Shown one piece after another: positions 1 through 64,000 of a stretch of DNA of 64,000 bases. Both the position numbers and the translations under genes were made by a program. The stretch's first letter is position 1. Each line of letters begins with the position of its first letter. The notes under the pieces were generated by a model. It did not search any database, was not told the DNA's origin, and worked only from the letters and a program-made list of their open reading frames with translations. This DNA is from Actinoplanes ianthinogenes (GTDB taxonomy: Bacteria > Actinomycetota > Actinomycetes > Mycobacteriales > Micromonosporaceae): assembly GCF_018324205.1 (NCBI RefSeq), contig NZ_AP023356.1, forward strand, positions 186,001-250,000. Reading direction: 5' to 3'.

Positions 1-1
1 G

Positions 2-181
2 GAGCTGGACGAGTCGCTGCCCCGGTACACGGCGGTGGCGGCATATCTGCACGAGCGGGACGGTGATCTGGTGACGGCGGCGCGGTGGTATGCGGAGGCG
101 GCACGCAAAGCTTCCACCATCGCCGAGCGGGATCACCTGACGCGCCAGGCGGCCCGGCTCCATGCGCGCCTGCGTCGCTGA
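2..181 (+). CDS. RNA polymerase sigma factor, C-terminal fragment (partial)
   Basis: The window opens inside a reading frame that stays open to a TGA at 179-181, giving the last 59 residues of a protein. The fragment is helical and TPR-like, with the motifs YLHERDGD and AARWYAEAARKA followed by a charged stretch ending HARLRR. That pattern matches the C-terminal extension of the large ECF-type sigma factors carrying a DUF6596 tail, where a short repeat follows the sigma-4 region. The sigma-2 and sigma-4 DNA-binding regions lie outside the window, so the assignment rests on the tail alone. It converges with the minus-strand gene that ends at 218, 36 bases away. Confidence 0.55.
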   Translation, partial: ELDESLPRYTAVAAYLHERDGDLVTAARWYAEAARKASTIAERDHLTRQAARLHARLRR

Positions 182-217
182 CCGTTATCACCTGCCGGAA
201 GCACCCGGTGCCCGGGC

Positions 218-1009
218 TCACCGAGTTCCGATGATCACCCGCCCGGGGCTGGTCCGCCCGTCCACCGACGCCCACAACCGCAGACACCCGAGCACCATCC
301 CCGGCGGACCGATCATCGCCGCGTCGTCCCTGGTCATCCCGGAGGCGAGGTCAGCGAACCGCCCACTGAGCTCGGTCACCCGGGCCCCGGGCACCGCCGC
401 GGCCGCCCGGAACACCTCGTCCCGCACCCGAGTGGTCAGCCCCGCCCACCAGGTGCCGGGCGCCGCCGGCGGCCGATGCACCACCGAGCAGAGCGCCTCG
501 TCCACGTCCAGCAGCGCGAACAGCCGCTCCCGCGGATCCGCCGCCCGGCCGTACCGCTGCATCCGCTCCAGCAGCTCAGCCCGATAACCTTCCACCGTCG
601 CCGGCTGGTCGAACCGCCCCGCCGCCATCCCGTCCCGGGTAGGCAGCAGATCCACCAGCTCCCCGTCCCGCTCCGCCACCGCGAGCACCTGAGCGGCCAG
701 GACCACCAACGGATGCTCCTGTCCGAACGCCGAGACCAGGTCCGCGGGCAGCGGCGCCGACGGGTCCAGGCGCAGCCCGGGGCGGCCGGTGCTCGGGTCG
801 TACGGAAAAAGGATCTCCCGCTCCCCCAGACTCCGCACGTCGTCCCACAACCCGTCCCCCAGCAGCGAGGCCAGGTCCCGGCGCAGCAGAGCGGCCGCCG
901 GATGCTCCGGCCCGGCGTCCTCGATCGCCCGGTCGAGCCCGAGCAGATACCCCCGCACCACCGCCCGGTACGCCGGATCCTCCAGCAGTTCCCGCAGCTG
1001 CTGATACAT
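218..1009 (-). CDS. Uncharacterised 263-264 aa protein, third gene of the GTPase/Hsp70 operon
   Basis: I do not recognise a family. The product is soluble, helix-rich and acidic in its first half, with no signal peptide, membrane segment or catalytic motif that I can see; it has motifs such as DDVRSLGEREILFPYD and a conserved-looking DVDEALCSVVHRP. The ATG at 1009-1007 shares a base with the TGA of the Hsp70-like gene (1011-1009), and a GTG directly upstream (1012-1010) would give one extra residue and a GTGA overlap. Either way translation is coupled to the upstream gene, so the protein very probably works with the Hsp70-like ATPase and the GTPase, as adaptor or third subunit. That role is inference from position only. 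Confidence 0.75.
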   Translation of the reverse strand: MYQQLRELLEDPAYRAVVRGYLLGLDRAIEDAGPEHPAAALLRRDLASLLGDGLWDDVRSLGEREILFPYDPSTGRPGLRLDPSAPLPADLVSAFGQEHPLVVLAAQVLAVAERDGELVDLLPTRDGMAAGRFDQPATVEGYRAELLERMQRYGRAADPRERLFALLDVDEALCSVVHRPPAAPGTWWAGLTTRVRDEVFRAAAAVPGARVTELSGRFADLASGMTRDDAAMIGPPGMVLGCLRLWASVDGRTSPGRVIIGTR

Positions 1010-4000
1010 CACTGCTCGCCGTTGTACGGATCGGAGCTCTCGTCCTTCTCCGCACCCGGATCCATCGGCGTGGAGTACACCGCACCCTTGTGCTCGTCCA
1101 TCTCGGCCAGGCTCCGGGCCCGCAGATAGTCCGGTTTCCCGGCCTGCACCCGCAGCACCCCGGCGTCGTCGAGCGTCGCGTACCAGTCTCCCGCGTGGTT
1201 GCGGGCCGGCAGCGTGCCCAGCGCCTCGACCCGGTCCCCGTCGCGCAGGAAGAACGTCCAGCCGTCCCGGCCCGGTGCCGGCAGCGGCTCCGGGCTCACC
1301 ACCCCGGCGCGGAACTCACCGGTCAGCGACTGCTCGGCGGCGAACTCCTCGGTCAGCTCGACCGGTTGCAGGGTGTCGTCGCGGCGGAAGACCGGCAGCT
1401 GCACCAGGTCGTCGCCGGCGCCGTTGCGCAGCATGATCCGCCCGGCGACCTCCGCGATGACCGGCGTCTTCCCGCGGGTGGACAGCATCGAGGCGAGCCG
1501 GCCCGCCGGCGCCAGCAGTTCCAGGCCACCGACGGCCGGGACCAGATAGGTCGGGGTCGGATCGGCCTCGGCCGGGCGTTCCTCGCCCCGGTCCCGCCAC
1601 AGGTGCAGGGTCAGCTCGAGGGTCTGATCGATCTCCAGGTTGGTCTGGATGCCGGCCAGCCACTCCACCCGGGACGGGTCGATGTTGAGGTTGAGGGCGT
1701 CCAGGGCCTCCTGCGCCGGCCGGTACTTCTGTTTGCGGACCGTGTCGGACAGGTCGTAGGCGCCCCACTGCTTGCCGGCCGTGTCGCCGTCGATCACCCG
1801 GTTGATCAGCACGGTCCGGCTCAGCGGGCCCAGGTAGGTTCGTCGGCTGACGGTGCCGTCCGGGCGGACCTGGTCGAACGGATCGTTGGCGTGCAGCACC
1901 GGGTACGGCTGGCTGTGCCGGGTGACGCTGAACGACGCCGGCAGTGTCTGGAAGATGTTCTGCACGTCGACGGTGATCTCGGTGGCGCCCCGGGTGACGA
2001 TGGTCAGCGCGTCCCGGTTGTGCGCGGCGAGCCGCCGCATCCGCTCCACCCAGGCGGCCCCGATCGAGGTGGCGCTCTTGGCGCTGCGCAGGTCGACGAC
2101 GAGCGCCGCCGGATTCCACTCGATCACCGCCTCGTCGGCGGCCGCGGCCGCGAACTCCTCCGCGATCACCTGCTCGACCAGCGGCATCCGGCTGGCCCGG
2201 CCGGTCAGGATCAGCCGGTCGAGCGGCTGCGGGTTGCCCTGGAAACGGCTGTGCACCAGGCCGATCGCGAGTTTGGCGACCTGCCGCAGCGCGGGGCGGG
2301 CGATCTGCTCGAACAGCTCCGGCCGCAGCACCAGCGGCACGGGCAGGCTCGCGAGCAGCCGGTCGGCGGCCTCCGGGTCGGTGCCGGTGGCCTTCGCCAT
2401 CGAGCGCAGCACCGGCGCCAGCCGCTCCGCGGTCAGCTCGAACGGCCGGCCGCCGCCCAGTTCGCCGGTCTTGGCCTGCTCGGCGAGCCGCCACAGCAGG
2501 TGAAAGGTGGCCCGGCTCTCCCGCCGGTCCTTCCAGTGGGTCGGCGCGGCCAGCTCTGCGGCCCTGCGGTGCGGCAGGTCCAGCCGGGAGTTCTGCGCCC
2601 AGCCGGCGCCGCCCCGCAGGTGGTGCAGCTCCTCCTCGATCAGCGCGCCGGGCCGGTACCGGTCGTCGGTCCAGAGCGCGTTGTTCCGGTTCTCGAACTT
2701 GTCGATGCGCCGCACCGCGTCGTCCAGCCAGCTGCGGCCGTCCGGCAGCGGTCCGGCCTGGAGCAGCGCGTCGGCGAGCACCGCCTTGATCCAGTGGTAG
2801 ACGCCGAGCGTCAGGTAGTCGCCGCCGCGGTGCTCGCGCCCGTTGGTGCCGCGCAGCGTCGGCACCACCTTGTAGACCTTGCCCTGCAGGTGCTCGGGCA
2901 CCCGCAGACCGACCGGCGAGACGTCGTAGAGGTCGAAGGTGAACAGCGCGATGTCGGTGGTTCCGCCGCCGATGTCGATGACCAGGACGTTTTCGGTACG
3001 CGCGGCCGGGTTCCCGGTCGGCCGCATCCGCGCCCGCAGCGCCTCCACCCCCACCTCCAGGTGGCTGCCCAGCTCCCGCATCAGGAAGAAGAACGCCACC
3101 GCCACCGCCTCGTCGTAGGTGATGGTGACCTCGGTGATCCCGGCCGCCTCGCTGACCAGGTCGCGCAGCTTGCGCCGGACCGCGCCCGGCGCCGCGGTGG
3201 GGTAGGTGACGACCACCTTGTTGATCGGCCGGTGGTCCATCCCCTCGGTCTGCCCGGCGTACTTGTTCGCCTGGTCGACGAGCTGCGCGATGGCCCGGGC
3301 GATCACCTCGTCGGTCCGGATCCCGCGTTCCTCCAGCGCCTGCGCCTCGGACCGGCCGAGATGCCGTTTCAGTCCGGTGAGCACCAGTGACTCGTCGCCG
3401 GCGGCGGTCACCGTCAGCGGCCGGCCGAGCCGGACGCTCAGCACGCCGTCGGTCCGGCTCACCTCGACGGTGCTGTCGATGATCGGCTCGCCGCCCGGGC
3501 CGAGCGGCACCTCGTGCAGCTGCGACCGGTCCGGGGCCGGTGCCCGGAACACCTCGCCGTACGCCGTCTGGATCCGGTCGGCCAGCCACTCGCCCAGCGG
3601 CGGCGGCAGGGCCGGCTGGCTGGTGTCCAGGGTGAGCAGCACCTGGTGCAGCAGCGGTGTCTCGTCGCCGCGTTCGCGTTCCAGCGCCCAGATCAGCTGG
3701 TCGACGGTGCGTGCCCCGGTGTCCGGCAGGCAGCGCGCCGCGACGTCGCCGCGCAGCCGGTCCCAGGCGGCGCTCACCCGGTCCCGGGGGTCCGGCCGGG
3801 ACCGCAGCAGCGCCACGACCTCGTCGCGCAGCACCGCGGCCTGCGACGCGGGCAGCACCGTGATCGGGAACAGCCACTGGTCCCAGAGCGTGACCGTGGA
3901 CGCGGTGGTGCCGAAGTCGACGGCGAGCACCCCGTGGTGGAATCGGGGCTCCTCGTCCGTCGGCGGCTCCGGCACGACCGAGGCGCGCAGCACGAAACCG

Positions 4001-4359
4001 ATCGACGCGGCGACGTGGTGGGCGGCCCACTTGCCGTCCGGCATCCGCTCGTGGAAGAACGCGGTCACCCGGACCGTGGCCGCCGCCGCCCCGCCCCACT
4101 CGACGGTTTCGCCGGGCAGCACGATCCGGCCGGGCAGTTCCCGCGAGCCGACACCCCAGCCCTTGGCGAGCCGGTCGGCGAGGGCCTGGTCGACGTCACC
4201 GGCCGCGGCTTCGACGCCGAGCAGCCAGACCGGGCCGTCGACCGGTTCGACCGTCAGGTCGGGCAGGGTCACCCGGCCGCCGACGACGGTCACCGGCAGG
4301 TCTGAAACGTCGGTGGCGGCGGGCCGGCCGTCGCCGCCGATTCCGATGCGCACCGGCAT
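1009..4359 (-). CDS. Large Hsp70/actin-fold ATPase, SrfB-like (1116 aa)
   Basis: The protein carries the Hsp70/actin ATPase signature in an unusual frame. Residues 1-140 are a family-specific N-terminal domain. The phosphate-1 motif AVDFGTTAS is at about 147-155, a connect-type segment KVVVTYPTAAPGAVRRKL at 381-398, the phosphate-2 motif IDIGGGTTD at 461-469, and an adenosine-type motif LILTGRASRMPLVEQV lies further on. More than 300 residues follow, with no canonical DnaK substrate-binding domain recognisable. At 1116 residues it is much longer than DnaK (about 640) and closer to the SrfB (COG4457) group of putative virulence factors. The start ATG (4359-4357) overlaps the TAA of the GTPase gene (4361-4359) by one base, so the two are translationally coupled. 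The frame stays open upstream of this start, but that part is low-complexity shadow of the GTPase gene. Function is unknown; ATP-dependent remodelling of a partner is inference. Confidence 0.82.
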   Translation of the reverse strand: MPVRIGIGGDGRPAATDVSDLPVTVVGGRVTLPDLTVEPVDGPVWLLGVEAAAGDVDQALADRLAKGWGVGSRELPGRIVLPGETVEWGGAAAATVRVTAFFHERMPDGKWAAHHVAASIGFVLRASVVPEPPTDEEPRFHHGVLAVDFGTTASTVTLWDQWLFPITVLPASQAAVLRDEVVALLRSRPDPRDRVSAAWDRLRGDVAARCLPDTGARTVDQLIWALERERGDETPLLHQVLLTLDTSQPALPPPLGEWLADRIQTAYGEVFRAPAPDRSQLHEVPLGPGGEPIIDSTVEVSRTDGVLSVRLGRPLTVTAAGDESLVLTGLKRHLGRSEAQALEERGIRTDEVIARAIAQLVDQANKYAGQTEGMDHRPINKVVVTYPTAAPGAVRRKLRDLVSEAAGITEVTITYDEAVAVAFFFLMRELGSHLEVGVEALRARMRPTGNPAARTENVLVIDIGGGTTDIALFTFDLYDVSPVGLRVPEHLQGKVYKVVPTLRGTNGREHRGGDYLTLGVYHWIKAVLADALLQAGPLPDGRSWLDDAVRRIDKFENRNNALWTDDRYRPGALIEEELHHLRGGAGWAQNSRLDLPHRRAAELAAPTHWKDRRESRATFHLLWRLAEQAKTGELGGGRPFELTAERLAPVLRSMAKATGTDPEAADRLLASLPVPLVLRPELFEQIARPALRQVAKLAIGLVHSRFQGNPQPLDRLILTGRASRMPLVEQVIAEEFAAAAADEAVIEWNPAALVVDLRSAKSATSIGAAWVERMRRLAAHNRDALTIVTRGATEITVDVQNIFQTLPASFSVTRHSQPYPVLHANDPFDQVRPDGTVSRRTYLGPLSRTVLINRVIDGDTAGKQWGAYDLSDTVRKQKYRPAQEALDALNLNIDPSRVEWLAGIQTNLEIDQTLELTLHLWRDRGEERPAEADPTPTYLVPAVGGLELLAPAGRLASMLSTRGKTPVIAEVAGRIMLRNGAGDDLVQLPVFRRDDTLQPVELTEEFAAEQSLTGEFRAGVVSPEPLPAPGRDGWTFFLRDGDRVEALGTLPARNHAGDWYATLDDAGVLRVQAGKPDYLRARSLAEMDEHKGAVYSTPMDPGAEKDESSDPYNGEQ

Positions 4360-6749
4360 TATGCGAACCCCTTGTCCTCGCCCAGCTGCGGGTCGTCCCG
4401 CAGCCGGTCGTCCTCGGTGGTGGTGCGATGCCCGGCCGGGCCGAACACGTCGGTCAGGAAGGCGTCGAGCTCCTGCCCGATCGGCAACCGGTCGGTCAGC
4501 TCGTTGAGCTCCCGGTGCATCACCGCGGTGCGCCGGCGCAGCCGGGCCGCCATCGCGGTGTGCCCGGCCCGGACCGCGCTGGCGGCCAGTTCCCGCCGCA
4601 GCCGCATGACGTAGACCTGGTGCGACTCGATCCGGTCGGCCCGTTCCCGGTGCCACGGCAGCGCCCGGTCGGCCCGCAGCGGGAAGATGTCGGCTGCCGT
4701 GGGTGGCGGGCTGGTCCCGGGCGGCACCTCGAGATCGGACAACCATTTGATCTGTACGGCCCGGCGCAGGTCCTCGAGGACGTCCGGGTGCCTGGCCAGC
4801 GCCGCCTCGCGATGCTCGCCCAGCCCGTCGCGCAGCCGGTCGATCCCGTCGCCGAGCTCGTCGCGCCGCTGGACGAGCCAGTGCAGGATCATGCGGTCGG
4901 CGACGTCGGCGCCGGTCTGCCGGGCCAGCGTCACCGCGTCGGTGAACGGCTGGAGGAAGTCCCTGGTGAGGGTGGCGACCGGGCGCTGGCCGGGCCGGAC
5001 CGTCCGGTCGGTGACCGAGCTGAACAGCCGCTCCCACTCGCGCCAGCCGAAGACCGCGGCGGTGACCGCCCGCTGGATCTCGGCGGCCCCGGTCCGCCCG
5101 GACGCGAGCGTGAACGACGGTGCGAAGACGTCGACCGCGCAGCGCCGTGCCGAGGTGGCCGCCGCCGCCTTGGCCGCGGTGACCAAGTCGCGGAACGCGT
5201 ACATCGGGGAGGCCGCCGACTCGGCCCGGCGGTCGAGCTCCTCCTCCAGTTGCTGCCTCGCCGCGCCGGCCAGCTCGCGCAGCTCCGCCAGGTGCGGGTG
5301 GATCCGGCTGCGTTTCTGCGCCAGCCCGTGCTGCTCGGCGTGCCGCGTCACCAGCCGCCGCAGCCGGCCGAGCCCGCCGTCCTGCGCGTAGTCCCGCAGC
5401 GGCCCGGCGATCCCCTGTCCACCCGGGACCCGTCCGGCGATCTGTCCCCACGCGGCCGCCGCCTGCCGCAGCGTCGCCCGCCACTCCCCCGGGTCCCGGT
5501 GCGCCGGTGGCCGGATCGGCGGTGGCCGGTCCGCGTCGCCGAGCGCCCAGGCGGTCGCCACCGACACGATCGCCGTACCGTCACCGTCCTCCGAGGTGGC
5601 CCGTTCCGCCTCCCGCCAGAGTGCCTTCAACCCGGTCAGGTGCGGATGGCCGACGATGTCCGCGCTGCTCAGCGGCGCCCGGTCGGTGGCCAGCTCGGGC
5701 GCCGACTCCTCCAGCCGGTCGAACCGGCTGATCAGCGCGAGGACCGCGTCGCGCCGCTTGGCCGGGCCGCCCTGCTGCCCGTCCTCGTGGTCGAGCTGGG
5801 CGAAGTCCATCCGGATCCGGCCCGGGTCGCTGGCGTCCGGCCGTTCCGGATCGATCAGCAGCATGATCGTGTTGAGCCGGGGCAGCGTGTGCCGGAGCAG
5901 GAACCGGTCGCGCATCTCGGACGGCGACGCGCCGCGCCCCGGGAAGTCGAGCAGCACCACGTCGTCGTCGACCCGGTGCCGTTCGAAGGGCCAGTACCGG
6001 GCCGGCACCCGCACGGTCACCGACACCCGGTCGACCAGGGACGCGGTCGAGCGCAGGAACTCCGCGTCCACCTGGTCGACCTGGACCGGCCGGGCCGGGG
6101 GCAGCTCCCAGCCCGGCACGTGCCCGGGTGGGCGGGCCACGATCGGCAGCAGGCCTTCGCGTACGGTCGCCCAGTCCAGCCGCAGCGGCGCACCGGTCAC
6201 CAGCCACGGATAGGACACCGCCGCGTCCCGCAGCCCGATCAGTTCCCGGACCGGCACCCGCAGGTCCTCGACGTCCCAGGCGACCCGCCGGCACCAGTCG
6301 CTGATCTGCTCCCAGTCGTCGCCGCCCGGCTCGGCCAGCCCGTACTTGCGGGCGTCCGCGGCGAGCGTGCGCAGCATCGCGTCCCGGCAGGCGGCCAGGG
6401 CCGGCCCGTCGAAGTAGCGCACCGCCACCGGGTCCTGCACCCGGGTCGGCCCGTCGCCCGGGTCCACCACCGGGTGCAGCGCGGTGATGTTGCCGGTGGT
6501 CGCGTTCGCGGTGGCGGGCAGCAGGCCGGGATCGCCGAGCAGCGCGCCCAGCAACACCGATTTCCCGGTGGTGAACTGCCCGACGAACGCGACGGTGACC
6601 GGCTCGGCCGCGGCCGCGAGCACCCGCTGCCGGGCCTTCTCGATCCGGTCGGCGAGGTCCGGGTCGAGCAGGACACGTTCCGCGAGCACCGCGTCGGCCG
6701 TTTCCACGGCTTCGGCACGCATGGCCTTGATGGCCTGGCTGTCGGTCAT
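4359..6749 (-). CDS. Dynamin-like GTPase, SrfC-like (796 aa)
   Basis: A P-loop GTPase leads the operon. G1 is GQFTTGKS at residues 57-64, preceded by a hydrophobic strand. A G2-like NATTGNIT lies near 82-89, and G3 is DFPG at 268-271 inside DDDVVLLDFPGRGA. A G4-like segment ISRFD follows near 340 in place of the usual N/TKxD. The remainder is long and helical, as in dynamin-like proteins and the SrfC (COG4458) putative virulence factors. There is no signal peptide or obvious membrane anchor. I chose the ATG at 6749 because the residues before it (back to 6818) look non-coding and AT-rich; no strong ribosome binding site is visible. The gene is followed without a gap by the Hsp70-like ATPase. 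A membrane- or complex-remodelling role is inference. Confidence 0.8.
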   Translation of the reverse strand: MTDSQAIKAMRAEAVETADAVLAERVLLDPDLADRIEKARQRVLAAAAEPVTVAFVGQFTTGKSVLLGALLGDPGLLPATANATTGNITALHPVVDPGDGPTRVQDPVAVRYFDGPALAACRDAMLRTLAADARKYGLAEPGGDDWEQISDWCRRVAWDVEDLRVPVRELIGLRDAAVSYPWLVTGAPLRLDWATVREGLLPIVARPPGHVPGWELPPARPVQVDQVDAEFLRSTASLVDRVSVTVRVPARYWPFERHRVDDDVVLLDFPGRGASPSEMRDRFLLRHTLPRLNTIMLLIDPERPDASDPGRIRMDFAQLDHEDGQQGGPAKRRDAVLALISRFDRLEESAPELATDRAPLSSADIVGHPHLTGLKALWREAERATSEDGDGTAIVSVATAWALGDADRPPPIRPPAHRDPGEWRATLRQAAAAWGQIAGRVPGGQGIAGPLRDYAQDGGLGRLRRLVTRHAEQHGLAQKRSRIHPHLAELRELAGAARQQLEEELDRRAESAASPMYAFRDLVTAAKAAAATSARRCAVDVFAPSFTLASGRTGAAEIQRAVTAAVFGWREWERLFSSVTDRTVRPGQRPVATLTRDFLQPFTDAVTLARQTGADVADRMILHWLVQRRDELGDGIDRLRDGLGEHREAALARHPDVLEDLRRAVQIKWLSDLEVPPGTSPPPTAADIFPLRADRALPWHRERADRIESHQVYVMRLRRELAASAVRAGHTAMAARLRRRTAVMHRELNELTDRLPIGQELDAFLTDVFGPAGHRTTTEDDRLRDDPQLGEDKGFA

Positions 6750-6914
6750 GAATGCACTAATACCGAAGGAAATACCCGAGCGATTTGAAAGTCGCCCGAA
6801 AGATTCTCGGGAAAACAATCACCGAAAAACGCCGGGCCCCGGTGAATCCTCCGAAGGTGCACAAATCAAAGACCATTTTCCGTACGCCGAAAGGCGCGTC
6901 CCGGATGGACGTGA

Positions 6915-7826
6915 TCAGAACACGGTCGCCCAGTCGTCGCGCATGCTGACGATCGTCCAGCCCTGCCGCCCCGCCTCGGTCAGCGCCAGCTCGGCACCGG
7001 CGACGTAGTCGAACTCCCGCTCGGCGTCGTCGTGCTTGAGCAGGAGACGCAGGCTGGGCCGGTCCGGGTGCTGGGCGAAGCCGAGCATGGCGATGTCGCC
7101 GTTGGAGTTGCCCGCGGCGAGCAGCGGGCGGCGTCCGGTGCGGCTCCAGATCCGGACCGGCTTCTCCGGGCCGTCGTCGAGGTAATCGGCTTCGGCACGG
7201 CGCACGATCGTCCCGCCCCGCTCGTCGGGCCGGTACTCGATGGCGACCGTGCTGCCGATCACCCGCTCGCGCGGGATGCCGTACACCTCCTGGCTGATCG
7301 GACGCACGAAGTCACGGCCGCCCCCGGAGACGATGTAGCTGGTGAATCCGTTGCCGGCGAGGTGGTCGAGCAGCTCGATCATCGGCGCGTAGGCACACCG
7401 CAGGTACTCGCGGTCGAGCGTCGGATGCCTGGTCTTGCGCAGGAAACGCTCGGACTGCTCCTCGAAATCCTCGACGGTGATCCCGTCGTAGGCCGCGAGG
7501 ATGCCGGCGGCGAGCAACCGGACGTTGCGGTCGTTGCCGGCGTAGTGCTCGGCCAGCACGGCGGCGAGCCAGGCGTGGTCCTGCTCGTACGCGGCCTGCC
7601 ACGGCTGGCGGTCACGCAGCGCCGGGTCGGTCTCGGCCATCCGGGTCAGCCGCCGCAGGATGAAGTCCAGCTGGATCGGGATCGGTTTCTCGCACCACAG
7701 GGTCCCGTCGTTGTCGAAGACCGCCACCCGCTCCTCGACCGGCACCTCGGCCGCCACGCTCCGGACGAAGTCCAGGACGGCTCGTCTCGCGTCCCCGTCC
7801 CGCCAACTCGCCAGCGCTCTCGTCAC
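6915..7826 (-). CDS. HAD-superfamily phosphatase
   Basis: Haloacid-dehalogenase-type phosphohydrolase of about 303 residues. Motif I is VAVFDNDGT (DNDGT at residues 38-42 from this start), motif II is IVSGGGRDF, and motif IV lies in AAGNSNGDIAML, where the GNSNGD acidic loop binds the magnesium. A large cap of about 130 residues lies between motifs I and II, which fits the phosphoserine-phosphatase-like class with a C1 cap. No signal peptide is seen. The start used is the GTG at 7826-7824, just ahead of conserved-looking sequence; an upstream GTG at 7886 would add 20 Pro/Arg-rich residues and cannot be excluded. It diverges from the arylsulfatase gene, and the shared region suggests a joint role in releasing sulfate and phosphate esters (inference). 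Confidence 0.8.
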   Translation of the reverse strand: MTRALASWRDGDARRAVLDFVRSVAAEVPVEERVAVFDNDGTLWCEKPIPIQLDFILRRLTRMAETDPALRDRQPWQAAYEQDHAWLAAVLAEHYAGNDRNVRLLAAGILAAYDGITVEDFEEQSERFLRKTRHPTLDREYLRCAYAPMIELLDHLAGNGFTSYIVSGGGRDFVRPISQEVYGIPRERVIGSTVAIEYRPDERGGTIVRRAEADYLDDGPEKPVRIWSRTGRRPLLAAGNSNGDIAMLGFAQHPDRPSLRLLLKHDDAEREFDYVAGAELALTEAGRQGWTIVSMRDDWATVF

Positions 7827-7939
7827 TCCCCGACGATCAGGCCGGCGGGCGGTCGGCGCCTCACCCGGGCGGGGTGAGGCGGGCACCGGGGCGGCTCCGC
7901 TTGACTGGGCCCGCCACGTAGTCGAACGGGGAGGTCGCG

Positions 7940-9442
7940 ATGCCGGGGGAACGCCCGAACATTCTGGTCGTCTGGGGCGATGACATCGGGATCTCGAACC
8001 TCAGCTGCTACAGCGACGGGCTGATGGGATACCGGACGCCGAACATCGACCGGATCGCCGAGGAGGGTGCCCGGTTCACCGACTACTACGGCGAGCAGAG
8101 CTGCACGGCGGGCCGGGCCGCCTTCATCTGCGGGCAGAACCCGATCCGGACCGGGCTCACCAAGGTGGGCATGCCCGGGGCGACCGTGGGCATCCAGCCG
8201 GAGGACCCGACGATCGCGACGGCGCTCAAGGCGCACGGGTACGCGACCGGCCAGTTCGGCAAGAACCACCTCGGCGACCGCGACGAGCACCTGCCGACCG
8301 TGCACGGCTTCGACGAGTTCTTCGGCAACCTGTACCACCTCAACGCCGAGGAGGAGCCCGAGCAGCAGGACTATCCGCGCCCCGAGGACTTCCCCGAGTT
8401 CCACAAGCGGTTCGGCCCGCGCGGGGTCATCCACTCCTGGGCGGGCAAGGACGGCACCCAGCGCATCGAGGACACCGGCCCGCTGACCCGCAAGCGGATG
8501 GAGACCGTCGACGAGGAGTTCCTCGCCGCCGCGAGCACCTTCATCCGTGACAAGGCCGCCGCCGAGCAGCCGTTCTTCGTCTGGTTCAACTCCACGCACA
8601 TGCATTTCCGCACGCACGTCAAGCCGGAGAGCCGGGGCCAGGCCGGGCGGTGGCAGTCCGATTACCACGACACGATGATCGACCACGACAAGCTGGTCGG
8701 TGACCTGCTCAGGCTGCTCGACGAGCTGGGCATCGCCGACGACACGATCGTGGTCTACTCCACCGACAACGGGCCGCACATGAACACCTGGCCGGACGCC
8801 GGGATGACGCCGTTCCGCGGAGAGAAGAACTCGAACTGGGAGGGCGCCTACCGGGTGCCCGCGGTGGTGCGCTGGCCGGGGCGGATCGCGCCGGGGACGG
8901 TGCTGAACGACATCATGAGCCACGCCGACTGGTTCCCGACGCTGCTCGCCGCCGCCGGGGTGCCGGACATCTCCGGCGCGCTCAGGGCCGGCGCCGACCT
9001 CGACGGCACCCGCTTCCACGTGCACCTCGACGGCCACGACCAGCTCGGCTACCTCACCGGGGAGTCGGCGAGCAGCGCCCGGCAGCACTTCTTCTACGTC
9101 TCCGACGACGGGGACCTGACCGCTGTCCGCTACGGCAACTGGAAGCTGGTCTTCCTGGAGCAGCGGGCCGCCGGCACCCTGCGGGTGTGGGCCGAGCCCT
9201 TCACCGAGCTGCGCGTACCGAAAATCTTCAATCTGCGGACCGATCCCTATGAGCGGGCCGACACCACCTCGAACACCTATTACGACTGGCTGCTCGACCA
9301 CGCCTGGCTGGCCGTGCCGATGCAGGCGTTCGTCTTCGACATGTTGCAGAGCTTCGTCGAGTTCCCGCGCCGGCAGAAGCCGGCGAGTTTCAGCCTGGAA
9401 CAGGTGCTGGCCAAACTCCAGGCCGGGATCCCGAGCGCGTGA
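7940..9442 (+). CDS. Arylsulfatase (type I, formylglycine-dependent)
   Basis: Sulfatase of the alkaline-phosphatase superfamily, 500 residues, hydrolysing organic sulfate esters. The N-terminal metal site is PNILVVWGDDIG. The catalytic sulfatase motif is CTAGR at residues 55-59, which fits the C-x-A/P-x-R code in which the cysteine is oxidised to formylglycine. Further family signatures are GKNHLGDRDEHLPTVHGFD and VVYSTDNGPHMNTWPD, the latter carrying calcium ligands. No signal peptide is visible, so a cytoplasmic location or non-classical export is likely. GGGGAGG lies ahead of the ATG at 7940 and acts as ribosome binding site. The stop codon overlaps the start of the formylglycine-generating enzyme gene, so activating enzyme and substrate are made together. 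Confidence 0.93.
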   Translation: MPGERPNILVVWGDDIGISNLSCYSDGLMGYRTPNIDRIAEEGARFTDYYGEQSCTAGRAAFICGQNPIRTGLTKVGMPGATVGIQPEDPTIATALKAHGYATGQFGKNHLGDRDEHLPTVHGFDEFFGNLYHLNAEEEPEQQDYPRPEDFPEFHKRFGPRGVIHSWAGKDGTQRIEDTGPLTRKRMETVDEEFLAAASTFIRDKAAAEQPFFVWFNSTHMHFRTHVKPESRGQAGRWQSDYHDTMIDHDKLVGDLLRLLDELGIADDTIVVYSTDNGPHMNTWPDAGMTPFRGEKNSNWEGAYRVPAVVRWPGRIAPGTVLNDIMSHADWFPTLLAAAGVPDISGALRAGADLDGTRFHVHLDGHDQLGYLTGESASSARQHFFYVSDDGDLTAVRYGNWKLVFLEQRAAGTLRVWAEPFTELRVPKIFNLRTDPYERADTTSNTYYDWLLDHAWLAVPMQAFVFDMLQSFVEFPRRQKPASFSLEQVLAKLQAGIPSA

Positions 9443-10401
9443 CGGCCGCGGCCACCCCGGCGGCCGGCGCCCTGCCGGACGCCGACCTGAAGTGGATCCC
9501 CGGGGGCACCTTCCGGATGGGCTCCGACGAGCACTATCCCGAGGAGGCGCCGGCCCGCGAGGTCGAGGTCGGCGCGGTCTGGATGGGCCGGACCACGGTG
9601 ACGAACGCCGCCTTCGCCGCGTTCGTCGCCGCGACCGGCTACCTGACCGTCGCCGAACGGCCGCTGGACCCGGCCGACTTCCCGGGCGCCCCGGCGGAGA
9701 ACCTGGTGCCCGGCTCGATGGTGTTCGTCGGTACGCCCGGCCCGGTCGACCTGCGGCACCTGAGCCAGTGGTGGCGCTGGGTGCCGGGCGCGTCCTGGCG
9801 GGCGCCGGAGGGACCGGGCAGCACCGTGGACGGGCGTGCCGACCATCCGGTGGTGCAGGTCGCGTACGAGGACGCCGAGGCGTACGCGGCGTGGGCCGGT
9901 CTCGCGCTGCCGACCGAGGCGCAGTGGGAGCACGCGGCCCGGGGCGGGCTCGACGGCGCCACCTACACCTGGGGGAACCGCCCGGAGACGGCCGGCCGGC
10001 GGCAGGCGAACTACTGGCACGGCGACTTTCCGTGGCGCGCCGAGAGCGGATATGGGCGTACCGCGCCGGTCGGGTCGTTCCCGCCCAACGGTTACGGCCT
10101 GGCCGACATGGCCGGCAACGTCTGGGAGTGGACCCAGGACTGGTACACCGAGGACCGCTGGGCCGGCCTGTCCTCCTGTTGCCTGCCGCGTGACCCGCGG
10201 GGCGGGCGGCCGGAGCAGAGTTATGACCCGGCCCAGCCGCAGATCCGGGTCCCGCGCCGGGTCATCAAGGGTGGCTCGTTCCTCTGTGCGGACTCCTACT
10301 GCCTGCGGTACCGGCCGGCCGCGCGGCGGCCGCACATGGTCGACACCGGGATGAGTCACCTGGGCTTCCGCTGCGTGGCGCCACCGGTCCCAGCGGCCTA
10401 G
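9439..10401 (+). CDS. Formylglycine-generating enzyme (sulfatase-modifying factor)
   Basis: FGE/SUMF1-family oxidase of 320 residues that converts the sulfatase active-site cysteine to C-alpha-formylglycine using copper and oxygen. The family fold is clear: WIPGGTFRMGSDEHYPEE at the start, HPVVQVAYEDAEAYAAWAG, LPTEAQWEHAARGG, and GLADMAGNVWEWTQDWY. Both redox-active cysteines are present in SFLCADSYCLRYRP (about Cys283 and Cys288), so this is a true FGE and not a FGE-sulfatase-domain lectin or EgtB relative. The GTG start at 9439 overlaps the sulfatase stop (GTGA). The partner is almost certainly the CTAGR cysteine of the upstream enzyme. Confidence 0.94.
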   Translation: MTAAATPAAGALPDADLKWIPGGTFRMGSDEHYPEEAPAREVEVGAVWMGRTTVTNAAFAAFVAATGYLTVAERPLDPADFPGAPAENLVPGSMVFVGTPGPVDLRHLSQWWRWVPGASWRAPEGPGSTVDGRADHPVVQVAYEDAEAYAAWAGLALPTEAQWEHAARGGLDGATYTWGNRPETAGRRQANYWHGDFPWRAESGYGRTAPVGSFPPNGYGLADMAGNVWEWTQDWYTEDRWAGLSSCCLPRDPRGGRPEQSYDPAQPQIRVPRRVIKGGSFLCADSYCLRYRPAARRPHMVDTGMSHLGFRCVAPPVPAA

Positions 10402-10441
10402 CAGCTGCCGGTCACCGCCCGCTGAAAGTCCCCGGCTGGCC

Positions 10442-10478
10442 CTGGTGGCCCTATCCGGGCTCGGAATAGGGCCACCAG
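10442..10478 (+). terminator. Hairpin terminator after the sulfatase/FGE operon
   Basis: A perfect 13-bp stem, CTGGTGGCCCTAT paired with ATAGGGCCACCAG, encloses an 11-base loop 40 bases after the FGE stop codon. No U-tract follows, which is common for terminators in high-GC actinomycetes. It separates the sulfatase operon from the HAD gene at 10539. Confidence 0.65.
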
Positions 10479-10538
10479 CTCCAGCTCTGGTCGTCGGGCT
10501 GAACCTGGGGCCAGCCGGACGGACCTTAAGGTGGCACC

Positions 10539-11192
10539 ATGATCCGAGCAGTGATCGTGGACTTCGACGACACCCTGTGCATGACCGAGGCGGCCTCCTT
10601 CGACCTGGAGAACGAGGTGCTCGCCCAGATGGGCCGGCCGCCCATGTCACGCGAGGTGCACCTGGCCACCTGGGGTGAGAAGCTGCTCGACGCCATGCCG
10701 CACCGCTCCCCCGGCCTGGACCTGGACCGGTTCGCCGAGCTGTTCCCGATCCTCAACCAGAAATACCTGGCCGACGGGCGGCTCGACGTGATCCCGCCGG
10801 AGAACCTGCGCGCCCTGGACCGGCTGGTCCTGAGCGGCCGGACGGTCACCCTGCTCACCTCCCGGACCGGGCCGGAGGTGGCGCACCTGCTCGAACCCGA
10901 CCATCTCCTGGCCTCGCGGGTCACCGGGGCCTATCACCAGGACAACACCCGGTTCCACAAGCCGGACCCGCGTGTCTTCGACGAGCTGCTCGCCGAGACC
11001 GGGCTGCGCCCGGAGCAGTGCGTTTACGTCGGCGACTCCCCCGGCGACGCCGTGGCGGCCGGCGGCGCGGGCATCCGCTTCGTAGCCTGCCTGCAGAGCG
11101 GCGTGCGCCGCCTCGACGACTTCGACCCGCGGCACGTGACCGCCACGGTCGACACGTTCCCCGAGATCGTCCCCGTCATCGAGTCCCTGTGA
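10539..11192 (+). CDS. HAD-family hydrolase (phosphoglycolate-phosphatase-like)
   Basis: HAD hydrolase of 217 residues. Motif I is VIVDFDDTLC (residues 6-15), motif II is LLTSRTG, the motif III lysine is in FHKPDPRVF, and motif IV is VYVGDSPGDAVAAGGAG, with a four-helix C1-type cap between motifs I and II. The layout is that of Gph/YjjG-like phosphatases acting on small phosphometabolites or nucleotides; the substrate cannot be told from sequence. It stands alone after a terminator and converges with the response regulator gene ending at 11307. Confidence 0.85.
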   Translation: MIRAVIVDFDDTLCMTEAASFDLENEVLAQMGRPPMSREVHLATWGEKLLDAMPHRSPGLDLDRFAELFPILNQKYLADGRLDVIPPENLRALDRLVLSGRTVTLLTSRTGPEVAHLLEPDHLLASRVTGAYHQDNTRFHKPDPRVFDELLAETGLRPEQCVYVGDSPGDAVAAGGAGIRFVACLQSGVRRLDDFDPRHVTATVDTFPEIVPVIESL

Positions 11193-11306
11193 GACTCCGC
11201 CGGACGCTTCCCGGCCACGAATCGCAGGATCGAGGCGTCATACCAGCTCACCGACCGGTCGAACCGTAACCTCTCCATTGCGAGGTGGCACCGCCGGCCC
11301 GTGGGG

Positions 11307-12044
11307 TCAATCCCGGCGCTGTGGGTGGACCAGGCCGGTGTTGAAGGCGGCGACCACCAGCTGGGCGCGGTCACGGGCACCCAGCTTCGCCATCACGTGT
11401 GTGATGTGGGTTTTGACGGTCTTCACCGAGATGACCAGCGCGGTGGCGATCTCGTCATTGGAGCGGCCGCCGCCGATCAATGCCAGGACGTCGACCTCCC
11501 GGGTGGTCAGCCCGCGAAGCGGTGCAGCCGGGCGTCCTGGCCGGGAGCCGCCGACATAGTGCGCCACCAGCCGGTCGAGGATCGCCGGGGAGAACAGCGT
11601 CTCGCCCCTCGACGTGCGCCGGATCGCGTCGGCAAGCACTTCGGGCCGGGCATCTTTGAGCAGGAAGCCCGAGGCGCCCGCGTGCAGGGCCTCGTAGACA
11701 TATTCGTCCAGCTCGAACATGCTCAGCACGAGCACCCGGCAGGCCGCGAGCACCGGATCCGAGCAGATCCGCCGGGTTGCCTCGAGGCCGTCGAGATGCG
11801 GCATCCGCACGTCCATCAGGACCACGTCCGGTCGCGTGGCGCGGGCCTGCAGGATCGCCTCGACCCCGTCCTGTGCCTCGCCGACCACGACCAGGCCGGG
11901 CTGGTCCTCGATGATCGTGGAAAGGCTGCTGCGGACCATCGGCTGATCATCGACCAGCAGCACCCGCACCTGGGTTGTCGCCGGTGCCTCCGATCCGCTG
12001 CCGGCCGGGACCGTCGTCACGGCGGAGGGGATACGCCGGATCAC
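11307..12044 (-). CDS. NarL/FixJ-family response regulator
   Basis: Response regulator of 245 residues. The receiver domain (about 26-145) has the acidic pair VDD at 31-33 and the phosphoacceptor Asp78 in VVLMDVRMPHLDG, followed by LSMFELDEYVYEAL and the lysine in FLLKDARPE. A LuxR-type helix-turn-helix at about 175-235 reads LTTREVDVLALIGGG...ISVKTVKTHITHVMAKLGARDR. The start is the GTG at 12044, which overlaps the stop of the histidine kinase gene (GTGA); earlier in-frame residues are Arg/Pro-rich shadow. It is the cognate regulator of the kinase and probably controls the divergent ABC exporter at 12996. Confidence 0.9.
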   Translation of the reverse strand: MIRRIPSAVTTVPAGSGSEAPATTQVRVLLVDDQPMVRSSLSTIIEDQPGLVVVGEAQDGVEAILQARATRPDVVLMDVRMPHLDGLEATRRICSDPVLAACRVLVLSMFELDEYVYEALHAGASGFLLKDARPEVLADAIRRTSRGETLFSPAILDRLVAHYVGGSRPGRPAAPLRGLTTREVDVLALIGGGRSNDEIATALVISVKTVKTHITHVMAKLGARDRAQLVVAAFNTGLVHPQRRD

Positions 12045-12895
12045 CGGGGCACCTCGTCGGGGATGCGGGCGGTGAGCCGGAAGCCGCCCTCGACCGGCTC
12101 GGCCGCCAAGGTCCCGCCCAGGCTGCCGACCCGCTCGCGGAGGCCGAGCAGCCCGTGGCCGGCGCCGGGAGTGCCATGCCAACCAGGAGAATCGGGACCC
12201 CGGTCGGCGACCACGACGGTCACGAAGTCGCCGTCGCGGCGCAGCTCGATGTCGACCTCGGTCGGCCCCGCGTGCCGCACCACGTTGCTGAGTGCCTCGC
12301 GGACCGTCCGGCAGACCGCGACCTGCACACCGGGCGAGACCTCGCCCACCGCTTCGACCGCCAGCCGGGGCCGCAGCCCGGCTGTCTCGGCCCAGGCGAC
12401 GATCTCCGGCAGAGTGCCCAGGTCCTCCGCCGGTCTGCGGGAGACGGCCTCGCCCGCGGGGCCGCGGAGCACCGTCAGCATCCGGCGCAGCTCGGCGGTG
12501 GCGCCCCGGCTGGTCTCCTCGATGTCACCCAGCGCCGCCGCGACCTGCTCCGATTTCGGCAGGTGGCGGGTGGACGCCGCTCGCACGGTGATCAGCCCGA
12601 GCCCGTGCGAGACCAGATCGTGCAGGTCGCGGGCGATCCGCAACCGCTCGGCGAGCACCGCCTCACTGGCTGCCCACGCGGTCAGCCGGCTCTCGTAGGC
12701 CGCCCGGTCGCTGCGCCAGCGCCGCACCGCCCACACCGCCGCGGCCACCGCTCCACCACCGATCAGCGGTGGGACGAGCCGCGCCGCGGGACCCGTGGCG
12801 CCGACCGTGCACATCGCCATCACCAGGACGACGGCGACAGCGGCGACGACCGGAACGGACCGGGAGCGCCAGGCGGGACGGGCATGCAGATTCAC
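12041..12895 (-). CDS. Sensor histidine kinase (HisKA_3 type)
   Basis: Membrane sensor kinase of about 284 residues. Two membrane helices lie at about 13-33 and 39-56 with almost no extracytoplasmic loop, suggesting sensing within the membrane or via the adjacent transporter. The dimerisation and phosphotransfer segment is RIARDLHDLVSHGLG with phosphoacceptor His92. The ATPase domain has the N-box VREALSNVVRHAG and the G-box GHGLLGLRERVGSLGG. The GTG at 12895 is chosen because it begins directly before the first membrane helix; longer versions contain residues from the intergenic region. The small size and coupling to an ABC exporter resemble Gram-positive drug- or peptide-responsive kinases (inference). 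Confidence 0.88.
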   Translation of the reverse strand: MNLHARPAWRSRSVPVVAAVAVVLVMAMCTVGATGPAARLVPPLIGGGAVAAAVWAVRRWRSDRAAYESRLTAWAASEAVLAERLRIARDLHDLVSHGLGLITVRAASTRHLPKSEQVAAALGDIEETSRGATAELRRMLTVLRGPAGEAVSRRPAEDLGTLPEIVAWAETAGLRPRLAVEAVGEVSPGVQVAVCRTVREALSNVVRHAGPTEVDIELRRDGDFVTVVVADRGPDSPGWHGTPGAGHGLLGLRERVGSLGGTLAAEPVEGGFRLTARIPDEVPR

Positions 12896-12995
12896 GTGCC
12901 CGACTGTAAACCTCAGACCAGGGTCGTAGAGGACGCCGGAAAAGTCGGTTCCCGGTCCGACGCGAGCGCACCGCGAACTCGGTTGACTTGGTGCC

Positions 12996-13709
12996 GTGAT
13001 CGTCATCGACCGCGTTTGCAAATCCAAGAGCCGGACCCCGATCCTGCGCGAGGTCAGCTTCGAGGCCCGGCCCGGCCGGGTCACCGGCTTCCTCGGGCCC
13101 AATGGCGCCGGCAAGACCTCCACGCTGCGGGTGCTGCTCGGCCTGGACCGGGCCGCCAGCGGCACCGCCCTGGTCAACGGGCGGCCCTACGCCGGCTGGC
13201 CCCGCCCGCTGACCACCGTCGGTGCGGCACTGGACGGCAGCGGCGCACACCGATCCCGGTCCGCCCACGCCCACCTGCGCTGGGTCGCCACCAGCAACGG
13301 CCTGCCCCGCACCCGGGTCGACGAGGTGCTCGATCTGGTCGGCCTGACCGGCGACGCGGGCAAAAGGGCCGGCCGGTTCTCCCTCGGGATGAGCCGTCGC
13401 CTCGGGCTGGCGGCCGCGCTGCTCGGCGACCCACCGATCCTCGTTCTCGACGAGCCGGTGAACGGCCTCGACCCGGCCGGGATCCGCTGGATGCGCGACT
13501 TCCTGCGGGCCAGTGCCGCCGAGGGCCGCACCGTGCTGCTCTCCAGTCATCTGATGGGCGAGCTGGCCGAGATCGCCGACGATGTCGTCGTCATCGACAA
13601 GGGCAGCGTCGTCGCGCGTGGCACCCTCGCCGAGGTCACCGGTGAGCATTCCACGCTGGAGGACGCATTCTTCGCCCTGACCGGTGAGATGGAGCGGCCG
13701 TGGTCCTGA
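12996..13709 (+). CDS. ABC transporter ATP-binding protein
   Basis: ATPase of an ABC-2 type exporter, 237 residues. Walker A is GPNGAGKT at 34-41, the signature is FSLGMSRRLG (LSLGM in place of LSGGQ), and Walker B is ILVLDEPVNGLD, followed by the switch histidine in LLSSHLMGE. The LSLGM signature and the QV-poor Q-loop are typical of the bacitracin/daunorubicin resistance-type subfamily. Starts at GTG 12996. The gene runs into the first permease with a 10-base overlap. It diverges from the kinase/regulator pair at 12895, which likely controls it. It is a paralogue of the ATPase at 61564. Confidence 0.92.
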   Translation: MIVIDRVCKSKSRTPILREVSFEARPGRVTGFLGPNGAGKTSTLRVLLGLDRAASGTALVNGRPYAGWPRPLTTVGAALDGSGAHRSRSAHAHLRWVATSNGLPRTRVDEVLDLVGLTGDAGKRAGRFSLGMSRRLGLAAALLGDPPILVLDEPVNGLDPAGIRWMRDFLRASAAEGRTVLLSSHLMGELAEIADDVVVIDKGSVVARGTLAEVTGEHSTLEDAFFALTGEMERPWS

Positions 13710-14452
13710 CGATCCGCGCCGAGCTGCGCAAACTTCTCGGCCTGCCGACCGCCCGGGTCGGCCTGATCCTGGGCGTGCTGATCGCACCACTCCTGGTGCT
13801 GATCAACGCGCCGGCCACCCGCGAGTCGATCGCCGACGGCACGCTCGGCGATCCGACCGACCTCGGCTTCCGCAACCTGGGGATCGGCCTGCTCGGCGCG
13901 CTGATCCTCGGCGTCGTGTCGGTCAGCAGCGAGTACACGCCGACCGGCGACGACTCCCCCGGCGCCCGGCAGCTGACCGCGACACTGACGGCGGTGCCCC
14001 ACCGGCTCCGCCTGCTGATCGCCAAGGCCACGGCCCTGGTCCTGGTGGTCGCCGTGCAAGGCCTGATCACCGCGACGGCGACCCTGGCCCTGACCGAACT
14101 GGTGCACGGCGACGCGGTCCCCGCGCCGAGCGTGGCCCGGGTGGCTGGGGCGATCCTCTACTGGGTGCTCATCACCCTGCTCGCGTTCGCGATCACCCTG
14201 ATCGCACGCAACGGTGTGATCACGCTGACCGTCCTGATCCTGAACAGCTCGGTCGTCTCGGTCTCCTACCTGCTGTACAAGGTCATGCCGCTGGCGGCCT
14301 ATCTGCCCGACATCGTCGGCCCGCACATGTTCATCCGCAGCATGGACCTGTCGTTGCGGATCCCGCCCGTCACCGCGGGCCTGGTGATGACCGCATGGGT
14401 GGCCGCATTCCTGATCCTGGCGGCCTGGCTCTTCCAGCGGCGCGACCCGTGA
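13700..14452 (+). CDS. ABC-2 type permease subunit 1
   Basis: Integral membrane protein of 250 residues with six predicted membrane helices. The N-terminal amphipathic segment TIRAELRKLLGLPTAR is the hallmark of ABC-2 permeases: a short helix along the membrane precedes the first span. The other spans include GVLIAPLLVLI, GIGLLGALILGVVSV, ATALVLVVAVQGLI, AILYWVLITLLAFAITLIA and AGLVMTAWVAAFLILAAWL. The start overlaps the ATPase gene and the stop overlaps the second permease (GTGA), so the three are one transcript. Substrate unknown; export of a lipid-active compound or peptide is the usual role of such systems. Confidence 0.87.
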   Translation: MVLTIRAELRKLLGLPTARVGLILGVLIAPLLVLINAPATRESIADGTLGDPTDLGFRNLGIGLLGALILGVVSVSSEYTPTGDDSPGARQLTATLTAVPHRLRLLIAKATALVLVVAVQGLITATATLALTELVHGDAVPAPSVARVAGAILYWVLITLLAFAITLIARNGVITLTVLILNSSVVSVSYLLYKVMPLAAYLPDIVGPHMFIRSMDLSLRIPPVTAGLVMTAWVAAFLILAAWLFQRRDP

Positions 14453-15063
14453 ACGCCGCCCGCATCACGCACGCGGAGGTTCGCAAGCTTCTGACGCTGC
14501 CCGCGATACGCACCACCACAGTGCTCACCGTGCTCGGCACGCTGCTGCTCGCCACGACCCGGCAGGACGGGATCCGGGTGCTGCAGGTCGTGCAGGTCGG
14601 CTTCCTGGCACTCGGAGTCTTCGCGACCACCCACGAGTTCCAGGCCGGCGGCCAGATCCGCACCACCCTGCTGGCCTCACCCCGGCGGCTGCTCCTCACC
14701 GCGGCGAAAGGGACGGCTCTCGTCACCGTCACGGTTCCGGTCGCCGTCGTTGTCGCCTTGACCGCGACGGTCCCGGCGGGCGACAGCGGTAAGGCGCCCG
14801 CGGCGGTCGTCTACCTCGCGCTCACGTCACTGCTGGCGGCCGCGGTGGGCCTGCTGCTGCGCCACTCGGTCACGGCAGTGGCCGTGCTGCTTCCGGCCTA
14901 TCTGATCGCAGCTCCGATGCTGCGCGCCCACTCACCGGCCTTCTCGGCGTGGCTTCCCGACACCGCCTTGACCGATCCGACACGGGGTGCTGCCGCGCTG
15001 ATCGTCTGGGCGGCTGCGGCCTCGGTTCTGGCCGCTGCGAGGTTCCATTCCCGCGACGCGTAA
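14449..15063 (+). CDS. ABC-2 type permease subunit 2
   Basis: Second, shorter permease of 204 residues. It begins at the GTG 14449-14451 overlapping the previous stop (GTGA) with the same ABC-2 entry helix, ARITHAEVRKLLTLPAIR. About five or six membrane spans follow. Heteromeric permeases are common for this class, so the two subunits probably pair. The open frame extends far upstream, but that part is the shadow of the first permease gene and is rich in Arg/Pro. No terminator is obvious after the stop at 15061-15063. Confidence 0.85.
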   Translation: MNAARITHAEVRKLLTLPAIRTTTVLTVLGTLLLATTRQDGIRVLQVVQVGFLALGVFATTHEFQAGGQIRTTLLASPRRLLLTAAKGTALVTVTVPVAVVVALTATVPAGDSGKAPAAVVYLALTSLLAAAVGLLLRHSVTAVAVLLPAYLIAAPMLRAHSPAFSAWLPDTALTDPTRGAAALIVWAAAASVLAAARFHSRDA

Positions 15064-15381
15064 CTCGCTGATCGTTAAGCCTGCTCCGGCCCTCGCCTAA
15101 AGATCGCGAAGGCCGCCGCAGGTCCCCTGTGGCCGGGCCCGGCACCTCATCACCGCCAGCACCTACCATGCGCGACAAAGCCGCTCCCGCCGACCGGAGT
15201 GCCGCTGCCGTCCCAACCGGTCCGGGCCGAGCGCACCTGGGGCTATCGCCCAAGCCCAAACCACACCGGTCCCAACGCGCGCTCATGCCGAGTTGAGTGC
15301 GCTCAGCCACATCTGGTTGAAGTCCTTATGACGTGGTCGCGACAAGGGGAATTTCGAGTCAAATTTGCCCTCCCTAAGTCG
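15064..15381. other. Intergenic stretch with no recognisable gene
   Basis: 318 bases separate the exporter operon from the convergent GNAT gene. Open frames here lack actinobacterial codon bias. GC falls visibly from about 15290 onward, with runs such as GAATTTCGAGTCAAATTTGC. I see no clear terminator stem or RNA gene. Confidence 0.5.
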
Positions 15382-15825
15382 CTACGGTATGTAACGGCCA
15401 ACGATTCCGGCGGCGACACTGTCCGTAAATCCGCATCGCTCGGCGGCGAAGGACCTGCGCCGCGGTCCCAATCCGTCCCGGTCGTCAATGCTCAGCATTA
15501 GATATCTGAACGACCTGTTGATCATGTGACCCATGAAATAATGCGTCAGCAGCGTACCGGTTCCGCACCCTGAGATGGCGACGGCGACAAGCTCGATCCA
15601 GCCGTAACTCTCCGACGGAAAATCGGCGGGCGCTAGGCTGGCGTACTCCGGATCCGCAGCTGTTCCATAGATGAATCCTGCAACTCCCTGCTCCCCGAGG
15701 GCGACGAAGGCCAAGTCCGAGCCAGCCAGCCCCCCAAGTTCGGGAGTCGTTTCTACCCATCCTCGGTCGATTAGGATTGTTTCAACCTCGTCGACATGTT
15801 CAGATCCGAACGGCGCAATCGTCAT
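15382..15825 (-). CDS. GNAT-type N-acetyltransferase (probable)
   Basis: Protein of 147 residues with a GNAT-like order: a variable N-terminal part, a strand SDLAFVALGEQGVAGFIYG, then YGWIELVAVAISGCGTGTLL, where the Gly-x-Gly-x-Gly-like turn could hold the acetyl-CoA pyrophosphate, and the C-terminal RSFAAERCGFTD that resembles the usual A-x-x-x-Y/F-x-x-x-GF ending. The substrate cannot be inferred. The ATG at 15825 is preferred because the longer version to 15906 has an Arg/His-rich leader. Base composition is lower in GC than flanking genes, which suggests recent acquisition or relaxed selection. Confidence 0.55.
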   Translation of the reverse strand: MTIAPFGSEHVDEVETILIDRGWVETTPELGGLAGSDLAFVALGEQGVAGFIYGTAADPEYASLAPADFPSESYGWIELVAVAISGCGTGTLLTHYFMGHMINRSFRYLMLSIDDRDGLGPRRRSFAAERCGFTDSVAAGIVGRYIP

Positions 15826-16063
15826 AGCCCTATGATGGCATCGGTCCGGTGCGCGCAGAGCTTCTTCTGAGGCATCTCTGTCGTCAAGACCCGTCCAGAC
15901 GGACACCGCTTCAGGGGAATTGCCGGTGTAAGGCGAGCTAAATGGTTGAACGGTTTAGTGTCGTAGCCAGGTTGCTCCATTCAAAGACACTCATTTGCCG
16001 CTGAGTTTGCGCCGGGTGGTGCCGTGAGCATTGCACGGGCATAGGCGTCGATCACTTTGCGGC

Positions 16064-16410
16064 GTCTCGTACACCTCAGGTGGCACGTTCGAACGTGCGG
16101 CGGCGGCCCTCGCCGCGTTCGTCGCGCCGGTGGTGCTCTGCGTGGCCGGAGCGGCCGGGTTGTTCGGCACCGATCAGGTGTGGCAGCGGATCGCGTTCGT
16201 GCCACCGGGTCTGATCGTCGGCGCTGTGTACGGATACCTGGCGGTACCGGCTGCGGATCGTGGACTCGCGGCTGCACTGACGTGCCGTCTTGCGCAGCGG
16301 CAGCGCGCCGCTGGCGGAGGTGAGTGAGGTCGTACCGCATCTGAAGAACTACACGACCGTGGTGCTCACCGGTGCCTCGAACGGAGGCCACCCGTGTAAT
16401 CGGCGCCTAC
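16064..16410 (+). pseudogene. Possible remnant of a membrane-protein gene
   Basis: Codon-biased sequence is spread over different frames. One frame gives two membrane-like segments, ALAAFVAPVVLCVAGAAGLF and RIAFVPPGLIVGAVYGYLAV. Another then continues with LRIVDSRLH, and a third with SAPLAEVSEVVPHLKNYTT before losing coding character. The high third-position GC across the frame changes suggests a decayed gene with at least two frameshifts. I do not recognise the family. The flanks (15826-16063 and 16411-16447) hold nothing I can identify. Confidence 0.35.
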
Positions 16411-16447
16411 CTCCAGGTGAGCCCGGCTGTCCGGATTCCATCCGGGA

Positions 16448-17032
16448 CTAGCTCTGTTTCTCCAGTCCGTTACGCAGCACGTCCGCGGCCCGCCGCACGT
16501 CCGCGCGGACCGTCGCCGGTTGGCCGGGATGGCGGCGCAGGCTCTCGTGCTGCACGCGCCACAGGCCGAGCAGGGCGGCGGCCGTGATCTGCGGTTCCGG
16601 ATCGGCCGGGTCGACGCCGTCGCGGGCCGCCAGCGCCTCGGCCGCCACGGCGACGAACCGGTCCATCATGTCGTTGCGGTAGGCGCGCAGCGATGGCGCC
16701 GCCTCCAGCAACTCGCCGAAGCGCCGGTAGCCCTCCGGGTCGCCGGCGAACCCGTCGAGCTCGGCGTCAAGCAGGCGCAGTGCGGCTTCGATCGGCGTGT
16801 GTCCGGTCGACGCGAGCGCTTCCCGCAGCGCCGTCGTCGTGCCTTCGAGGCGGTCGAGCAGCAGCGCCTCCTTGGTCGGGAAGTAGTTGAACACCGTCTT
16901 CTCCGACACCCCGCACGCCCGCGCCACCTCCGCCACCCGTACGCCGTCGAACCCGCGCTCCACGAACATCCGGGTCGCCGTGTCGGACAGTTGCTGCCGC
17001 ATCTGCCGCTTCTTCTCCTCGCGCAGGCTCAT
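16448..17032 (-). CDS. TetR-family transcriptional regulator
   Basis: TetR repressor of 194 residues. The N-terminal DNA-binding domain (about 10-55) reads LSDTATRMFVERGFDGVRVAEVARACGVSEKTVFNYFPTKE in parts, with the recognition helix VSEKTVFNYF. A helical ligand-binding domain follows. It diverges from the SRPBCC gene at 17084, and two palindromes lie between the start codons at 17043-17073. Autoregulation and repression of the SRPBCC gene is the expected mode. Confidence 0.9.
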   Translation of the reverse strand: MSLREEKKRQMRQQLSDTATRMFVERGFDGVRVAEVARACGVSEKTVFNYFPTKEALLLDRLEGTTTALREALASTGHTPIEAALRLLDAELDGFAGDPEGYRRFGELLEAAPSLRAYRNDMMDRFVAVAAEALAARDGVDPADPEPQITAAALLGLWRVQHESLRRHPGQPATVRADVRRAADVLRNGLEKQS

Positions 17033-17042
17033 GGGCGAATCT

Positions 17043-17073
17043 TACTGCTACAGTATTTTTACAGTGACTGTAA
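17043..17073. promoter_or_regulatory. TetR operator pair between tetR and the SRPBCC gene
   Basis: Two adjacent inverted repeats: TACTG-CTA-CAGTA at 17043-17055 and TTACAGT-G-ACTGTAA at 17059-17073, a perfect 15-base palindrome. They share the ACAGT/ACTGT core. The right copy abuts the SRPBCC ribosome binding site AAGGAG (17072-17077) and the left copy lies 10 bases upstream of the TetR start, so a bound dimer would block both genes. Confidence 0.7.
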
Positions 17074-17083
17074 GGAGACGGTA

Positions 17084-17527
17084 ATGAGCGAGTTCCGGAT
17101 CGTCCGCGACTACCCGCATCCGATCGAGCGCGTCTGGCGCGTGCTCACCGACCCTGAGCTGGTCCCGCGCTGGACCACGACCGGCCAGGGCGGCCGACCC
17201 GAGGGCTTCGCGCCGGTCACGGGCACGAAGTTCCGGTTCATCGCCAAGCCGGTCGCGAGCTGGCGGGGCATCGTCGACTGCGAGGTCCTCGAGGTCGACG
17301 CGCCGGCGCTGCTGCGCTACTCCTGGATCGGCGACGAGGGGGCCACGCCGAGCTTCGTCGCCTACCGCCTCCAGCCGATCGACGGCGGCACGCGCTTCAC
17401 CTGGGAGCACACTGGCTTCACCGGCATCGGCGGCTTCTTCATGTGCCGGCTCCTGCGGTCGGTGCGGGCCAAGATGCTGACCGTGGCGTTACCCACGGTC
17501 CTCGACGATCCCAAGCTCCCGGCCTGA
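17084..17527 (+). CDS. SRPBCC (START/AHSA1-like) domain protein
   Basis: Protein of 147 residues with the activator-of-Hsp90-ATPase/SRPBCC fold: RDYPHPIERVWRVLTDPELVPRW at the start, then SWRGIVDCEVLEVD, LRYSWIGDE and TRFTWEHTGF, ending in a long C-terminal helix with LLRSVRAKMLTVALPTVLDD. The fold binds hydrophobic ligands in a deep cavity; the true ligand is unknown. The ATG at 17084 follows a good ribosome binding site, AAGGAG, seven bases upstream. Regulated by the divergent TetR through the palindromes at 17043-17073. Confidence 0.88.
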   Translation: MSEFRIVRDYPHPIERVWRVLTDPELVPRWTTTGQGGRPEGFAPVTGTKFRFIAKPVASWRGIVDCEVLEVDAPALLRYSWIGDEGATPSFVAYRLQPIDGGTRFTWEHTGFTGIGGFFMCRLLRSVRAKMLTVALPTVLDDPKLPA

Positions 17528-17666
17528 CCACCCTTTCCGGCCCGCTGCCGGAGACAAGGCGATCGCCTGTAGCGGCGAGCACGGGAACGGCTTCGGTGAA
17601 CACCGTCCCGATACGGTGCCGTGGATTGTGCAGGACGTCAGAGATGAGTAGCCGATTTCAGTACGT

Positions 17667-18161
17667 TCAAGCGAAGCCCGAGTCTTCATCGAGCAAAAGC
17701 CCTAATTCGTCTATCAGCGAAGAAAAGGCCGGGGCGACAACCCGCCAGCTCATACGACTGGGCTCGGTCCAGATATCACTCGCTACGACTCGCGGATCCG
17801 AAGCGTTTGTTCGATAGTCAAGTGCGACTGCGGTGTCGTCGCCTGCATATTTGGCCACGGCGATGAAGAATGCCTTGTCCACGTCCAGCCAGGGCAGCGA
17901 GACGGGGGCGGTCGGAGAACCTCGGACGAGACTGAAGATGTGAGCTGTCGTCTCGTCTTCGACCAGGTGGTCGAGTGCGCCGGACCGGCGCTCCATGTCG
18001 TGCACAGTGGCGAGAAAGTCCAACTCGTCAGCGAACCAGGGCATCGTTCGAGCAAGCGCATCCTCGCCAGGGTGCCGCCACGCGCCACGGTGCAGCAAGC
18101 GGAGTAGCAATTCGGGTACGACGAGGCCACGCACTCGCACCGTCGGCGTGTCACTGACCAT
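17667..18161 (-). CDS. SMI1/KNR4 (SUKH)-like protein (probable)
   Basis: Protein of 164 residues with features of the SUKH superfamily: an N-terminal PELLLRLLHRGAW helix and a central VSLPWLDVDKAFFIAVAKYAGDDTAVALDYRT segment (quoted in parts) where an acidic strand precedes the WRVVAPAFSSLIDELG helix. SUKH proteins are best known as immunity proteins of polymorphic toxins, but many are orphan; no toxin gene lies next to it. A GAGGAAG ribosome binding site lies about eight bases before the ATG at 18161. GC content is visibly lower than in neighbouring genes. Confidence 0.5.
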   Translation of the reverse strand: MVSDTPTVRVRGLVVPELLLRLLHRGAWRHPGEDALARTMPWFADELDFLATVHDMERRSGALDHLVEDETTAHIFSLVRGSPTAPVSLPWLDVDKAFFIAVAKYAGDDTAVALDYRTNASDPRVVASDIWTEPSRMSWRVVAPAFSSLIDELGLLLDEDSGFA

Positions 18162-18340
18162 GCACAGTCTTCCTCGCCTGCCGTCGGATGACGCGGGGAG
18201 TATCCCATCGATGCATGAGGCTGGCCGTCAGGTACGGATCGTGCAGCCCGGTCCTGGCGGCAGGCGGAGCCTACGCCGCCGGGCTGAGCCGGCGACGAGC
18301 CGGTGGCCGCTGATGTCACCACGGATCTCCAGCAGGTAGC

Positions 18341-19096
18341 GTGAGCCCGATGAAGCGGGCCGTGATCTGCGCACTGGTCGTGGTGGCGACAGTGCTGCCC
18401 GCCGCACCGGCCGCCGCCGTCTCGGTGCCGGATCGGCTGGCGCACGTCGGCAACGCCCGGCAGCTGATCGTGGTGACCGGCAAGAGCTGGTCGTCGACGT
18501 ACGCCACGCTGCGGGCCTACCAGCGCGGGACGGACGGCAAGTGGCGGCAGGTGTTCGCCGCGATGCCGGCCCGCAGTGGGTACGGCGGCTGGGCGTGGGC
18601 GGCGCAGCGGGTGCAGGACACCGGGGAGACGCCGGTCGGCACGTTCACCATCACCCGGGCGTTCGGGGTGCGGGCGGACCCGGGGACGCGGTTGCCGTAC
18701 CGGAAGGTCGACGCCAACGACTACTGGGTCGGCGATCGGCGTGACCCGCAGACCTACAACGTCTTCCAGCCGTCCGCCTCGAAGCACCGCACCTGGCGCA
18801 TCTCCCAGGCCGAGCGGCTGGCCGCATACCCCACCCAGTACGCCTACGCCGCGGTCATCAACTTCAACCGGCCGGCCGGCGTGCACTGGAACGCCGAGCT
18901 CGGCGAGTACGTCACCAGCACCCCGTCCCACGTCGGCCGCGGCTCGGCCGTCTTCCTGCACGTCAACGGCAAGGGCTCGACCGCCGGCTGCGTCTCGGTC
19001 AGCCGGGCGAACCTGGTCCGGCTGCTGAAGTGGCTGCGCCCGGCCCAGCACCCGCGGATCGTGATGGGCCCGGCCGCGGTCATCACCCAGGCGTGA
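18341..19096 (+). CDS. Secreted L,D-transpeptidase-like protein (YkuD-like)
   Basis: Exported protein of about 251 residues. An N-terminal signal peptide (VICALVVVATVLPAAPAAA, cleaved near residue 26) is followed by a beta-rich catalytic domain. The active-site motif is FLHVNGKGSTAGCVSVSRA, where His and the Cys of STAGCVS form the L,D-transpeptidase/carboxypeptidase catalytic pair. The upstream part TGETPVGTFTITRAFG matches the substrate-channel strand of this family. It most likely acts on peptidoglycan cross-links or stem peptides outside the membrane. GTG at 18341 has an AGG five bases upstream; ATG at 18350 is an alternative. Confidence 0.87.
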   Translation: MSPMKRAVICALVVVATVLPAAPAAAVSVPDRLAHVGNARQLIVVTGKSWSSTYATLRAYQRGTDGKWRQVFAAMPARSGYGGWAWAAQRVQDTGETPVGTFTITRAFGVRADPGTRLPYRKVDANDYWVGDRRDPQTYNVFQPSASKHRTWRISQAERLAAYPTQYAYAAVINFNRPAGVHWNAELGEYVTSTPSHVGRGSAVFLHVNGKGSTAGCVSVSRANLVRLLKWLRPAQHPRIVMGPAAVITQA

Positions 19097-19943
19097 CCAG
19101 CGCCTCGCCGCGCGCGGTGCGCACGTAGAAGACCTGACGCCCGGCCCGCCGCCGGGCGACCAGCCCCGCGGTGACCAGGCGGGCCAGGTGGGCGGAGATC
19201 CCTCCGGCGGCCAGTCCGGTACGCCGGGCCAGCGACGTGGTCGTCGACGGTGTCGCCAGCTCGGCCAGCAGGGTCGCCCGGGCCCGCCCGAGCACCGCGG
19301 CGAGATCGGCGGCGGGCGCGTCGTCGTGCCACATCGCGCCGACGCCGCGCGCCGGGTATCGCAGCACCGGTGCCCACGGCTCGGCCGCCTTGACGAAGAC
19401 GTTCGGCCAGGCGAACAGGGACGGCACGAGGACCAGGCCGCGACCGCCCAGCACGAAGTCCAGTGCCGGGCCGGGCCGGTTCACCGACAGGACGTCGTCC
19501 GCCCAGGAGATCGTGGGCGCGAGCTCCGGGAACATCGCCTGTGGACCGGCGTCGGCCAGCCGTCGCGCCCGGAACATGACGTCGGCCTCCAGGATGCCGC
19601 GCATCCGGTCCCAGTAGGGCGCGAGGGCGAGATCCCAGTAGGCCCGCATCTGGTCGCCGTGCCCGGACGCCTCGAACTCGGCCGCCGGATCCGCGATCGG
19701 GGTCCGCGGCGCCGGCGCGAGGAAGCCGGGCAGGTGCCGCTCCGGGGTCAGCACGAGATCGCGCAGCTCGCGCAGCCCCGGCGCGGCCAGCACGGCGTCC
19801 CGGTGCCGGGTCACCCAGGGCAGGTGCACCGCGTGCGCGCCGGGGTCGCGCAGCACCCGCAGGCTCGCGACGACCTCCCAGGCGGGCGAGATCGCGAACC
19901 GGACCCCGGCGAGGTCGGCCGGTGACATCGACATCCGCAGCAT
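19083..19943 (-). CDS. ArsR-type winged-helix regulator with DUF5937-like N-terminal domain
   Basis: Protein of 286 residues. The C-terminal 80 residues are an ArsR-type winged helix (LLAELATPSTTTSLARRTGLAAGGISAHLARLVTAGLV quoted in parts, then the wing RRRAGRQVFYVRT). The first 200 residues form a domain seen only in actinobacterial regulators, here with the entry FAISPAWEVVASLRVL. The 3' end overlaps the convergent L,D-transpeptidase gene by 14 bases. It diverges from the MFS gene at 20007, 63 bases away, its likely target. It is a paralogue of the regulator at 40427, which has the same N-terminal entry. Confidence 0.85.
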   Translation of the reverse strand: MLRMSMSPADLAGVRFAISPAWEVVASLRVLRDPGAHAVHLPWVTRHRDAVLAAPGLRELRDLVLTPERHLPGFLAPAPRTPIADPAAEFEASGHGDQMRAYWDLALAPYWDRMRGILEADVMFRARRLADAGPQAMFPELAPTISWADDVLSVNRPGPALDFVLGGRGLVLVPSLFAWPNVFVKAAEPWAPVLRYPARGVGAMWHDDAPAADLAAVLGRARATLLAELATPSTTTSLARRTGLAAGGISAHLARLVTAGLVARRRAGRQVFYVRTARGEALVTPG

Positions 19944-20006
19944 CGAGGATTCACTCTAGACCGAATCTTTGGTACGCCCCGGCCACCGTCCCGGACGCTC
20001 CCGGGC

Positions 20007-21226
20007 ATGTCCCGTGACTTCACCCGCTACCTCGTCGCCGCCATCGCCGCGAAAGGGGGCGTCAACCTCGCCAAGGTCGCCGTCCCGCTGGTCGCGATCA
20101 CCTCGCTCGGCGCCGGGCCGGGCCAGGCCGGTGCCCTCGCCGCCGCCGGCACCGCGCCGTTCCTGCTGTTCGGGCTGCCGGCCGGCGCCTGGCTGGACCG
20201 GGTCGCCCGGCGGCCGGTGATGGTCGCCGCGGACCTGGTCCGGTTCGTCCTGCTCGCCTCGGTGCCGGTCGCGGGCGCGGGCGCGCGCTGACCATGGCGC
20301 AGCTCTGGCCGGTCGTGTTCCTCACCGGCGTCGCGACCGTCTTCTTCGACCTGGCCGCGCAGAGTCACCTGCCGGACCTGGTCGGCGACCGGCGCCGGTT
20401 GATCGCGGCCAACGGGCGGCTGGCGACCGTCGACCAACTGGCCCTGATCGGCGGCCCGGTGCTGGCCGGGTGGCTGATCGGCCTGTCGACGGCGTCGGTG
20501 GTCCTGATCGCGACGGCCTGCGGCTACCTGTGGTCGGCACTCTGGATCCGGCGGATCGAGTGCCCCGAGCCCCGTCCGGCGGTGACCCGCCGCTCGCTGG
20601 TGGCCGAGATGCGCGACGGGCTGTCGTTCGTCCGTCGTGACCGGACGCTGCGGGCGATCGCCGCGGCCGGCGCCCTGGTGAACTTCGCGACCTCGGGCAT
20701 CGTGGCGATGCTGCCGCTGGTGCTCGCCGACGAGCGCGACCTGAGTCTCCTACTGAGCGCCGGTGGTGTCGGCGGCCTGCTGGCGGCCCTGATCGCGAGG
20801 CGGTTCCCGGGCGGCCGCCCGGTGCTCGCGATCGGACTGGCCATCGTGCCCGCGGCGCTGCTGCTGCCGTTCGCCGGCCGGCCGGTTCCGGTGCCGCTCG
20901 CCGCCCTGGCCTGGGCCGTGGTGATCTTCAAGGTGGGCTTCGACGCCGTGGTGCTGATGTCGTTCCGGCAGATGGTCACGCCGCCCGCGCTGCTGGGCCG
21001 GGTCAGCGGCACGCTGCGGGTGATCTTCAGCGGGGCGCTCACGCTCGGCGCCGGGACCGCCGGGCTGGTCGGTGCCCACGCCGGGCCGCGGGCGGCCGTC
21101 GGGGTGGCCGGCATCGCACTGGCCGTCGTCTGGGTGCCGATTCTGCGGTCACCGCTGCGCGCCGCTCGACTGCACGGCGGGAGGGACGGCGGGATGCGTG
21201 CTCAGGCCGTACCGGAAGCGCCATGA
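20007..21226 (+). pseudogene. MFS transporter gene, frameshifted
   Basis: Two adjacent frames together encode one major-facilitator permease of about 400 residues. The first (20007-20291) gives helices 1-3 with the A-loop signature GAWLDRVARRPVMVAADLVR. The second (from about 20294) resumes at MAQLWPVVFLTGVATVFFD and covers the other helices. The break is in the tract GCGGGCGCGGGCGCGCGC at about 20273-20290: removing one CG dinucleotide restores VAGAGALTMAQLW in frame. This is either a slippage mutation that inactivates the exporter or a sequence error. The gene is divergent from the ArsR-type regulator. Homologues of this Bcr/EntS-like class export drugs or siderophores. Confidence 0.8.
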
Positions 21227-21322
21227 CGGCGACCACGACGGGCCCGCCGCGCGCCCGCGGCCCGGTGTGGTTGACGGCACTTCTATCCTGGGTCGATCCA
21301 ACGTCGGAATCGAAGGCCCACG

Positions 21323-21955
21323 ATGAGCAGCCGCCGGGTTCGCAGTGAGCAGGTCGAGCAGACCAGGGACACCATGCTGCGCACCGCCGAGCGCCTGTTC
21401 GCCGAGCACGGTGTCGCCTCGGTGTCGAACCGGCAGATCAGCGAGGCGTCCGGGCAGGGCAACAACGCCGCGGTCAACTACCACTTCGGGACCAAGTCCG
21501 ATCTGGTCCGGGAGATCGTCCGGCGGCACGCCGGTCCGATGGAGGAGATCCGGCGTGGCCTGCTGGAACGCTATTCCGGCAGCACCGAGCTGCGGGACTG
21601 GGTCACCTGCGTGGTCCGCTCGATCACCGACCACCTGGACGCGCTGGGCCACCCGAGTTGGTACGCGCGGTTCGCCGCCCAGCTGATCACCGAGCCGGCC
21701 CTGCGCGAGCTGGCCGCCGCCGAGATCGCCGAGGCGCCGATGTTCCTGGCCGTGCTCGACGCGCTGCACGCCTGCCTGCCCGATCTGCCGCCCGAGGTGC
21801 GCCACGAGCGCGACGACATGGCGCACACCCTGATCCTGCATTTCTGCGCGCAGCGTGAGCGCTCCGGCACGCCCCGCTGGTCGGCCACCGCAGCAGCGCT
21901 CATCGATGCCGTCGACGGGCTCTACCGGGCGCCGTCCCGTCAGTCAGTGGCCTAG
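21323..21955 (+). CDS. TetR-family transcriptional regulator
   Basis: Regulator of 210 residues. The DNA-binding domain holds TMLRTAERLFAEHGVASVS, then RQISEASGQGNNAAVNYHF with the recognition helix in the NNAAVNYHFG segment, typical of the AcrR/YcdC-like branch. The helical C-terminal half is the ligand domain. It lies 87 bases upstream of, and in the same direction as, the Baeyer-Villiger monooxygenase gene. A weak inverted repeat CAACT-N10-AGTTG sits at 21960-21979 in that gap and could be an operator. No ribosome binding site stands out. Confidence 0.88.
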   Translation: MSSRRVRSEQVEQTRDTMLRTAERLFAEHGVASVSNRQISEASGQGNNAAVNYHFGTKSDLVREIVRRHAGPMEEIRRGLLERYSGSTELRDWVTCVVRSITDHLDALGHPSWYARFAAQLITEPALRELAAAEIAEAPMFLAVLDALHACLPDLPPEVRHERDDMAHTLILHFCAQRERSGTPRWSATAAALIDAVDGLYRAPSRQSVA

Positions 21956-22042
21956 ATCACAACTTCGATCAAGCAGTTGCTTTAAATTCGGGCCTTGGGT
22001 TGGCTACCCCGTACCGGACGAACCCCGTGAAAGGGCCCACCC

Positions 22043-23824
22043 ATGTCCCCCACTCCCCTTAGCGGTCAACCTCACCGTTACCGGCCGGCGGAGCTCGATG
22101 CCCTGCGCGCTCGCTACCAGCACGAACGTGACCGTCGCATCCGTCCGGAAGGCACCGCGCAGTACCGGCGGGCGGCCGGCGAGTTCGGCCACTACGCCAA
22201 GGATCCGTACACCCCGTGGACCGAGCGGGAGACCCGGCACGACCGGGTCGAGGTGGTCGTCATCGGTGGCGGCTTCGGTGGGCTGCTCACCGGCGCCCGG
22301 CTGCGGCAGGCCGGCGTCAAGGACATCCGGGTGATCGACGAGGCCGGTGACTTCGGCGGCACGTGGTACTGGAACCGCTACCCCGGCATCCACTGCGACA
22401 TCGAGGCGACCGTCTACATGCCGCTGCTGGAGGAGGTCGGCTACGTCCCGAAGTGGCGTTACGCCCCCGGCGAGGAGATCCGGCAGCACTGCGTCGCGAT
22501 CGCCGAGAAGTTCGACCTCTACTCCGACGCGCTGTTCCACACCCGGGTCGTCGAGCTGCGGTGGGACGACGAGGCCACCCTGTGGACGGTGACGACCGAC
22601 CGCGGCGACGAGTTCCAGACCCGGTACGTGACGGTCTCGTCCGGCACGCTCACCCAGCCGAAGCTGCCCGGTGTCCCGGGCATCGAGAAGTTCTCCGGGC
22701 ACACCTTCCACACCGGCCGCTGGGATCAGCACTACGACCTGACCGGCAAGCGGGTCGCGGTGGTCGGCACCGGCGCCACCGGCATCCAGGTGATCCCGCA
22801 CGTCGCCGAGGCGGCCGAGCACCTGTACGTCTTCCAGCGCACCCCGTCCACCGTCGACGTCCGCGGCAACCGGCCGATCGACCCGGAGTGGGCCGCCTCG
22901 CTGAAGCCCGGCTGGCAGCAGGAGCGCCTGGACAACTTCCTCACCATCGTGACCGGTGGCCACGCCGACCAGGACCTGATCGACGACGGCTGGACCGCGA
23001 CCGCCAAGCTCCAGCGCCAGATGCTCACCGGCACGCTCGACCGCACGATCTCCGCCGAGGAGCGCGACCACCTCGACGAACTCGCCGACTTCCGCAAGAT
23101 GGACGAGATCCGGGACCGGGTCGACAGCATCGTCGAGGACCCGGCCACCGCGGAGGCGCTCAAGCCGTGGTACCGCTACATGTGCAAGCGGCCCACGTTC
23201 AGCGACTTCTACCTGCAGACCTTCAACCGGCCGAACGTGACGCTGGTCGACACCGCCGACTTCGGCGGCATCACCGCGATGACGTCGTCCGGGATCGTGG
23301 TCGGTGAGCAGGAGTACGAGGTCGACTGCATCATCTTCGCCACCGGATTCGAGGTCGGCATCTCCGGCGTCGTCTCCGGCACCCTGCCGGTCTACGGCCG
23401 GGGCGGCCAGCAGCTGCTGCACTACTGGGCCCGCGGCCCGCGTACGCTGCACGGCTTCTACACCCACGGCTTCCCGAACCTGTTCCATCTCGGTGCGCTC
23501 CAGAACGCCGCCGCGGTCAACTTCGTGCACGTGCTCCAGGAGCAGGCCACCCACATCGCCGCGGTGATCGCGGAGGCGGAGCGGCGCGGCGCCCGCCGGG
23601 TGGAGCCGAGCCTGGAGGCCGAGGAGGGCTGGATCGCGACGATCCGCGAGACGGCGCCGGACAACTTCACGTTCCAGGCCGAGTGCACCCCGGGTTACTA
23701 CAACGGCGAGGGCAAGCCGCGCCCGGTGAACAACTCGTTCGGCCCCGGCCCGGTCGTCTTCCACGAGCTGCTGCGCAGCTGGCGCGCGGAGGGCGGGATG
23801 GACGAGGTCCTCGCCGCCGGCTGA
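22043..23824 (+). CDS. Baeyer-Villiger monooxygenase (type I, FAD/NADPH)
   Basis: Flavoprotein of 593 residues that inserts oxygen next to a ketone carbonyl to give esters or lactones. The FAD Rossmann motif GGGFGG is at 75-80, followed by GDFGGTWYWNRYPGIHCD, the ATG-like segment typical of the PAMO/CHMO group. The BVMO fingerprint FxGxxxHxxxW(P/D) is met by FSGHTFHTGRWD. The NADPH Rossmann motif VVGTGATGIQ follows, and the C-terminal part contains IIFATGFEVG. An N-terminal extension of about 65 residues is typical of this clade. GTGAAAGGG upstream of ATG 22043 can serve as ribosome binding site. The TetR gene upstream is its probable regulator. Substrate unknown. Confidence 0.93.
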   Translation: MSPTPLSGQPHRYRPAELDALRARYQHERDRRIRPEGTAQYRRAAGEFGHYAKDPYTPWTERETRHDRVEVVVIGGGFGGLLTGARLRQAGVKDIRVIDEAGDFGGTWYWNRYPGIHCDIEATVYMPLLEEVGYVPKWRYAPGEEIRQHCVAIAEKFDLYSDALFHTRVVELRWDDEATLWTVTTDRGDEFQTRYVTVSSGTLTQPKLPGVPGIEKFSGHTFHTGRWDQHYDLTGKRVAVVGTGATGIQVIPHVAEAAEHLYVFQRTPSTVDVRGNRPIDPEWAASLKPGWQQERLDNFLTIVTGGHADQDLIDDGWTATAKLQRQMLTGTLDRTISAEERDHLDELADFRKMDEIRDRVDSIVEDPATAEALKPWYRYMCKRPTFSDFYLQTFNRPNVTLVDTADFGGITAMTSSGIVVGEQEYEVDCIIFATGFEVGISGVVSGTLPVYGRGGQQLLHYWARGPRTLHGFYTHGFPNLFHLGALQNAAAVNFVHVLQEQATHIAAVIAEAERRGARRVEPSLEAEEGWIATIRETAPDNFTFQAECTPGYYNGEGKPRPVNNSFGPGPVVFHELLRSWRAEGGMDEVLAAG

Positions 23825-23876
23825 TCGGACGCCGCCTCCGGCGCCGTGCCCTCCGGGAGAGCGCTCTTCACCAGAG

Positions 23877-23915
23877 CCTTTTCGGTACGCCTTTTCGGTA
23901 CGCCTTTTCGGTACG
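23877..23915. repeat. Three tandem copies of a 13-bp repeat
   Basis: Three head-to-tail copies of CCTTTTCGGTACG lie in the 103-base gap between the monooxygenase and the convergent diguanylate cyclase gene. Single copies of related TTTTCGGTACG/TTCCGTACG words occur elsewhere in the window, for example near 6877 and 43825. No stem is formed by the repeat alone. Confidence 0.85.
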
Positions 23916-23927
23916 GCCCCGGCCCGG

Positions 23928-25760
23928 CTACCCGAGCGTCGCCGCGAGCCGCGCCGTCCCGGCGGTCTCCGGTGTGCCCACCACCCCGGCGGCCTCCAGC
24001 GCGAGGAACTCGTCGACCGCCCGGGGGTGGAACTGCACCCCGCGGCAGCGCCGCAGCTCGGCCCGGCACTGCTCCGCGGAGAGTGCCGGGTGCTCGGGGC
24101 ACGCGGTGCGCATCAGCGCCCACGCGGCGCAGACACCGGCCACCATGCTGGCCGGCAGGCCCGGTTCCTCCGCGTGGCGCCGCACGGCCTCGTTCACCAG
24201 CGCGGTCCAGCGCTGGATCTGCCGGTCGAGGTCGGCCGGAGCGCTGCTAGCCGGCGTGGCCGCGATGGGCTGCTCCGCATCCCCCATGACCACGCGGTTG
24301 CGGCCGCCGCGTTTCGCCGCGTACAGCGCGCTGTCGGCGGTCAGGAGCAGTTCCTCGGTGGACGCCGTGCCGGGCAGCGCGGCGGCGCCGACCGAGACGG
24401 TCACGGTGATCGCCGTACGGCCGTCGACGAGCACCGGAGCGCCGGCGATCCGCGCCCGCACGAGCTCGGCCTGTGCCGCCAGCCCGTCCGGTGCCGCACC
24501 GGTCACCAGCACCGCGAACTCCTCGCCGCCGAACCGGGCGACCACGTCGGTGTCGCGGCACGCGTCGCGCAGCCGGCGTGCCACCTCCCTGAGCACCTGA
24601 TCGCCGGCCGGGTGGCCGTACGTGTCGTTGATGTGCTTGAAGTGGTCCACGTCCACCAGGAGCATCGCGAGCGAGCCGTCCTGCCGGGCCGCCCGCTCGC
24701 TCTCCGCGCGCAGCGCGTCGGAAAGGTAGCGACGGGTGTAGATGCCGGTGAGGTCGTCGGTCATGGCGATCCGGCGCTGCGCCGCGATCAGGCCCGCCAT
24801 GCGCGTGAGCATCAGCAGGAACAGCACGGCCGAGGCGGTCACCACGACGAGGTCCGAACTCGCCGCGTGCCGCAGGTTCTGCACGGCCAGCACCACCGGA
24901 GCCACCAGGGTGGCGATCGCCAGCAGCACCACGCGGTACAGCGTCGCGCCGGACCGGCCGTCCACCGGCTCGGCGACCCGCCGCATCGACGGGTGCAACG
25001 CGGCCGCGCCGAGCGCGAGGTAACTGACCAGGTACACCGCGTCCGACCACTCGCCGTTCTGGTAGACCCCGTGCAGGGTCAGCAGGCCGTACGCGGTGTC
25101 GGCGAACAGCGTCAGACCGAGGTACGCCAGCAGCAGTTGGTAGGAGGCCTGCCGGGCCCCGCCACCGAGCACCAGCCGGATCGCCACGGTGAGCACGCAC
25201 AGATCCATGACCGGATAGATCGTGGCCGCCGCGCGGTCCAGCGCGGAGAAGCCCGGCGCGGCGACGGCGGGGTGGATGAGGAACACCCACCACAGCACCG
25301 CGGCGGCCACCGCGAGGATCGCGGTGTCGACCAGCGCGGCGGTGTTGCGCTGGGGCGTGCGCCGGCGTCCCAGCAGCACGAGCGCGGCGCCGGCGCACAC
25401 GTACTGCGAGAGGTACAGGACGTTGGCCAGCACGGGATAGTTGGTCTCGCTGCCGGTGGTGGCCACGAAGTAGGCGACGTCGCCGGCGGCGTACATCACC
25501 TGGCCGGCCCCGAACAGCCACCAGACCGCCCGGGCCGCCGGCCGGTGCAGCCGGATGCCCACCGCCATCGCGACCGCCGTGCCGGCGCTCACCAGGCAGT
25601 AGGACACCACCTGGGCGACGGCGTGCGACGCCGGGACGAGGAAGTGGCCGACGGCCGGCACCGCCGCGGCCAGCAACCACACGATCCACGCCCGCGATCG
25701 GGACGTGCGCACGGCCGGCGGGGCCGCTGCGGTCCGCGAGCCGCTGCTCGAAGATGTCAC
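23928..25760 (-). CDS. Membrane-bound diguanylate cyclase (GGDEF)
   Basis: Protein of 610 residues. The first 330 or so hold about nine or ten membrane helices with short loops, an uncharacterised sensor module. The GGDEF domain follows: DDLTGIYTRRYLSDALR, VDVDHFKHINDTYGH, and the active site GGEEF at 411-415. The allosteric product-binding I-site RxxD (RDTD) sits five residues before it, so feedback inhibition is likely. A further 115-residue helical tail after the catalytic domain (from about residue 500) carries RWTALVNEAVRRHAEEPG and is unusual for the class. The product would be cyclic di-GMP, which in sporulating actinomycetes acts on development. Confidence 0.9.
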   Translation of the reverse strand: MTSSSSGSRTAAAPPAVRTSRSRAWIVWLLAAAVPAVGHFLVPASHAVAQVVSYCLVSAGTAVAMAVGIRLHRPAARAVWWLFGAGQVMYAAGDVAYFVATTGSETNYPVLANVLYLSQYVCAGAALVLLGRRRTPQRNTAALVDTAILAVAAAVLWWVFLIHPAVAAPGFSALDRAAATIYPVMDLCVLTVAIRLVLGGGARQASYQLLLAYLGLTLFADTAYGLLTLHGVYQNGEWSDAVYLVSYLALGAAALHPSMRRVAEPVDGRSGATLYRVVLLAIATLVAPVVLAVQNLRHAASSDLVVVTASAVLFLLMLTRMAGLIAAQRRIAMTDDLTGIYTRRYLSDALRAESERAARQDGSLAMLLVDVDHFKHINDTYGHPAGDQVLREVARRLRDACRDTDVVARFGGEEFAVLVTGAAPDGLAAQAELVRARIAGAPVLVDGRTAITVTVSVGAAALPGTASTEELLLTADSALYAAKRGGRNRVVMGDAEQPIAATPASSAPADLDRQIQRWTALVNEAVRRHAEEPGLPASMVAGVCAAWALMRTACPEHPALSAEQCRAELRRCRGVQFHPRAVDEFLALEAAGVVGTPETAGTARLAATLG

Positions 25761-25836
25761 CGCGCCATGGCATCAGCCTCGCGTTGTCGATCGGGACCTT
25801 CCCGGTTGCCGGACGGTTGCTCGCGACGCGGGAGGC

Positions 25837-26709
25837 TCAGCGGTTGTGCTGGATGTGGGTGACGACGGCCTGGCGGCCGGCCCGTGCCTCGGGCACCGGC
25901 AGCAGCGGATAGACATGCAGCGCGCCGGGCTCCTCGTGATAGGTCAGCGCCACCTCGGGCGGCATCGCGTCCCGCAGTGCCCGGCAGTCGGCGAGCGTGA
26001 TGTCCCGGGTACCGACCAGGATCTGCACCGGCGGCAACCCGGCCAGCTCGCCGTGCAGCGGGCTGACCCGCGGGTCCTTCAGGGCGAGGCCGTCGGCCCA
26101 GGCCGCGGCCATCGGGCGCAGGCCGGGACGGACCAGCCACGGGTCGAAGGGCTGGATCGCGTCGATCTCCGGGTTGTCCATCGCCAGGTCCAGCCAGGGC
26201 GCCAGCAGGGTGAGCCCGCTGATCCCGGCACCGGCGGCCGCCTGGGCGGCCAGCAGGGCCAGCCCGCCGCCCGCGGAATCGCCCGCCAGGTAGCAGCGGC
26301 GGCCCTGGGCGACGAGGCCGGCGATCACCCTGGTGACGAAGTCGAGAGCCGTCAGCCCGTTGTGCGCCGGCGCCAGCCCGTAGATCGGGACGTGGACGTC
26401 GCAACCGGTACGCGCGGCGATCTCACCGATCAGCGACCAGTGCTCGCCGACGATCTCGCTGGTGTACGCCCCGCCGTGCAGATAGATCACCACGGTCCCG
26501 CTCGGCGACGGGCCGGCCTGGACCGTGTGGACGTCGAAGCCGTGGGCGCGCGAGCTGGTGACGGTGAACCGCTTCGTCAGCCGGGCCGGTGGTGCGGACG
26601 GGCCCTTGGGCCGGGCCAGGGTGCGCCGGCCGGCCTCCTCGGTGACGAATTTGCGGCGGTACGCCACCCGGGTGAACAGTCCCACGCCTCGCATCTGCCA
26701 ACTCGACAT
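25837..26709 (-). CDS. Alpha/beta hydrolase, HSL-type esterase
   Basis: Esterase of 290 residues in the hormone-sensitive-lipase family. The oxyanion-hole motif is YLHGGAYTSE, the nucleophile elbow is GDSAGGGLALL, and acid and base are provided by the Asp near VGTRDITLADC and the His in ALHVYPLL. A lid-like first 45 residues precede the core. The ATG at 26709 begins MSSWQMRGVG; in-frame residues upstream to 26898 run through the divergent promoter region and look non-coding. No signal peptide, so it acts in the cytoplasm on short-chain esters. The opposite gene is a secreted lamin-tail protein, apparently unrelated. Confidence 0.9.
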   Translation of the reverse strand: MSSWQMRGVGLFTRVAYRRKFVTEEAGRRTLARPKGPSAPPARLTKRFTVTSSRAHGFDVHTVQAGPSPSGTVVIYLHGGAYTSEIVGEHWSLIGEIAARTGCDVHVPIYGLAPAHNGLTALDFVTRVIAGLVAQGRRCYLAGDSAGGGLALLAAQAAAGAGISGLTLLAPWLDLAMDNPEIDAIQPFDPWLVRPGLRPMAAAWADGLALKDPRVSPLHGELAGLPPVQILVGTRDITLADCRALRDAMPPEVALTYHEEPGALHVYPLLPVPEARAGRQAVVTHIQHNR

Positions 26710-26860
26710 CGGACGACCGTGCCACCCGATCCGCCGTTGATCAAGTAGCCGAACGGTCAGCCTGATCCGGCCCGACACACCATCGATTCCCATTCTTCGC
26801 GGCCCTGGGTAACGCGAGAATGGCAGGCGCCACCGACCATTTTCGGAAAGGGATTCATTG

Positions 26861-27313
26861 ATGCGTAGAACGCTGGGGACAATCAGTGCATTCGCCATCG
26901 CTCTGGGCGGGAGCCTGGTCGCCGCCGCGCCCGCACAGGCCGCGCCGTCGCTCCGATTCTCCTACGCGCAGTACGACTCGCCGGGCAGTGACACCCGCAG
27001 CAACAAGAGCCTGAACGCGGAGTGGATCTCGCTGGTCAACACCGGCACGACCGCGGTCAGCCTGAAGGGCTGGCAGATCGTCGACAAGTCGCGGACCTAC
27101 ACGTTCGGCAACGTGACGATCGCCGGCAAGGGCGGGAAGGTCACCTTGCACACCGGCAAGGGAACGAACACCAAGACGCATCTCTACTGGGGTTCCGGCA
27201 ATTACGTCTGGAACAACACCGGGGACACGGCGACGCTGCGGACCAAGGCCGGCAAGACGCACGACACGTGCACCTGGAAACGGAAGTCCGGGCGTACCGG
27301 AATCGCCTGCTGA
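26861..27313 (+). CDS. Secreted lamin-tail-domain protein
   Basis: Small exported protein of 150 residues. A signal peptide (MRRTLGTISAFAIALGG..., cleaved after AQA near residue 27) is followed by an immunoglobulin-like lamin-tail domain: LNAEWISLVNTG, VSLKGWQIVDKSRTYTFG, VTLHTGKGTNTK and DTATLRTKAG. The single pair of cysteines near the C-terminus (TCTWKRK and the final Cys) probably forms a disulfide. The domain is a common extracellular binding module in actinomycetes, often beside nucleases, but no enzyme domain is attached here. AAAGGGA upstream of the ATG at 26861 is the ribosome binding site. Confidence 0.88.
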   Translation: MRRTLGTISAFAIALGGSLVAAAPAQAAPSLRFSYAQYDSPGSDTRSNKSLNAEWISLVNTGTTAVSLKGWQIVDKSRTYTFGNVTIAGKGGKVTLHTGKGTNTKTHLYWGSGNYVWNNTGDTATLRTKAGKTHDTCTWKRKSGRTGIAC

Positions 27314-27322
27314 ATGACATGC

Positions 27323-27350
27323 GGCCGGCGGCCCGCAGGGGCCGCCGGCC
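27323..27350. terminator. Bidirectional hairpin terminator
   Basis: A perfect 12-bp stem GGCCGGCGGCCC / GGGCCGCCGGCC with a 4-base loop fills the gap between the convergent lamin-tail gene (ends 27313) and the permease gene (ends 27359). It can stop transcripts from both sides. Confidence 0.7.
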
Positions 27351-27358
27351 GGCCGGAG

Positions 27359-28264
27359 TTACTTGACGGCGCCGGCGGTGAGGCCGGCTTGGATCTGCCG
27401 TTGGAAGATCGCGTAGACGACGATCATGGGCAGGATGGAGAGGGTGAGGGCGGCGAACAGGGTGGACCATTCGGCGTGGTAGCCGGCCGAGGTGCTGATG
27501 TTCGCGATGCCCTGGGTGAGGACCCATTTCGAGTCGGCGCCGGCGCCCTGCATGATCACGACGGGGAGCAGGTACTGGTTCCATTGGCCGACGATGTTGA
27601 AGATGGTGATGCTGATCAGGCCGGATTTGGCCATCGGCATCATGATCTGGAAGAACCGGCGCAGGTGTCCGGCGCCGTCGACCAGGGCGGCCTCGTCGAT
27701 CTCGTGGGGCAGCGTTTTGAAGAACGCGACGAGGAAGAACACCGTGAACGACAGCGAGTAGGCGATGTAGACCAGGATCAGGCCGGTGAACGTGTTGAGC
27801 AGGCCGAGGCTCTGCACGATGCCGAACAGCGGGGCCAGGGCCATGAAGGTCGGGAACGCCAGCCCGGAGACGAACAGGTAGTAGATCGCCCGGTTGCCGG
27901 GGAACTTGTAACGGGCCAGGACGTAGGCGGCCATCGAGCCGAGCAGCATGGTGCCGGCGGTGCTGACCGCGACCACGAACACGCTGTTCAGGAAGTACTG
28001 CCCGATGTGCGCCTCGCTCCACGCGTCGGCGTAGGTCTTGAACGAGAACGACTCGGGCAGCGCGAACGGCTTGCCCAGGAAGATCTCCGTGTTGTTCTTG
28101 AACGAGGCCAGCACGACCCAGATCAGCGGACCCGCCGTAGCGAGGGCCCACAGGAACAGCGAAACGTGCGCGACCCCGTTGAGCGGGTTGATCCGTCGCT
28201 GCTTGCCGGTCGTCCGGGCGGACTTCTTGGTGGCCGCGGCGCGAGTAGTGGCTACGTCAGTCAT
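27359..28264 (-). CDS. ngcG: Amino-sugar ABC transporter permease, MalG type
   Basis: Permease of about 301 residues with six membrane helices. The cytoplasmic coupling helix has the EAA-like motif EIDEAALVDGAGHLRRFF, which docks on the ATPase. The N-terminal region NPLNGVAHVSLFLWALATAGPLIWVVLASFKNNTE (quoted in parts) and the C-terminal VYAIFQRQIQAGLTAGAVK are typical of MalG-type subunits. The ATG at 28264 is chosen because GGAG sits eight bases ahead of it; the ATG at 28270 is too close to that site. No ATPase gene is in the operon, so a shared MsiK-like ATPase encoded elsewhere is likely. The ngcG name rests on the linked NgcE-like binding protein. Confidence 0.85.
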   Translation of the reverse strand: MTDVATTRAAATKKSARTTGKQRRINPLNGVAHVSLFLWALATAGPLIWVVLASFKNNTEIFLGKPFALPESFSFKTYADAWSEAHIGQYFLNSVFVVAVSTAGTMLLGSMAAYVLARYKFPGNRAIYYLFVSGLAFPTFMALAPLFGIVQSLGLLNTFTGLILVYIAYSLSFTVFFLVAFFKTLPHEIDEAALVDGAGHLRRFFQIMMPMAKSGLISITIFNIVGQWNQYLLPVVIMQGAGADSKWVLTQGIANISTSAGYHAEWSTLFAALTLSILPMIVVYAIFQRQIQAGLTAGAVK

Positions 28265-28275
28265 CGTCATCTCCG

Positions 28276-29169
28276 TCAGGCCTGCACGGCGTCGCGGCGG
28301 GTGACCCGCAGGGTCAGCGCGGCGAACGTCAGGGTCAGGAAGAACAGCACCACGCCGAGCGCGGACGCGTAACCGGCCTGCGAGTTCTGGAACGCGTTCA
28401 AATAGATCTGCATGCTCAGCACCTGGGTGCTGTTGTCCGGCCCGCCGTGGTTCACCGACATGATGTTGACCAGCGCGAACGCGTCGAACGCCGCGATACC
28501 CAGATACACCCAGGCGACCTGCAACGTGTCCCACAGCAACGGCAGCGTGATCTTGAAGAACAGGGTCACCTTCGTCGCCCCGTCCAACGCCGCCGCCTCG
28601 TAGATCTCCTCGGCGATCGACCCCATCCCGGCCGAGAACAGCACCACGTAGAAACCGACCGCCTGCCACACCAGCACGACCAGGATGCAGGTCAGCGCCC
28701 ACTGCTCGTCGGCGAGGAACAGCCACGGCGTCCACGACTCCGGCAGCAAACCGTTGATCATGCCGGACTTGTCCGACCCGAACACCCGCCCGAAGATCAC
28801 CGCCACGATCGCCAGCGCGAGCAGCTGCGGGAAGAAGAAGATCACCCGGTACACCTTCGAGCCCCACACCCCGCCGGCCTTACGGCCACCGGAGTTGAGC
28901 AGGAACGCGAAGAACAACGCCATCGCGATCGTGATGATCGGCATCGCGATCAGCAGATACACGTTGTGACGCAACGCGATCCAGAAGACCGGGTCGTCCC
29001 ACAGCTTCTGGAAATTCTCCAGACCGATGTAGGTGAAACCGCCGTAGCCGGACCAGTCGGTCAGCGACAACTGGAACATCTGCACGTACGCGCCGACCAC
29101 GAACACCAGGTAGAGCGCCAGCGGCACGACAAGGAAACCGATGATGAAGGGATACTTGCCGTGCCGCAT
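28276..29169 (-). CDS. ngcF: Amino-sugar ABC transporter permease, MalF type
   Basis: Permease of 297 residues with six membrane helices. The coupling motif reads EEIYEAAALDGATKVTLFFK, the canonical EAA---G loop of binding-protein-dependent permeases. It starts at ATG 29169, 33 bases after the binding-protein stop, and ends 11 bases before the MalG-type gene, consistent with one transcript. It forms the heterodimeric channel with the downstream permease in the cytoplasmic membrane. Assignment as ngcF follows from the adjacent binding protein. Confidence 0.87.
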   Translation of the reverse strand: MRHGKYPFIIGFLVVPLALYLVFVVGAYVQMFQLSLTDWSGYGGFTYIGLENFQKLWDDPVFWIALRHNVYLLIAMPIITIAMALFFAFLLNSGGRKAGGVWGSKVYRVIFFFPQLLALAIVAVIFGRVFGSDKSGMINGLLPESWTPWLFLADEQWALTCILVVLVWQAVGFYVVLFSAGMGSIAEEIYEAAALDGATKVTLFFKITLPLLWDTLQVAWVYLGIAAFDAFALVNIMSVNHGGPDNSTQVLSMQIYLNAFQNSQAGYASALGVVLFFLTLTFAALTLRVTRRDAVQA

Positions 29170-29202
29170 GACGCCTACCTATCTCGTACTAAACGGGGGG
29201 TT

Positions 29203-30639
29203 TCAGGAGCGGGTGAACTTGGTGATCGACGAGTCCTTGGCGACGGCCTGGGAGGCGGCCTCCATGGTGTCGCAGAACTTCTGCGCGTCGCCGCCCTTGA
29301 AGAACAGCTGGTTCGCGGCCTCGCGGGAGGCGTCGTCGAGCTTCTTGTACCAGGTGTCGAACAGGTAGCCCATGAAGACGTCCTGGCCGGCCTTGCTGAG
29401 GGCGTCGTTCGCGCTGGTGAGGCCGGGGCTGATGGTGACGCCGTCGGCCGCGCCGGAGACCACGGTCAGCGACTTGGTCAGCTTGGTGAACTCGAGGGCG
29501 GCTTCCTTGGAGAGCATGGTCCGCAGGTACTCCTTGCCACCCTGCGGGTTCTTGCCCTTGGCGGCGGCGAAGTAGATCTCACCGGCGGCGGCGTTGATCG
29601 CGGTCGCCGGGAGCTTGTCCGACGTGGTGACCGACGGGAAGGCCATCATGGCGTACTCGAAGCCGGCCGGGGTGGACGCGGCCTGCTCGTTCTCCAGCCA
29701 GGAGCCGCAGGGGTAGAACGCGACCTTGTCCTGGTTCTGCTGGAGCTGGACCTCGGTGTGCTTGAGGCCGAGGTGGGAGGGGTTGGCGTACTTCTTGCCG
29801 ACCTCACCCCACGCCGCGGCGGCCTGCTTGACCGCGTCGTTGGTCCACGCGCCCGGCTTCAGGTTGTCGATGTCCTTGAGCACCTGCTCGGTGCCGATCT
29901 TCGCCGCGCTGGTCATGATCGCCCGGACCATGTAGTACGACGCGTTCGCACCCGCGTAACTGAACGGCGTGATCCCCGCCGCCTTGATCTTGTCCAGCAG
30001 CGCGGTGAAGTCCGCCCACGTCGTCGGGATCGTCCAGCTGTTCTTCTCGAACAGCTTCTTGTTGTACCAAAGCCCGAACACCGTGAACGAGTAGTTCACC
30101 GCGAACGGCTTACCGTCATACGTACCCTGCTGCACCGCACCCGGCACCAGAGTCTCCGCGACGGTCTTGCCGGCGATGTCCAGCGACGGCGCCGCGAACA
30201 GGTCCGACAGGTCAGCGGCCTGACCGGCCTTCACGATGGCACCGAAGTCCATCAGGTCCGACCCCGAGTTATTGATCATGTCCGGCGGCGACCCCGCGTT
30301 CAGCCGCGGCTTGATCGTCGTCGCGACCTGCTGCGTCGCCGAGTACGTGACCTTCGAGTCCGGCCACTTCTTGTTGTACAGCGGAGTGTCCACATCGGTG
30401 GCGTACTTCGTACCGAGACCACCATCGAAGATCACAATCTCGATGCCGGCCTTCGGGTCGATACCCAGCGGGTTGTCGGCGGACTTCTCGCCGGTCGCCT
30501 GCTTGGTGTCGTCCGAGCTGTCATCCGAGCCGGCACAGGCGCTCAGGAAGCTGACGCCCGGAGCGGCGACCAGGCCGACGGCGGCGGCGCGGCGCAGCAG
30601 GGTACGACGGTCCAGAGCGGACTGCGTTATCTCAGACAT
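29203..30639 (-). CDS. ngcE: N-acetylglucosamine/chitobiose-binding lipoprotein, NgcE type
   Basis: Solute-binding lipoprotein of 478 residues. The leader has a twin-arginine segment RRTLLRRAAAVG (from residue 11) and a lipobox LSAC with the lipidated Cys35, so it is likely exported by Tat and anchored outside the membrane. The mature part has the order of NgcE-family proteins: EIVIFDGGLGTKY, PRLNAGSPPDMINNSG, FAVNYSFTVFGLWYNKKLFEKN, CGSWLENE, and the ending LSKEAALEFTKLTKSLTVV. NgcE binds GlcNAc and chitobiose for import. The start at 30639 has a good ribosome binding site AAAGGA six bases upstream. The RpiR regulator gene lies 50 bases upstream. Confidence 0.82.
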   Translation of the reverse strand: MSEITQSALDRRTLLRRAAAVGLVAAPGVSFLSACAGSDDSSDDTKQATGEKSADNPLGIDPKAGIEIVIFDGGLGTKYATDVDTPLYNKKWPDSKVTYSATQQVATTIKPRLNAGSPPDMINNSGSDLMDFGAIVKAGQAADLSDLFAAPSLDIAGKTVAETLVPGAVQQGTYDGKPFAVNYSFTVFGLWYNKKLFEKNSWTIPTTWADFTALLDKIKAAGITPFSYAGANASYYMVRAIMTSAAKIGTEQVLKDIDNLKPGAWTNDAVKQAAAAWGEVGKKYANPSHLGLKHTEVQLQQNQDKVAFYPCGSWLENEQAASTPAGFEYAMMAFPSVTTSDKLPATAINAAAGEIYFAAAKGKNPQGGKEYLRTMLSKEAALEFTKLTKSLTVVSGAADGVTISPGLTSANDALSKAGQDVFMGYLFDTWYKKLDDASREAANQLFFKGGDAQKFCDTMEAASQAVAKDSSITKFTRS

Positions 30640-30689
30640 CGGTGTCCTTTCAGAAAGGGTGGGCGAAAAGGGTGCTGAGTTCCGGTTGG

Positions 30690-31694
30690 CTAAGGTGCGC
30701 TGCCCTTCGCCGCCTTGTGGCCCTGCACCGCCTGGGCGGTGCGCTGGAAAGCGGCGTGGGAGCGTTCGTGGGTCCGCTGCGCGACCGCCACGTACACCAG
30801 GTCGCAGACGACCAGCTGCGGGTGCCGGGCGGAGAGTGCGTCCGGGCGGAAGGTCGTCGCCTGGGTCGCGGTGAGCAGGACGATGTCGGCGAGCTCGGCC
30901 AGTGGCGAGCGCGGGAAGCTGGTGAGGGCGATCGTGGTGGCGCCCCGGCTGCTGGCCTCGGCGAGCAGCTCGATGGTCTCGCCGGTCTCGCCGCTGTGCG
31001 AGATGCCCAGTGCCACGTCGCCGGGTTTCGACAGGGCGGCGCTGGCCAGGCCGTTGTGGGTGTCGGTCCAGGCCCAGCACGGGATGCCGATGCGGTGCAG
31101 GCTGAACTGCATCTCCTCGCCGACCAGCGCGCTCCCGCTGGCGCCGAAGATGTTCACCCGCCGGGCCGCGACGATCGCCCCGGCGGCGCGTTCGACCTCG
31201 GCCAGGTCGAGCAGGGCGGCGGTGTCGTGCATGGCCTGGGTGTCGGCGGCCATGATCTGGCCGAGCACCCGCTCCAGGGGATCGTTCGGCTGGATCTCCC
31301 GGCCGATGTCGACGGTCCAGCCGGCCGACCGGGCGCGCCCGGTCTCGGCGGCGATGCCCAGTCGCAGATCCGCGTAGCCGTCGAAACCCATCGCGCGGCA
31401 GAACCGGGTCACCGTCGCCGGCGAGGTGCCGCTGCGCTCGGCGAGCTCCACGATGGTCGCCCGGGAGGCGGCCGCCGGGTCGGCGATGACCTGCTCGGCG
31501 ACCCGCTTCAGGGCGCCGGTGAACTCCGGGACCAACGTGCGCAGCCGGACCAGCACGCTGTCCGACGAAGAGTGTTCGATGCTCATGTTGCTGAGGAGGC
31601 TCATGTTCGTCCCGTTGCCTGCGAGGCCCTGATCGCGAACCACCGAGTCGGCGACCGCAGTCGACGCGGTGCCGTCCATCTCTGGCTCAGCCAT
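30690..31694 (-). CDS. MurR/RpiR-family regulator with SIS domain
   Basis: Regulator of 334 residues. The N-terminal HTH_6 domain reads RATIVELAERSGTSPATVTRFCRAMGFDGY; in that segment SPATVTRFCRAMG is the recognition helix. A sugar-isomerase (SIS) domain follows, with the phosphosugar-binding signatures VNIFGASGSALVGEEM and ALGISHSGETGETIELL. SIS-domain RpiR proteins sense phosphorylated amino sugars such as GlcNAc-6P or MurNAc-6P, which fits the NgcE-type importer it precedes. AAGGGG lies six bases before the ATG at 31694. The N-terminal 40 residues are a low-complexity leader and a later ATG is possible. It is the first gene of the importer transcript. Confidence 0.9.
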   Translation of the reverse strand: MAEPEMDGTASTAVADSVVRDQGLAGNGTNMSLLSNMSIEHSSSDSVLVRLRTLVPEFTGALKRVAEQVIADPAAASRATIVELAERSGTSPATVTRFCRAMGFDGYADLRLGIAAETGRARSAGWTVDIGREIQPNDPLERVLGQIMAADTQAMHDTAALLDLAEVERAAGAIVAARRVNIFGASGSALVGEEMQFSLHRIGIPCWAWTDTHNGLASAALSKPGDVALGISHSGETGETIELLAEASSRGATTIALTSFPRSPLAELADIVLLTATQATTFRPDALSARHPQLVVCDLVYVAVAQRTHERSHAAFQRTAQAVQGHKAAKGSAP

Positions 31695-32150
31695 CAGACA
31701 CCCCTTCAGGACTGAGTGTTAACTGTCGCGGTAAAAGTTCTTACTGGCGGCCCCTACCTGTCAAGACTGTGGGCGAAATTTTCAAACCGTTATCTGATCC
31801 CGGCGCTGTGCAACGCTCAGCGGAGCGCTTGTTGGCCCTAGTTTGTCACTAAATCCCTGGTCAGAGGGTAGGTCGCGCCGGTATGTACGAGCTGGGCGGA
31901 TTTGCCGGGTGACCTGGGTCTCGGAGCGGACCCCGGGCCGAGCGGTCCCGTCCGAGACCTGCTGGTAACCCGGGAAACGATCGAGAAAAGAATTCTTATC
32001 CGACCCGAGACACGGGGGCTCTCGCGCCGCGACGGCAGGCGCGTGAAAATTTGAGCCATCCGCGTGCCGGGCTCAGGGCACGCCGAAGACGGAGGGTGCG
32101 AGTGAGGGGACAGACGACGCGGCCGTACATCGCGCCGGGCCCGGCGCATT
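31695..32150. other. Intergenic region carrying the rpiR-ngc promoter
   Basis: 456 bases with no credible gene. On the minus strand a TTGACA (31764-31759) lies 15 bases before TAAGAA (31743-31738), a possible sigma-70-like promoter for the rpiR-ngc operon, though the spacing is short. The word GTTAAC near 31720 is palindromic. The part from 31840 to 32150, behind the small secreted protein gene, shows no clear terminator or RNA. Confidence 0.4.
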
Positions 32151-32534
32151 TCAGGCGATGGCGACGGTCCAATTCTCTCCGGCGTCGGTTCCGCTGCACG
32201 GGTTGAAGCCGTGTTCGCCGGACACGCATACCCGGAAAGTGACTGTCCGGCCCGCGCCGAAATGGTGGGCGAAGCGGACCGGGGTGCCGGCCTCCGGAAC
32301 ACCCCGATGGGTGCCGGTCTGCAGTGACCCGTCAACCCGGACGTAGTGGTATTCCAGGTAGGGCTGGTCGCCCGCGACCCGCCCCACCAGCGTGAACGTG
32401 TCGGCGCTGCCGTCGAAACGCGCCTCGGCGAGCACCTTGCTGTCCTGGTCGTAAACCTGCGCGGTGGCCGAAACCCCGGACGGCGAGAATCCCATCGCCG
32501 CCACCATCGCGGCGAGCGGAACCATGCTGTTCAT
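32151..32534 (-). CDS. Small secreted protein, unknown family
   Basis: Protein of 127 residues with a signal peptide (MNSMVPLAAMVAAMGF, cleavage near GVSA at about residue 23). The mature part is beta-rich and ends with two cysteines in FRVCVSGEHGFNPCSG that probably form a disulfide, then GENWTVAIA. It resembles the small beta-sandwich secreted proteins common in actinomycetes but I do not recognise the family. A strong GGAGGT ribosome binding site lies just before the ATG at 32534. It diverges from the FIST/GGDEF pseudogene. Confidence 0.75.
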   Translation of the reverse strand: MNSMVPLAAMVAAMGFSPSGVSATAQVYDQDSKVLAEARFDGSADTFTLVGRVAGDQPYLEYHYVRVDGSLQTGTHRGVPEAGTPVRFAHHFGAGRTVTFRVCVSGEHGFNPCSGTDAGENWTVAIA

Positions 32535-32636
32535 TGCTACCTCCGCTGGACGAGGCCGTTTCTTGCGTGTCGCCCAAATCCGGAGGTGAGTTGTTTCGTA
32601 CCCACGAGTAGCCCAGGAAAAACCCGAAACGAATTC

Positions 32637-34235
32637 ACCAATTCGGTGACCACCCGGGGCCGCCGGCGACGCACTGGCCGGGTGTTCTGCTCGACCGGAT
32701 ACCAGGTGCCGGAGCTGTTCGATGCCCTGCCCGCGCAGGTCCCGGCGGCGACGGTGATCGTCGGGTGCACCACGTCCGGGCAACTCGCGGACGGCGGCGT
32801 CGATCGGGTCGGGGTCGCGATGGCGGCGTGGGGCGGCGACGGCTTCGACGTGCGTACCGAAGTCTCGCGAACCGCGAGCACCCGCGTCCGTGAGGCGGGC
32901 GCGGACGCCGCGGCCGCCCTCGCCGGCCTCGAGGGCGAGCATCAGGCGCTGCTGCTGATCGGCGACGGGCTGACCGGCAACCAGCACGAGTTCGTGGGCG
33001 GCGCGTTCTCCGTGGCCGGCGCCTCGGTGCCGCTGGTCGGCGGGTGCGCCGGGTCGGACTACAGCACGGCGGCGGCGCGGGGGACATGCCAGGTGCCCTG
33101 GCCTGAGGACAGACGTCCATGAACCACTGGTCCAACCACCAGCTCACCGAATTCTTCGCCACCGTCTGCGCGCCCCAGGACGAACAGTCCGCGGTCACCG
33201 TCGCGGTGGAGCGCGTTGCCGAGGTGCTGGAGACCGAGGTCGGCGCGGTGCTGCGCAACGGCCGGGTACAGGTCGCCTGGGGCGCCAGCCGGAACCGAGC
33301 CTGCTGTCCGGAAATGATCGGCCCGCCACGCTCCGCCTGCCCGGGCTCGCCGCGCTGCACGTAACCACCGCACGGTTCGCACCGAGCCGGACAGGTCGCT
33401 GCTCGTGGCCCGGGCCGGCGACCCGCTCGACCCCGAGGAGCGGCAGCTGCTCCAGGCCGAGGCGCAGACCCTCGGGCTGGCCCTGGCCAACCTTGTGCTG
33501 CTCAGCGCCGAGCGGCGGCTCCGCGAGGAGCGCGAACGGGAGGCCGCCGAGCGCCTGGCTTTGGTGGAGTCGCTGCGCGAGGCCCGGCACGATTCGCTGA
33601 CCAGCCTGCCGACCCGGGTGCTGTTCCTGGAGATGCTCGCCGAGAAGCTCGGCGGCGGGGCGCCGACCAGTGTGCTCTTGGCGGTCAACGACAGCCTGGG
33701 GCACCGGGGCCGGTGACGACCTGCTCGGGCTGGTCGCCGGTCGGATCCGCGGCTGCCTGCGCCCGTCGGACACGGCGGCCCGGATCGGCGGTGACGAGTT
33801 CGCGGTGCTGCTCGGCGACTGCCGGGCCGGGCAGGCGGTCCCGGTCGCGCAGCGGCTGATCGACGCGATCAAACAGCCGTTCGCGGTCGGCGGGCAGGAG
33901 GTGTTCATCGGCGCCCCTGCGCGACCTGCAGGACCATCGGCGACTTCGGGACCGGGTACTCGTCGCTGTCCTACCTCCAGCGGCTGCCGGTCGACGAGTT
34001 GAAGATCGATCGGGCGTTCATAAGCCGGGAGACGCCGACCAAGGCCGACCTCGCGGTGATCCGGACGATCGTCGAGCTGGCCCGGACCCTGGATCTGCGG
34101 ACGGTGATCGAGACGGCGGCACAGCGGGACGCGATGCGGGTGCTCGGCTGTGACCTGGGACAGGGCTATCACCTGTGCCGACCGGTGCACCCGGAGGACC
34201 TACTCCGCAGTGTCGATTCGGCGGCGGCTGCCTGA
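32637..34235 (+). pseudogene. Decayed FIST-GAF-GGDEF-EAL signalling protein
   Basis: Several frames carry pieces of one cyclic-di-GMP signalling protein in the right order. 32680-33100 has the FIST N-domain (VIVGCTTSGQLADGG, then VPLVGGCAGSDYS). 33119-33364 has a short GAF-like linker (FFATVCAPQDEQSAVTVAVE). From 33405 the GGDEF domain begins (ARHDSLTSLPTRVLFLEML) but lacks the conserved DLDRFK segment, and a frame change follows to RIGGDEFAVLLGD. After a jump the second half of an EAL domain appears (IGDFGTGYSSLSYLQRLP, then DELKIDRAFI, and GCDLGQGYHLCRPV). The FIST C-domain, parts of GGDEF and the first half of EAL, including its active-site EAL motif, are deleted. Not functional as one protein. 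Confidence 0.85.
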
Positions 34236-34302
34236 GCCGGTTCCCGGGCTTCCGGAGACATACGTCAAACTACTCACCGGCGTGTGAGAAAAGGGGGCGT
34301 GT

Positions 34303-35064
34303 GTGACCGAATTCGACAACCAGCGGCGGGGGTCGTCGCGGGCGGACAACCTGCGGCTGACCAGGATGCCGCCACGGCCGCCCCGGGCCGGGTCCATCGG
34401 TCCCACGCCCGGGCCGCCGCCCGTCTCACCCCCGGCCGTCGCACCGCCGCCCGTGCCGTCCACGCCACCGGCGCCGCCCCGGAGGCGGCGCGGCTGGCTG
34501 GCCGGGCTCGTGGTGCTGCTGCTCGCGGCGGGCGGCGCGGTGGCGTACCGATGGAAGACGGACGCGGCCGCGAGCCTCGTGCCGGCCGCGACCGCCACGC
34601 CTCCCCCGCCGTCCGCCGGCGTGCCGTCGGCGGCCGTCAGCCGGAGCCCGCGGCCGGTGACCGGGAAGATCAACCCGGATCTGGACAACCTCTCGCTCCA
34701 GGCGATCTGCACCGCCTCGGGTGTCGAGGACGACGCCTGGCAGCCGAAATTCGCCTGCGACGGCGACCAGACCAGCCGCTGGTCCAGCGCCTTCGAGGAC
34801 AAGCAGTGGCTACGCGCCGACCTCCGGCGCCGCTGGGAGCTGACCACCGTCACGGTCACGTGGGAGCGGTCGTACGCCGTCAGCTACCGGGTCGAGACCT
34901 CGCTGGACGGCAAGGCGTGGCAGAAGCTGTACGCCACCGCCAAGGGCAAGGGTGGCAGCGTCACCATCCCGGCGAACGGCCGGGTCGCCCGGTACGTCCG
35001 GATGTTCGGGCTCAAGCGGGTCAACCAGTCCGGATACTCCCTGCGGGAGCTGGAGATCCGCTGA
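34303..35064 (+). CDS. Membrane-anchored discoidin (F5/8 type C) domain protein
   Basis: Protein of 253 residues. The first 63 residues are Pro/Arg-rich and cytoplasmic (PPRPPRAG, PPAVAPPPVPSTPPAPPRRRR), a single membrane helix follows at 65-81 (WLAGLVVLLLAAGGAVA), then a Pro/Ala linker and a C-terminal galactose-binding-like domain from about 125 with FACDGDQTSRWSSAFED, WLRADLRRRWELTTVTVTWE and RYVRMFGLKR. Discoidin domains bind sugars or lipids, so the domain probably faces the cell wall. The last 44 bases overlap the convergent regulator gene. The start is GTG 34303. Confidence 0.83.
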   Translation: MTEFDNQRRGSSRADNLRLTRMPPRPPRAGSIGPTPGPPPVSPPAVAPPPVPSTPPAPPRRRRGWLAGLVVLLLAAGGAVAYRWKTDAAASLVPAATATPPPPSAGVPSAAVSRSPRPVTGKINPDLDNLSLQAICTASGVEDDAWQPKFACDGDQTSRWSSAFEDKQWLRADLRRRWELTTVTVTWERSYAVSYRVETSLDGKAWQKLYATAKGKGGSVTIPANGRVARYVRMFGLKRVNQSGYSLRELEIR

Positions 35065-37705
35065 GTCTGCGGGACCGGGCGGCCTGGTACTCACACCCGG
35101 CCGCCTGGAACGCCCCGGCCGTCGCCCGCACCCGCTCGTCGTCCCCGGCGAGCAGGGCCCCGGCCCGGTCCACGAGGGCCGCCGCCACCGGGTTCCCGGT
35201 CACGATCTCCCGGGCCGCCGCGATCCGCTCCGCGGCCCGCGGGTGCCGGGCCAGCACGGCCGCCTCGGCGCGCAGCGCGACGTACCAGTGCAGCCAGATC
35301 CAGGTGACCCACTTCCAGACCTCGTCCGGCTCCGGGGCGAGCCGGTCGGCCGCCTCGGCGAACCGGTCCTGGTCGAGCAGCCGGATCGCGTCGAAGACCG
35401 CGCCGTAGCCGTACGTGCACTCCGGCGTCACGCCCATCGTCGCCAGCACGCCGAGCCACCGCTCCCGCTCGTCCTCGGCGCCGCGCAGCCCGTGCACCAT
35501 GGCGACCGCGGCCGCCGCCGGGGCGAGCGCCGACTTGGCCGGGCGGCCGGCCCGCTGCCAGGACTCCAGGAACCGCTCACCGTGCCGCAGCGCCGCGTCG
35601 GCGTCGCCCGCGAGCGCCTCGGTCACCACCAGCCAGCAGGTCCCCCGGTGTCCGACTTCGGTCATCAGCGGATGGTCGGCGAGCTGCCGCCCGGACCGCC
35701 GCGCGCCGGGCAGGTCACCGGCGCCGAGCGCGGTCTCGGTGGCCATGCCGAGCGCGTCGAGCACCTCGTGCGCGGCGGCCGGGGTGTCCGGGGCGGCGGC
35801 CAGCAGGACGATCCGCTTGCGGGCGGTGGCCGCGGTGCCGAACGTGTCGCCGGCCCAGCACCGCGCACCGATCAGCGCGTCGAGCGCGGCCGACTCGGCG
35901 AGCGGGTCGCCGAGGCGGTGGGCGAGCTCGACGGCCCGTTCGGCGCGGGCCACCGTCTCCGGTACGTCGTTGTCGGCCGGCCCCTGCGCCGCCCCGAACG
36001 CGTCACTGAGCACCCCGGCCTCGGCCAGCGCCACCGCGGCCCGCGCGGCCGGATCCTCCCCGGCCAGCCCGCGCGCCCGCTCGACCAGCTCGACGGTCTC
36101 CTGCCGGGCCGGCAACCGCTCGAACTTGCCCCAGAACCGGTGCGTGGTGGTGGCCGCGGTGGCCAGGTCGCACGCGGCGGCCGCCGGGTCGGGGGTGATC
36201 TCGGCGGCAGCGAGCAGGTAGCGGTAGGTGTCGTCGCCGCGGATCCGGCAGCCGGCGACGGCGGCGGCCTGGCGGTACATCTCGGCGGCCTCGGCCGGAT
36301 CGGGGGCCAGGGCGGCGGCCTGCTCGAAGCGGATCTGCGATTCGGAGGCGAGTTTGCGGGCGAAGGTGAGCTCGGCGAGTTTCCGGGTCAGGGGGTAGTC
36401 GTCAGACCATGCCTGCGCGGCTCTCAGGTCGTCGGCGACAGCGTCGAACCGCACACGCCAGCCGTACCCGAAATTTCGTATTTCATCGGCCTCAAGCGTG
36501 CACCACCGCAAGTGCCGGGCGCGGGCCTCCTCCCACTCCCCCACGGCGGTCAACTGCTCGTTTCCGTACTGCCGGATGGTCTCCAACAGCCGGAATTCCG
36601 TCCCGGACGACGGCACGACGACCAGCAGGCTCTGCTCTGCCAGCCGGGCCAGCCCGTCCGCGGTGGCCCCGGCCACCGACGCGGCCGCCTCCAGGGTGAA
36701 CGGCGAGACGAACACCGACAGCCGCCGCAACAGCGCCTGATCCTCCGGCGCCAGCAACGCGTGACTCCAGTCCAGCGCCGCACGGACCGACCGATGCCGC
36801 TCATCGGTCCGCGACCCGCCCTCCAGCATCCGCAGCGGATCCGCCAGCCCGGCCGTCAGCCCGTCCAGCCCGAGCGTCGGCCACCGCGCCGCGGCGAGCT
36901 CGATCGCCAGCGCCATCCCGTCCAGCCGGGCGCAGAACGCGGCGATCGGATCCCGCAACGCCTGGTTCGGCGGCCAGCTCGCCGCCGCGGCCCGGTCCAT
37001 GAACAGCGCCACCGCGTCCGACTCGCCGCCACCGTCCAGCGAGAGCGGCGGCACCGGGTACACCCGCTCGAACGGCACCATCAGCCGCGCCCGGCTGGTC
37101 GCCAGCACCGTGACACCCGGGCAGGTCGACAGCAGTCGCTCCAGGAACGGCGCGACACCGTCCCGGACCTGCTCGCAGTTGTCCAGCACGAGCAGCACGT
37201 CCCGGTCGGCGAGAGCGTCCACGACCGACTCGGTCATCGCCCGGCCGAGCTGCTCGCCGATGCCCATCGCGGCGGCCACCGCCGCCGCGACCACGCACGG
37301 CCCGGGGCCGGTGACCGGGACCAGGTCGACGAACCAGACGCCGTCCGGGTAGTCCCCGCCGATCTCCCCGGCGACCGCCAGCGCGAGCCGGGTCTTGCCG
37401 ACCCCGCCCGGCCCGACCGCGGTGACCTGCCGGTGCGCCGTGAGCATCGCGGTGAGTGCGGCACGCTCGGCGGCCCGGCCGACGAAGGAGGTCAGTGGGA
37501 GCGGCAGCGACCTGGCCGGCGCTTTCGAGAAGGCGGCGAGGGCGCGACGGTCGGTGACGTCCAGTTTGCGCAGCAGGGCGGAGACGTGACTCTCCACGGT
37601 GCGCACCGAGATGAACAGCTTCGCCGCGATCTCGGCGTTGCTCAGATGCTGCCCGACCAGGGACAACACCTCGGCCTCACGCGACGAGACGTCTGCGGCA
37701 GTCAT
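35021..37705 (-). CDS. LuxR HTH / NB-ARC STAND-type regulator
   Basis: Large regulator of 894 residues with an unusual order: the LuxR-type helix-turn-helix is at the N-terminus (about 5-60: SREAEVLSLVGQHLSNAEIA, then ISVRTVESHVSALLRKLDV), not the C-terminus. An NB-ARC ATPase follows with P-loop GPGGVGKT at 98-105 and Walker B VLLVLDNCEQV. A helical region with TPR-like repeats fills the remaining 500 residues. STAND regulators of this sort switch on when a ligand binds the repeat domain. The ATG at 37705 is adopted because the HTH begins directly after it. It diverges from the MFS gene at 37744, its most likely target. Confidence 0.87.
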   Translation of the reverse strand: MTAADVSSREAEVLSLVGQHLSNAEIAAKLFISVRTVESHVSALLRKLDVTDRRALAAFSKAPARSLPLPLTSFVGRAAERAALTAMLTAHRQVTAVGPGGVGKTRLALAVAGEIGGDYPDGVWFVDLVPVTGPGPCVVAAAVAAAMGIGEQLGRAMTESVVDALADRDVLLVLDNCEQVRDGVAPFLERLLSTCPGVTVLATSRARLMVPFERVYPVPPLSLDGGGESDAVALFMDRAAAASWPPNQALRDPIAAFCARLDGMALAIELAAARWPTLGLDGLTAGLADPLRMLEGGSRTDERHRSVRAALDWSHALLAPEDQALLRRLSVFVSPFTLEAAASVAGATADGLARLAEQSLLVVVPSSGTEFRLLETIRQYGNEQLTAVGEWEEARARHLRWCTLEADEIRNFGYGWRVRFDAVADDLRAAQAWSDDYPLTRKLAELTFARKLASESQIRFEQAAALAPDPAEAAEMYRQAAAVAGCRIRGDDTYRYLLAAAEITPDPAAAACDLATAATTTHRFWGKFERLPARQETVELVERARGLAGEDPAARAAVALAEAGVLSDAFGAAQGPADNDVPETVARAERAVELAHRLGDPLAESAALDALIGARCWAGDTFGTAATARKRIVLLAAAPDTPAAAHEVLDALGMATETALGAGDLPGARRSGRQLADHPLMTEVGHRGTCWLVVTEALAGDADAALRHGERFLESWQRAGRPAKSALAPAAAAVAMVHGLRGAEDERERWLGVLATMGVTPECTYGYGAVFDAIRLLDQDRFAEAADRLAPEPDEVWKWVTWIWLHWYVALRAEAAVLARHPRAAERIAAAREIVTGNPVAAALVDRAGALLAGDDERVRATAGAFQAAGCEYQAARSRRLSGSPAPAGSIRTG

Positions 37706-37743
37706 CCGGCCATTATCCGTGGTCGTCTCCGTGGCCGGTACCG

Positions 37744-38997
37744 ATGACCGCCGCCGTCCCGGACCGCCACCATCAGGGCATGCGTGAACTGCTGCGACAC
37801 CCCGTCTTCCCGGGACTGCTGATCTCCGCGCTCGGCGACGGCATGAGCATGGTGGCGGTCGCCTGGCTGGCCGTCCAGATCGCCCCGGACGCCCAGGTGG
37901 GCTCCTGGACCGGGCTGGCGGTTGCCGCGTACGCGCTGCCCGCCACACTCGGGGCCGCCGTGCTGTCCCGGTTCCTGCGCGGCCTGCGGGCCGCGCGGCT
38001 CGTCGCGGTGGACGCGACACTGCGGGCCGCGACACTCGGGGCGATCGCCTTCCTCGCGGTCACCGGCACGCTCAACCCCTTGGCGTACGTCCTGCTCCTG
38101 GCCGTCTCGTCGCTCCTGCACGCCTGGGGCAGCGCCGGCGCCTACACCCTGGTCGCCGAGCTGCTCCCGGACGAGCGGCGGGTGGCCGGCAACGCCCTGC
38201 TCTCCACGGTCACCCAGGCCGCCGTCGTGGTCGGCCCGGCCCTGGCCGGCGCGGTCGCCGGTCTCGTCGGCCCCGGCTGGGTGATCGGCGCCGACGCGGC
38301 CAGCTTCGCGGTCCTCGCCGTCGCCGCCTGGACCGTCCCGGCCCGCCGCGCCCACCAGGCCCCGCCGCCGAAGGAGTCCACCACCGGCGCCTGGCAGACC
38401 ATCCGCGAGCGTCCCCGCCTGCTCGGCCTGCTGCTGGTCACCATGGCGTTCTTCTTCCTCTACGGCCCGGTCGAGGTGGCCCTGCCGGTGCACGTCGCCG
38501 CGGACCTGCACGGTTCGGCCGGGCTGCTCGGGCTCTACTGGACCGTGTTCGGCGTCGGCGCCACGGTCGGCTCGCTCTGCGCCGGGCTGCTGGCGCGCTG
38601 GTCCCCCGCCGTCGTGGTGGCCGGCATCATCGTCGGCTGGGGCGCCGCGCTGGTCCCGCTGGGCCTGAGCGACGCGGTCTGGCCGGGCATGCTGGGGCTG
38701 GCGGCCGGTGGGCTGATCTACGGGCCGTACACGGCGATCTCCACCTCGCTGTTCCAGCGCGGCGCGCCGCCGGAGGCGCTCAGCCGGGTGCTGGCCGCCC
38801 GGTCGGCGCTGACCATCCCGGCCACCTCGCTGGGCACGCTGCTCGGCGGGCCGCTGGTGGCGTGGCTCGGCGGGCAGCTCACGCTGCTGGTGTCCGGGCT
38901 GCTCACGGTACTTCTCGGGGCGGGTGTCGCGGTGGCCGTGCGTCGGCGTTCCGTGGTGCGTTCCGTGGTCGCCACGGATGTGGCGCGACCCCGCTGA
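37744..38997 (+). CDS. Major facilitator superfamily exporter
   Basis: Permease of 417 residues with 12 predicted membrane helices. The N-terminal half has LLISALGDGMSMVAVAWLAVQIAPD, a typical entry for EntS/Bcr-like exporters, and the loop 2-3 region FLRGLRAARLVAVDATLRA. A cytoplasmic central loop (PARRAHQAPPPKEST) separates the halves. ATG 37744 is used; ATG 37780 (MRELLRH) would fit the family start as well and has AGGG just upstream. It diverges from the LuxR/NB-ARC regulator at 37705, with 38 bases between, so both share one regulatory region. Substrate unknown. Confidence 0.88.
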   Translation: MTAAVPDRHHQGMRELLRHPVFPGLLISALGDGMSMVAVAWLAVQIAPDAQVGSWTGLAVAAYALPATLGAAVLSRFLRGLRAARLVAVDATLRAATLGAIAFLAVTGTLNPLAYVLLLAVSSLLHAWGSAGAYTLVAELLPDERRVAGNALLSTVTQAAVVVGPALAGAVAGLVGPGWVIGADAASFAVLAVAAWTVPARRAHQAPPPKESTTGAWQTIRERPRLLGLLLVTMAFFFLYGPVEVALPVHVAADLHGSAGLLGLYWTVFGVGATVGSLCAGLLARWSPAVVVAGIIVGWGAALVPLGLSDAVWPGMLGLAAGGLIYGPYTAISTSLFQRGAPPEALSRVLAARSALTIPATSLGTLLGGPLVAWLGGQLTLLVSGLLTVLLGAGVAVAVRRRSVVRSVVATDVARPR

Positions 38998-39039
38998 CCG
39001 CGAAGCTGAACGCATCGAACTTCCACGAAGCGAGGGATC

Positions 39040-39378
39040 ATGACTCAGGGAATCAAGACCGTACTGCACTCGGTGTCCGACCTGGACGCGGCGAAGGGGC
39101 TCTACAGCGTGCTGCTCGGCATCGCGCCGCAGACCGACACGGCGTACTACGTCGGCTTCGACATCGGCGCTCAGCACATCGGGCTGCTGCCGGCCAAGGA
39201 CGGCGTGACCCCGCCGGTCGCGTACTGGGAGGTCACCGACATCGAGGCGAAGGTGTCCGAGCTGACCGCGGCCGGCGCCACCCTCCAGGAGAAGCCCCAC
39301 GACGTCGGCGGCGGGCGCCTGATCGCCACGGTCACCGACCCGGACGGCACGGTCATCGGCCTGCTCCAGGACAGCTGA
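39040..39378 (+). CDS. VOC-family (glyoxalase-like) protein
   Basis: Small metalloprotein-fold protein of 112 residues with the vicinal-oxygen-chelate pattern: TVLHSVSDLDAAKGLYSVLLG at the start, an internal repeat strand ITD-like VAYWEVTDIEAKVSELTAAG, and the ending VTDPDGTVIGLLQ, which is the most conserved VOC signature. The metal-ligand His and Glu positions appear as H10 and a weakly conserved acidic residue, so activity is uncertain. Such proteins may be dioxygenases, isomerases or antibiotic-binding proteins. The MFS gene ends 42 bases upstream and may share its transcript. Confidence 0.85.
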   Translation: MTQGIKTVLHSVSDLDAAKGLYSVLLGIAPQTDTAYYVGFDIGAQHIGLLPAKDGVTPPVAYWEVTDIEAKVSELTAAGATLQEKPHDVGGGRLIATVTDPDGTVIGLLQDS

Positions 39379-39386
39379 CCATCGGC

Positions 39387-39413
39387 TGGTGGGGCCGCCG
39401 GGCGGCCCCACCA
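39387..39413 (+). terminator. Hairpin terminator after the VOC gene
   Basis: TGGTGGGGCC pairs with GGCCCCACCA around a GC-rich loop (GCCGGGC), nine bases after the VOC stop codon; a TCTCTC tract follows. It ends the transcript before the PHP gene at 39435. Confidence 0.65.
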
Positions 39414-39434
39414 TCTCTCGCTATCGTGATCATC

Positions 39435-40279
39435 ATGGCGATGCCGGCGGACAGTCACGTGCACAGCGAATTCTCCTGGGACACCGTGCTCGGCTCGATG
39501 GAACGCTCCTGCGAACGAGCCGTCGCCATCGGCCTCCCGGCCATCGTCTTCACCGAGCACGTCGACCACACCCGCTGGACGGTACCGACCACCGGGCCGT
39601 ATGCCAGCAAGGAACTGACCGCCGCCGCCGACCCGGACGGCCTGATCACCCCACCGGCATTCGACGCGCCCGGCTACCTGGAAACGATCGACCGCTGCCG
39701 CACCCGCTTCCCCGAGCTGCGCATCCTGACCGGCCTGGAGGTCGGCGAACCCCACTGGCACGCCGCCCAGTGCGCCGACATCCTCACCACCGGCACCTTC
39801 GACCGCGTCCTGGGCTCCCTGCACTGCCTCCCGGACGGCGACGGTTTCGCCGAACCGTGGGCGCTCTTCCCCCACCGCGACCCCGCCGACCTGGTCCGCG
39901 AGTACCTCACCGAGATCCCGAAGATGGTCGCCACCGACGCACCGTTCACGGTCCTGGCCCACATCGACTACCCGCTGCGCTTCTGGCCCGCCGACCGCGC
40001 CGGCGCATTCGCCCCCGAGTCTTTCGAAGACCATTTCCGCCACGCCCTGCGCGCCACCGCGGCGTCCGGCCGCGCCCTGGAGATCAACACCCGGATCCCC
40101 TGGACCCGACGATTCTCCGCTGGTGGCACGAGGAGGGCGGCCAAGCCGTCAGCTTCGGCAGCGACGCCCACCGCCCCGAACTGGTGGCCCACGGCTTCCC
40201 GGAAGCCGCCGCCCTGGCCGAGGCACACGGCTTCCGCCCGGGCCGCCATCCCCACGACCTATGGCCAAGATCAAACTAA
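39435..40279 (+). pseudogene. PHP-domain phosphoesterase gene, frameshifted
   Basis: The frame starting MAMPADSHVHSEFSW has the PHP metal-binding HxH (His8, His10), FTEHVDHT, then GLEVGEPHWH, VLGSLHCLP and VLAHIDYPLRF, ending in ALEINTRIP. Here the frame changes: the C-terminal part, TILRWWHEEGGQAVSFGSDAHRP through GFRPGRHPHDLW, is in another frame to the TAA at 40279. Adding one C to the run at 40097-40100 (CCCC to CCCCC) joins both parts as NTRIPLDPTILRW. The protein would be histidinol-phosphatase-like (about 280 residues). The final metal-binding DAH is beyond the break, so the truncated product should be inactive. A homopolymer sequencing error is equally possible. Confidence 0.82.
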
Positions 40280-40289
40280 CCCCCATTTC

Positions 40290-40384
40290 GTACGCTCTCG
40301 CCCCCGGACAAGCACACCAGCCCCGTCCCGTGGCTAAAGCGCACGGGACGGGGCTGGTGCGGTTGTCCGGGGGCGAGAGCGTAC
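40290..40384. terminator. 43-bp near-perfect inverted repeat between convergent genes
   Basis: The left arm (40290-40332) and right arm (40342-40384) pair over 43 positions with only two mismatches, around a 9-base loop GCTAAAGCG. The arms begin GTACGCTCTCGCCCCCGGAC and end GCCCCGTCCCGTG. Flanking ATTT/AAAT extends the pairing with a bulge. It lies between the convergent PHP gene (ends 40279) and the regulator gene (ends 40427) and can act as a bidirectional terminator. It is much longer than the other terminators in this window (12-16 bp). Confidence 0.8.
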
Positions 40385-40426
40385 AAATCGGGAATCGGCG
40401 CGGGAAGCGGTCTTGCGTGGAGAGCG

Positions 40427-41494
40427 TCAGCCGGCGGTCAGTTGGTTGCCCAGGTGGGTTCGGTGGTAGCGGAGGCGGCGGCCGGTTCGCTCGGGGGTGA
40501 TCAGGCCGGCGTCCCGGAGGGTGGTGAGGTGGTGGGAGGCGGTGGCGGGGGCCAGGTTCAGGAGGGCGGCTACCTCGCCGGTGCTGGCCGGGGTGGTCAG
40601 CAGGGTGAGTACGGCGGCTCGGGTGGGGCCGAGCAGGGCGGACAGGGCGGCGGCCGGTGGGGGCGGCGGGGACCAGAGGTTGCCGTAGCCGGCGGGGGCA
40701 TACCAGAGGGCGCGGCCGCCGGCGGAGCCGGCTTGCGGGCGGGGGCCGGTCGAGACGGGGCGCGGATCAGGGGTGGTGGAGCCGGCTTGCGGGCGGGGGC
40801 CGGGCGAGGCGGGGCGCGGGTCAGGGGTGGTGGAGCCGGTCATGGCGTATAGGTGGGGGCCGGCGAAGGCGGTGGGGAGCAGGGTCATCTCGAGGCCCGC
40901 GGCAGACCATTCGCCGGATTTATCGAGGTATTTCAGGAGCAGCGCGGAACCGTCCCAGCCGAGCATGGGGTGGAGGCCGCTGACCATCGTGCGAGGGCTT
41001 CGCTCGGCGGCCACCCGGACGCGCGTGGCGATCTCGGCCTCCGCGGCGGCGCGCAGCCGGGACCACAGCGGGGCGATCGCGGTCGCGTGATATTCGCGGA
41101 TCTCCGCGATCAGCACGGCCAGCGCGACCTCCGGCGCGGACACGAACCGCGCGACCGGCGGCGGCGCCGACCCCACCCATCCGGCCGTGACCTGCTCCAC
41201 CACCTGATCCAGCGGCGTCGCCGCGATCACGGCCAGCTCGTCGTCGAGCGACGGCCGGGCCACCGCCGGGACCGGCGTCAGGAAGTCCGGCGCATGACCA
41301 CGGGGACCGCAGAGCACCGCCCGGAACGTCGGCAGCGACCGCAACCCCGCCGTCACCCGCGCCGACCAGTCCGGGCGCACCCACCCGGCCCCTCCCCCAC
41401 GCAGCGCGAACACGCTCGCCACCAGCTCCGCCATCGGCGAGTGCGCAAACCGTAACCCGGCCAGGTCGGCCGCCCCGAACTCCCACGCAATCAC
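40427..41494 (-). CDS. ArsR-type regulator with DUF5937-like domain and repeat insert
   Basis: Protein of 355 residues and paralogue of the regulator at 19083. The N-terminal domain begins FGAADLAGLRFAHSPMAELVASV. The C-terminal winged helix reads AAVLTLLTTPASTGEVAALL, then APATASHHLTTLRDAGL with the wing RTGRRLRYHRTHL. Between them is a Pro/Gly-rich insert made of an 18-residue unit (GSTTPDPRPASPGPRPQA) repeated, encoded by two exact-length 54-bp units at 40724-40831; this insert is absent from the paralogue. It diverges from the aldo/keto reductase gene at 41560, its likely target. GTG at 41494 is the start. Confidence 0.85.
   Translation of the reverse strand: MIAWEFGAADLAGLRFAHSPMAELVASVFALRGGGAGWVRPDWSARVTAGLRSLPTFRAVLCGPRGHAPDFLTPVPAVARPSLDDELAVIAATPLDQVVEQVTAGWVGSAPPPVARFVSAPEVALAVLIAEIREYHATAIAPLWSRLRAAAEAEIATRVRVAAERSPRTMVSGLHPMLGWDGSALLLKYLDKSGEWSAAGLEMTLLPTAFAGPHLYAMTGSTTPDPRPASPGPRPQAGSTTPDPRPVSTGPRPQAGSAGGRALWYAPAGYGNLWSPPPPPAAALSALLGPTRAAVLTLLTTPASTGEVAALLNLAPATASHHLTTLRDAGLITPERTGRRLRYHRTHLGNQLTAG
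40724..40831. repeat. 54-bp tandem repeat inside the ArsR-type gene
   Basis: Two head-to-tail 54-bp units starting GGAGCCGGCTTGCGGGCGGG at 40724 and 40778, with a third partial start (GGAGCCGG) at 40832. The period is a multiple of three, so the frame is kept and 18 residues are duplicated. Likely recent expansion by slippage or unequal recombination. Confidence 0.9.
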
Positions 41495-41559
41495 GGGACC
41501 ATTCGAGCACGGTCGAACGAATGCCGGCCAGCGTGCCGGGGCGCCTACCGTCCCCGGGC

Positions 41560-42528
41560 ATGGAGTACACCCGTCTCGGCCGGACCGGGCTGACCGTCAG
41601 CCGCCTCTGTCTCGGCACCATGAACTTCGGCTGGCAGATCGACGAGGAGGCGGCCCACGCCGTCCTCGACCACGCGTTCGGCGCGGGGATCACCTTCGTC
41701 GACACCGCGAACATGTACGGCCGCCAGGACGGCGACGGCCTCAGCGAGCGGATCATCGGCAGCTGGCTGGCGAAGACCGGCACGCGAGACCGGATCGTGC
41801 TGGCCACCAAGGTCTACGCGCCGATGTCCGACGACCCGAACGACCGTGGCCTGTCCGCCCGCAACATCATCGCGTCCTGCGAGGCGTCGCTGCGCCGGCT
41901 CGGCGTGGAGTGGATCGACCTGTTCCAGATGCACCACATCGACCGCGGCACGCCGTGGGAGGAGATCTGGCAGGCGATGGAGACGCTCACCGCGCAGGGC
42001 AAGATCCGGTACGCCGGGTCGTCGAACTTCGCCGGCTGGCACCTGGCCCGCGCCCAGGCCGCCGCCGATCGCCGCAACTTCCTCGGCCTGGTCAGCGAGC
42101 AGTGCAAATACAATCTGGTCACCCGGCACGTCGAGTTGGAGGTGCTGCCGGCCGCGGCGGAGCTGGGGATCGGCATCCTGCCGTACTCGCCGCTGCACTT
42201 CGGTGCCCTCTCCGGCGCTCTGCGCAAGCAGCGGGACGGCGTTGCGGGGCGCAGCGTCCTGCACGCCGCCGACCGGGTCGAGCCGCACCGCGCCGCGATC
42301 CAGCGGTTCGAGGATCTCTGCGACGAGCTGGGCGCGGCGCCGACGGCGGTGGCGATCGGCTGGCTGCTGTCCCGGCCGGAGGTGACCGCCCCGATCCTCG
42401 GTCCCCGCACCCCCGAGCAGCTGGACGTCCCGGTCGAGCCACTGCCCGCCGACGTGCTGGCCCGGCTCGACGAGATCTTCCCGCCGATCGGCAACGGCGG
42501 CCCCGCCCCGGAGGCCTGGGCCTGGTAG
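41560..42528 (+). CDS. Aldo/keto reductase
   Basis: NADPH-dependent carbonyl reductase of 322 residues with a TIM barrel. The catalytic tetrad is visible: Asp48 (GITFVDTANMYG), Tyr53 in the same motif, Lys84 (IVLATKVYAP), and a His in LFQMHHIDRGTPWEE. The later NADPH-binding loop is ATAVAIGWLLSRPEVTAPILGPRTPEQL. The N-terminal MEYTRLGRTGLTVSRLCLGTMNFG (quoted in parts) is typical of the AKR11/AKR13-like group (formerly YajO/YhdN). The ATG at 41560 aligns with this conserved start. It diverges from the ArsR-type regulator at 41494. Confidence 0.92.
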   Translation: MEYTRLGRTGLTVSRLCLGTMNFGWQIDEEAAHAVLDHAFGAGITFVDTANMYGRQDGDGLSERIIGSWLAKTGTRDRIVLATKVYAPMSDDPNDRGLSARNIIASCEASLRRLGVEWIDLFQMHHIDRGTPWEEIWQAMETLTAQGKIRYAGSSNFAGWHLARAQAAADRRNFLGLVSEQCKYNLVTRHVELEVLPAAAELGIGILPYSPLHFGALSGALRKQRDGVAGRSVLHAADRVEPHRAAIQRFEDLCDELGAAPTAVAIGWLLSRPEVTAPILGPRTPEQLDVPVEPLPADVLARLDEIFPPIGNGGPAPEAWAW

Positions 42529-42533
42529 CCCGG

Positions 42534-43082
42534 TCACGTCAGGGCGAGCAGGAAGCGGAAGAAGTGTGGGTCGAAGCGGGCCGGGTCGGCCCCGGCCAGT
42601 TCCTCGCGTGACCACCATCGGACACCGCGGAACTCCCCCGGGTCCGGCCGCAGCTCCTCCTCGCCGGTGCACGCCAGGACGAACCACAGCGAGACGTCGG
42701 TGTGCCGTTCGACGGCGCCGACCGTACCGGTGACCGTCAGGAAGATCGGCGACCGCGACAGACCCGCGGGCCCGAGCCCGAGCTCCTCCTCGATCTCGCG
42801 CCGCGCGGTCAGGGCGGGGTCCTCCCCCGGCTCGACGTGCCCGCCGGGCGGCAGCCACAGCCCGGCCTTGAGGTGGTCGACGAGCAGCACCCGGCCGTCC
42901 GCCGCGACCGGCACCACGTACGACACCAAGTGCTGGGGCGGCGAGGCGGGCGGGATGCGGCGGAACACGTCGTCGGTGCCGCTGAGCCAGTCCAGGACCA
43001 GCGCCCGGTGAACCGCCGCCAGCTCGTCGACCGGCTCGATCGCCGCCACCATCCCGTGCACCACCGCGACCGTCTCCAGCAT
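42534..43082 (-). CDS. NUDIX hydrolase
   Basis: Pyrophosphohydrolase of 182 residues. The Nudix box GX5EX7REUXEEXGU is complete: GGHVEPGEDPALTARREIEEELG at about 80-102 (given here in positions, with glutamates 98, 99 and 100 as metal ligands). An N-terminal 45-residue helical extension precedes the fold. The domain is closest to the ADP-ribose/NADH-type or dGTP-type members; substrate is not predictable. It converges with the aldo/keto reductase gene, ending five bases from it, and diverges from the SUKH gene at 43176. Confidence 0.9.
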   Translation of the reverse strand: MLETVAVVHGMVAAIEPVDELAAVHRALVLDWLSGTDDVFRRIPPASPPQHLVSYVVPVAADGRVLLVDHLKAGLWLPPGGHVEPGEDPALTARREIEEELGLGPAGLSRSPIFLTVTGTVGAVERHTDVSLWFVLACTGEEELRPDPGEFRGVRWWSREELAGADPARFDPHFFRFLLALT

Positions 43083-43175
43083 CCGGGAATGCTCCCACGA
43101 TCACCGCCGCGTCTGTGCCACCAGGTGCGAAAACCTTGTGAGCCGATCCGGCGGCCCGTCCGCGAGAATCGACGG

Positions 43176-43763
43176 GTGTCTACGGTTACGGGGTCGTGGA
43201 ATGTGATCACCGAGTTTCTGGGCGCGCACTGCCCGGACGTGCTCGCCCGGGTGCACGGGCCGGCCGGCGCCGTCGAGCTCCGCCTGGTCGAGCAGACCGT
43301 CGGCCGGCCGCTGCCGGACGATCTGGCCGACTGGTGGCGGCTCGCGGACGGGATGGACGGCGTGCTGATCCCGATGCTCTTCCGGCCGCTGTCGGCGACC
43401 GGGGCGCTGGGCGGCTACCGGACGATGATCGCGGCCGGATCGGAGGCGCCGGGATACGGCGGGCCGTCCTACCGCGAGCATCTCGCCGCGCCCGCCGGAA
43501 CGGTCTGCCGGCACGGTTTCTGGCTGCCGCAGTGGCTGCCGATCGCCACCGACCTCGGCACCCACCTGCTCTTCGTCGACCTGCGACCCGGCCCGGACTT
43601 CGGCTGCGTGAGCGGCATCGACGAGCACCGGGAGCACGACAACCGGCTCTGGCCGGACGTCGCCGCGATGCTCGCCGAGGTCGCCGCGGCCATGCGCGAC
43701 GGCACGCCGGTCCGCGGATACCTGCTGGAGGCCGGCGCGGACGGGATCCGCTGGGGCTGGTGA
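43176..43763 (+). CDS. SMI1/KNR4 (SUKH) family protein
   Basis: Protein of 195 residues. The SUKH pattern is clear: VELRLVEQTVGRPLPDDLADWWRLADGMDG (quoted in parts) at the start gives the family's G-x-x-LP-D/E-D segment, followed by LPQWLPIATDLGTHLLFVDLRPG and the C-terminal DNRLWPDVAAMLAEVAAAM. SUKH proteins are often immunity proteins or regulators; no toxin is encoded nearby. GTG 43176 begins the frame; no strong ribosome binding site is visible. It converges with the gene at 43766, leaving only two bases between stops. Confidence 0.8.
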   Translation: MSTVTGSWNVITEFLGAHCPDVLARVHGPAGAVELRLVEQTVGRPLPDDLADWWRLADGMDGVLIPMLFRPLSATGALGGYRTMIAAGSEAPGYGGPSYREHLAAPAGTVCRHGFWLPQWLPIATDLGTHLLFVDLRPGPDFGCVSGIDEHREHDNRLWPDVAAMLAEVAAAMRDGTPVRGYLLEAGADGIRWGW

Positions 43764-43765
43764 AC

Positions 43766-44422
43766 CTATCCCGCGGCCAGGGCCGCTGTCACCGCGCGGA
43801 GGTCCGCGTCCGGGAGACCACCCCTTTTCCGTACGGTGTAAGCGCCGTCGCAGAGCAGAATGTCACCGTCCAGGCTCCACCGGGCGGGGTTGTCCAGGAT
43901 CTGCCGGGCCGCCTCGGTCGCCGCGGCCGGCGCGTCCCGGCCCACCGTGATCAGCGCGGCGGCGACCCGCTCGACGGCCTCCGGCGGCGCGTCCGCGTCA
44001 CCGAGCGCCGGCAGCGCGAGCAGCAGCCGCTCCGGCGTCGTCGCCAGCCGGTCGAACTCGGCCCAGGACAGCCCCGGCCCGTAACCGTGCCCCTCCCGCG
44101 CGGCGACCGAGATGGCCCGGCCCGGCGTCAGCACCACGTAGTCGGTGCCGCCCTCGAACTCGTGCCCGTGCCAGACGACCTGCGCGAACCGCTCCCCGAT
44201 CGGGATCACCGGCCACCGCCCGGAGGCCCGGATCTCCTCGTCCAGCGCGGCGAGATCCTCACCCTCGAACAACTCCAGGATCAGCTCCGGCTCGGCACAC
44301 CCGTCGAACATGGCGAGCCAGAAGACGCGCCGCCGCACCAGCCCGGCGCCGTCGGTCAGAATCGTCGCGGCCACGCCGTCGTATCGACGCACGTAGTCGG
44401 CGGCCTGCTCCTCGGTCAACAT
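43766..44422 (-). CDS. Hypothetical protein, 218 aa
   Basis: Soluble protein with no recognised domain. Visible features are an acidic N-terminus (LTEEQAADYVRRYDG), a hydrophobic-to-charged segment RVFWLAMFDGCAEPELILELF, and a stretch GTDYVVLTPGRAISVAAREGHGYG near the middle, the last half being helical and Ala-rich. ATG 44422 follows a GTG at 44425; either could start. It converges with the SUKH gene and follows the threonine-synthase-like gene on the same strand with 11 bases between (44423-44433), so co-transcription with it is likely. Confidence 0.7.
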   Translation of the reverse strand: MLTEEQAADYVRRYDGVAATILTDGAGLVRRRVFWLAMFDGCAEPELILELFEGEDLAALDEEIRASGRWPVIPIGERFAQVVWHGHEFEGGTDYVVLTPGRAISVAAREGHGYGPGLSWAEFDRLATTPERLLLALPALGDADAPPEAVERVAAALITVGRDAPAAATEAARQILDNPARWSLDGDILLCDGAYTVRKRGGLPDADLRAVTAALAAG

Positions 44423-44433
44423 CACCGAACAGC

Positions 44434-45618
44434 CTACGACCCGTCCCCGGGCACCAGGCCCGCATCCGTGAGCAGCCGCTCGACGTGCGGCCACTGCGGG
44501 CTCACCGTCTCCAGCCCACCGGCGGTCCAGTTCTTGAGGCCGCTGGAGGTGGCGATGCAGACGACCGGGCCGTCCACGGGCTGCACACTCCGCAGGCCGG
44601 CCAATCCGGCGGCGCTCGACAGCTCGGCCCAGATGCCGGCGCGGGCGAGTTCGGCGTGTGCGGCACGCAGGCGGGCGTCATCGAGCGCGAGGGCCGCCCC
44701 GCCGCTCTCCCGGACGGCGACGACCCCGCGATATCCGCTGACCTGCGAGATGATCGAGTAGGCCTCGGTCGGTCCGACGTCGACCGTGGCGGCCGGCAGG
44801 CCGTACCGTAAAGCCCTGGTCAGCGGCGCGGCCGCGGCCGGCTCGCAGGCGAACATCCGCGGGACCCGGTCGGTGACGCCGAGCCGGCGGAGTTCGGCGA
44901 AGCCCTTCGCGACACCGAACAGCAGCTCGGCGTACCCGGTGGGCACGAACACCGCCGCCGGCGTGCCGATCTCCGCGTGGATCTCGTACGAGACCGTCTT
45001 GTACCCCTCCGGCCCGAACGGATGGCCGGTGTGCGTGGCGGTGAGGCTGCTGACCGGGTGCAGGCCGAAGCGCTCGACGATCCGGCGCATCACCGGCCGG
45101 CGTGCCTCCCACGGCACCGGGACGACGACCGCGCCGTAGGTCTGCAGGAACGCCGGGGCGGTCGGGCCGGTGACGATCACCGAGCGGAGCCCGGCGCGTG
45201 CCGCGAACGCCGACGCCGACAGCCCGTGGTTGCCCGACGACGCGACGACGATCCCGGGAGCTCCCACGCCGGCCGCGGCGCTGACCGTGCACCGGTTGAG
45301 GCGGTCCTTGTGGCTCCAGGTCGGGTTGCGGGACTCGTCCTTGACGAAGACGCCGGGCTCCAGCTCGATCAGCGGCGTGCCACCCTCGCCCAGGCCGGGA
45401 GCGGGCAGCGGCGGCAGCAGTGGCGCCCACCGGTCCAGACCGGTCCTGGTCGCCGGGCCGAACAGGCCGGGCGGCACCCGGTCGTAGTCGTAGTCGACCT
45501 CGACCGGATAGTCGGTCTCCGCGGTGCTCGTCCGCGGGCAGCCGCCGGTCAGCGGCGGCCAGAGCGGATAGCGGACATCGGGGTCACCCAGGGAGCGCTG
45601 TCCCGTCGCGAGGCTCAT
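44434..45618 (-). CDS. PLP-dependent threonine-synthase/cysteine-synthase-like enzyme
   Basis: Fold-type II PLP enzyme of 394 residues. The PLP-binding lysine (about Lys104) is in NPTWSHKDRLNRC, matching the N-P-T-x-S-x-K-D-R signature of threonine synthase and its relatives. The phosphate- and substrate-binding loop is ASSGNHGLSASAFAARAG. Other conserved parts are YKTVSYEIHAEIG and PTEAYSIISQVSGYRG. The N-terminal segment contains LTGGCP, a possible remnant of the metal site of class II threonine synthases. It may act as a diaminopropionate-type or threonine-synthase-like paralogue rather than the housekeeping enzyme, since it is not linked to hom/thrB (inference). Confidence 0.85.
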   Translation of the reverse strand: MSLATGQRSLGDPDVRYPLWPPLTGGCPRTSTAETDYPVEVDYDYDRVPPGLFGPATRTGLDRWAPLLPPLPAPGLGEGGTPLIELEPGVFVKDESRNPTWSHKDRLNRCTVSAAAGVGAPGIVVASSGNHGLSASAFAARAGLRSVIVTGPTAPAFLQTYGAVVVPVPWEARRPVMRRIVERFGLHPVSSLTATHTGHPFGPEGYKTVSYEIHAEIGTPAAVFVPTGYAELLFGVAKGFAELRRLGVTDRVPRMFACEPAAAAPLTRALRYGLPAATVDVGPTEAYSIISQVSGYRGVVAVRESGGAALALDDARLRAAHAELARAGIWAELSSAAGLAGLRSVQPVDGPVVCIATSSGLKNWTAGGLETVSPQWPHVERLLTDAGLVPGDGS

Positions 45619-45669
45619 CCGGCGACCCTATGGCGCGGCCGGCCGGGACCGGATGCGGCGGGCCCGCGG

Positions 45670-46578
45670 TCAGCGGGAGGGCGAGGCGGGGCGGACCGGG
45701 AATGCCGGGAACGGGCGGGTGGTGCGGCCGAAGCCGGGCAGGACTCGTTCGGTGACGAGGCGGCCGGCGGCGAGCTGGGCGGCGGAGCGGCGACGGCGTT
45801 CGGCCAGGACGGCGCAGAGGAACAGCCATGGGGGTGTGCCCGGGGGCGGGGGCGGCGTGACGCGGGCGCCGACCTCGTACGACAGCATGGCTTGCAGGCT
45901 GCCGGCGTGCGGCTCGCTCAGCTCCTGGGCCCGGGACAGGTACTGCCGGACCTCGGCGGCGAGGTCGTCGTCGACGGCGGACAGGTCGGCGGTGGCGGCC
46001 CACGGGGCGAGGCCGGCGGGCATGCCCGGAACGAAGCGGAACGGGACCGGACGGCGCTCGTGCACCACCAGGGTGCCGGCGGCCAGGTCGCCGAGGCGGC
46101 GCCCCTTGTCCGAGGCGATCATCGTGGCCAGGCTGCCGGCCCAGGTGAGGAAGGGCAGGAGCAGGCCGGGCCACTCGACGGTGAAACCGACCAGGGAACG
46201 GGTGAAGGCGTGGCGTACCGTGATCGGGCCTCCGTCCTCGCGGATCACCCGCAGCCCCATCGCGGCCTTGCCCGGGCTGCGCCCGTTGGTCTTCGTCTCG
46301 ACGATGGTCGGATAGGCGAGCAGCACCACCACGATCACGATCCGCATGACCGCGCCGACCAGCGCGTCGTCGACCAGGCTGTCCGGCAGCATGGCCAGCA
46401 CGACGCCGACCACCATCATCACCACGGCGGCCAGCGCGAGCTGCACCAGGATGTCGATCCCCAGGGCGATCGCCCGCGAGCCGAGCCGGGCCGGGCGCAG
46501 GTCGAGCGCGACAGCCTCGGCGGTGACCAGGCCGGTGCCGGACGACGGGGCGTCCACCACGGGAGAGACGGCGTTCAC
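45670..46578 (-). CDS. RDD-family membrane protein
   Basis: Membrane protein of about 302 residues. The RDD domain begins with DLRPARLGSRAIALGIDILVQLAL, containing Arg-x-x-x-R-x-x-A-x-x-x-D in helix 1, and has three membrane spans; the third is in LLLPFLTWAGSLATMIA, with the conserved SPGKAAMGLRVI loop. A long cytoplasmic tail of about 130 residues follows (SYEVGARVTPPPPP). RDD proteins are often linked to SpoIIM-like and MoxR/DUF58 genes, as here. GTG 46578 is preferred; GTG 46596 is possible. It diverges from the SpoIIM-like gene at 46662. Confidence 0.86.
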   Translation of the reverse strand: MNAVSPVVDAPSSGTGLVTAEAVALDLRPARLGSRAIALGIDILVQLALAAVVMMVVGVVLAMLPDSLVDDALVGAVMRIVIVVVLLAYPTIVETKTNGRSPGKAAMGLRVIREDGGPITVRHAFTRSLVGFTVEWPGLLLPFLTWAGSLATMIASDKGRRLGDLAAGTLVVHERRPVPFRFVPGMPAGLAPWAATADLSAVDDDLAAEVRQYLSRAQELSEPHAGSLQAMLSYEVGARVTPPPPPGTPPWLFLCAVLAERRRRSAAQLAAGRLVTERVLPGFGRTTRPFPAFPVRPASPSR

Positions 46579-46661
46579 GCGGACAGTCAACACCACCGGG
46601 GCCAGCCCGGGAACACCGCGTCCACTACGCTGCCGTCAACGAGGACGGCGGGGGCGGCACG

Positions 46662-47648
46662 ATGATGGATCTCGACGCGTATGTGGCCGAGCGAGGCGGC
46701 GAGTGGCACCGGCTCGAGATGCTGGCGACCCGGCGTGACCTGACCGCCGCCGAGGCCGACGAGCTGGTCGTGCTCTATCAGCGGGCGGCCACCCACCTGT
46801 CGATCCTGCGCAGCCGCAACCCCGATCCGATCGTGCTGGCCGAGCTGTCCCGCCTGGTGCTGGCGGGCCGGGCCGCGGTCACCGGCAGCGGCAGCCGCGC
46901 CTTCTGGCGGCCGATCACCGACTTCTTCCTCTTCCGCTTCCCCGGCGCGCTGTACCGGACGCGCCGCTGGTGGGGCACGATCGCCGTGCTGCTGGTCGCG
47001 GCCTGCGCGGCGCTGATCTGGTACCTGGACGCCCACCCGGACGTGCTCGCCCTGTTCGCCAGCGACGCGGAGATCGACAAGGTCGTCGACCAGGAGTTCG
47101 TCGGCTACTACAGCGAGTATCACGCGCAGAACTTCGCCCTGCAGGTGTGGACCAACAACGCCCTGCTGACCGCGCAGTGCCTGGCCTCCGGGGTGCTCGT
47201 CCTGCCGGTGTTCTACCTGCTCGCGACGAACCTGCTGAACACCGGTGTGGTCGGCGGGATGATGGTCAGCCAGGGCGCCGGCGACACCTTCCTGACCTAC
47301 CTGGCGCCGCACGGCCTGCTGGAGATCACCTGCCTGTTCGTCGGCGCCGGGGTGGGCCTGCGGCTGGGCTGGTCGTGGATCGCGCCGGGCCCGCTGCGCA
47401 CCCGGCGCGAGTCGCTGGTCGCCTGGGCCCGGGAGGGCATGGTGGTCGCGGTCGGCCTGGTGCCGACGCTGGCGGTGGCCGGCACCCTGGAGGCGTTCGT
47501 CACCCCGTCGGCCCTGCCCGCGCCGGTCCGGATCGGCATCGGCGCCGTGGTCTGGCTGCTCTTTCTCGCGTACGCGCTGGTGTGGGGCCGGATCGCCGAC
47601 GAGAACCGCCCCGCCGGTCCGGACGCCGCCGATCTGCCGACCGCTTAG
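46662..47648 (+). CDS. Stage II sporulation protein M-like membrane protein
   Basis: SpoIIM/DUF95 family membrane protein of 328 residues with five or six spans. A cytoplasmic helical head (about 1-90, MMDLDAYVAERGGEWHRLEML) is followed by spans such as WWGTIAVLLVAACAALIWYL and CLASGVLVLPVFYLLATNLLN. In Bacillus SpoIIM works with SpoIID/P in engulfment; actinobacterial members sit in the MoxR cluster and their role is unknown. It starts at ATG ATG 46662. The stop TAG (47646-47648) lies inside the first unit of a 42-bp tandem repeat. Confidence 0.86.
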   Translation: MMDLDAYVAERGGEWHRLEMLATRRDLTAAEADELVVLYQRAATHLSILRSRNPDPIVLAELSRLVLAGRAAVTGSGSRAFWRPITDFFLFRFPGALYRTRRWWGTIAVLLVAACAALIWYLDAHPDVLALFASDAEIDKVVDQEFVGYYSEYHAQNFALQVWTNNALLTAQCLASGVLVLPVFYLLATNLLNTGVVGGMMVSQGAGDTFLTYLAPHGLLEITCLFVGAGVGLRLGWSWIAPGPLRTRRESLVAWAREGMVVAVGLVPTLAVAGTLEAFVTPSALPAPVRIGIGAVVWLLFLAYALVWGRIADENRPAGPDAADLPTA

Positions 47649-47744
47649 ACGGCGGCCGGCCCGGACGCCGCCGATCTGCCGACCGCTTAGACGGCGGCCG
47701 GCCCGGACGCCGCCGATCTGCCGACCGCTTGGACGGCGGCGGGT
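47619..47744. repeat. 42-bp tandem repeat with convergent stop codons
   Basis: Three near-identical 42-bp units start CCGGACGCCGCCGATCTGCC at 47619, 47661 and 47703; a fourth copy from 47745 is degenerate. Unit 1 holds the TAG of the SpoIIM-like gene, and unit 2 holds, on the other strand, the TAA of the rhomboid gene. Both stops come from the same CTTAGA word in the unit; in unit 3 it is mutated to CTTGGA. The GGCGGC/GCCGCC words at unit borders allow short stems, so the array may also terminate both transcripts. Confidence 0.88.
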
Positions 47745-48451
47745 CCGGACGCCGCCGGGCCGCCGGCCGCGGGGACGGCGTCGGGCTCTGCCGCGGCCGG
47801 TGCCGGGCTCGCGCGGCGTGACCGCTCGGTGACGAGTGCGGCGAGCACGGCTCCGGCGACGAACCCTTCGACGATCATGAGGCCGTGCGCGTTGTCCTGC
47901 GCCAACCAGGTCGCCAGTCCGACGAGCGGCGCGGCCACCGCGAGCAGGCCGTCCCGAACCCGCCGGGTGCGCAGCGCCCGGACCGCGAGCGCCCCGGCCA
48001 GCGTGGCCGCGACCAGGTACGTCATGCCGGAGCTGCCCGCCCAGTTGCGTGGCTCGGTGCTGACCTGCGCGTCGCCCACGAGCAGGTCCAGCCAGCGCGG
48101 CACCAGGGCGGCGGCCAGGAAGAGTCCGGCGGCGGCGAGCCGGCCCCAGTACCACTCGGCGTAGGCCGCGATCACGGCGATCGTCGCGACGTTCCACAAG
48201 TCGCCCACGACGCCGCCGTTCTGCATGATCACTGAGGTCAGCGGGCGCCACCAGCCGCCGCGGGACGGGTCGCTGTCCAGCGCGTCCATGGCCCCGTGCC
48301 AGGTCGCCTGCAGGATCAGGCCGCCGATGACCAGTCCGGTGAGGACGATGGCGAGCACCGGGAAGCGCCGCCGGGGCGTGAGCCGCTCGGCGGCCTTGAA
48401 CGCGAGCACCAGCACGGCCGCCGTGACCAGGTTGTAGAGCAGCACGTTCAC
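47687..48451 (-). CDS. Rhomboid-family intramembrane serine protease (probable)
   Basis: Membrane protein of 254 residues with six predicted spans and a Pro/Ala-rich cytoplasmic tail. Rhomboid landmarks are in order: loop 1 GWWRPLTSVIMQNGGVVGDLWN before span 2, the nucleophile motif WAGSSGMTYL (GxSG, helix 4), and the catalytic His in AHGLMIVEGFVAG (helix 6). The loop 1 Trp-Arg pair and the GxSG/His dyad support an active protease that cleaves single-span membrane proteins. The GTG at 48451 is chosen because GGAG lies five bases upstream; a longer frame to 48505 runs into the operator region. It diverges from a TetR gene. Confidence 0.72.
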   Translation of the reverse strand: MNVLLYNLVTAAVLVLAFKAAERLTPRRRFPVLAIVLTGLVIGGLILQATWHGAMDALDSDPSRGGWWRPLTSVIMQNGGVVGDLWNVATIAVIAAYAEWYWGRLAAAGLFLAAALVPRWLDLLVGDAQVSTEPRNWAGSSGMTYLVAATLAGALAVRALRTRRVRDGLLAVAAPLVGLATWLAQDNAHGLMIVEGFVAGAVLAALVTERSRRASPAPAAAEPDAVPAAGGPAASGPAAVQAVGRSAASGPAAV

Positions 48452-48466
48452 CGTCGCTCCGATCTT

Positions 48467-48513
48467 TTGAACACCGTTTGAATCGACGGTAGCATTTTCA
48501 AACACTGTTCGAA
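48467..48513. promoter_or_regulatory. Operator pair between the rhomboid gene and tetR
   Basis: Two related 16-17-base elements: TTGAACACCGTTTGAA (48467-48482) and TTCAAACACTGTTCGAA (48497-48513, imperfect palindrome, 7 of 8 positions). Read on opposite strands both fit TTCGAACAGTGTTTGAA approximately. They lie between the two divergent start codons, so the TetR protein probably represses both genes. Confidence 0.6.
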
Positions 48514-48531
48514 AGAAGGTATGCTCGGCCC

Positions 48532-49140
48532 GTGAAGCTGACCAAGGAGCGCATCGTCGAGGCGGGCATGATCACGTTCGCCGAGCACGGCTATGCCGGG
48601 CTGTCGATGCGGCAGGTCGCGGAGCGGCTGGACGTGCACGCCGGGTCGCTCTATTACCACGTGCGCAACAAGGATGCCCTGCTCGCCCTGCTCGCCGACC
48701 GGCTGGCCGGCCGGGCCTTCGAGGCCGGGGAGAAAGCGCTGGCCGAGCTGCCGCCGTCGGCGGGCTGGGCCGACCGCGTCGAGGCGCAGGCCACCGCGCT
48801 GCGCCACACGCTGCGCGCACACGCCGGTGGCCCGCTGCTGCTGGCGGGCAGCCCGGCCATGCTGAGCCCGCAGGCCCTCGCGCTGATGGAGCGGCTGCTG
48901 GCCACCCTGCGCGACGGCGGCGTGCCCGAGGCCGACCGCCAGGTCCTGGGCGACGTGGTGCTGAGTTACGTCACCGGCTTCGTGCTGCAGGAGCAGGCCG
49001 AGCCGGAGACCGCCCGGCCCGCGGACGTCGACTACGCCGCGCTGGCGGCCCGGTTCCCGCTGCTGTTCGCGACGCTGCCGCCGGACTCCGACGAGATGTT
49101 CCGCCGCGGCGTGCGCCAGATCTGCGAACGGGCCGGCTGA
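48532..49140 (+). CDS. TetR-family regulator (TetR_C class)
   Basis: Regulator of 202 residues. The DNA-binding part has LTKERIVEAGMITFAEHGYAGLS, then MRQVAERLDVHAGSLYYHVRNKD, the recognition helix being AGSLYYHV; this matches the tetracycline-repressor branch (TetR_C ligand domain). Starts at GTG 48532. It diverges from the rhomboid gene and converges with the DUF58 gene, with only three bases between stop codons. It probably regulates the rhomboid gene through the operators at 48467-48513. Confidence 0.9.
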   Translation: MKLTKERIVEAGMITFAEHGYAGLSMRQVAERLDVHAGSLYYHVRNKDALLALLADRLAGRAFEAGEKALAELPPSAGWADRVEAQATALRHTLRAHAGGPLLLAGSPAMLSPQALALMERLLATLRDGGVPEADRQVLGDVVLSYVTGFVLQEQAEPETARPADVDYAALAARFPLLFATLPPDSDEMFRRGVRQICERAG

Positions 49141-49143
49141 CTT

Positions 49144-50460
49144 TCAGAGTCGCCCGCTCGCCTTGAGCAGCAGGTAGACGTCGGCGACCTGGCCGGCGAA
49201 GGTGCCCGCGTCGGCGTCCACCACGGTCGCCCCGGATCGGGCCAGCACGTCGCGCACCCGGTCCCGCTCGTGCAGGACCCGCTCGGCGGCCGCGGCGGTG
49301 TGCACGTCCGTCGCCGTCGCCTCCGCGTCCAGCAGGGCCAGCCTGGCGACGGCGGGATCGCGGACCCCGGCCACGATCACCTTGTGCCGGGCGGCGAGCC
49401 GCGGCAGCACCGGCAGCAGGCCCTCGATCATCGGCGCGGTGTCCAGCGCCGTGAAGATCACCACGAGTGACCGTTTCCGGTCACGGCGGAGCAGTTCCCG
49501 GGCGAGCAGCGCGAAGTCGGTCTCGGCCAGGGCCGGTTCCAGCGACGCCATGGCGTCGATCAGCCGGGGCAGTTGGGTCCGGTGCCCACCGCCCTCGACC
49601 CGGGTACGCACCGCGCTGTCCAGGGCGATCAGGTCGACCCGGTCGTCGGCGCGGGCGGCCAGCACGGACAGCAGCAGCGCCGCGTCGATCGAGGCGTCCA
49701 GCCGGGGCGCGTCGCCGATCCGGACCGCCGACGTGCGGCCGGTGTCGAGCACGCAGATCACCCGCCGGTCGCGTTCCGGCCGCCAGGTGCGGACCACCAC
49801 GTCGTGGTGCCGGGCGCTGGCCCGCCAGTCGATCGAGCGGACGTCGTCGCCGATCACGTACTCGCGCAGCACGTCGAACTCGGTGCCGTGCCCGCGGCCA
49901 CGGGTGACCACGGTCCCGTCCAGCACCCGGATCCGGGCCAGTTTCTCCGGCAGGATCCGCCGGGACGGGAAGCGCGGCAGCACCCGCAGCGTCCAGGCCG
50001 GCGTGACCTGCTCGTTCCACGCCCGCCGCCGCTGCCGGTAGGCGAACCCGAGCGGCCCGTACGACCGCAGCGTCACCCGCACCGCCGGCCGGTCCCCGTG
50101 CCGGGTCGGGGTGAGCGTGGTGGTGACCACGTGCTCCGCCCCCGGCGCCAGCTCGACGTCGTGGGCGAGCGTCCCGGCCCCGGCCGACGGCACCCAGCTG
50201 TCGCGCAGCCGGAGCCGGATCGACCGGGCGCCGGCGTTGGTCACGGTCAGCGTGGTGCCGGCGGTGTTGCCGAGCCACACCGTCCGGTCACCGTCGCGGC
50301 GCAGCCGCACGTCGGCGAGCGCACCGGCCACCGCCAGGTCGATCAGGGCGAGCCCGGCCGCGAGGCCGAGCACCCCGGCGACGGCCAGCCACGGCGCCGG
50401 CAACAGCGCGGGCAGGGGCAGGCCGATCGCGAGCAGGACGGCGAAACGCCTGGTGATCAT
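49144..50460 (-). CDS. DUF58 domain protein
   Basis: Protein of 438 residues. Two membrane helices at the N-terminus (FAVLLAIGLPLPALLPAPWLAVAGVLGLAAGLALI quoted in parts) anchor it. A beta-sandwich region (70-180) is followed by the DUF58/vWA-like domain with the signature GTEFDVLREYVIGDDVRSIDWRASARH, which ends each family member. The vWA part has a MIDAS-like DTGRTS and SLVVIFTALD. DUF58 proteins function with MoxR ATPases, probably as the partner acted on. The start ATG (50460) overlaps the MoxR stop (ATGA). Confidence 0.9.
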   Translation of the reverse strand: MITRRFAVLLAIGLPLPALLPAPWLAVAGVLGLAAGLALIDLAVAGALADVRLRRDGDRTVWLGNTAGTTLTVTNAGARSIRLRLRDSWVPSAGAGTLAHDVELAPGAEHVVTTTLTPTRHGDRPAVRVTLRSYGPLGFAYRQRRRAWNEQVTPAWTLRVLPRFPSRRILPEKLARIRVLDGTVVTRGRGHGTEFDVLREYVIGDDVRSIDWRASARHHDVVVRTWRPERDRRVICVLDTGRTSAVRIGDAPRLDASIDAALLLSVLAARADDRVDLIALDSAVRTRVEGGGHRTQLPRLIDAMASLEPALAETDFALLARELLRRDRKRSLVVIFTALDTAPMIEGLLPVLPRLAARHKVIVAGVRDPAVARLALLDAEATATDVHTAAAAERVLHERDRVRDVLARSGATVVDADAGTFAGQVADVYLLLKASGRL

Positions 50461-51419
50461 CGCGGGGCCGGCACCGCGGCCAGGACCGCGGCCAGCACCG
50501 ACTCGACGGTGACGCCGTCCAGCTCGGCGTCGGCGCGCAGCCGGACCCGGTGGCGCAGCGTCGGCAGGGTGTAACCCTTCACGTCGTCCGGCACCACGTA
50601 GTCGCGCCCGTTCAGCCAGGCGTGCGCCTTGGCGGTGGCCAGCAGCGCGGTCGCGCCACGCGGCGAGGCGCCCAGTTCCAGGGCCGGGGCGACCCGGGTG
50701 GCCCGGCACAGGTCCACGATGTACGCCAGCACCGGGTCGGCGACCTGCACCCGCTGCACCGCGGCGCGCCCGGCGGCCAGGTCCGCGGCCCCGGCGACCG
50801 GGTTCACCCCGGCGGCCTTGAGGTCGCGCGGGTCGAAGCCGTTGTGGTGCGCGCGCAGCACGCTCAGCTCGGCGTCCCGCTCCGGCAGCGGGACGACCAG
50901 CTTCAGCAGGAACCGGTCGAGCTGCGCCTCGGGCAGCGGGTACGTGCCCTCGTACTCGATCGGGTTCTGCGTGGCGGCGACCAGGAACGGCTGCGGCAGC
51001 GGGCGCGGGGTGCCGTCGACGCTGACCTGTCGCTCCTCCATCGCCTCCAGCAGCGCCGCCTGGGTCTTCGGCGGCGTCCGGTTGATCTCGTCGGCGAGCA
51101 GCAGGTTGGTGAAGACCGGGCCGGCCCGGAAGTTGAACGCGGCGGTCCGCGAGTCGTAGACCAGCGAGCCGGTGACGTCGCCGGGCATCAGGTCGGGGGT
51201 GAACTGGACCCGCTTGGTATCCAGGTCGAGCGCGGTGGCCAGGGTCCGGATCAGCAGCGTCTTGGCGACGCCGGGCACGCCCTCGAGCAGCACGTGGCCG
51301 CCGCAGAGCAGGGCCACCAGGACACCGCCGACAACCGCGTCCTGGCCGACGACGGCCTTGCCGACCTCGGCGCGCAGCCGGCCCAGGGCGAGGCGGGCTT
51401 CTTGGGCATCGGGGGTCAC
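50457..51419 (-). CDS. MoxR-family AAA+ ATPase
   Basis: AAA+ ATPase of 320 residues. Walker A is GVPGVAKT at 47-54, Walker B LLLADEINR, then the sensor and arginine-finger region including ATQNPIEYEGTYPLPEAQLDRF. The lid is at the C-terminus. MoxR ATPases act as chaperones with vWA/DUF58 partners, remodelling membrane-linked complexes. The start is GTG 51419, overlapping the DUF4350 gene's stop (GTGA), and the end overlaps the DUF58 start. Confidence 0.94.
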   Translation of the reverse strand: MTPDAQEARLALGRLRAEVGKAVVGQDAVVGGVLVALLCGGHVLLEGVPGVAKTLLIRTLATALDLDTKRVQFTPDLMPGDVTGSLVYDSRTAAFNFRAGPVFTNLLLADEINRTPPKTQAALLEAMEERQVSVDGTPRPLPQPFLVAATQNPIEYEGTYPLPEAQLDRFLLKLVVPLPERDAELSVLRAHHNGFDPRDLKAAGVNPVAGAADLAAGRAAVQRVQVADPVLAYIVDLCRATRVAPALELGASPRGATALLATAKAHAWLNGRDYVVPDDVKGYTLPTLRHRVRLRADAELDGVTVESVLAAVLAAVPAPR

Positions 51420-52720
51420 GGCTGGTCTCCTTCAAATCCGGTGATCTCGCGTACCAGGTCCTGCACGGCGATCGCGGCGGCGATCAGCTCGTCATCGTCG
51501 TCCGGATGAACACCGGCGAGGATCTCGCGGACGTCGTCCGGGTCGTACCCGGCGTGCTCAGCGAGGTCCGTGATGGTGGCGTCCGGCGGCAGGCCGAGGT
51601 GCTCGGCGATCCGCCGGCGCGCGGCGGCGCGCAGCACGTCCAGCGACGCCTCCCGGGCGCGGGCCCGCTGGTAGAGCCGCGCGTGTCCGAGCATCGTCTC
51701 GTTGGCCGGGACCCGGGACGGCAGCGGCTCGGCCACCGGGGCACCCAGCCGGCGCGCCGCGGCCACCGCCAGCGCCAGCAGCACCAGCGCGAGCAGCGCG
51801 AGGGTCGCCCAGAACGCCGGCGGGAACGCCTCGGCGAGCGGGTTCGGCTCGTCCTGCTGGGCCTGGTCCGGCGCATCCGGCTCGTCGTAGGTCGGGAACG
51901 GGCTTCCGGACTCGGTGGGGGTGGCCGTGCTCGGCGACCGCGGGGTGCGGGTCTGCTTGCTGGTCGGCGGCGGGCTGAACGTCGGCAGCACCTCGGCCTG
52001 GTGCATGTCCAGCCAGACCACCCGGGGCTCCTGCGAGAGCAGGCCGACCGCGAGGGCGTTGTTGCCGTGCTCGGCGATCCGGTCGTTGCGGAACGGGTCG
52101 GCGGCACCGACGAACGTGACGACGACCCCGGCGGAGGAGACCGTGAGCAGCGAGTCGTCGTAGCAGTTGGACACGGTCTCCGGGAGGAACCACACCTGGT
52201 GCACGGCCGCCGGTCCGGCCTGGGTGGCGACCGGAACGGCGCAGTCCGGGCCGGTGACCGCGGTGGTCCAGCGGGTGCCGCCGACCACGACCGGCCATCT
52301 GCTCCTCCGCAGTGCCTGCTCGGTCGGGGCGACCACGACCACCCGGGTGCCGGGCGGCAGGGCGCCGAACTCGCTGAGCCTGCGCAGGTCGACCAGCTCC
52401 GGGGTGGTGACGAACAGGGTGGCGAGCTGGTTGTCGCTCCACAGCTCGCGGATCGCCTCGGTGGTGACGGTCTCCCGCTTGACCGACACGCCACGGTTGC
52501 GCAGCTGATCGGCGAGCGTCGAGGAGCCGATCCCGGCGTCGCTGATCGGGGACAGGAACGCCGCGTCGTCCGCGTCGGGCTGCTCGACGGCGTGCACGAT
52601 CAGGGTGCCGGTGACCAGCGCGAACAGCACCAGGAACGGGATCGCGACGCGCAGCCAGCGCCGGTCGCGCTTCGGTTTCGGGACGACGTCGGGGCGTACG
52701 TCGCTGGTGGTGGCGGTCAT
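51416..52720 (-). CDS. DUF4350-type membrane protein
   Basis: Membrane protein of 434 residues. A cytoplasmic basic leader (DVVPKPKRDRRW) precedes helix 1 (LRVAIPFLVLFALVTGTLIVH). The extracytoplasmic domain (about 60-290) has the DUF4350 pattern ADQLRNRGVSVKRET, LFVTTPELVDLRRLSEFG and GARVVVVAP-like TRVVVVAPTEQ, resembling a Rossmann-like fold. A second helix (AFWATLALLALVLLALAVAAARRLG) and a cytoplasmic tail of 100 residues end it. ATG 52720 overlaps the DUF4129 stop. It is a standard member of the actinobacterial MoxR cluster; function unknown. Confidence 0.86.
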   Translation of the reverse strand: MTATTSDVRPDVVPKPKRDRRWLRVAIPFLVLFALVTGTLIVHAVEQPDADDAAFLSPISDAGIGSSTLADQLRNRGVSVKRETVTTEAIRELWSDNQLATLFVTTPELVDLRRLSEFGALPPGTRVVVVAPTEQALRRSRWPVVVGGTRWTTAVTGPDCAVPVATQAGPAAVHQVWFLPETVSNCYDDSLLTVSSAGVVVTFVGAADPFRNDRIAEHGNNALAVGLLSQEPRVVWLDMHQAEVLPTFSPPPTSKQTRTPRSPSTATPTESGSPFPTYDEPDAPDQAQQDEPNPLAEAFPPAFWATLALLALVLLALAVAAARRLGAPVAEPLPSRVPANETMLGHARLYQRARAREASLDVLRAAARRRIAEHLGLPPDATITDLAEHAGYDPDDVREILAGVHPDDDDELIAAAIAVQDLVREITGFEGDQP

Positions 52721-53364
52721 CGTGGCCCTCCCGGCGGTGCCAGGGCGGCACGGACTTCGGCGGTGAGCGTACGCATCCGGTCGTCGTGGTCGCGCCGGGC
52801 GTCGCGGCGGCCGTACCAGATCTCCGAGAAGATCTCGGTGGCGCCGCCGAGCGGAACCCCGACCACCGGCCGGTTGGTGGCGGCGGCCGCGGTGAGCTCG
52901 GCCGCGGTGGTGCCGGGCTGCGGCGTGATCACGCCGGCCCGGGTGAGGTCGCCGACGGTCTCGCGCAGCCGTTCCCGGATGGCCTCGGCATAGCGCCCCT
53001 CGGCCGCCAGCCGGTCGGCCAGCGACAGGCCGCCGACCAGCGCCGGCGCGGGAGCCTCGACCTCCTCCTCGACCGGCTCGACGGGCGCGGTCGCCGGCTT
53101 GGCCTTGACTTTCGGTTTCTGTTTGCGGCGCCATTTCGGCAGCCGCCACCGCGGCAGCCGCCATTTCGGGAACCGGATTTTCGGCAGCCGCACGCGCGGG
53201 AGGCGGAACCGCCGCAGGCGCGGCATCCGCCGCGGGATCCATCGGGGAAAGAAATACCAGAGGGCCGCGATCAGGCCGGTGACCGCGATGAGAATCAACA
53301 GCACGGTCGGGGCGGGCACCCGGTCGAACACCCGGCCGAGGAACTCGTCGTAGTCGCGGGTCAT
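52717..53364 (-). CDS. DUF4129-type protein with basic pentapeptide repeat
   Basis: Protein of 215 residues. One membrane helix (TVLLILIAVTGLIAALWYFF) is followed by an unusual linker of six five-residue units (RFRLP, RVRLP, KIRFP, KWRLP, RWRLP, KWRRK) that alternates basic and hydrophobic residues. The DUF4129 domain follows (about 115-205), with EGRYAEAIRERLRETVGDLT and the domain's helix pair. The linker would place a positive patch next to the membrane. It overlaps the downstream DUF4350 gene start and the upstream membrane protein stop by four bases each. Confidence 0.87.
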   Translation of the reverse strand: MTRDYDEFLGRVFDRVPAPTVLLILIAVTGLIAALWYFFPRWIPRRMPRLRRFRLPRVRLPKIRFPKWRLPRWRLPKWRRKQKPKVKAKPATAPVEPVEEEVEAPAPALVGGLSLADRLAAEGRYAEAIRERLRETVGDLTRAGVITPQPGTTAAELTAAAATNRPVVGVPLGGATEIFSEIWYGRRDARRDHDDRMRTLTAEVRAALAPPGGPR

Positions 53365-54227
53365 CGGGCGACCACCAGCATCGCGGCCTCGTCCTCGCCG
53401 CGCGCCCGGCTGCGGTTCAGCGCGATGTCCAGACCCTCGGTGCGGATCCGGGCCTCGACCAGCAGCACCGCGTCCAGGCAGGCCAGCGCGGCGTAGGCCA
53501 CCGTGTTGGCCAGGGTCCAGGCGACGGTGGCAGCCCAGCCCAGCCAGGACGGCCGGGAGAAGCCGAGGATCAGGCCGGCCACCGCCATCCAGCCGATCCC
53601 GAGCGCGAACCGGATGCCCAGCCAGACCAGGAACCCGAGGATCCGGATCCGGGCGACGCGCAGGCCACGGGACGAGAGCCGGACGCCGCGGATCAGCGCG
53701 GTGACCGGGTTACCGACCCGATCCATCGTCAGGACCACGGTGGTCAGACCGGACAGGGCGTAAAGCAAGACAAAACCGATCAAGCCGGCGTACGCGGCGG
53801 GCCACGCGACTGCGGTCAGCAGCCCGGCGAGAAGCAAGGCGCTCAGGGGGCGGCTGCGGCGCAGCACCTGCGAGTGCGACATCGACCGGCCGAGCAGCGC
53901 CGGGCCGGCGGCGGCGCCCGCGAACGCGCCGAGCAGGGCGATGATGCCGGCCTCCAGGGCCAGGCTGGTGGCGATGCTCGGCCACCAGTCGGCGAAGTCG
54001 GACTCGGTCCAGTCGTAGACGGGTGGGAGGGCGTCACGCGTACCCACCATGGTCAAGATCCACTGCTCGCCCGCGGCCAGGAAGGCCGCGGCGATCAGCA
54101 ATGGCAGCGCGCGCTGCCGCAACAAGGCGACCGCGCTGTCCAGCGACTCCCCCGCGGTCGTCGCCCGCAACGGCAGGATCGCCGGTACCCGGCGCGATCC
54201 CGCCGCTTCTCCCCGCATGGCGGGCAT
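53361..54227 (-). CDS. Multi-span membrane protein of the MoxR cluster
   Basis: Protein of about 288 residues with six or seven predicted spans, for example ALPLLIAAAFLAAGEQWILTM, IATSLALEAGIIALLGAFAGA and AYAGLIGFVLLYALSGLTTVV. It resembles the glycerophosphoryl-diester-phosphodiesterase membrane-domain proteins usually encoded first in this operon. The start is taken as ATG 54227; TTG 54248 would add seven residues. It is the first gene of the five-gene operon 54227-49144, all with four-base overlaps. Confidence 0.8.
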   Translation of the reverse strand: MPAMRGEAAGSRRVPAILPLRATTAGESLDSAVALLRQRALPLLIAAAFLAAGEQWILTMVGTRDALPPVYDWTESDFADWWPSIATSLALEAGIIALLGAFAGAAAGPALLGRSMSHSQVLRRSRPLSALLLAGLLTAVAWPAAYAGLIGFVLLYALSGLTTVVLTMDRVGNPVTALIRGVRLSSRGLRVARIRILGFLVWLGIRFALGIGWMAVAGLILGFSRPSWLGWAATVAWTLANTVAYAALACLDAVLLVEARIRTEGLDIALNRSRARGEDEAAMLVVAR

Positions 54228-54289
54228 ATTAGGCGACCGATACGACAAGCCGTCGCCCGGAGTCCGGAGCCGCCGACTACGATCCCCCG

Positions 54290-55228
54290 GTGACTGATGA
54301 CGCTCGCCGCGGCGAAGCCCTCGCCACGATGCTCGGCCGGTTCCCGGCGGTCGCCGAACGGGTCGCGCGGGTCTACGGGCTGCGGCTGCCCCGTCACCTC
54401 GCGGTCTTCGCCGCGTTCTGGGCGAGCACGCGGCACGATCCGGCGGAACGGGCGGCGCTGTCCGGCCTCGGGCTGGAGCCGTGGGGCGTGACCGACTACT
54501 TCCTCGACGGCGGCCTCGACCGCACCGGCCGCGACGGCCTCGACGAGCGGTTGCACGGCCGGTTCCGGCGCGATCCGGCCGAATTCGTGACCGTCGCGGC
54601 GGGCGACTCGGACGGGTTGCACTGGGGGCTGTGGTACGACGATCCCGCCGAACTGCCGACCTTCGTCGTGCACAACTATGCCCGGGACTCGGCCGAGACC
54701 TGGACGTCCGGCGATGCCTCGATGCTGGAGATGACCGCGTCGGTGGTGGCGCGGGCGATGTCCGACTACGACGGCGAGGAGGCGGAGCGGTATCGGCCGC
54801 TGATCGGTGCGCTGGACTGGTTCGCCGGGCCGGACCGGGAGGCGCTGGCCGCCGACGGACCGGTGCGGTGGGCGTCTCATCCGCATCGCTGGGCCGGGTC
54901 CATCTCGGTCTTCCCCGCCCTGCCGCCCGAGTCCGGTGATCCGCGTCCGGCCGAGGCCGACCGGCGACTGGCGCTGTTCCAGGCGGGCTCCGCCGAGGCG
55001 GGCGCGCAGATCGCCGACGCCCGCCGGGAGCTGGTGTCCGGCCGGCCCGCGCTGGCCCTGGCCGTCGGGATGGAGTTGCACTGGGTGGACGGCGACGAGT
55101 ACCGCGACGCCGGGCGGGATCTGCTGGTGGACGCGTATCGGGCGTTGGGCCGCCACGCCCTGGCCGACATCGCCACGATCCACGCCGCCAACCGCGACCT
55201 GCCCACCGCCGAGGTCCTCACGCCGTGA
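54290..55228 (+). CDS. HPF1-like (DUF2228) ADP-ribosylation factor homologue
   Basis: Protein of 312 residues whose order of motifs parallels human HPF1, the PARP1/2 cofactor that directs serine ADP-ribosylation. By eye: VYGLRLPRHLAVFAAF matches the HPF1 LPEDFYHFWKF helix; LSGLGLEPWGVTDYF matches SLGLQLVGPYDIL; RFRRDPAEFVTVAAGDSDG then LHWGLWYDDPAELPTFVV matches RFYYDPPEFQTIIIGDN and YHMGYFRDSPDEFPVYVG; and LALAVGMELHW with ALADIATIHAANRD matches LELGMDLF and LFAEIIEEHLANR. The position aligned with the catalytic Glu284 of human HPF1 appears not to be Glu here (a Ser/Gly in LVSGRP). It may act with an ADP-ribosyltransferase encoded elsewhere, or be a stand-alone relative. Start ATG/GTG at 54290. 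Confidence 0.6.
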   Translation: MTDDARRGEALATMLGRFPAVAERVARVYGLRLPRHLAVFAAFWASTRHDPAERAALSGLGLEPWGVTDYFLDGGLDRTGRDGLDERLHGRFRRDPAEFVTVAAGDSDGLHWGLWYDDPAELPTFVVHNYARDSAETWTSGDASMLEMTASVVARAMSDYDGEEAERYRPLIGALDWFAGPDREALAADGPVRWASHPHRWAGSISVFPALPPESGDPRPAEADRRLALFQAGSAEAGAQIADARRELVSGRPALALAVGMELHWVDGDEYRDAGRDLLVDAYRALGRHALADIATIHAANRDLPTAEVLTP

Positions 55229-55247
55229 CCGCCGGCCAACGCACCGA

Positions 55248-55904
55248 TCACGACCCGCCCGCGCGCACCAGCCCCGACTCGTACGCGTAGACGACCGCCT
55301 GCACCCGATCCCGCAGACTCAACTTCATCAGCACCCGGGCGACATGCGTCTTCACCGTCGCCTCCCCCACCGTCAGCATCGCCGCGATCTCCCCGTTCGA
55401 CATCCCCCGAGCCATCAACCGCAGCACATCCACCTCCCGAGGCGTCAGCTCCCCGAGCTCCGGCGGCGGCGTCGGCCCCGGCCGCTCGGCGAACGCCGAG
55501 ATCACCCGAGTGGTCACCGCCGGATCGAGCAGCGCCTCGCCACCCGCCACCACCCGGATCGCCGTGATCAGATGCTCCGGCGAGGACGCCTTGAGCAGGA
55601 ACCCGCTCGCCCCGGCCCGCAACGCCCGATACAGGTTCTCGTCGGTGTCGAACGTGGTCAACACGATGACCCGCGGCGGATCCGGCTGGGCCAGCAGCGT
55701 CCGGGTAGCCGTCAGCCCGTCCTGCCGTGGCATCGCGATGTCCATCAGCACCACGTCGGGCCGCAGCCGGCGGGCCACCGACACCGCCTCGAGGCCGTCG
55801 CCGGCCTCACCGACCACCAGGAGGTCGGGCTCGGTCTCGATCACCATGCGCAGGCCGGCCCGGAGCATCCGCTGGTCGTCGGCGATCACCACGCTGATCG
55901 TCAT
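55248..55904 (-). CDS. NarL-family response regulator
   Basis: Response regulator of 218 residues. The receiver has Asp9/Asp10 (VVIADDQRMLR), phosphoacceptor Asp55 in VVLMDIAMPRQDG, and the switch region TTFDTDENLYRAL with Lys in FLLKASSPE. A LuxR-type HTH at about 150-210 contains LTPREVDVLRLMARGMSNGEIA, with the recognition helix VGEATVKTHVARVLMKL. ATG 55904 overlaps the kinase stop (ATGA). The downstream target is unknown; the operon stands alone. Confidence 0.92.
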   Translation of the reverse strand: MTISVVIADDQRMLRAGLRMVIETEPDLLVVGEAGDGLEAVSVARRLRPDVVLMDIAMPRQDGLTATRTLLAQPDPPRVIVLTTFDTDENLYRALRAGASGFLLKASSPEHLITAIRVVAGGEALLDPAVTTRVISAFAERPGPTPPPELGELTPREVDVLRLMARGMSNGEIAAMLTVGEATVKTHVARVLMKLSLRDRVQAVVYAYESGLVRAGGS

Positions 55905-57025
55905 CGGACCGGCAGCCGGGCTCGCACCGCGAAGCCGCCCTCCGGACGAGGCACAGCGCTCAGTTCGCCGCCGAAGAGGGCGGCCCGCTCCCGCATGCCG
56001 ATCAGCCCATGGCCGCTGCCCTCCAGAAGAGCAGCCGGACCGTCGTTGACGACGGCAAGACACAGGCCGTCCGCCCGATAGTCCAGGGTCACCTCGGCCG
56101 TGGCCGCCGGCGCGTGCTTGAGCACGTTGGTCAACGCCTCCTGGACGATCCGATAGGCCGACAGGTCCACCGCGGGCAGCAGCGGCACCGCGTTTCCGGC
56201 CCGCCGGACCGTCACCGCCAGCCCGGCCTCCCGGAACTGCCCGATCAGCTCGTCCAGGTCATCCAGCCCGACCGGGGTGAGCGGGTCACCCTCGCCACGC
56301 AGCAGCCCCAGCGTCCGGTGCAGCTCGACCACCGCCTCCCGCCCGGCCGACTCGACGCCGCGCAGCAGCTCCGGATCGAGCGGCAGCTCCGCCTCCAGCC
56401 GGCGCCGTACCACCCCGGCCTGCACCACCATCACGGTCACGCTGTGGGCGACCATGTCGTGCAGCTCGCGGGCGATCCTGACCCGCTCCTCCATGACCGC
56501 CTCGCGGGCCTGCCGTTCGCGCAGCTCGGCCCGGGCCGCCGCCGTCTCCGCCAGCCGCCGCGCCTGCACCGCCATCACCACGCCGAGCACGTAGGGCGCG
56601 AGCGGGAAGAAGAGCCCGGCCATCGGATCCTCGTCGTTGTTCCAGAGGTACAGCACCACGGTGGCGAGAACGAGTCCGAGCCCGACGACGCCACCCCGGG
56701 TCACCCCGAGCGGCGGCACCCACCGCCCCACCGTGTAGGTGGCGATCATCATCGAGACCAGCTCCCAGAGCCGGAAGTTGATCGTCTGCTCGCCGCCGAC
56801 GGTCGCCGGGACATAGAACATGTTCAGCACGCTGAGCATGTTCGGCACCATCACCAGCAGCGGGAACCGCCGCCGGCACAGGATCAGCGCCGCGGCCGCG
56901 GCCAGCGCGAACGGCCACCAGCCGCCCGGCATCCGGATCAGCAACTCCTCGGTCAGCCCGAACACCACGAAACCGGCGGTCAGCGCCACGTCACTCCGGC
57001 GGATCCCGGCCCGTCGATCAGTCAC
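55901..57025 (-). CDS. Sensor histidine kinase
   Basis: HisKA_3-type kinase of 374 residues. Five or six membrane helices occupy residues 13-155 (for example LAAAAALILCRR, VVGLGLVLATVVLYLW), with short loops. The phosphoacceptor is His189 in RIARELHDMVAHSVTVMVVQ. The ATPase domain has the N-box IVQEALTNVLKHA and the G-box GSGHGLIGMRERAALFGGE. GTG 57025 is used because the 13 residues upstream are Gly-rich shadow. The downstream regulator overlaps by four bases. Confidence 0.9.
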   Translation of the reverse strand: MTDRRAGIRRSDVALTAGFVVFGLTEELLIRMPGGWWPFALAAAAALILCRRRFPLLVMVPNMLSVLNMFYVPATVGGEQTINFRLWELVSMMIATYTVGRWVPPLGVTRGGVVGLGLVLATVVLYLWNNDEDPMAGLFFPLAPYVLGVVMAVQARRLAETAAARAELRERQAREAVMEERVRIARELHDMVAHSVTVMVVQAGVVRRRLEAELPLDPELLRGVESAGREAVVELHRTLGLLRGEGDPLTPVGLDDLDELIGQFREAGLAVTVRRAGNAVPLLPAVDLSAYRIVQEALTNVLKHAPAATAEVTLDYRADGLCLAVVNDGPAALLEGSGHGLIGMRERAALFGGELSAVPRPEGGFAVRARLPVR

Positions 57026-57185
57026 GCGTCGACCATATTGGCCGGGCCCTCCGCCGGGACCCACCCGCGGGATGACAACAGGTCCGCCGTGCGACGGACG
57101 ACAGATCGATTTCGGTACGGACGACGCCGCGCCCGCCCGCTCGTAGCGTCAGCCACCGATGTCCACGACGTTGGGGGAAAGAACC

Positions 57186-58421
57186 ATGTGGCGGAAAGCC
57201 GCGGCGGTGTGCCTGGTGGCCGCGCCGATCGCGTTGACCGTGGCGACCGGGGTGGATCCGGCGCTCGGCGACGATCAGGGTTACGGCATCTACCGGCAGC
57301 ACCCGGACGCGGTGCAGTGGCACGCGATCCTGCTGCACTGGGCGTGGGTGCTGTTCGTGCCCGGTTTCCTGGGACTGCTCACCCCGATCCGGCAGCGCGG
57401 CGCGGTGCTCGCCCGGATCGCCTGGGTGGCGACCATTCTCGGACTGACCACGTTCTCCGCGCTGATGGCCAGCGACTTCGTGCTGCTCGCGCTGGAGCAG
57501 AACCTGCCGGACGCGCAGGTGGCCCTCTTCGACACGAAGTTCGAGGCGCTGCTCGTGACGGCCGCCGGATGGCAGTGGCCGGGTCTGCTCGGCTGGGGGC
57601 TGGCGCTGGTGCTGACCCCGATCGCCGCGGCGCGCGGGCGGGTGATCGACTGGTGGACGGCCGGGGCCGCGCTGGCCGGGACGGCGTTGTATCTCCTGTT
57701 CGCGATCTCGCCCGTACCGATAAATCTGCTCGGTCCGATCGTGTTGATCGGCGCCTATGGCACAGCGGCCTGGCGTGTGATGCGGCCGCGGGCCGCGGGC
57801 GGTCCGGACTCGTTCGGCGACTTCCGGCGCGCTTTCGGCAGAATGTGCCTGTACGCCGCGCCGCTCAGTTTCGCGGCCGGCATGGCCACCGTCCCGGACG
57901 CGGACGGCGACTTCGCCAGCGATCCGTTGATGACGCAGGTCAGCGCGTTGCTGCTGCACCTGGGCTGGGTGCTGTTCGTGCCGGCCGTGCTGCACCTGGC
58001 CGCCCGCGCCAACCGGTTCACCCAGGTGGCGGCCGGCGTCACCGTCCTCGCCCTGATCAATTTCAGCGGCCTGATGCTGGGCGACAGCGCCGACCTGGCG
58101 GCTCACCAGGCCTACGGCCCGGAGACCGCGAAGCGGGTTTCCGAGACGCTGGGCACCTATTCGTCGTTCGCCTTCGGCTGGGCGATGCCGGGCATGGTCC
58201 TGACCCTGCTGGGCCTCATCGCGGTAGCCGTGGGCACCGCGGTCAGCGGCGCCGCCCGCTGGTGGCACGCGGCGATGGTGGCCGCCGGCGTGGTCGCGTT
58301 CCTGGGCTTGGGCCTCGGCCCGATCGGCGTCACCGGCCCGCTGCTGATGCTGGCCGGCTTCGCCCTGATGGCCCGCGAACCAGCAGCCGTCCCGGCCCCA
58401 CCGGTGCCGGTCGCCGGCTGA
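57186..58421 (+). CDS. Membrane protein with internal duplication
   Basis: Membrane protein of 411 residues with about 10-12 spans. Two parts of the protein resemble each other: LLHWAWVLFVPGFLGLL with TFSALMASDF in the first half, and LLHLGWVLFVPAVLHLA with NFSGLMLGDS in the second. This indicates an internal duplication of a four- to five-helix unit. I do not recognise a family or transport signature. The ATG at 57186 is chosen because GGGGGA sits seven bases before it; the frame is open back to an ATG at 57159, which has no ribosome binding site. A strong terminator follows at 58427. The divergent kinase/regulator pair may control it. Confidence 0.78.
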   Translation: MWRKAAAVCLVAAPIALTVATGVDPALGDDQGYGIYRQHPDAVQWHAILLHWAWVLFVPGFLGLLTPIRQRGAVLARIAWVATILGLTTFSALMASDFVLLALEQNLPDAQVALFDTKFEALLVTAAGWQWPGLLGWGLALVLTPIAAARGRVIDWWTAGAALAGTALYLLFAISPVPINLLGPIVLIGAYGTAAWRVMRPRAAGGPDSFGDFRRAFGRMCLYAAPLSFAAGMATVPDADGDFASDPLMTQVSALLLHLGWVLFVPAVLHLAARANRFTQVAAGVTVLALINFSGLMLGDSADLAAHQAYGPETAKRVSETLGTYSSFAFGWAMPGMVLTLLGLIAVAVGTAVSGAARWWHAAMVAAGVVAFLGLGLGPIGVTGPLLMLAGFALMAREPAAVPAPPVPVAG

Positions 58422-58426
58422 GACGT

Positions 58427-58462
58427 CCGGTGCTGCCCGCCGGGGGCGGTGGGCAGCACCGG
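58427..58462 (+). terminator. Rho-independent terminator
   Basis: CCGGTGCTGCCC pairs with GGGCAGCACCGG, and the stem continues inward with GCC/GGT to about 16 pairs. It starts five bases after the membrane-protein stop, and CCTTTTCC follows, a weak U-tract. Confidence 0.8.
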
Positions 58463-58512
58463 CAACCTTTTCCCCGACGCCCGCCCGTGCGTCCCGGTGT
58501 CATGATCTCCGG

Positions 58513-58980
58513 GTGGAGATCGCACTCGACCCGCCGCACGGCGCCGGCCCGGTCCGCCTCGGCATGACCGCTGACGAGGCCCGCGCGGCCTTGGAAACCC
58601 TCGGCCCGCTCGCACCGGGTGCGCTCGGCGAGCTCGCCATCACCCTCCCCAGCGGCCTTTACGTCAGCGTCGGTTTCGGCGTCTCCGGGCCGACCGCGCA
58701 CCGCGTCAATGCCATCGAGCTCCACCGACCCGACCAGGACACCGACACCGTCCGCTTCCGCGACGTCGACGTCTTCACCCGCCCCGCGGAACGCGTGCTC
58801 GACGGGCTCCGCCGCCTGACCCGGGTCGACGAGGACGAGGACACCGGCGGCTTCATCGCCCCCGATCTGCTGCTCGCCTTCTCCCTCGACGACGGGTACT
58901 TCGCGTCGGTCCTGCTCGCCCGCCCGGGCTACTACGACACCCCGGCCCAGGCCGCCGCCCGCGACCACCCCGGCTACTGA
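58513..58980 (+). CDS. Hypothetical protein, 155 aa
   Basis: Small soluble protein of unknown family. It begins EIALDPPHGAGPVRLGMTADEARAALE (quoted in parts); the RLGMT-x-x-E-A-R-x-x-L motif recurs in short actinobacterial proteins without assigned function. The middle has a strand-rich YVSVGFGVSG and VNAIELHRPD, the end DDGYFASVLLARPGYYDTP. No signal peptide or membrane segment is present. It starts at GTG 58513, 50 bases after the terminator, and is followed 54 bases on by a HAD gene on the same strand. Confidence 0.75.
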   Translation: MEIALDPPHGAGPVRLGMTADEARAALETLGPLAPGALGELAITLPSGLYVSVGFGVSGPTAHRVNAIELHRPDQDTDTVRFRDVDVFTRPAERVLDGLRRLTRVDEDEDTGGFIAPDLLLAFSLDDGYFASVLLARPGYYDTPAQAAARDHPGY

Positions 58981-59034
58981 GATGACCCGCACCCTGCCCG
59001 GCTACCGCCGCCGTCCGATCCGTACGCTGCGCCG

Positions 59035-59799
59035 ATGGACGCGGGGGTAATACTGCTCGATCTCGACGGCACGCTGGTGGAGCGGGGCCGGCCGATCCCG
59101 GGGGCCGCCCGCGCCATCATGGAGCTGCGCCGAGCCGGCCACACCGTCCGAGTCTTCACCAACACCGACTCGCTCGGCGAAGCCGCCCTCGTCAAGCGGA
59201 TCCGCCGGATGGGCATCCCGGTCGCCCTCGGCGAGGTCTTCACCCCGGTCGTCGCCGCACTCCGCGTCCTCTCGCTGGCCAGCCGGGTCCTGGTCCTGGC
59301 CGACCGGGCCGTCCGCGACGAGTTCCCCGCGCACACCGGCAAGGCGAACCCCACCCACGTCATCGTCGGTGACTGCCGGCAGACTCTGGCCTACCCGGCC
59401 CTCGACGCCGCGTTCCGGGCCGTCCGCAACGGCGCCGAACTCCTGGCCCTGCAGGGCGGCCGCTACTTCCGCGCCGCCGACGGCGACCACCTGGACACCG
59501 GCGCGATCGTCGCCGCCATCGAGTACGCCACCGACCGCAAGGCTCGCCTGCTCGGCAAACCCAGCCAGGACTTCCTCCGCCTGGCCGCCGGCGACACCCC
59601 GCCCGATCGCCTCTGGGTCGTCGGCGACGACCGCACCACCGACATCCTGATGGCCGATCAGGGCGGCGCGACCTCGGTCCTGGTCCGCACCGGAAAGTTC
59701 GCCGACCAGGAGAGCGCCGCCGCGCTGGCCGAACCGACCCACACGATCGACTCGATCGCCGACCTGCCGGAGCTGATCGAGGCTCAGGCGAGCCGGTAA
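59035..59799 (+). CDS. HAD-IIA family hydrolase (NagD-like)
   Basis: Phosphatase of 254 residues. Motif I is ILLDLDGTL (Asp9, Asp11), motif II FTNTDSLGE, the motif III Lys in LLGKPSQDF, and motif IV WVVGDDRTTDILMADQGG. The large C2a cap between motifs II and III is complete (RVLVLADRAVRDEF through GGRYFRAADGDHLDTG). This matches the NagD/HDHD2-like subfamily, which acts on small phosphorylated metabolites. The last 16 bases overlap the convergent regulator gene. It starts at ATG 59035. Confidence 0.9.
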   Translation: MDAGVILLDLDGTLVERGRPIPGAARAIMELRRAGHTVRVFTNTDSLGEAALVKRIRRMGIPVALGEVFTPVVAALRVLSLASRVLVLADRAVRDEFPAHTGKANPTHVIVGDCRQTLAYPALDAAFRAVRNGAELLALQGGRYFRAADGDHLDTGAIVAAIEYATDRKARLLGKPSQDFLRLAAGDTPPDRLWVVGDDRTTDILMADQGGATSVLVRTGKFADQESAAALAEPTHTIDSIADLPELIEAQASR

Positions 59800-60440
59800 C
59801 CGACCCCGGGCAGCGTCACGATCGCCGCCGGCTCGCCGAGCTTGCGACGCAGCCGCCCAACCGTCACCGTCACCGTGTTCGTGAACGGGTCGGCGTTCTC
59901 GTCCCACACCTGCTCCAGCAGATCCTCGCTGCTCAGATACCCCGGCGCGGCCCGCATCAGCGCTTCCAGCACGGCGAACTCCTTCACCGACAGATGCAAC
60001 CCGACCCCCGATCGCGAGGCCGTCCGCCGGATCGGATCAAGTTCAAGATCATTAAGGATCAGCGTACGGGGATGAGCTGCCGGCCGCCGCCGAGCCAGTG
60101 ACCGCACCCGCAGCACCAGCTCGGGAAAGTGGAACGGCTTCGCCAGGTAGTCGTCGGCGCCGAGCGTCAGCCCCCGGACCCGGTCGTCCGCCGACCCGGC
60201 CGCGGTCAGCATCAGCACCATGGCCCGCTCCACCCGCCCGGTGATCATCTCGCACAGCGTGTCCCCGCTCAGCCCGGGCAGGTCCCGGTCGAGCACCACC
60301 ACGTCGTACGTGTTGACGTCGAGTTTCGCCGCCGCCGCCAGACCGTCGAGGGCCACGTCGACCGCCATCCCCTGATCGCGCAGCCCCTCGGCGACCACCT
60401 CGGCGAGCGCCGCCGCGTCCTCCACCACCAGGATCCTCAC
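59784..60440 (-). CDS. OmpR-family response regulator
   Basis: Response regulator of 218 residues. The receiver has VEDAA at the start, phosphoacceptor Asp51 in VVVLDRDLPGLSG, and the conserved Lys in DYLAKPFHF. A winged-helix Trans_reg_C domain (about 125-216) contains LSVKEFAVLEALMRAAPGYLSSEDLLE, given in parts, and the wing VGRLRRKLGE, ending LPGVGYRLA. GTG 60440 overlaps the kinase stop (GTGA). The 3' end overlaps the convergent HAD gene. The divergent ABC exporter at 61564 is its likely target. Confidence 0.93.
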   Translation of the reverse strand: MRILVVEDAAALAEVVAEGLRDQGMAVDVALDGLAAAAKLDVNTYDVVVLDRDLPGLSGDTLCEMITGRVERAMVLMLTAAGSADDRVRGLTLGADDYLAKPFHFPELVLRVRSLARRRPAAHPRTLILNDLELDPIRRTASRSGVGLHLSVKEFAVLEALMRAAPGYLSSEDLLEQVWDENADPFTNTVTVTVGRLRRKLGEPAAIVTLPGVGYRLA

Positions 60441-61513
60441 GGCAGCCGGATCTCCACGCGCAGGCCGCCCGCGGGCCGGGCCCGCAGTCCGAGCGACCCG
60501 CCGTGCGCGGACGCCACCGCCGACGCGATCGCCAGCCCCAGCCCGGTGCCACCGCCGCTGCCGGTGCGGTCCACGCCGAGCCGCCGGAACGGCCGGCCGA
60601 GCGTCGCGACCTGCCCCGGGTCGAGCACCGGCCCGTCGTTCTCCACCACGAGCACCCCGTCCTCCAGCGTCACCCGCAGCCACCCGCCGGGATCGTTGTG
60701 CCGCTGCGCGTTGTCCACCACGTTCGACACCATCCGGGCCAGCAGCACCGGGTTGCCGACGGTCACGAAGTCGGTGCCCTCGACCGGCACCCCGGCCGGG
60801 ATCAGCGAGCGCACCGCCACCGGCGTACGCCCGTCGAGCGCCCCGTGCTGCGCCCGGGCCAGCACCAGCAACCCTTCCAGCAGCCGTTCCAGCTGGTCCA
60901 GCTCGGTACGCACCCGCCCGGCGAGCCGCACCACCTCGACCGGCGGCGCGGGCTTGGCCTCGGCCACGTCGATCGCGGCCCGCATCGTGGCGAGCGGCGT
61001 GCGCAGCTCGTGCGAGGCGTCGGCGACGAACCGCCGCTGCGCCGCGAACGACTCCTCCAGCCGCCCCAGCAGGTCGTCGATCGTGTCGGCCAGCGCCTTC
61101 ACCTCGTCGGCGGGCCCGGCCACGGCGAGCCGGGAGTGCAGGTTGTCGGCGGTGATCCGGCGGGTCGCCGCGGTGATCCGGCGCAGCGGCCGCAGCACCC
61201 GCCCGGCCGCGGCCCGGCCCAGCACCAGCGAGACGAGCAGCATGACCGCCAGGCCGACCAGCGCGGCAACGATGAGCTGCCGGGTGTGGGCGGCCGAGGC
61301 GGAGGCGAGCTCCTCCTGCAACCGGGCGATCTGTTCGGCCGGCGGCCCGCTCGAGCCCTGCGGCGCCACGTGGCTGGTCTGGCTGACACTGAGCGCCGCG
61401 GTGATGATCAGCAGTCCCGCCCCGGAGATCAGGAACAGCACGCCGTACAGAAGGGTGAAACGCAGCCGGACGCCCATCCGCCCAGCATGCCCTGCCGGAT
61501 CTAACAGCGACAT
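60437..61513 (-). CDS. Sensor histidine kinase with HAMP domain
   Basis: Kinase of 358 residues. Helix 1 (about 18-42) and helix 2 (about 80-99) flank a short extracytoplasmic loop of 38 residues. A HAMP linker (100-155) reads RVLRPLRRITAATRRITADN. The phosphoacceptor His168 is in ADASHELRTPLATMRAA. ATPase boxes are NVVDNAQRHND and GTGLGLAIASAVASAHGG. ATG 61513 is used: GAAGG lies five bases upstream. ATG 61477 is an alternative. The pair with the OmpR regulator and divergent ABC exporter suggests sensing of an envelope stress or compound handled by the exporter. Confidence 0.92.
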   Translation of the reverse strand: MSLLDPAGHAGRMGVRLRFTLLYGVLFLISGAGLLIITAALSVSQTSHVAPQGSSGPPAEQIARLQEELASASAAHTRQLIVAALVGLAVMLLVSLVLGRAAAGRVLRPLRRITAATRRITADNLHSRLAVAGPADEVKALADTIDDLLGRLEESFAAQRRFVADASHELRTPLATMRAAIDVAEAKPAPPVEVVRLAGRVRTELDQLERLLEGLLVLARAQHGALDGRTPVAVRSLIPAGVPVEGTDFVTVGNPVLLARMVSNVVDNAQRHNDPGGWLRVTLEDGVLVVENDGPVLDPGQVATLGRPFRRLGVDRTGSGGGTGLGLAIASAVASAHGGSLGLRARPAGGLRVEIRLP

Positions 61514-61563
61514 GACAGCCTTCGTCGCGCCCGGGTTAGGCCCGGCTCCGTAGAAACTCCGGC

Positions 61564-62283
61564 ATGACAGCAACCATCGAAGTGAACGGATTGCGCAAGC
61601 GGTTCGGCGCGGCCCTCGCCCTGGACGGGATGACGTTCGTCGTCCGGGGCGGGCACGTGACCGGGTTCGTCGGGCCGAACGGCGCCGGCAAGTCGACCAC
61701 GCTGCGGGTGATCACCGGCCTGGACCGGCCGGACGCCGGGACCGCGACGATCGGCGGGCAGAGCTACGCCGCGTTCGCCCGGCCGATGCGGCACGTCGGC
61801 GCGCTGCTCGACCCGCACGCGCTGCACCCGTCGCGCTCCGGCCGCAACCACCTGATGTGGCTGGCCCGCTCCCAGGACCTGCCCGCCGCGCGGGTGGACG
61901 AGGTGCTGGAGCTGACCGGCCTGGCCGACGCGGGGCGGCGACAGGCCGGCGGCTACTCGCTGGGCATGCGGCAGCGGCTCGGGGTGGCCGCCGCGCTGCT
62001 CGGCGACCCGCCGGTGCTGCTGCTCGACGAGCCGTTCAACGGGCTCGACCCGGCCGGGATCGTGTGGATGCGCGACCTGCTGCGCGACCTGGCCGGGGAG
62101 GGCCGGGCGGTGCTGGTCTCCAGTCACCTGATGAGCGAGCTCCAGGACATCGCCGGACATGTGATCGTGGTCGGGCACGGCCGGGTGATCACCGCGGCCG
62201 ACGTGGACGACCTCGTCGGCCGGTACGCCTCACTGGAGGCGGCGTACCTGCGGCTGACCGCGGGCGTGGGCGGCATCCGATGA
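61564..62283 (+). CDS. ABC transporter ATP-binding protein
   Basis: ATPase of 239 residues and paralogue of the one at 12996. Walker A is GPNGAGKS at 38-45, the signature YSLGMRQRLG, Walker B LLLLDEPFNGLD, and the switch His is in VLVSSHLMSE. The insertion and the LSLGM-type signature place it in the bacitracin-type ABC-2 class. It starts at ATG 61564. It overlaps the permease start (ATGA at 62280). The divergent kinase/regulator pair at 61513 probably regulates it. Confidence 0.93.
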   Translation: MTATIEVNGLRKRFGAALALDGMTFVVRGGHVTGFVGPNGAGKSTTLRVITGLDRPDAGTATIGGQSYAAFARPMRHVGALLDPHALHPSRSGRNHLMWLARSQDLPAARVDEVLELTGLADAGRRQAGGYSLGMRQRLGVAAALLGDPPVLLLDEPFNGLDPAGIVWMRDLLRDLAGEGRAVLVSSHLMSELQDIAGHVIVVGHGRVITAADVDDLVGRYASLEAAYLRLTAGVGGIR

Positions 62284-63773
62284 TCCTGCGCGCCGAATGG
62301 ATCAAGTTCCGCACCGTGCCGAGCTGGGTGGCGGGCGTGGTGACCGCGGCCCTGATCGTGGTGGCGCTCGGCCTGCTGGCCGCCGCCGGCACCCAGATGT
62401 CCTGCATGAACGGGACCAGGGAGGTCGCCTGTCCGCCGCCGCCGACCGACGCCGCCGGGCTGGCCGTGCGGGACAAGTTCACCTTCACCCATCGCTCACT
62501 GACCGGCGACGGCTCGCTGACCGCGAAGGTCGGCGACATGGCCGGCACGATCACCTACCCGCCGCCGAACCACGATCAGATCGTGGCCGGGGTGGTGCCG
62601 TGGGCCAAGGCCGGACTGCTGGTCAAGGACGGCACGAAGCCGGGCTCGGACTATGCCGCGGTGATGCTCACCGGCGAGCACGGCGTGCGGATGCAGCACG
62701 ATTACACCGAGGACGTGGCCGCGCCCTTCGACGCGTCGGCCAAGGTGGCCTGGCTGCGCCTCACCCGCTCCGGCGACGAGATCACCGGTTACGTCTCGGC
62801 CGACGGCCAGACCTGGCAGAAGATCTCCACGGTACGCCTGGCCGGGCTCCCCGACACCGTGCAGATCGGCCTGTTCGTCACCTCGCCGAGCGGTATGACC
62901 GTCGACGAGCAGGCGCAGGGCGGGCACGCCGTGGCGGCCCGATTCACCCAGGCCACCGCCGCGTTCTCCCAGGTCAGCCCGGCGGGCGGGTGGACCGACA
63001 CGCTGGTCGGCTACGACGAGTACCGCACCGACTGGGAGAAGGGCCACCCGCCGGGACACACCGAGGCGAACGGTGTGCTGACCCTGGCGGGCTCCGGTGA
63101 CATCGCGCCGGAGACCGAGGAGGGCATGCCGATCTCGCTGATGCTGACCGGCGTGTTCGCCGGATTGCTGCCGCTGATCGCGGTGGCGGCGTTCTGCGGG
63201 ACGGCCGAGTTCCGGCACGGGATGATCCGCACGACCCTGGCCGCGATGCCGCGCCCGGGCCGGGTGTCCGCCGCGAAGGCCGCGGTGATCGGCGCGGTGG
63301 CACTGGCCGCCGGTGCGGTCGCGGTCGGCGTGACGATGCCGGTGACGCTGCGGCTGCTGCAGGCGAAAGCCGTGGTGATCCTGGCGATGCCGTGGACGAC
63401 GACGCTGCGGATCGCGGTGGGCACGGCGCTGCTGCTGTCGCTGGCCGCCGTTTTCGCGTACGGAATGGGCTCCCTGCTGCGCCGGGCCGTGCCCGCGATC
63501 GTGATCGTGACCGCCCTGCTCGTCGCGCCGCCGATCCTGGCCATGGCCTCGGTGCTTCCGGGCGCCGCCGGCACCTGGCTGCTCCGGCTGACCCCGGGCG
63601 CCGGCTTCGCGATCCAGCAGGCCGTCACCGCCTATCCTCAGCTGGCCAAGCCGCAGACCGTCCTGGACGGCTACTACCCGCTCGCGCCCTGGGCAGGCCT
63701 GGGCGTGCTGGCCCTCTGGGCGCTGGCCGCGGTCGCCGCCGCCACCTGGCGCCTGCGCCGGAACCCCGCATGA
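62280..63773 (+). CDS. ABC-2 permease with extracytoplasmic DUF1349-like insert
   Basis: Permease of 497 residues, double the usual size. It opens with the ABC-2 entry helix LRAEWIKFRTVPSWVAG and span 1 (VVTAALIVVALGLLAAAG). A large soluble insert of about 250 residues follows before span 2 (about 285): it holds DKFTFTHRSLTG, MAGTITYPPP, AGLLVKDGTKPGSDYAAVML and LRLTRSGDEITGYVSADGQTWQKIST (quoted in parts), the pattern of a DUF1349/laminin-G-like jelly roll that binds carbohydrate. Five further spans end the protein. The open frame extends upstream to 61857 but the start ATG 62280 overlaps the ATPase stop (ATGA). The insert would project outside the membrane and could sense or bind cell-wall sugar. 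Confidence 0.83.
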   Translation: MILRAEWIKFRTVPSWVAGVVTAALIVVALGLLAAAGTQMSCMNGTREVACPPPPTDAAGLAVRDKFTFTHRSLTGDGSLTAKVGDMAGTITYPPPNHDQIVAGVVPWAKAGLLVKDGTKPGSDYAAVMLTGEHGVRMQHDYTEDVAAPFDASAKVAWLRLTRSGDEITGYVSADGQTWQKISTVRLAGLPDTVQIGLFVTSPSGMTVDEQAQGGHAVAARFTQATAAFSQVSPAGGWTDTLVGYDEYRTDWEKGHPPGHTEANGVLTLAGSGDIAPETEEGMPISLMLTGVFAGLLPLIAVAAFCGTAEFRHGMIRTTLAAMPRPGRVSAAKAAVIGAVALAAGAVAVGVTMPVTLRLLQAKAVVILAMPWTTTLRIAVGTALLLSLAAVFAYGMGSLLRRAVPAIVIVTALLVAPPILAMASVLPGAAGTWLLRLTPGAGFAIQQAVTAYPQLAKPQTVLDGYYPLAPWAGLGVLALWALAAVAAATWRLRRNPA

Positions 63774-64000
63774 GGCCCGCGCCGGGCGGCCTTCACGGCC
63801 GCGTGGACGGCGGTCCGGCCGCGGCGCGGTGCCGCGCGAGGGTCGCGCTGACCGCCGAGTGGGCGAAGCTGCGCACCGCTCCCGCCCTGCTCGTCCCGCT
63901 GGTCCTGGCTCTCCTGCTGACCGCCGGCGGCGCGGCGCTCGGCGATCACGCCCTGGACCCGGTCCACCTCCACCTGCTGGGTGTCCGTCTCGGACAGGCC
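63770..64000 (+). CDS. ABC-2 permease, second subunit (partial)
   Basis: The frame starts at ATG 63770, overlapping the previous stop (ATGA), and is still open at the window's end after 77 codons. After a Gly/Arg-rich leader of about 25 residues it shows the ABC-2 entry helix VALTAEWAKLRTAPALL and a first span VPLVLALLLTAGGAALG. It is the second permease of the exporter, as in the 12996-15063 operon. Confidence 0.8.
   Translation, partial: MRPAPGGLHGRVDGGPAAARCRARVALTAEWAKLRTAPALLVPLVLALLLTAGGAALGDHALDPVHLHLLGVRLGQA

What the first reader, a model, noticed from the sequence alone, without database searches (positions are those of the whole stretch)
218..6749. Three-gene GTPase / giant Hsp70-fold ATPase / orphan operon
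Seen: a dynamin-like GTPase (P-loop 57-64, DFPG 268-271), a 1116-residue protein with complete Hsp70 phosphate motifs, and a 264-residue orphan are joined by one- to four-base overlaps, so they are made together. Known: SrfC (COG4458) and SrfB (COG4457) are paired uncharacterised proteins in proteobacteria, described only as putative virulence factors. Inference: a nucleotide-driven assembly or membrane-remodelling machine, with the orphan as a lineage-specific third part. Its biochemical activity is undescribed as far as I know.
Basis: partly seen in the sequence, partly recalled or inferred. Interest (0 to 1): 0.8.

Follow-up and report, generated by a model that had tools for sequence, protein, structure and literature searches.

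The report
Dynamin-like GTPase with its own Hsp70
This actinomycete operon encodes a dynamin-like GTPase, an unusually large Hsp70-type protein and a third protein whose predicted fold resembles an Hsp70 exchange factor; together they would likely assemble and dismantle a protein coat on the cell membrane, a job reported for a chloroplast Hsp70 but not, as far as I could find, for one that serves a dynamin.

The parts
4359..6749 (-). gene 1: dynamin-like GTPase, 796 aa
   Evidence: Dynamin_N E 1e-5 (26.1 bits, cut-off 27); PADLOC LeoA 3.1e-7 over residues 11-73 only; family profile hits SynDLP 1.6e-6 and BDLP 1.6e-5 in the PDB
6558..6581 (-). P-loop (G1) GQFTTGKS, residues 57-64
5937..5948 (-). 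G3 motif DFPG, residues 268-271
4357..4361 (-). TAATG junction, 1-base overlap of genes 1 and 2
1009..4359 (-). gene 2: Hsp70-type protein, 1116 aa, SrfB-related
   Evidence: PF07520 2.5e-12 and HSP70 1e-4; AlphaFold2 model pLDDT 85.4, pTM 0.80
3985..4359 (-). gene 2, predicted N-terminal beta-rich domain (about residues 1-125)
   Evidence: secondary structure of the model; tubulin-linked relatives begin only 30-33 residues before the first phosphate motif, 6 of 6
2020..3939 (-). gene 2, nucleotide-binding domain (about residues 141-780) with D148, K331, E417, D462, T467 invariant in 42 of 42 rows
1051..1992 (-). gene 2, substrate-binding beta domain (about residues 790-1103)
1012..1032 (-). 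gene 2, conserved C-terminal tail DPYNGEQ (P..G near the end in 41 of 42 rows)
218..1012 (-). gene 3: former orphan, 263-264 aa; family with predicted GrpE-like C-terminal domain
221..550 (-). gene 3, region (about residues 154-263) that corresponds by alignment to the GrpE-matching part of relative P0002
   Evidence: the window's own protein was not folded

Best explanation
The operon encodes a dynamin-like GTPase, a large Hsp70-type protein and a third protein with a predicted GrpE-like end, and the last two would likely act as a dedicated chaperone pair that loads and takes apart polymers of the GTPase on the inner face of the cell membrane. Shown by sequence: the overlapping genes, the GTPase motifs, the Hsp70 catalytic residues, the conserved order. 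Shown by confident model: the Hsp70 nucleotide-binding and substrate-binding beta domains. Predicted only: the GrpE-like fold of the third protein, hence its role in exchanging the Hsp70's nucleotide. Inferred: GTP-loaded protein 1 assembles on stressed or damaged membrane; protein 2 binds the assembled form and spends ATP to remodel it; protein 3 resets protein 2. Membrane surveillance, including slowing of phage-driven lysis, is my guess at the use and the least supported step.
Confidence: 0.48

Rival explanations
1. It is a phage-defence or cell-suicide system in which the GTPase and Hsp70 form a switch that senses infection, as proposed for GTPase, Hsp70 and tubulin conflict systems of multicellular bacteria.
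For: Patchy distribution (counts in the full report). PADLOC LeoA partial hit 3.1e-7. In the 20-kb stretches around 9 stand-alone triads: cNMP-binding regulators (5 of 78 neighbours by Pfam; at four loci), a cyclase-like gene in L021 and L062, and single neighbours that match LeoA, LeoBC or DpdF models. Kaur et al. 2020 (PMC7159879, sections 27 and 29 read) predict conflict roles for related layouts.
Against: Nine control stretches of the same genomes show no fewer PADLOC matches (106 families matched by 117 proteins, against 39 families by 78; families, not proteins, are counted, so this is coarse). The PycTIR and TIR-effector matches of 4-5 neighbours probably reflect the shared cNMP-binding domain. 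The regulator profile also hits the genome's dnaK region L097 strongly and control L103 weakly. At the window itself the one defence-like gene I saw is a NACHT gene 1.7 kb before the window's start; genes to the right were not scanned. No plasmid or phage record matches gene 2.
Confidence: 0.22
2. It is an actinobacterial form of the SrfABC complex, reported as a cytotoxic complex in Xenorhabdus.
For: Gene 2 is homologous to SrfB; SrfA, SrfB and SrfC form a heteromeric complex by native PAGE and co-immunoprecipitation (PMC6950479, section 2.5 read).
Against: Gene 3 is not SrfA-like; SrfA of L027 and L028 shares a long hydrophobic stretch and has no Pfam match over a cut-off (L028). Gene 1 aligns to SrfC only around the P-loop. 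Gene order is reversed.
Confidence: 0.1
3. Gene 2 is an ATPase that polymerises itself, like MreB, and gene 1 only regulates it; the chaperone likeness is ancestry, not function.
For: Weak FtsA (0.0099) and MreB (0.053) profile matches, both below cut-off; a paralogous set lives beside a tubulin-like gene.
Against: The listed best fold matches are Hsp70 proteins and include the substrate-binding beta domain, which actins lack.
Confidence: 0.12

Closest known systems
SrfB/SrfC
   Same: gene 2 shares part of the SrfB nucleotide-binding core; a GTPase gene lies beside it
   Different: gene order reversed; gene 1 is nearer dynamins than SrfC; gene 3 is unlike SrfA; extra N-terminal domain; match limited to part of the SrfB profile
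Bacterial dynamin-like proteins (SynDLP, BDLP, DynA, LeoA)
   Same: GTPase motifs and profile similarity around the GTPase domain
   Different: here a single GTPase is coupled to an Hsp70-type protein and a predicted exchange factor; stalk similarity not established
Chloroplast HSP70B-CDJ2-CGE1 acting on VIPP1
   Same: Hsp70 plus a GrpE-type factor controls a membrane polymer (the proposed working principle)
   Different: the substrate is ESCRT-III-like VIPP1, a J-protein delivers it, and no dynamin is involved
FtsZl1 / vWA / GTPase systems (Makarova and Koonin 2010) and DO-GTPase systems (Kaur et al. 2020)
   Same: a paralogous triad in this genome lies beside vWA and tubulin-like genes
   Different: the window operon has neither; its GTPase has DFPG with no glutamate there; the triad occurs in cyanobacteria, where DO-GTPase systems are said to be nearly absent
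Actinobacterial loci with two P-loop GTPases, Hsp70 and GrpE (seen here in L093-L096 and L107)
   Same: dynamin-like (where tested), Hsp70-type and GrpE genes together
   Different: two GTPases, smaller Hsp70-type protein, GrpE detectable by Pfam

Membership tests
SrfB (PF07520) | profile score over the curated cut-off | tested here: met
   46.1 against 27.1 bits
SrfB (PF07520) | match along most of the 992-position profile | tested here: not met
   two stretches, best 512-629; hhalign aligns 158 columns
SrfC (PF10139) | profile match | tested here: not met
   none at E<=1 in the window protein; 3 of 14 members weakly
SrfABC | SrfA-like third partner | tested here: not met
   hhalign 0.7%
dynamin superfamily | G1 and G3 motifs in a large GTPase | tested here: met
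dynamin superfamily | Dynamin_N score over cut-off | tested here: inconclusive
   window protein 26.1 against 27 bits; 14 of 14 members match at E<=0.1, best 4.9e-10
dynamin superfamily | stalk, self-assembly and membrane binding | not testable with these tools
   no model of gene 1 was made; needs structure or biochemistry
Hsp70 | nucleotide-binding domain with catalytic residues | tested here: met
   (DnaK numbering and correspondence recalled, by motif)
Hsp70 | substrate-binding beta domain | tested here: met
   model aligns to DnaK up to residue 505
Hsp70 | substrate-binding alpha lid | tested here: inconclusive
   DnaK rows of the list end at residue 506 or before; absence from a list is no proof
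Hsp70 system | J-domain partner in the operon | tested here: not met
   three genes only; no J-domain among their Pfam matches
GrpE | PF01025 or profile similarity | tested here: not met
GrpE | C-terminal helix plus beta domain fold | tested here: inconclusive
DO-GTPase systems | glutamate in the Walker B motif | tested here: not met
   DFPG or DLPG in 14 of 14; the exact position in DO-GTPases was not seen
DO-GTPase systems | GAP1 partner | not tested
   -
FtsZl1/vWA system | tubulin-like and vWA genes adjacent | tested here: not met
   no hit to either at the window (L003), both at the paralogue L004 (Pfam)
LeoABC defence | LeoA along its length with LeoB/LeoC | tested here: not met
   16-80 of 559 positions; no LeoBC hit at E<=1 in the three proteins

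The most novel reading that the evidence does not exclude
Bacteria possess a self-contained dynamin uncoating machine: a dynamin-like GTPase encoded with its private Hsp70 and a GrpE-like exchange factor that has lost sequence likeness to GrpE. In one branch, represented by a second copy in this same genome, the dynamin has become a pseudo-GTPase and a tubulin-like GTPase beside a membrane vWA protein has taken over the energy input, so one chaperone core has been switched from a dynamin to a tubulin motor.
Probability: 0.27. Interest if true: 0.86.

Novelty: new variant of a known kind. Interest (0 to 1): 0.68.

Why it matters
To my knowledge, how bacterial dynamins are switched off and recycled is open, and Hsp70 control of membrane polymers is known mainly from organelles. 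A compact operon that bundles a dynamin-like GTPase with an Hsp70 and a predicted exchange factor would make the coupling testable with three purified proteins. The paralogue with a lost P-loop beside a tubulin-like gene offers a natural experiment on what the GTPase contributes. It also suggests a working principle for part of the SrfB family, which databases label only as a virulence factor.

Tried and rejected
Gene 3 as SrfA: rejected. Gene 3 as a sequence-level GrpE: not supported; kept as a structural lead only. Gene 1 as SrfC proper: not supported. Plasmid or phage carriage: no match (records of this or very near genomes may be left out). Defence-island enrichment: neighbours of 9 of the 14 stand-alone P-loop loci (78 proteins) against 9 control stretches (117 proteins) showed no excess of PADLOC families; my gene caller is crude, proteins over 1300 residues were left out, and L025, L061, L063, L067 and L069 were not in that comparison. 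Survey counts are lower bounds (searches scored two candidates a genome), their genome sets overlap, and they include the window's own genome where noted. Two protein searches with gene 3 returned 7 proteins each. The VIA list for gene 3 holds many unrelated folds at similar Z, one above the GrpE rows. The P-loop loss, though 6 of 6, is one clade in the gene 2 tree (100/100), hence one event. Literature searches for dynamin with Hsp70, GrpE or SrfB listed no paper that I recognised as describing this operon; they cover only the open-licence library, and apart from the papers named in the report the listed papers were not opened. Rows dropped: P0001 and P0008 (the window's own copies); P0007 and the gene 3 copies of L017 and L019 from A6; six P-loop-less GTPases from A7; L071 from the tree.

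Full report
What is there. Three minus-strand genes overlap by one to four bases at 218-6749. The window lies at 186001-250000 of a 9,897,806-base single-contig genome. The genus is unnamed; apart from the window's own copy, the most identical gene 2 relative listed (70%) is from Actinoplanes subglobosus, so Actinoplanes or a near relative is an inference.

Gene 1. Pfam gives Dynamin_N just under its cut-off. Fourteen members with a P-loop, the window's among them, were aligned: G1, a TGN-type switch motif and D-[FL]-P-G are conserved. All 14 match Dynamin_N at E<=0.1, and 3 match PF10139 weakly. A profile of the 14 finds SynDLP (Slr0869, 1.6e-6), the GTP-binding protein of 5owv (1.5e-5) and BDLP (1.6e-5) in the PDB. 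So it is dynamin-like; whether it has a dynamin stalk was not tested.

Co-conservation. Among 22 loci with gene 2 of this clade (three shorter relatives, L022-L024, set apart), gene 1 is recognised at 20, gene 3 at 19 and all three at 18. Misses: gene 1 is cut off by contig ends at L026 and L071; gene 3 was not recognised at L063, L064 and L071, though L064 has an overlapping unrecognised gene there. The cyanobacterium Fischerella muscicola has all three in the same order, and Rhizonema has genes 2 and 3 with gene 1 cut. Genomes with a gene 2 match: 9 of 150 relatives and 15 of 300 in the family, both including the window's genome and three genomes that carry only the shorter relatives; 7 of 295 in a second genus; 2 of 396 in a phylum-wide draw, one of them the window's own. 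The sets overlap.

A parallel. A search for GrpE in 12 genomes listed 20 matches, 7 of them weak or partial. All seven neighbourhoods were fetched: five (L093-L096, L107) hold two P-loop GTPase genes and an Hsp70-type gene beside the GrpE gene; two (L108, L109) hold an Hsp70-type gene without such a pair. Pfam confirmed both dynamins and the GrpE of L093, the GrpE and Hsp70 of L094 and of L095; the remaining assignments rest on motifs. In G069 the triad itself lies 2.6 kb from two Dynamin_N genes and an Hsp70 gene with WD40 repeats.

A paralogue. The same genome carries a second triad in 416001-436000 (L004), followed by a membrane vWA gene and a tubulin-like gene (Pfam on the L004 vWA and on the L017 homologue of the tubulin-like protein). 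Gene 2 is 34% identical (E 2e-121), gene 1 26-28%, gene 3 30%. Its gene 1 has no P-loop. Across 20 GTPases, 6 of 6 tubulin-linked ones lack the P-loop and 14 of 14 others have it. The six form one clade whose sister is the window copy (100/99), so this is one event. The six also lack the N-terminal beta domain of gene 2; so, by the same measure, does L064, which is not tubulin-linked.

Mechanism. The commitment is to an Hsp70/exchange-factor pair that controls a dynamin-like membrane polymer, with the in vitro action of chloroplast HSP70B-CDJ2-CGE1 on VIPP1 as precedent (PMC10602608, passages). A surveillance use is suggested by DynA, which clusters on the membrane and delays phage lysis (PMC8844932, passages). 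Defence-gene enrichment near the triads was not seen against controls, although cNMP-binding regulators lie in the stretches around four stand-alone triads and a cyclase-like gene around two; the regulator profile also hits the dnaK region L097 and, weakly, control L103.

Literature seen: PMC6950479 (abstract, introduction, section 2.5), PMC2875224 (abstract and passages), PMC7159879 (abstract, passages, sections 27 and 29), PMC8195603 (passages), PMC8844932 and PMC10602608 (passages); PMC10104851 and PMC6104087 in search listings only. Searches of an open-licence library listed no paper that I recognised as describing this operon.

Verdict: a real, conserved three-gene unit; dynamin-like and Hsp70-type identities firm, exchange-factor identity likely but unproven; mechanism inferred.

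Noticed in passing
L004 7764-18731 (G000:C1 423764-434731): Second, paralogous triad with a P-loop-less gene 1, followed by membrane vWA and tubulin-like genes.
   Followed up: yes
window 218-1009: The window's third protein lacks about 85 internal residues that the 21 other aligned rows have in some form.
   Followed up: partly
L021 12435-14811; L062 14232-17650; L066 89-1051; L068 16742-17674: CRP-type cNMP-binding regulators in the stretches around four stand-alone triads (two in L062), and a cyclase-like gene in L021 and L062; PADLOC's Pycsar cyclase model matches 2 of 78 neighbours.
   Followed up: partly
L093, L094, L095, L096, L107: Two P-loop GTPases (dynamins where tested) + Hsp70-type + divergent GrpE as a recurrent actinobacterial layout.
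   Followed up: partly
L022, L023, L024: Shorter gene 1 and gene 2 relatives; L022 and L024 have vWA genes beside them and L022 a PP2C phosphatase gene.
   Followed up: partly
L003 6895-10272 (window -5105 to -1728): NACHT-type NTPase with an NNH7 domain before the window's start.
   Followed up: no
L062 8399-11838: Gene 2 appears frameshifted near its 3' end in G601.
   Followed up: no
L028 14476-17459: A vWA-domain gene lies downstream of srfABC, one gene away, in Pseudomonas defluvii, echoing the vWA gene of the paralogous triads.
   Followed up: no
window 7940-10401: Genes that read like a sulfatase and a sulfatase-modifying factor (by eye, untested).
   Followed up: no
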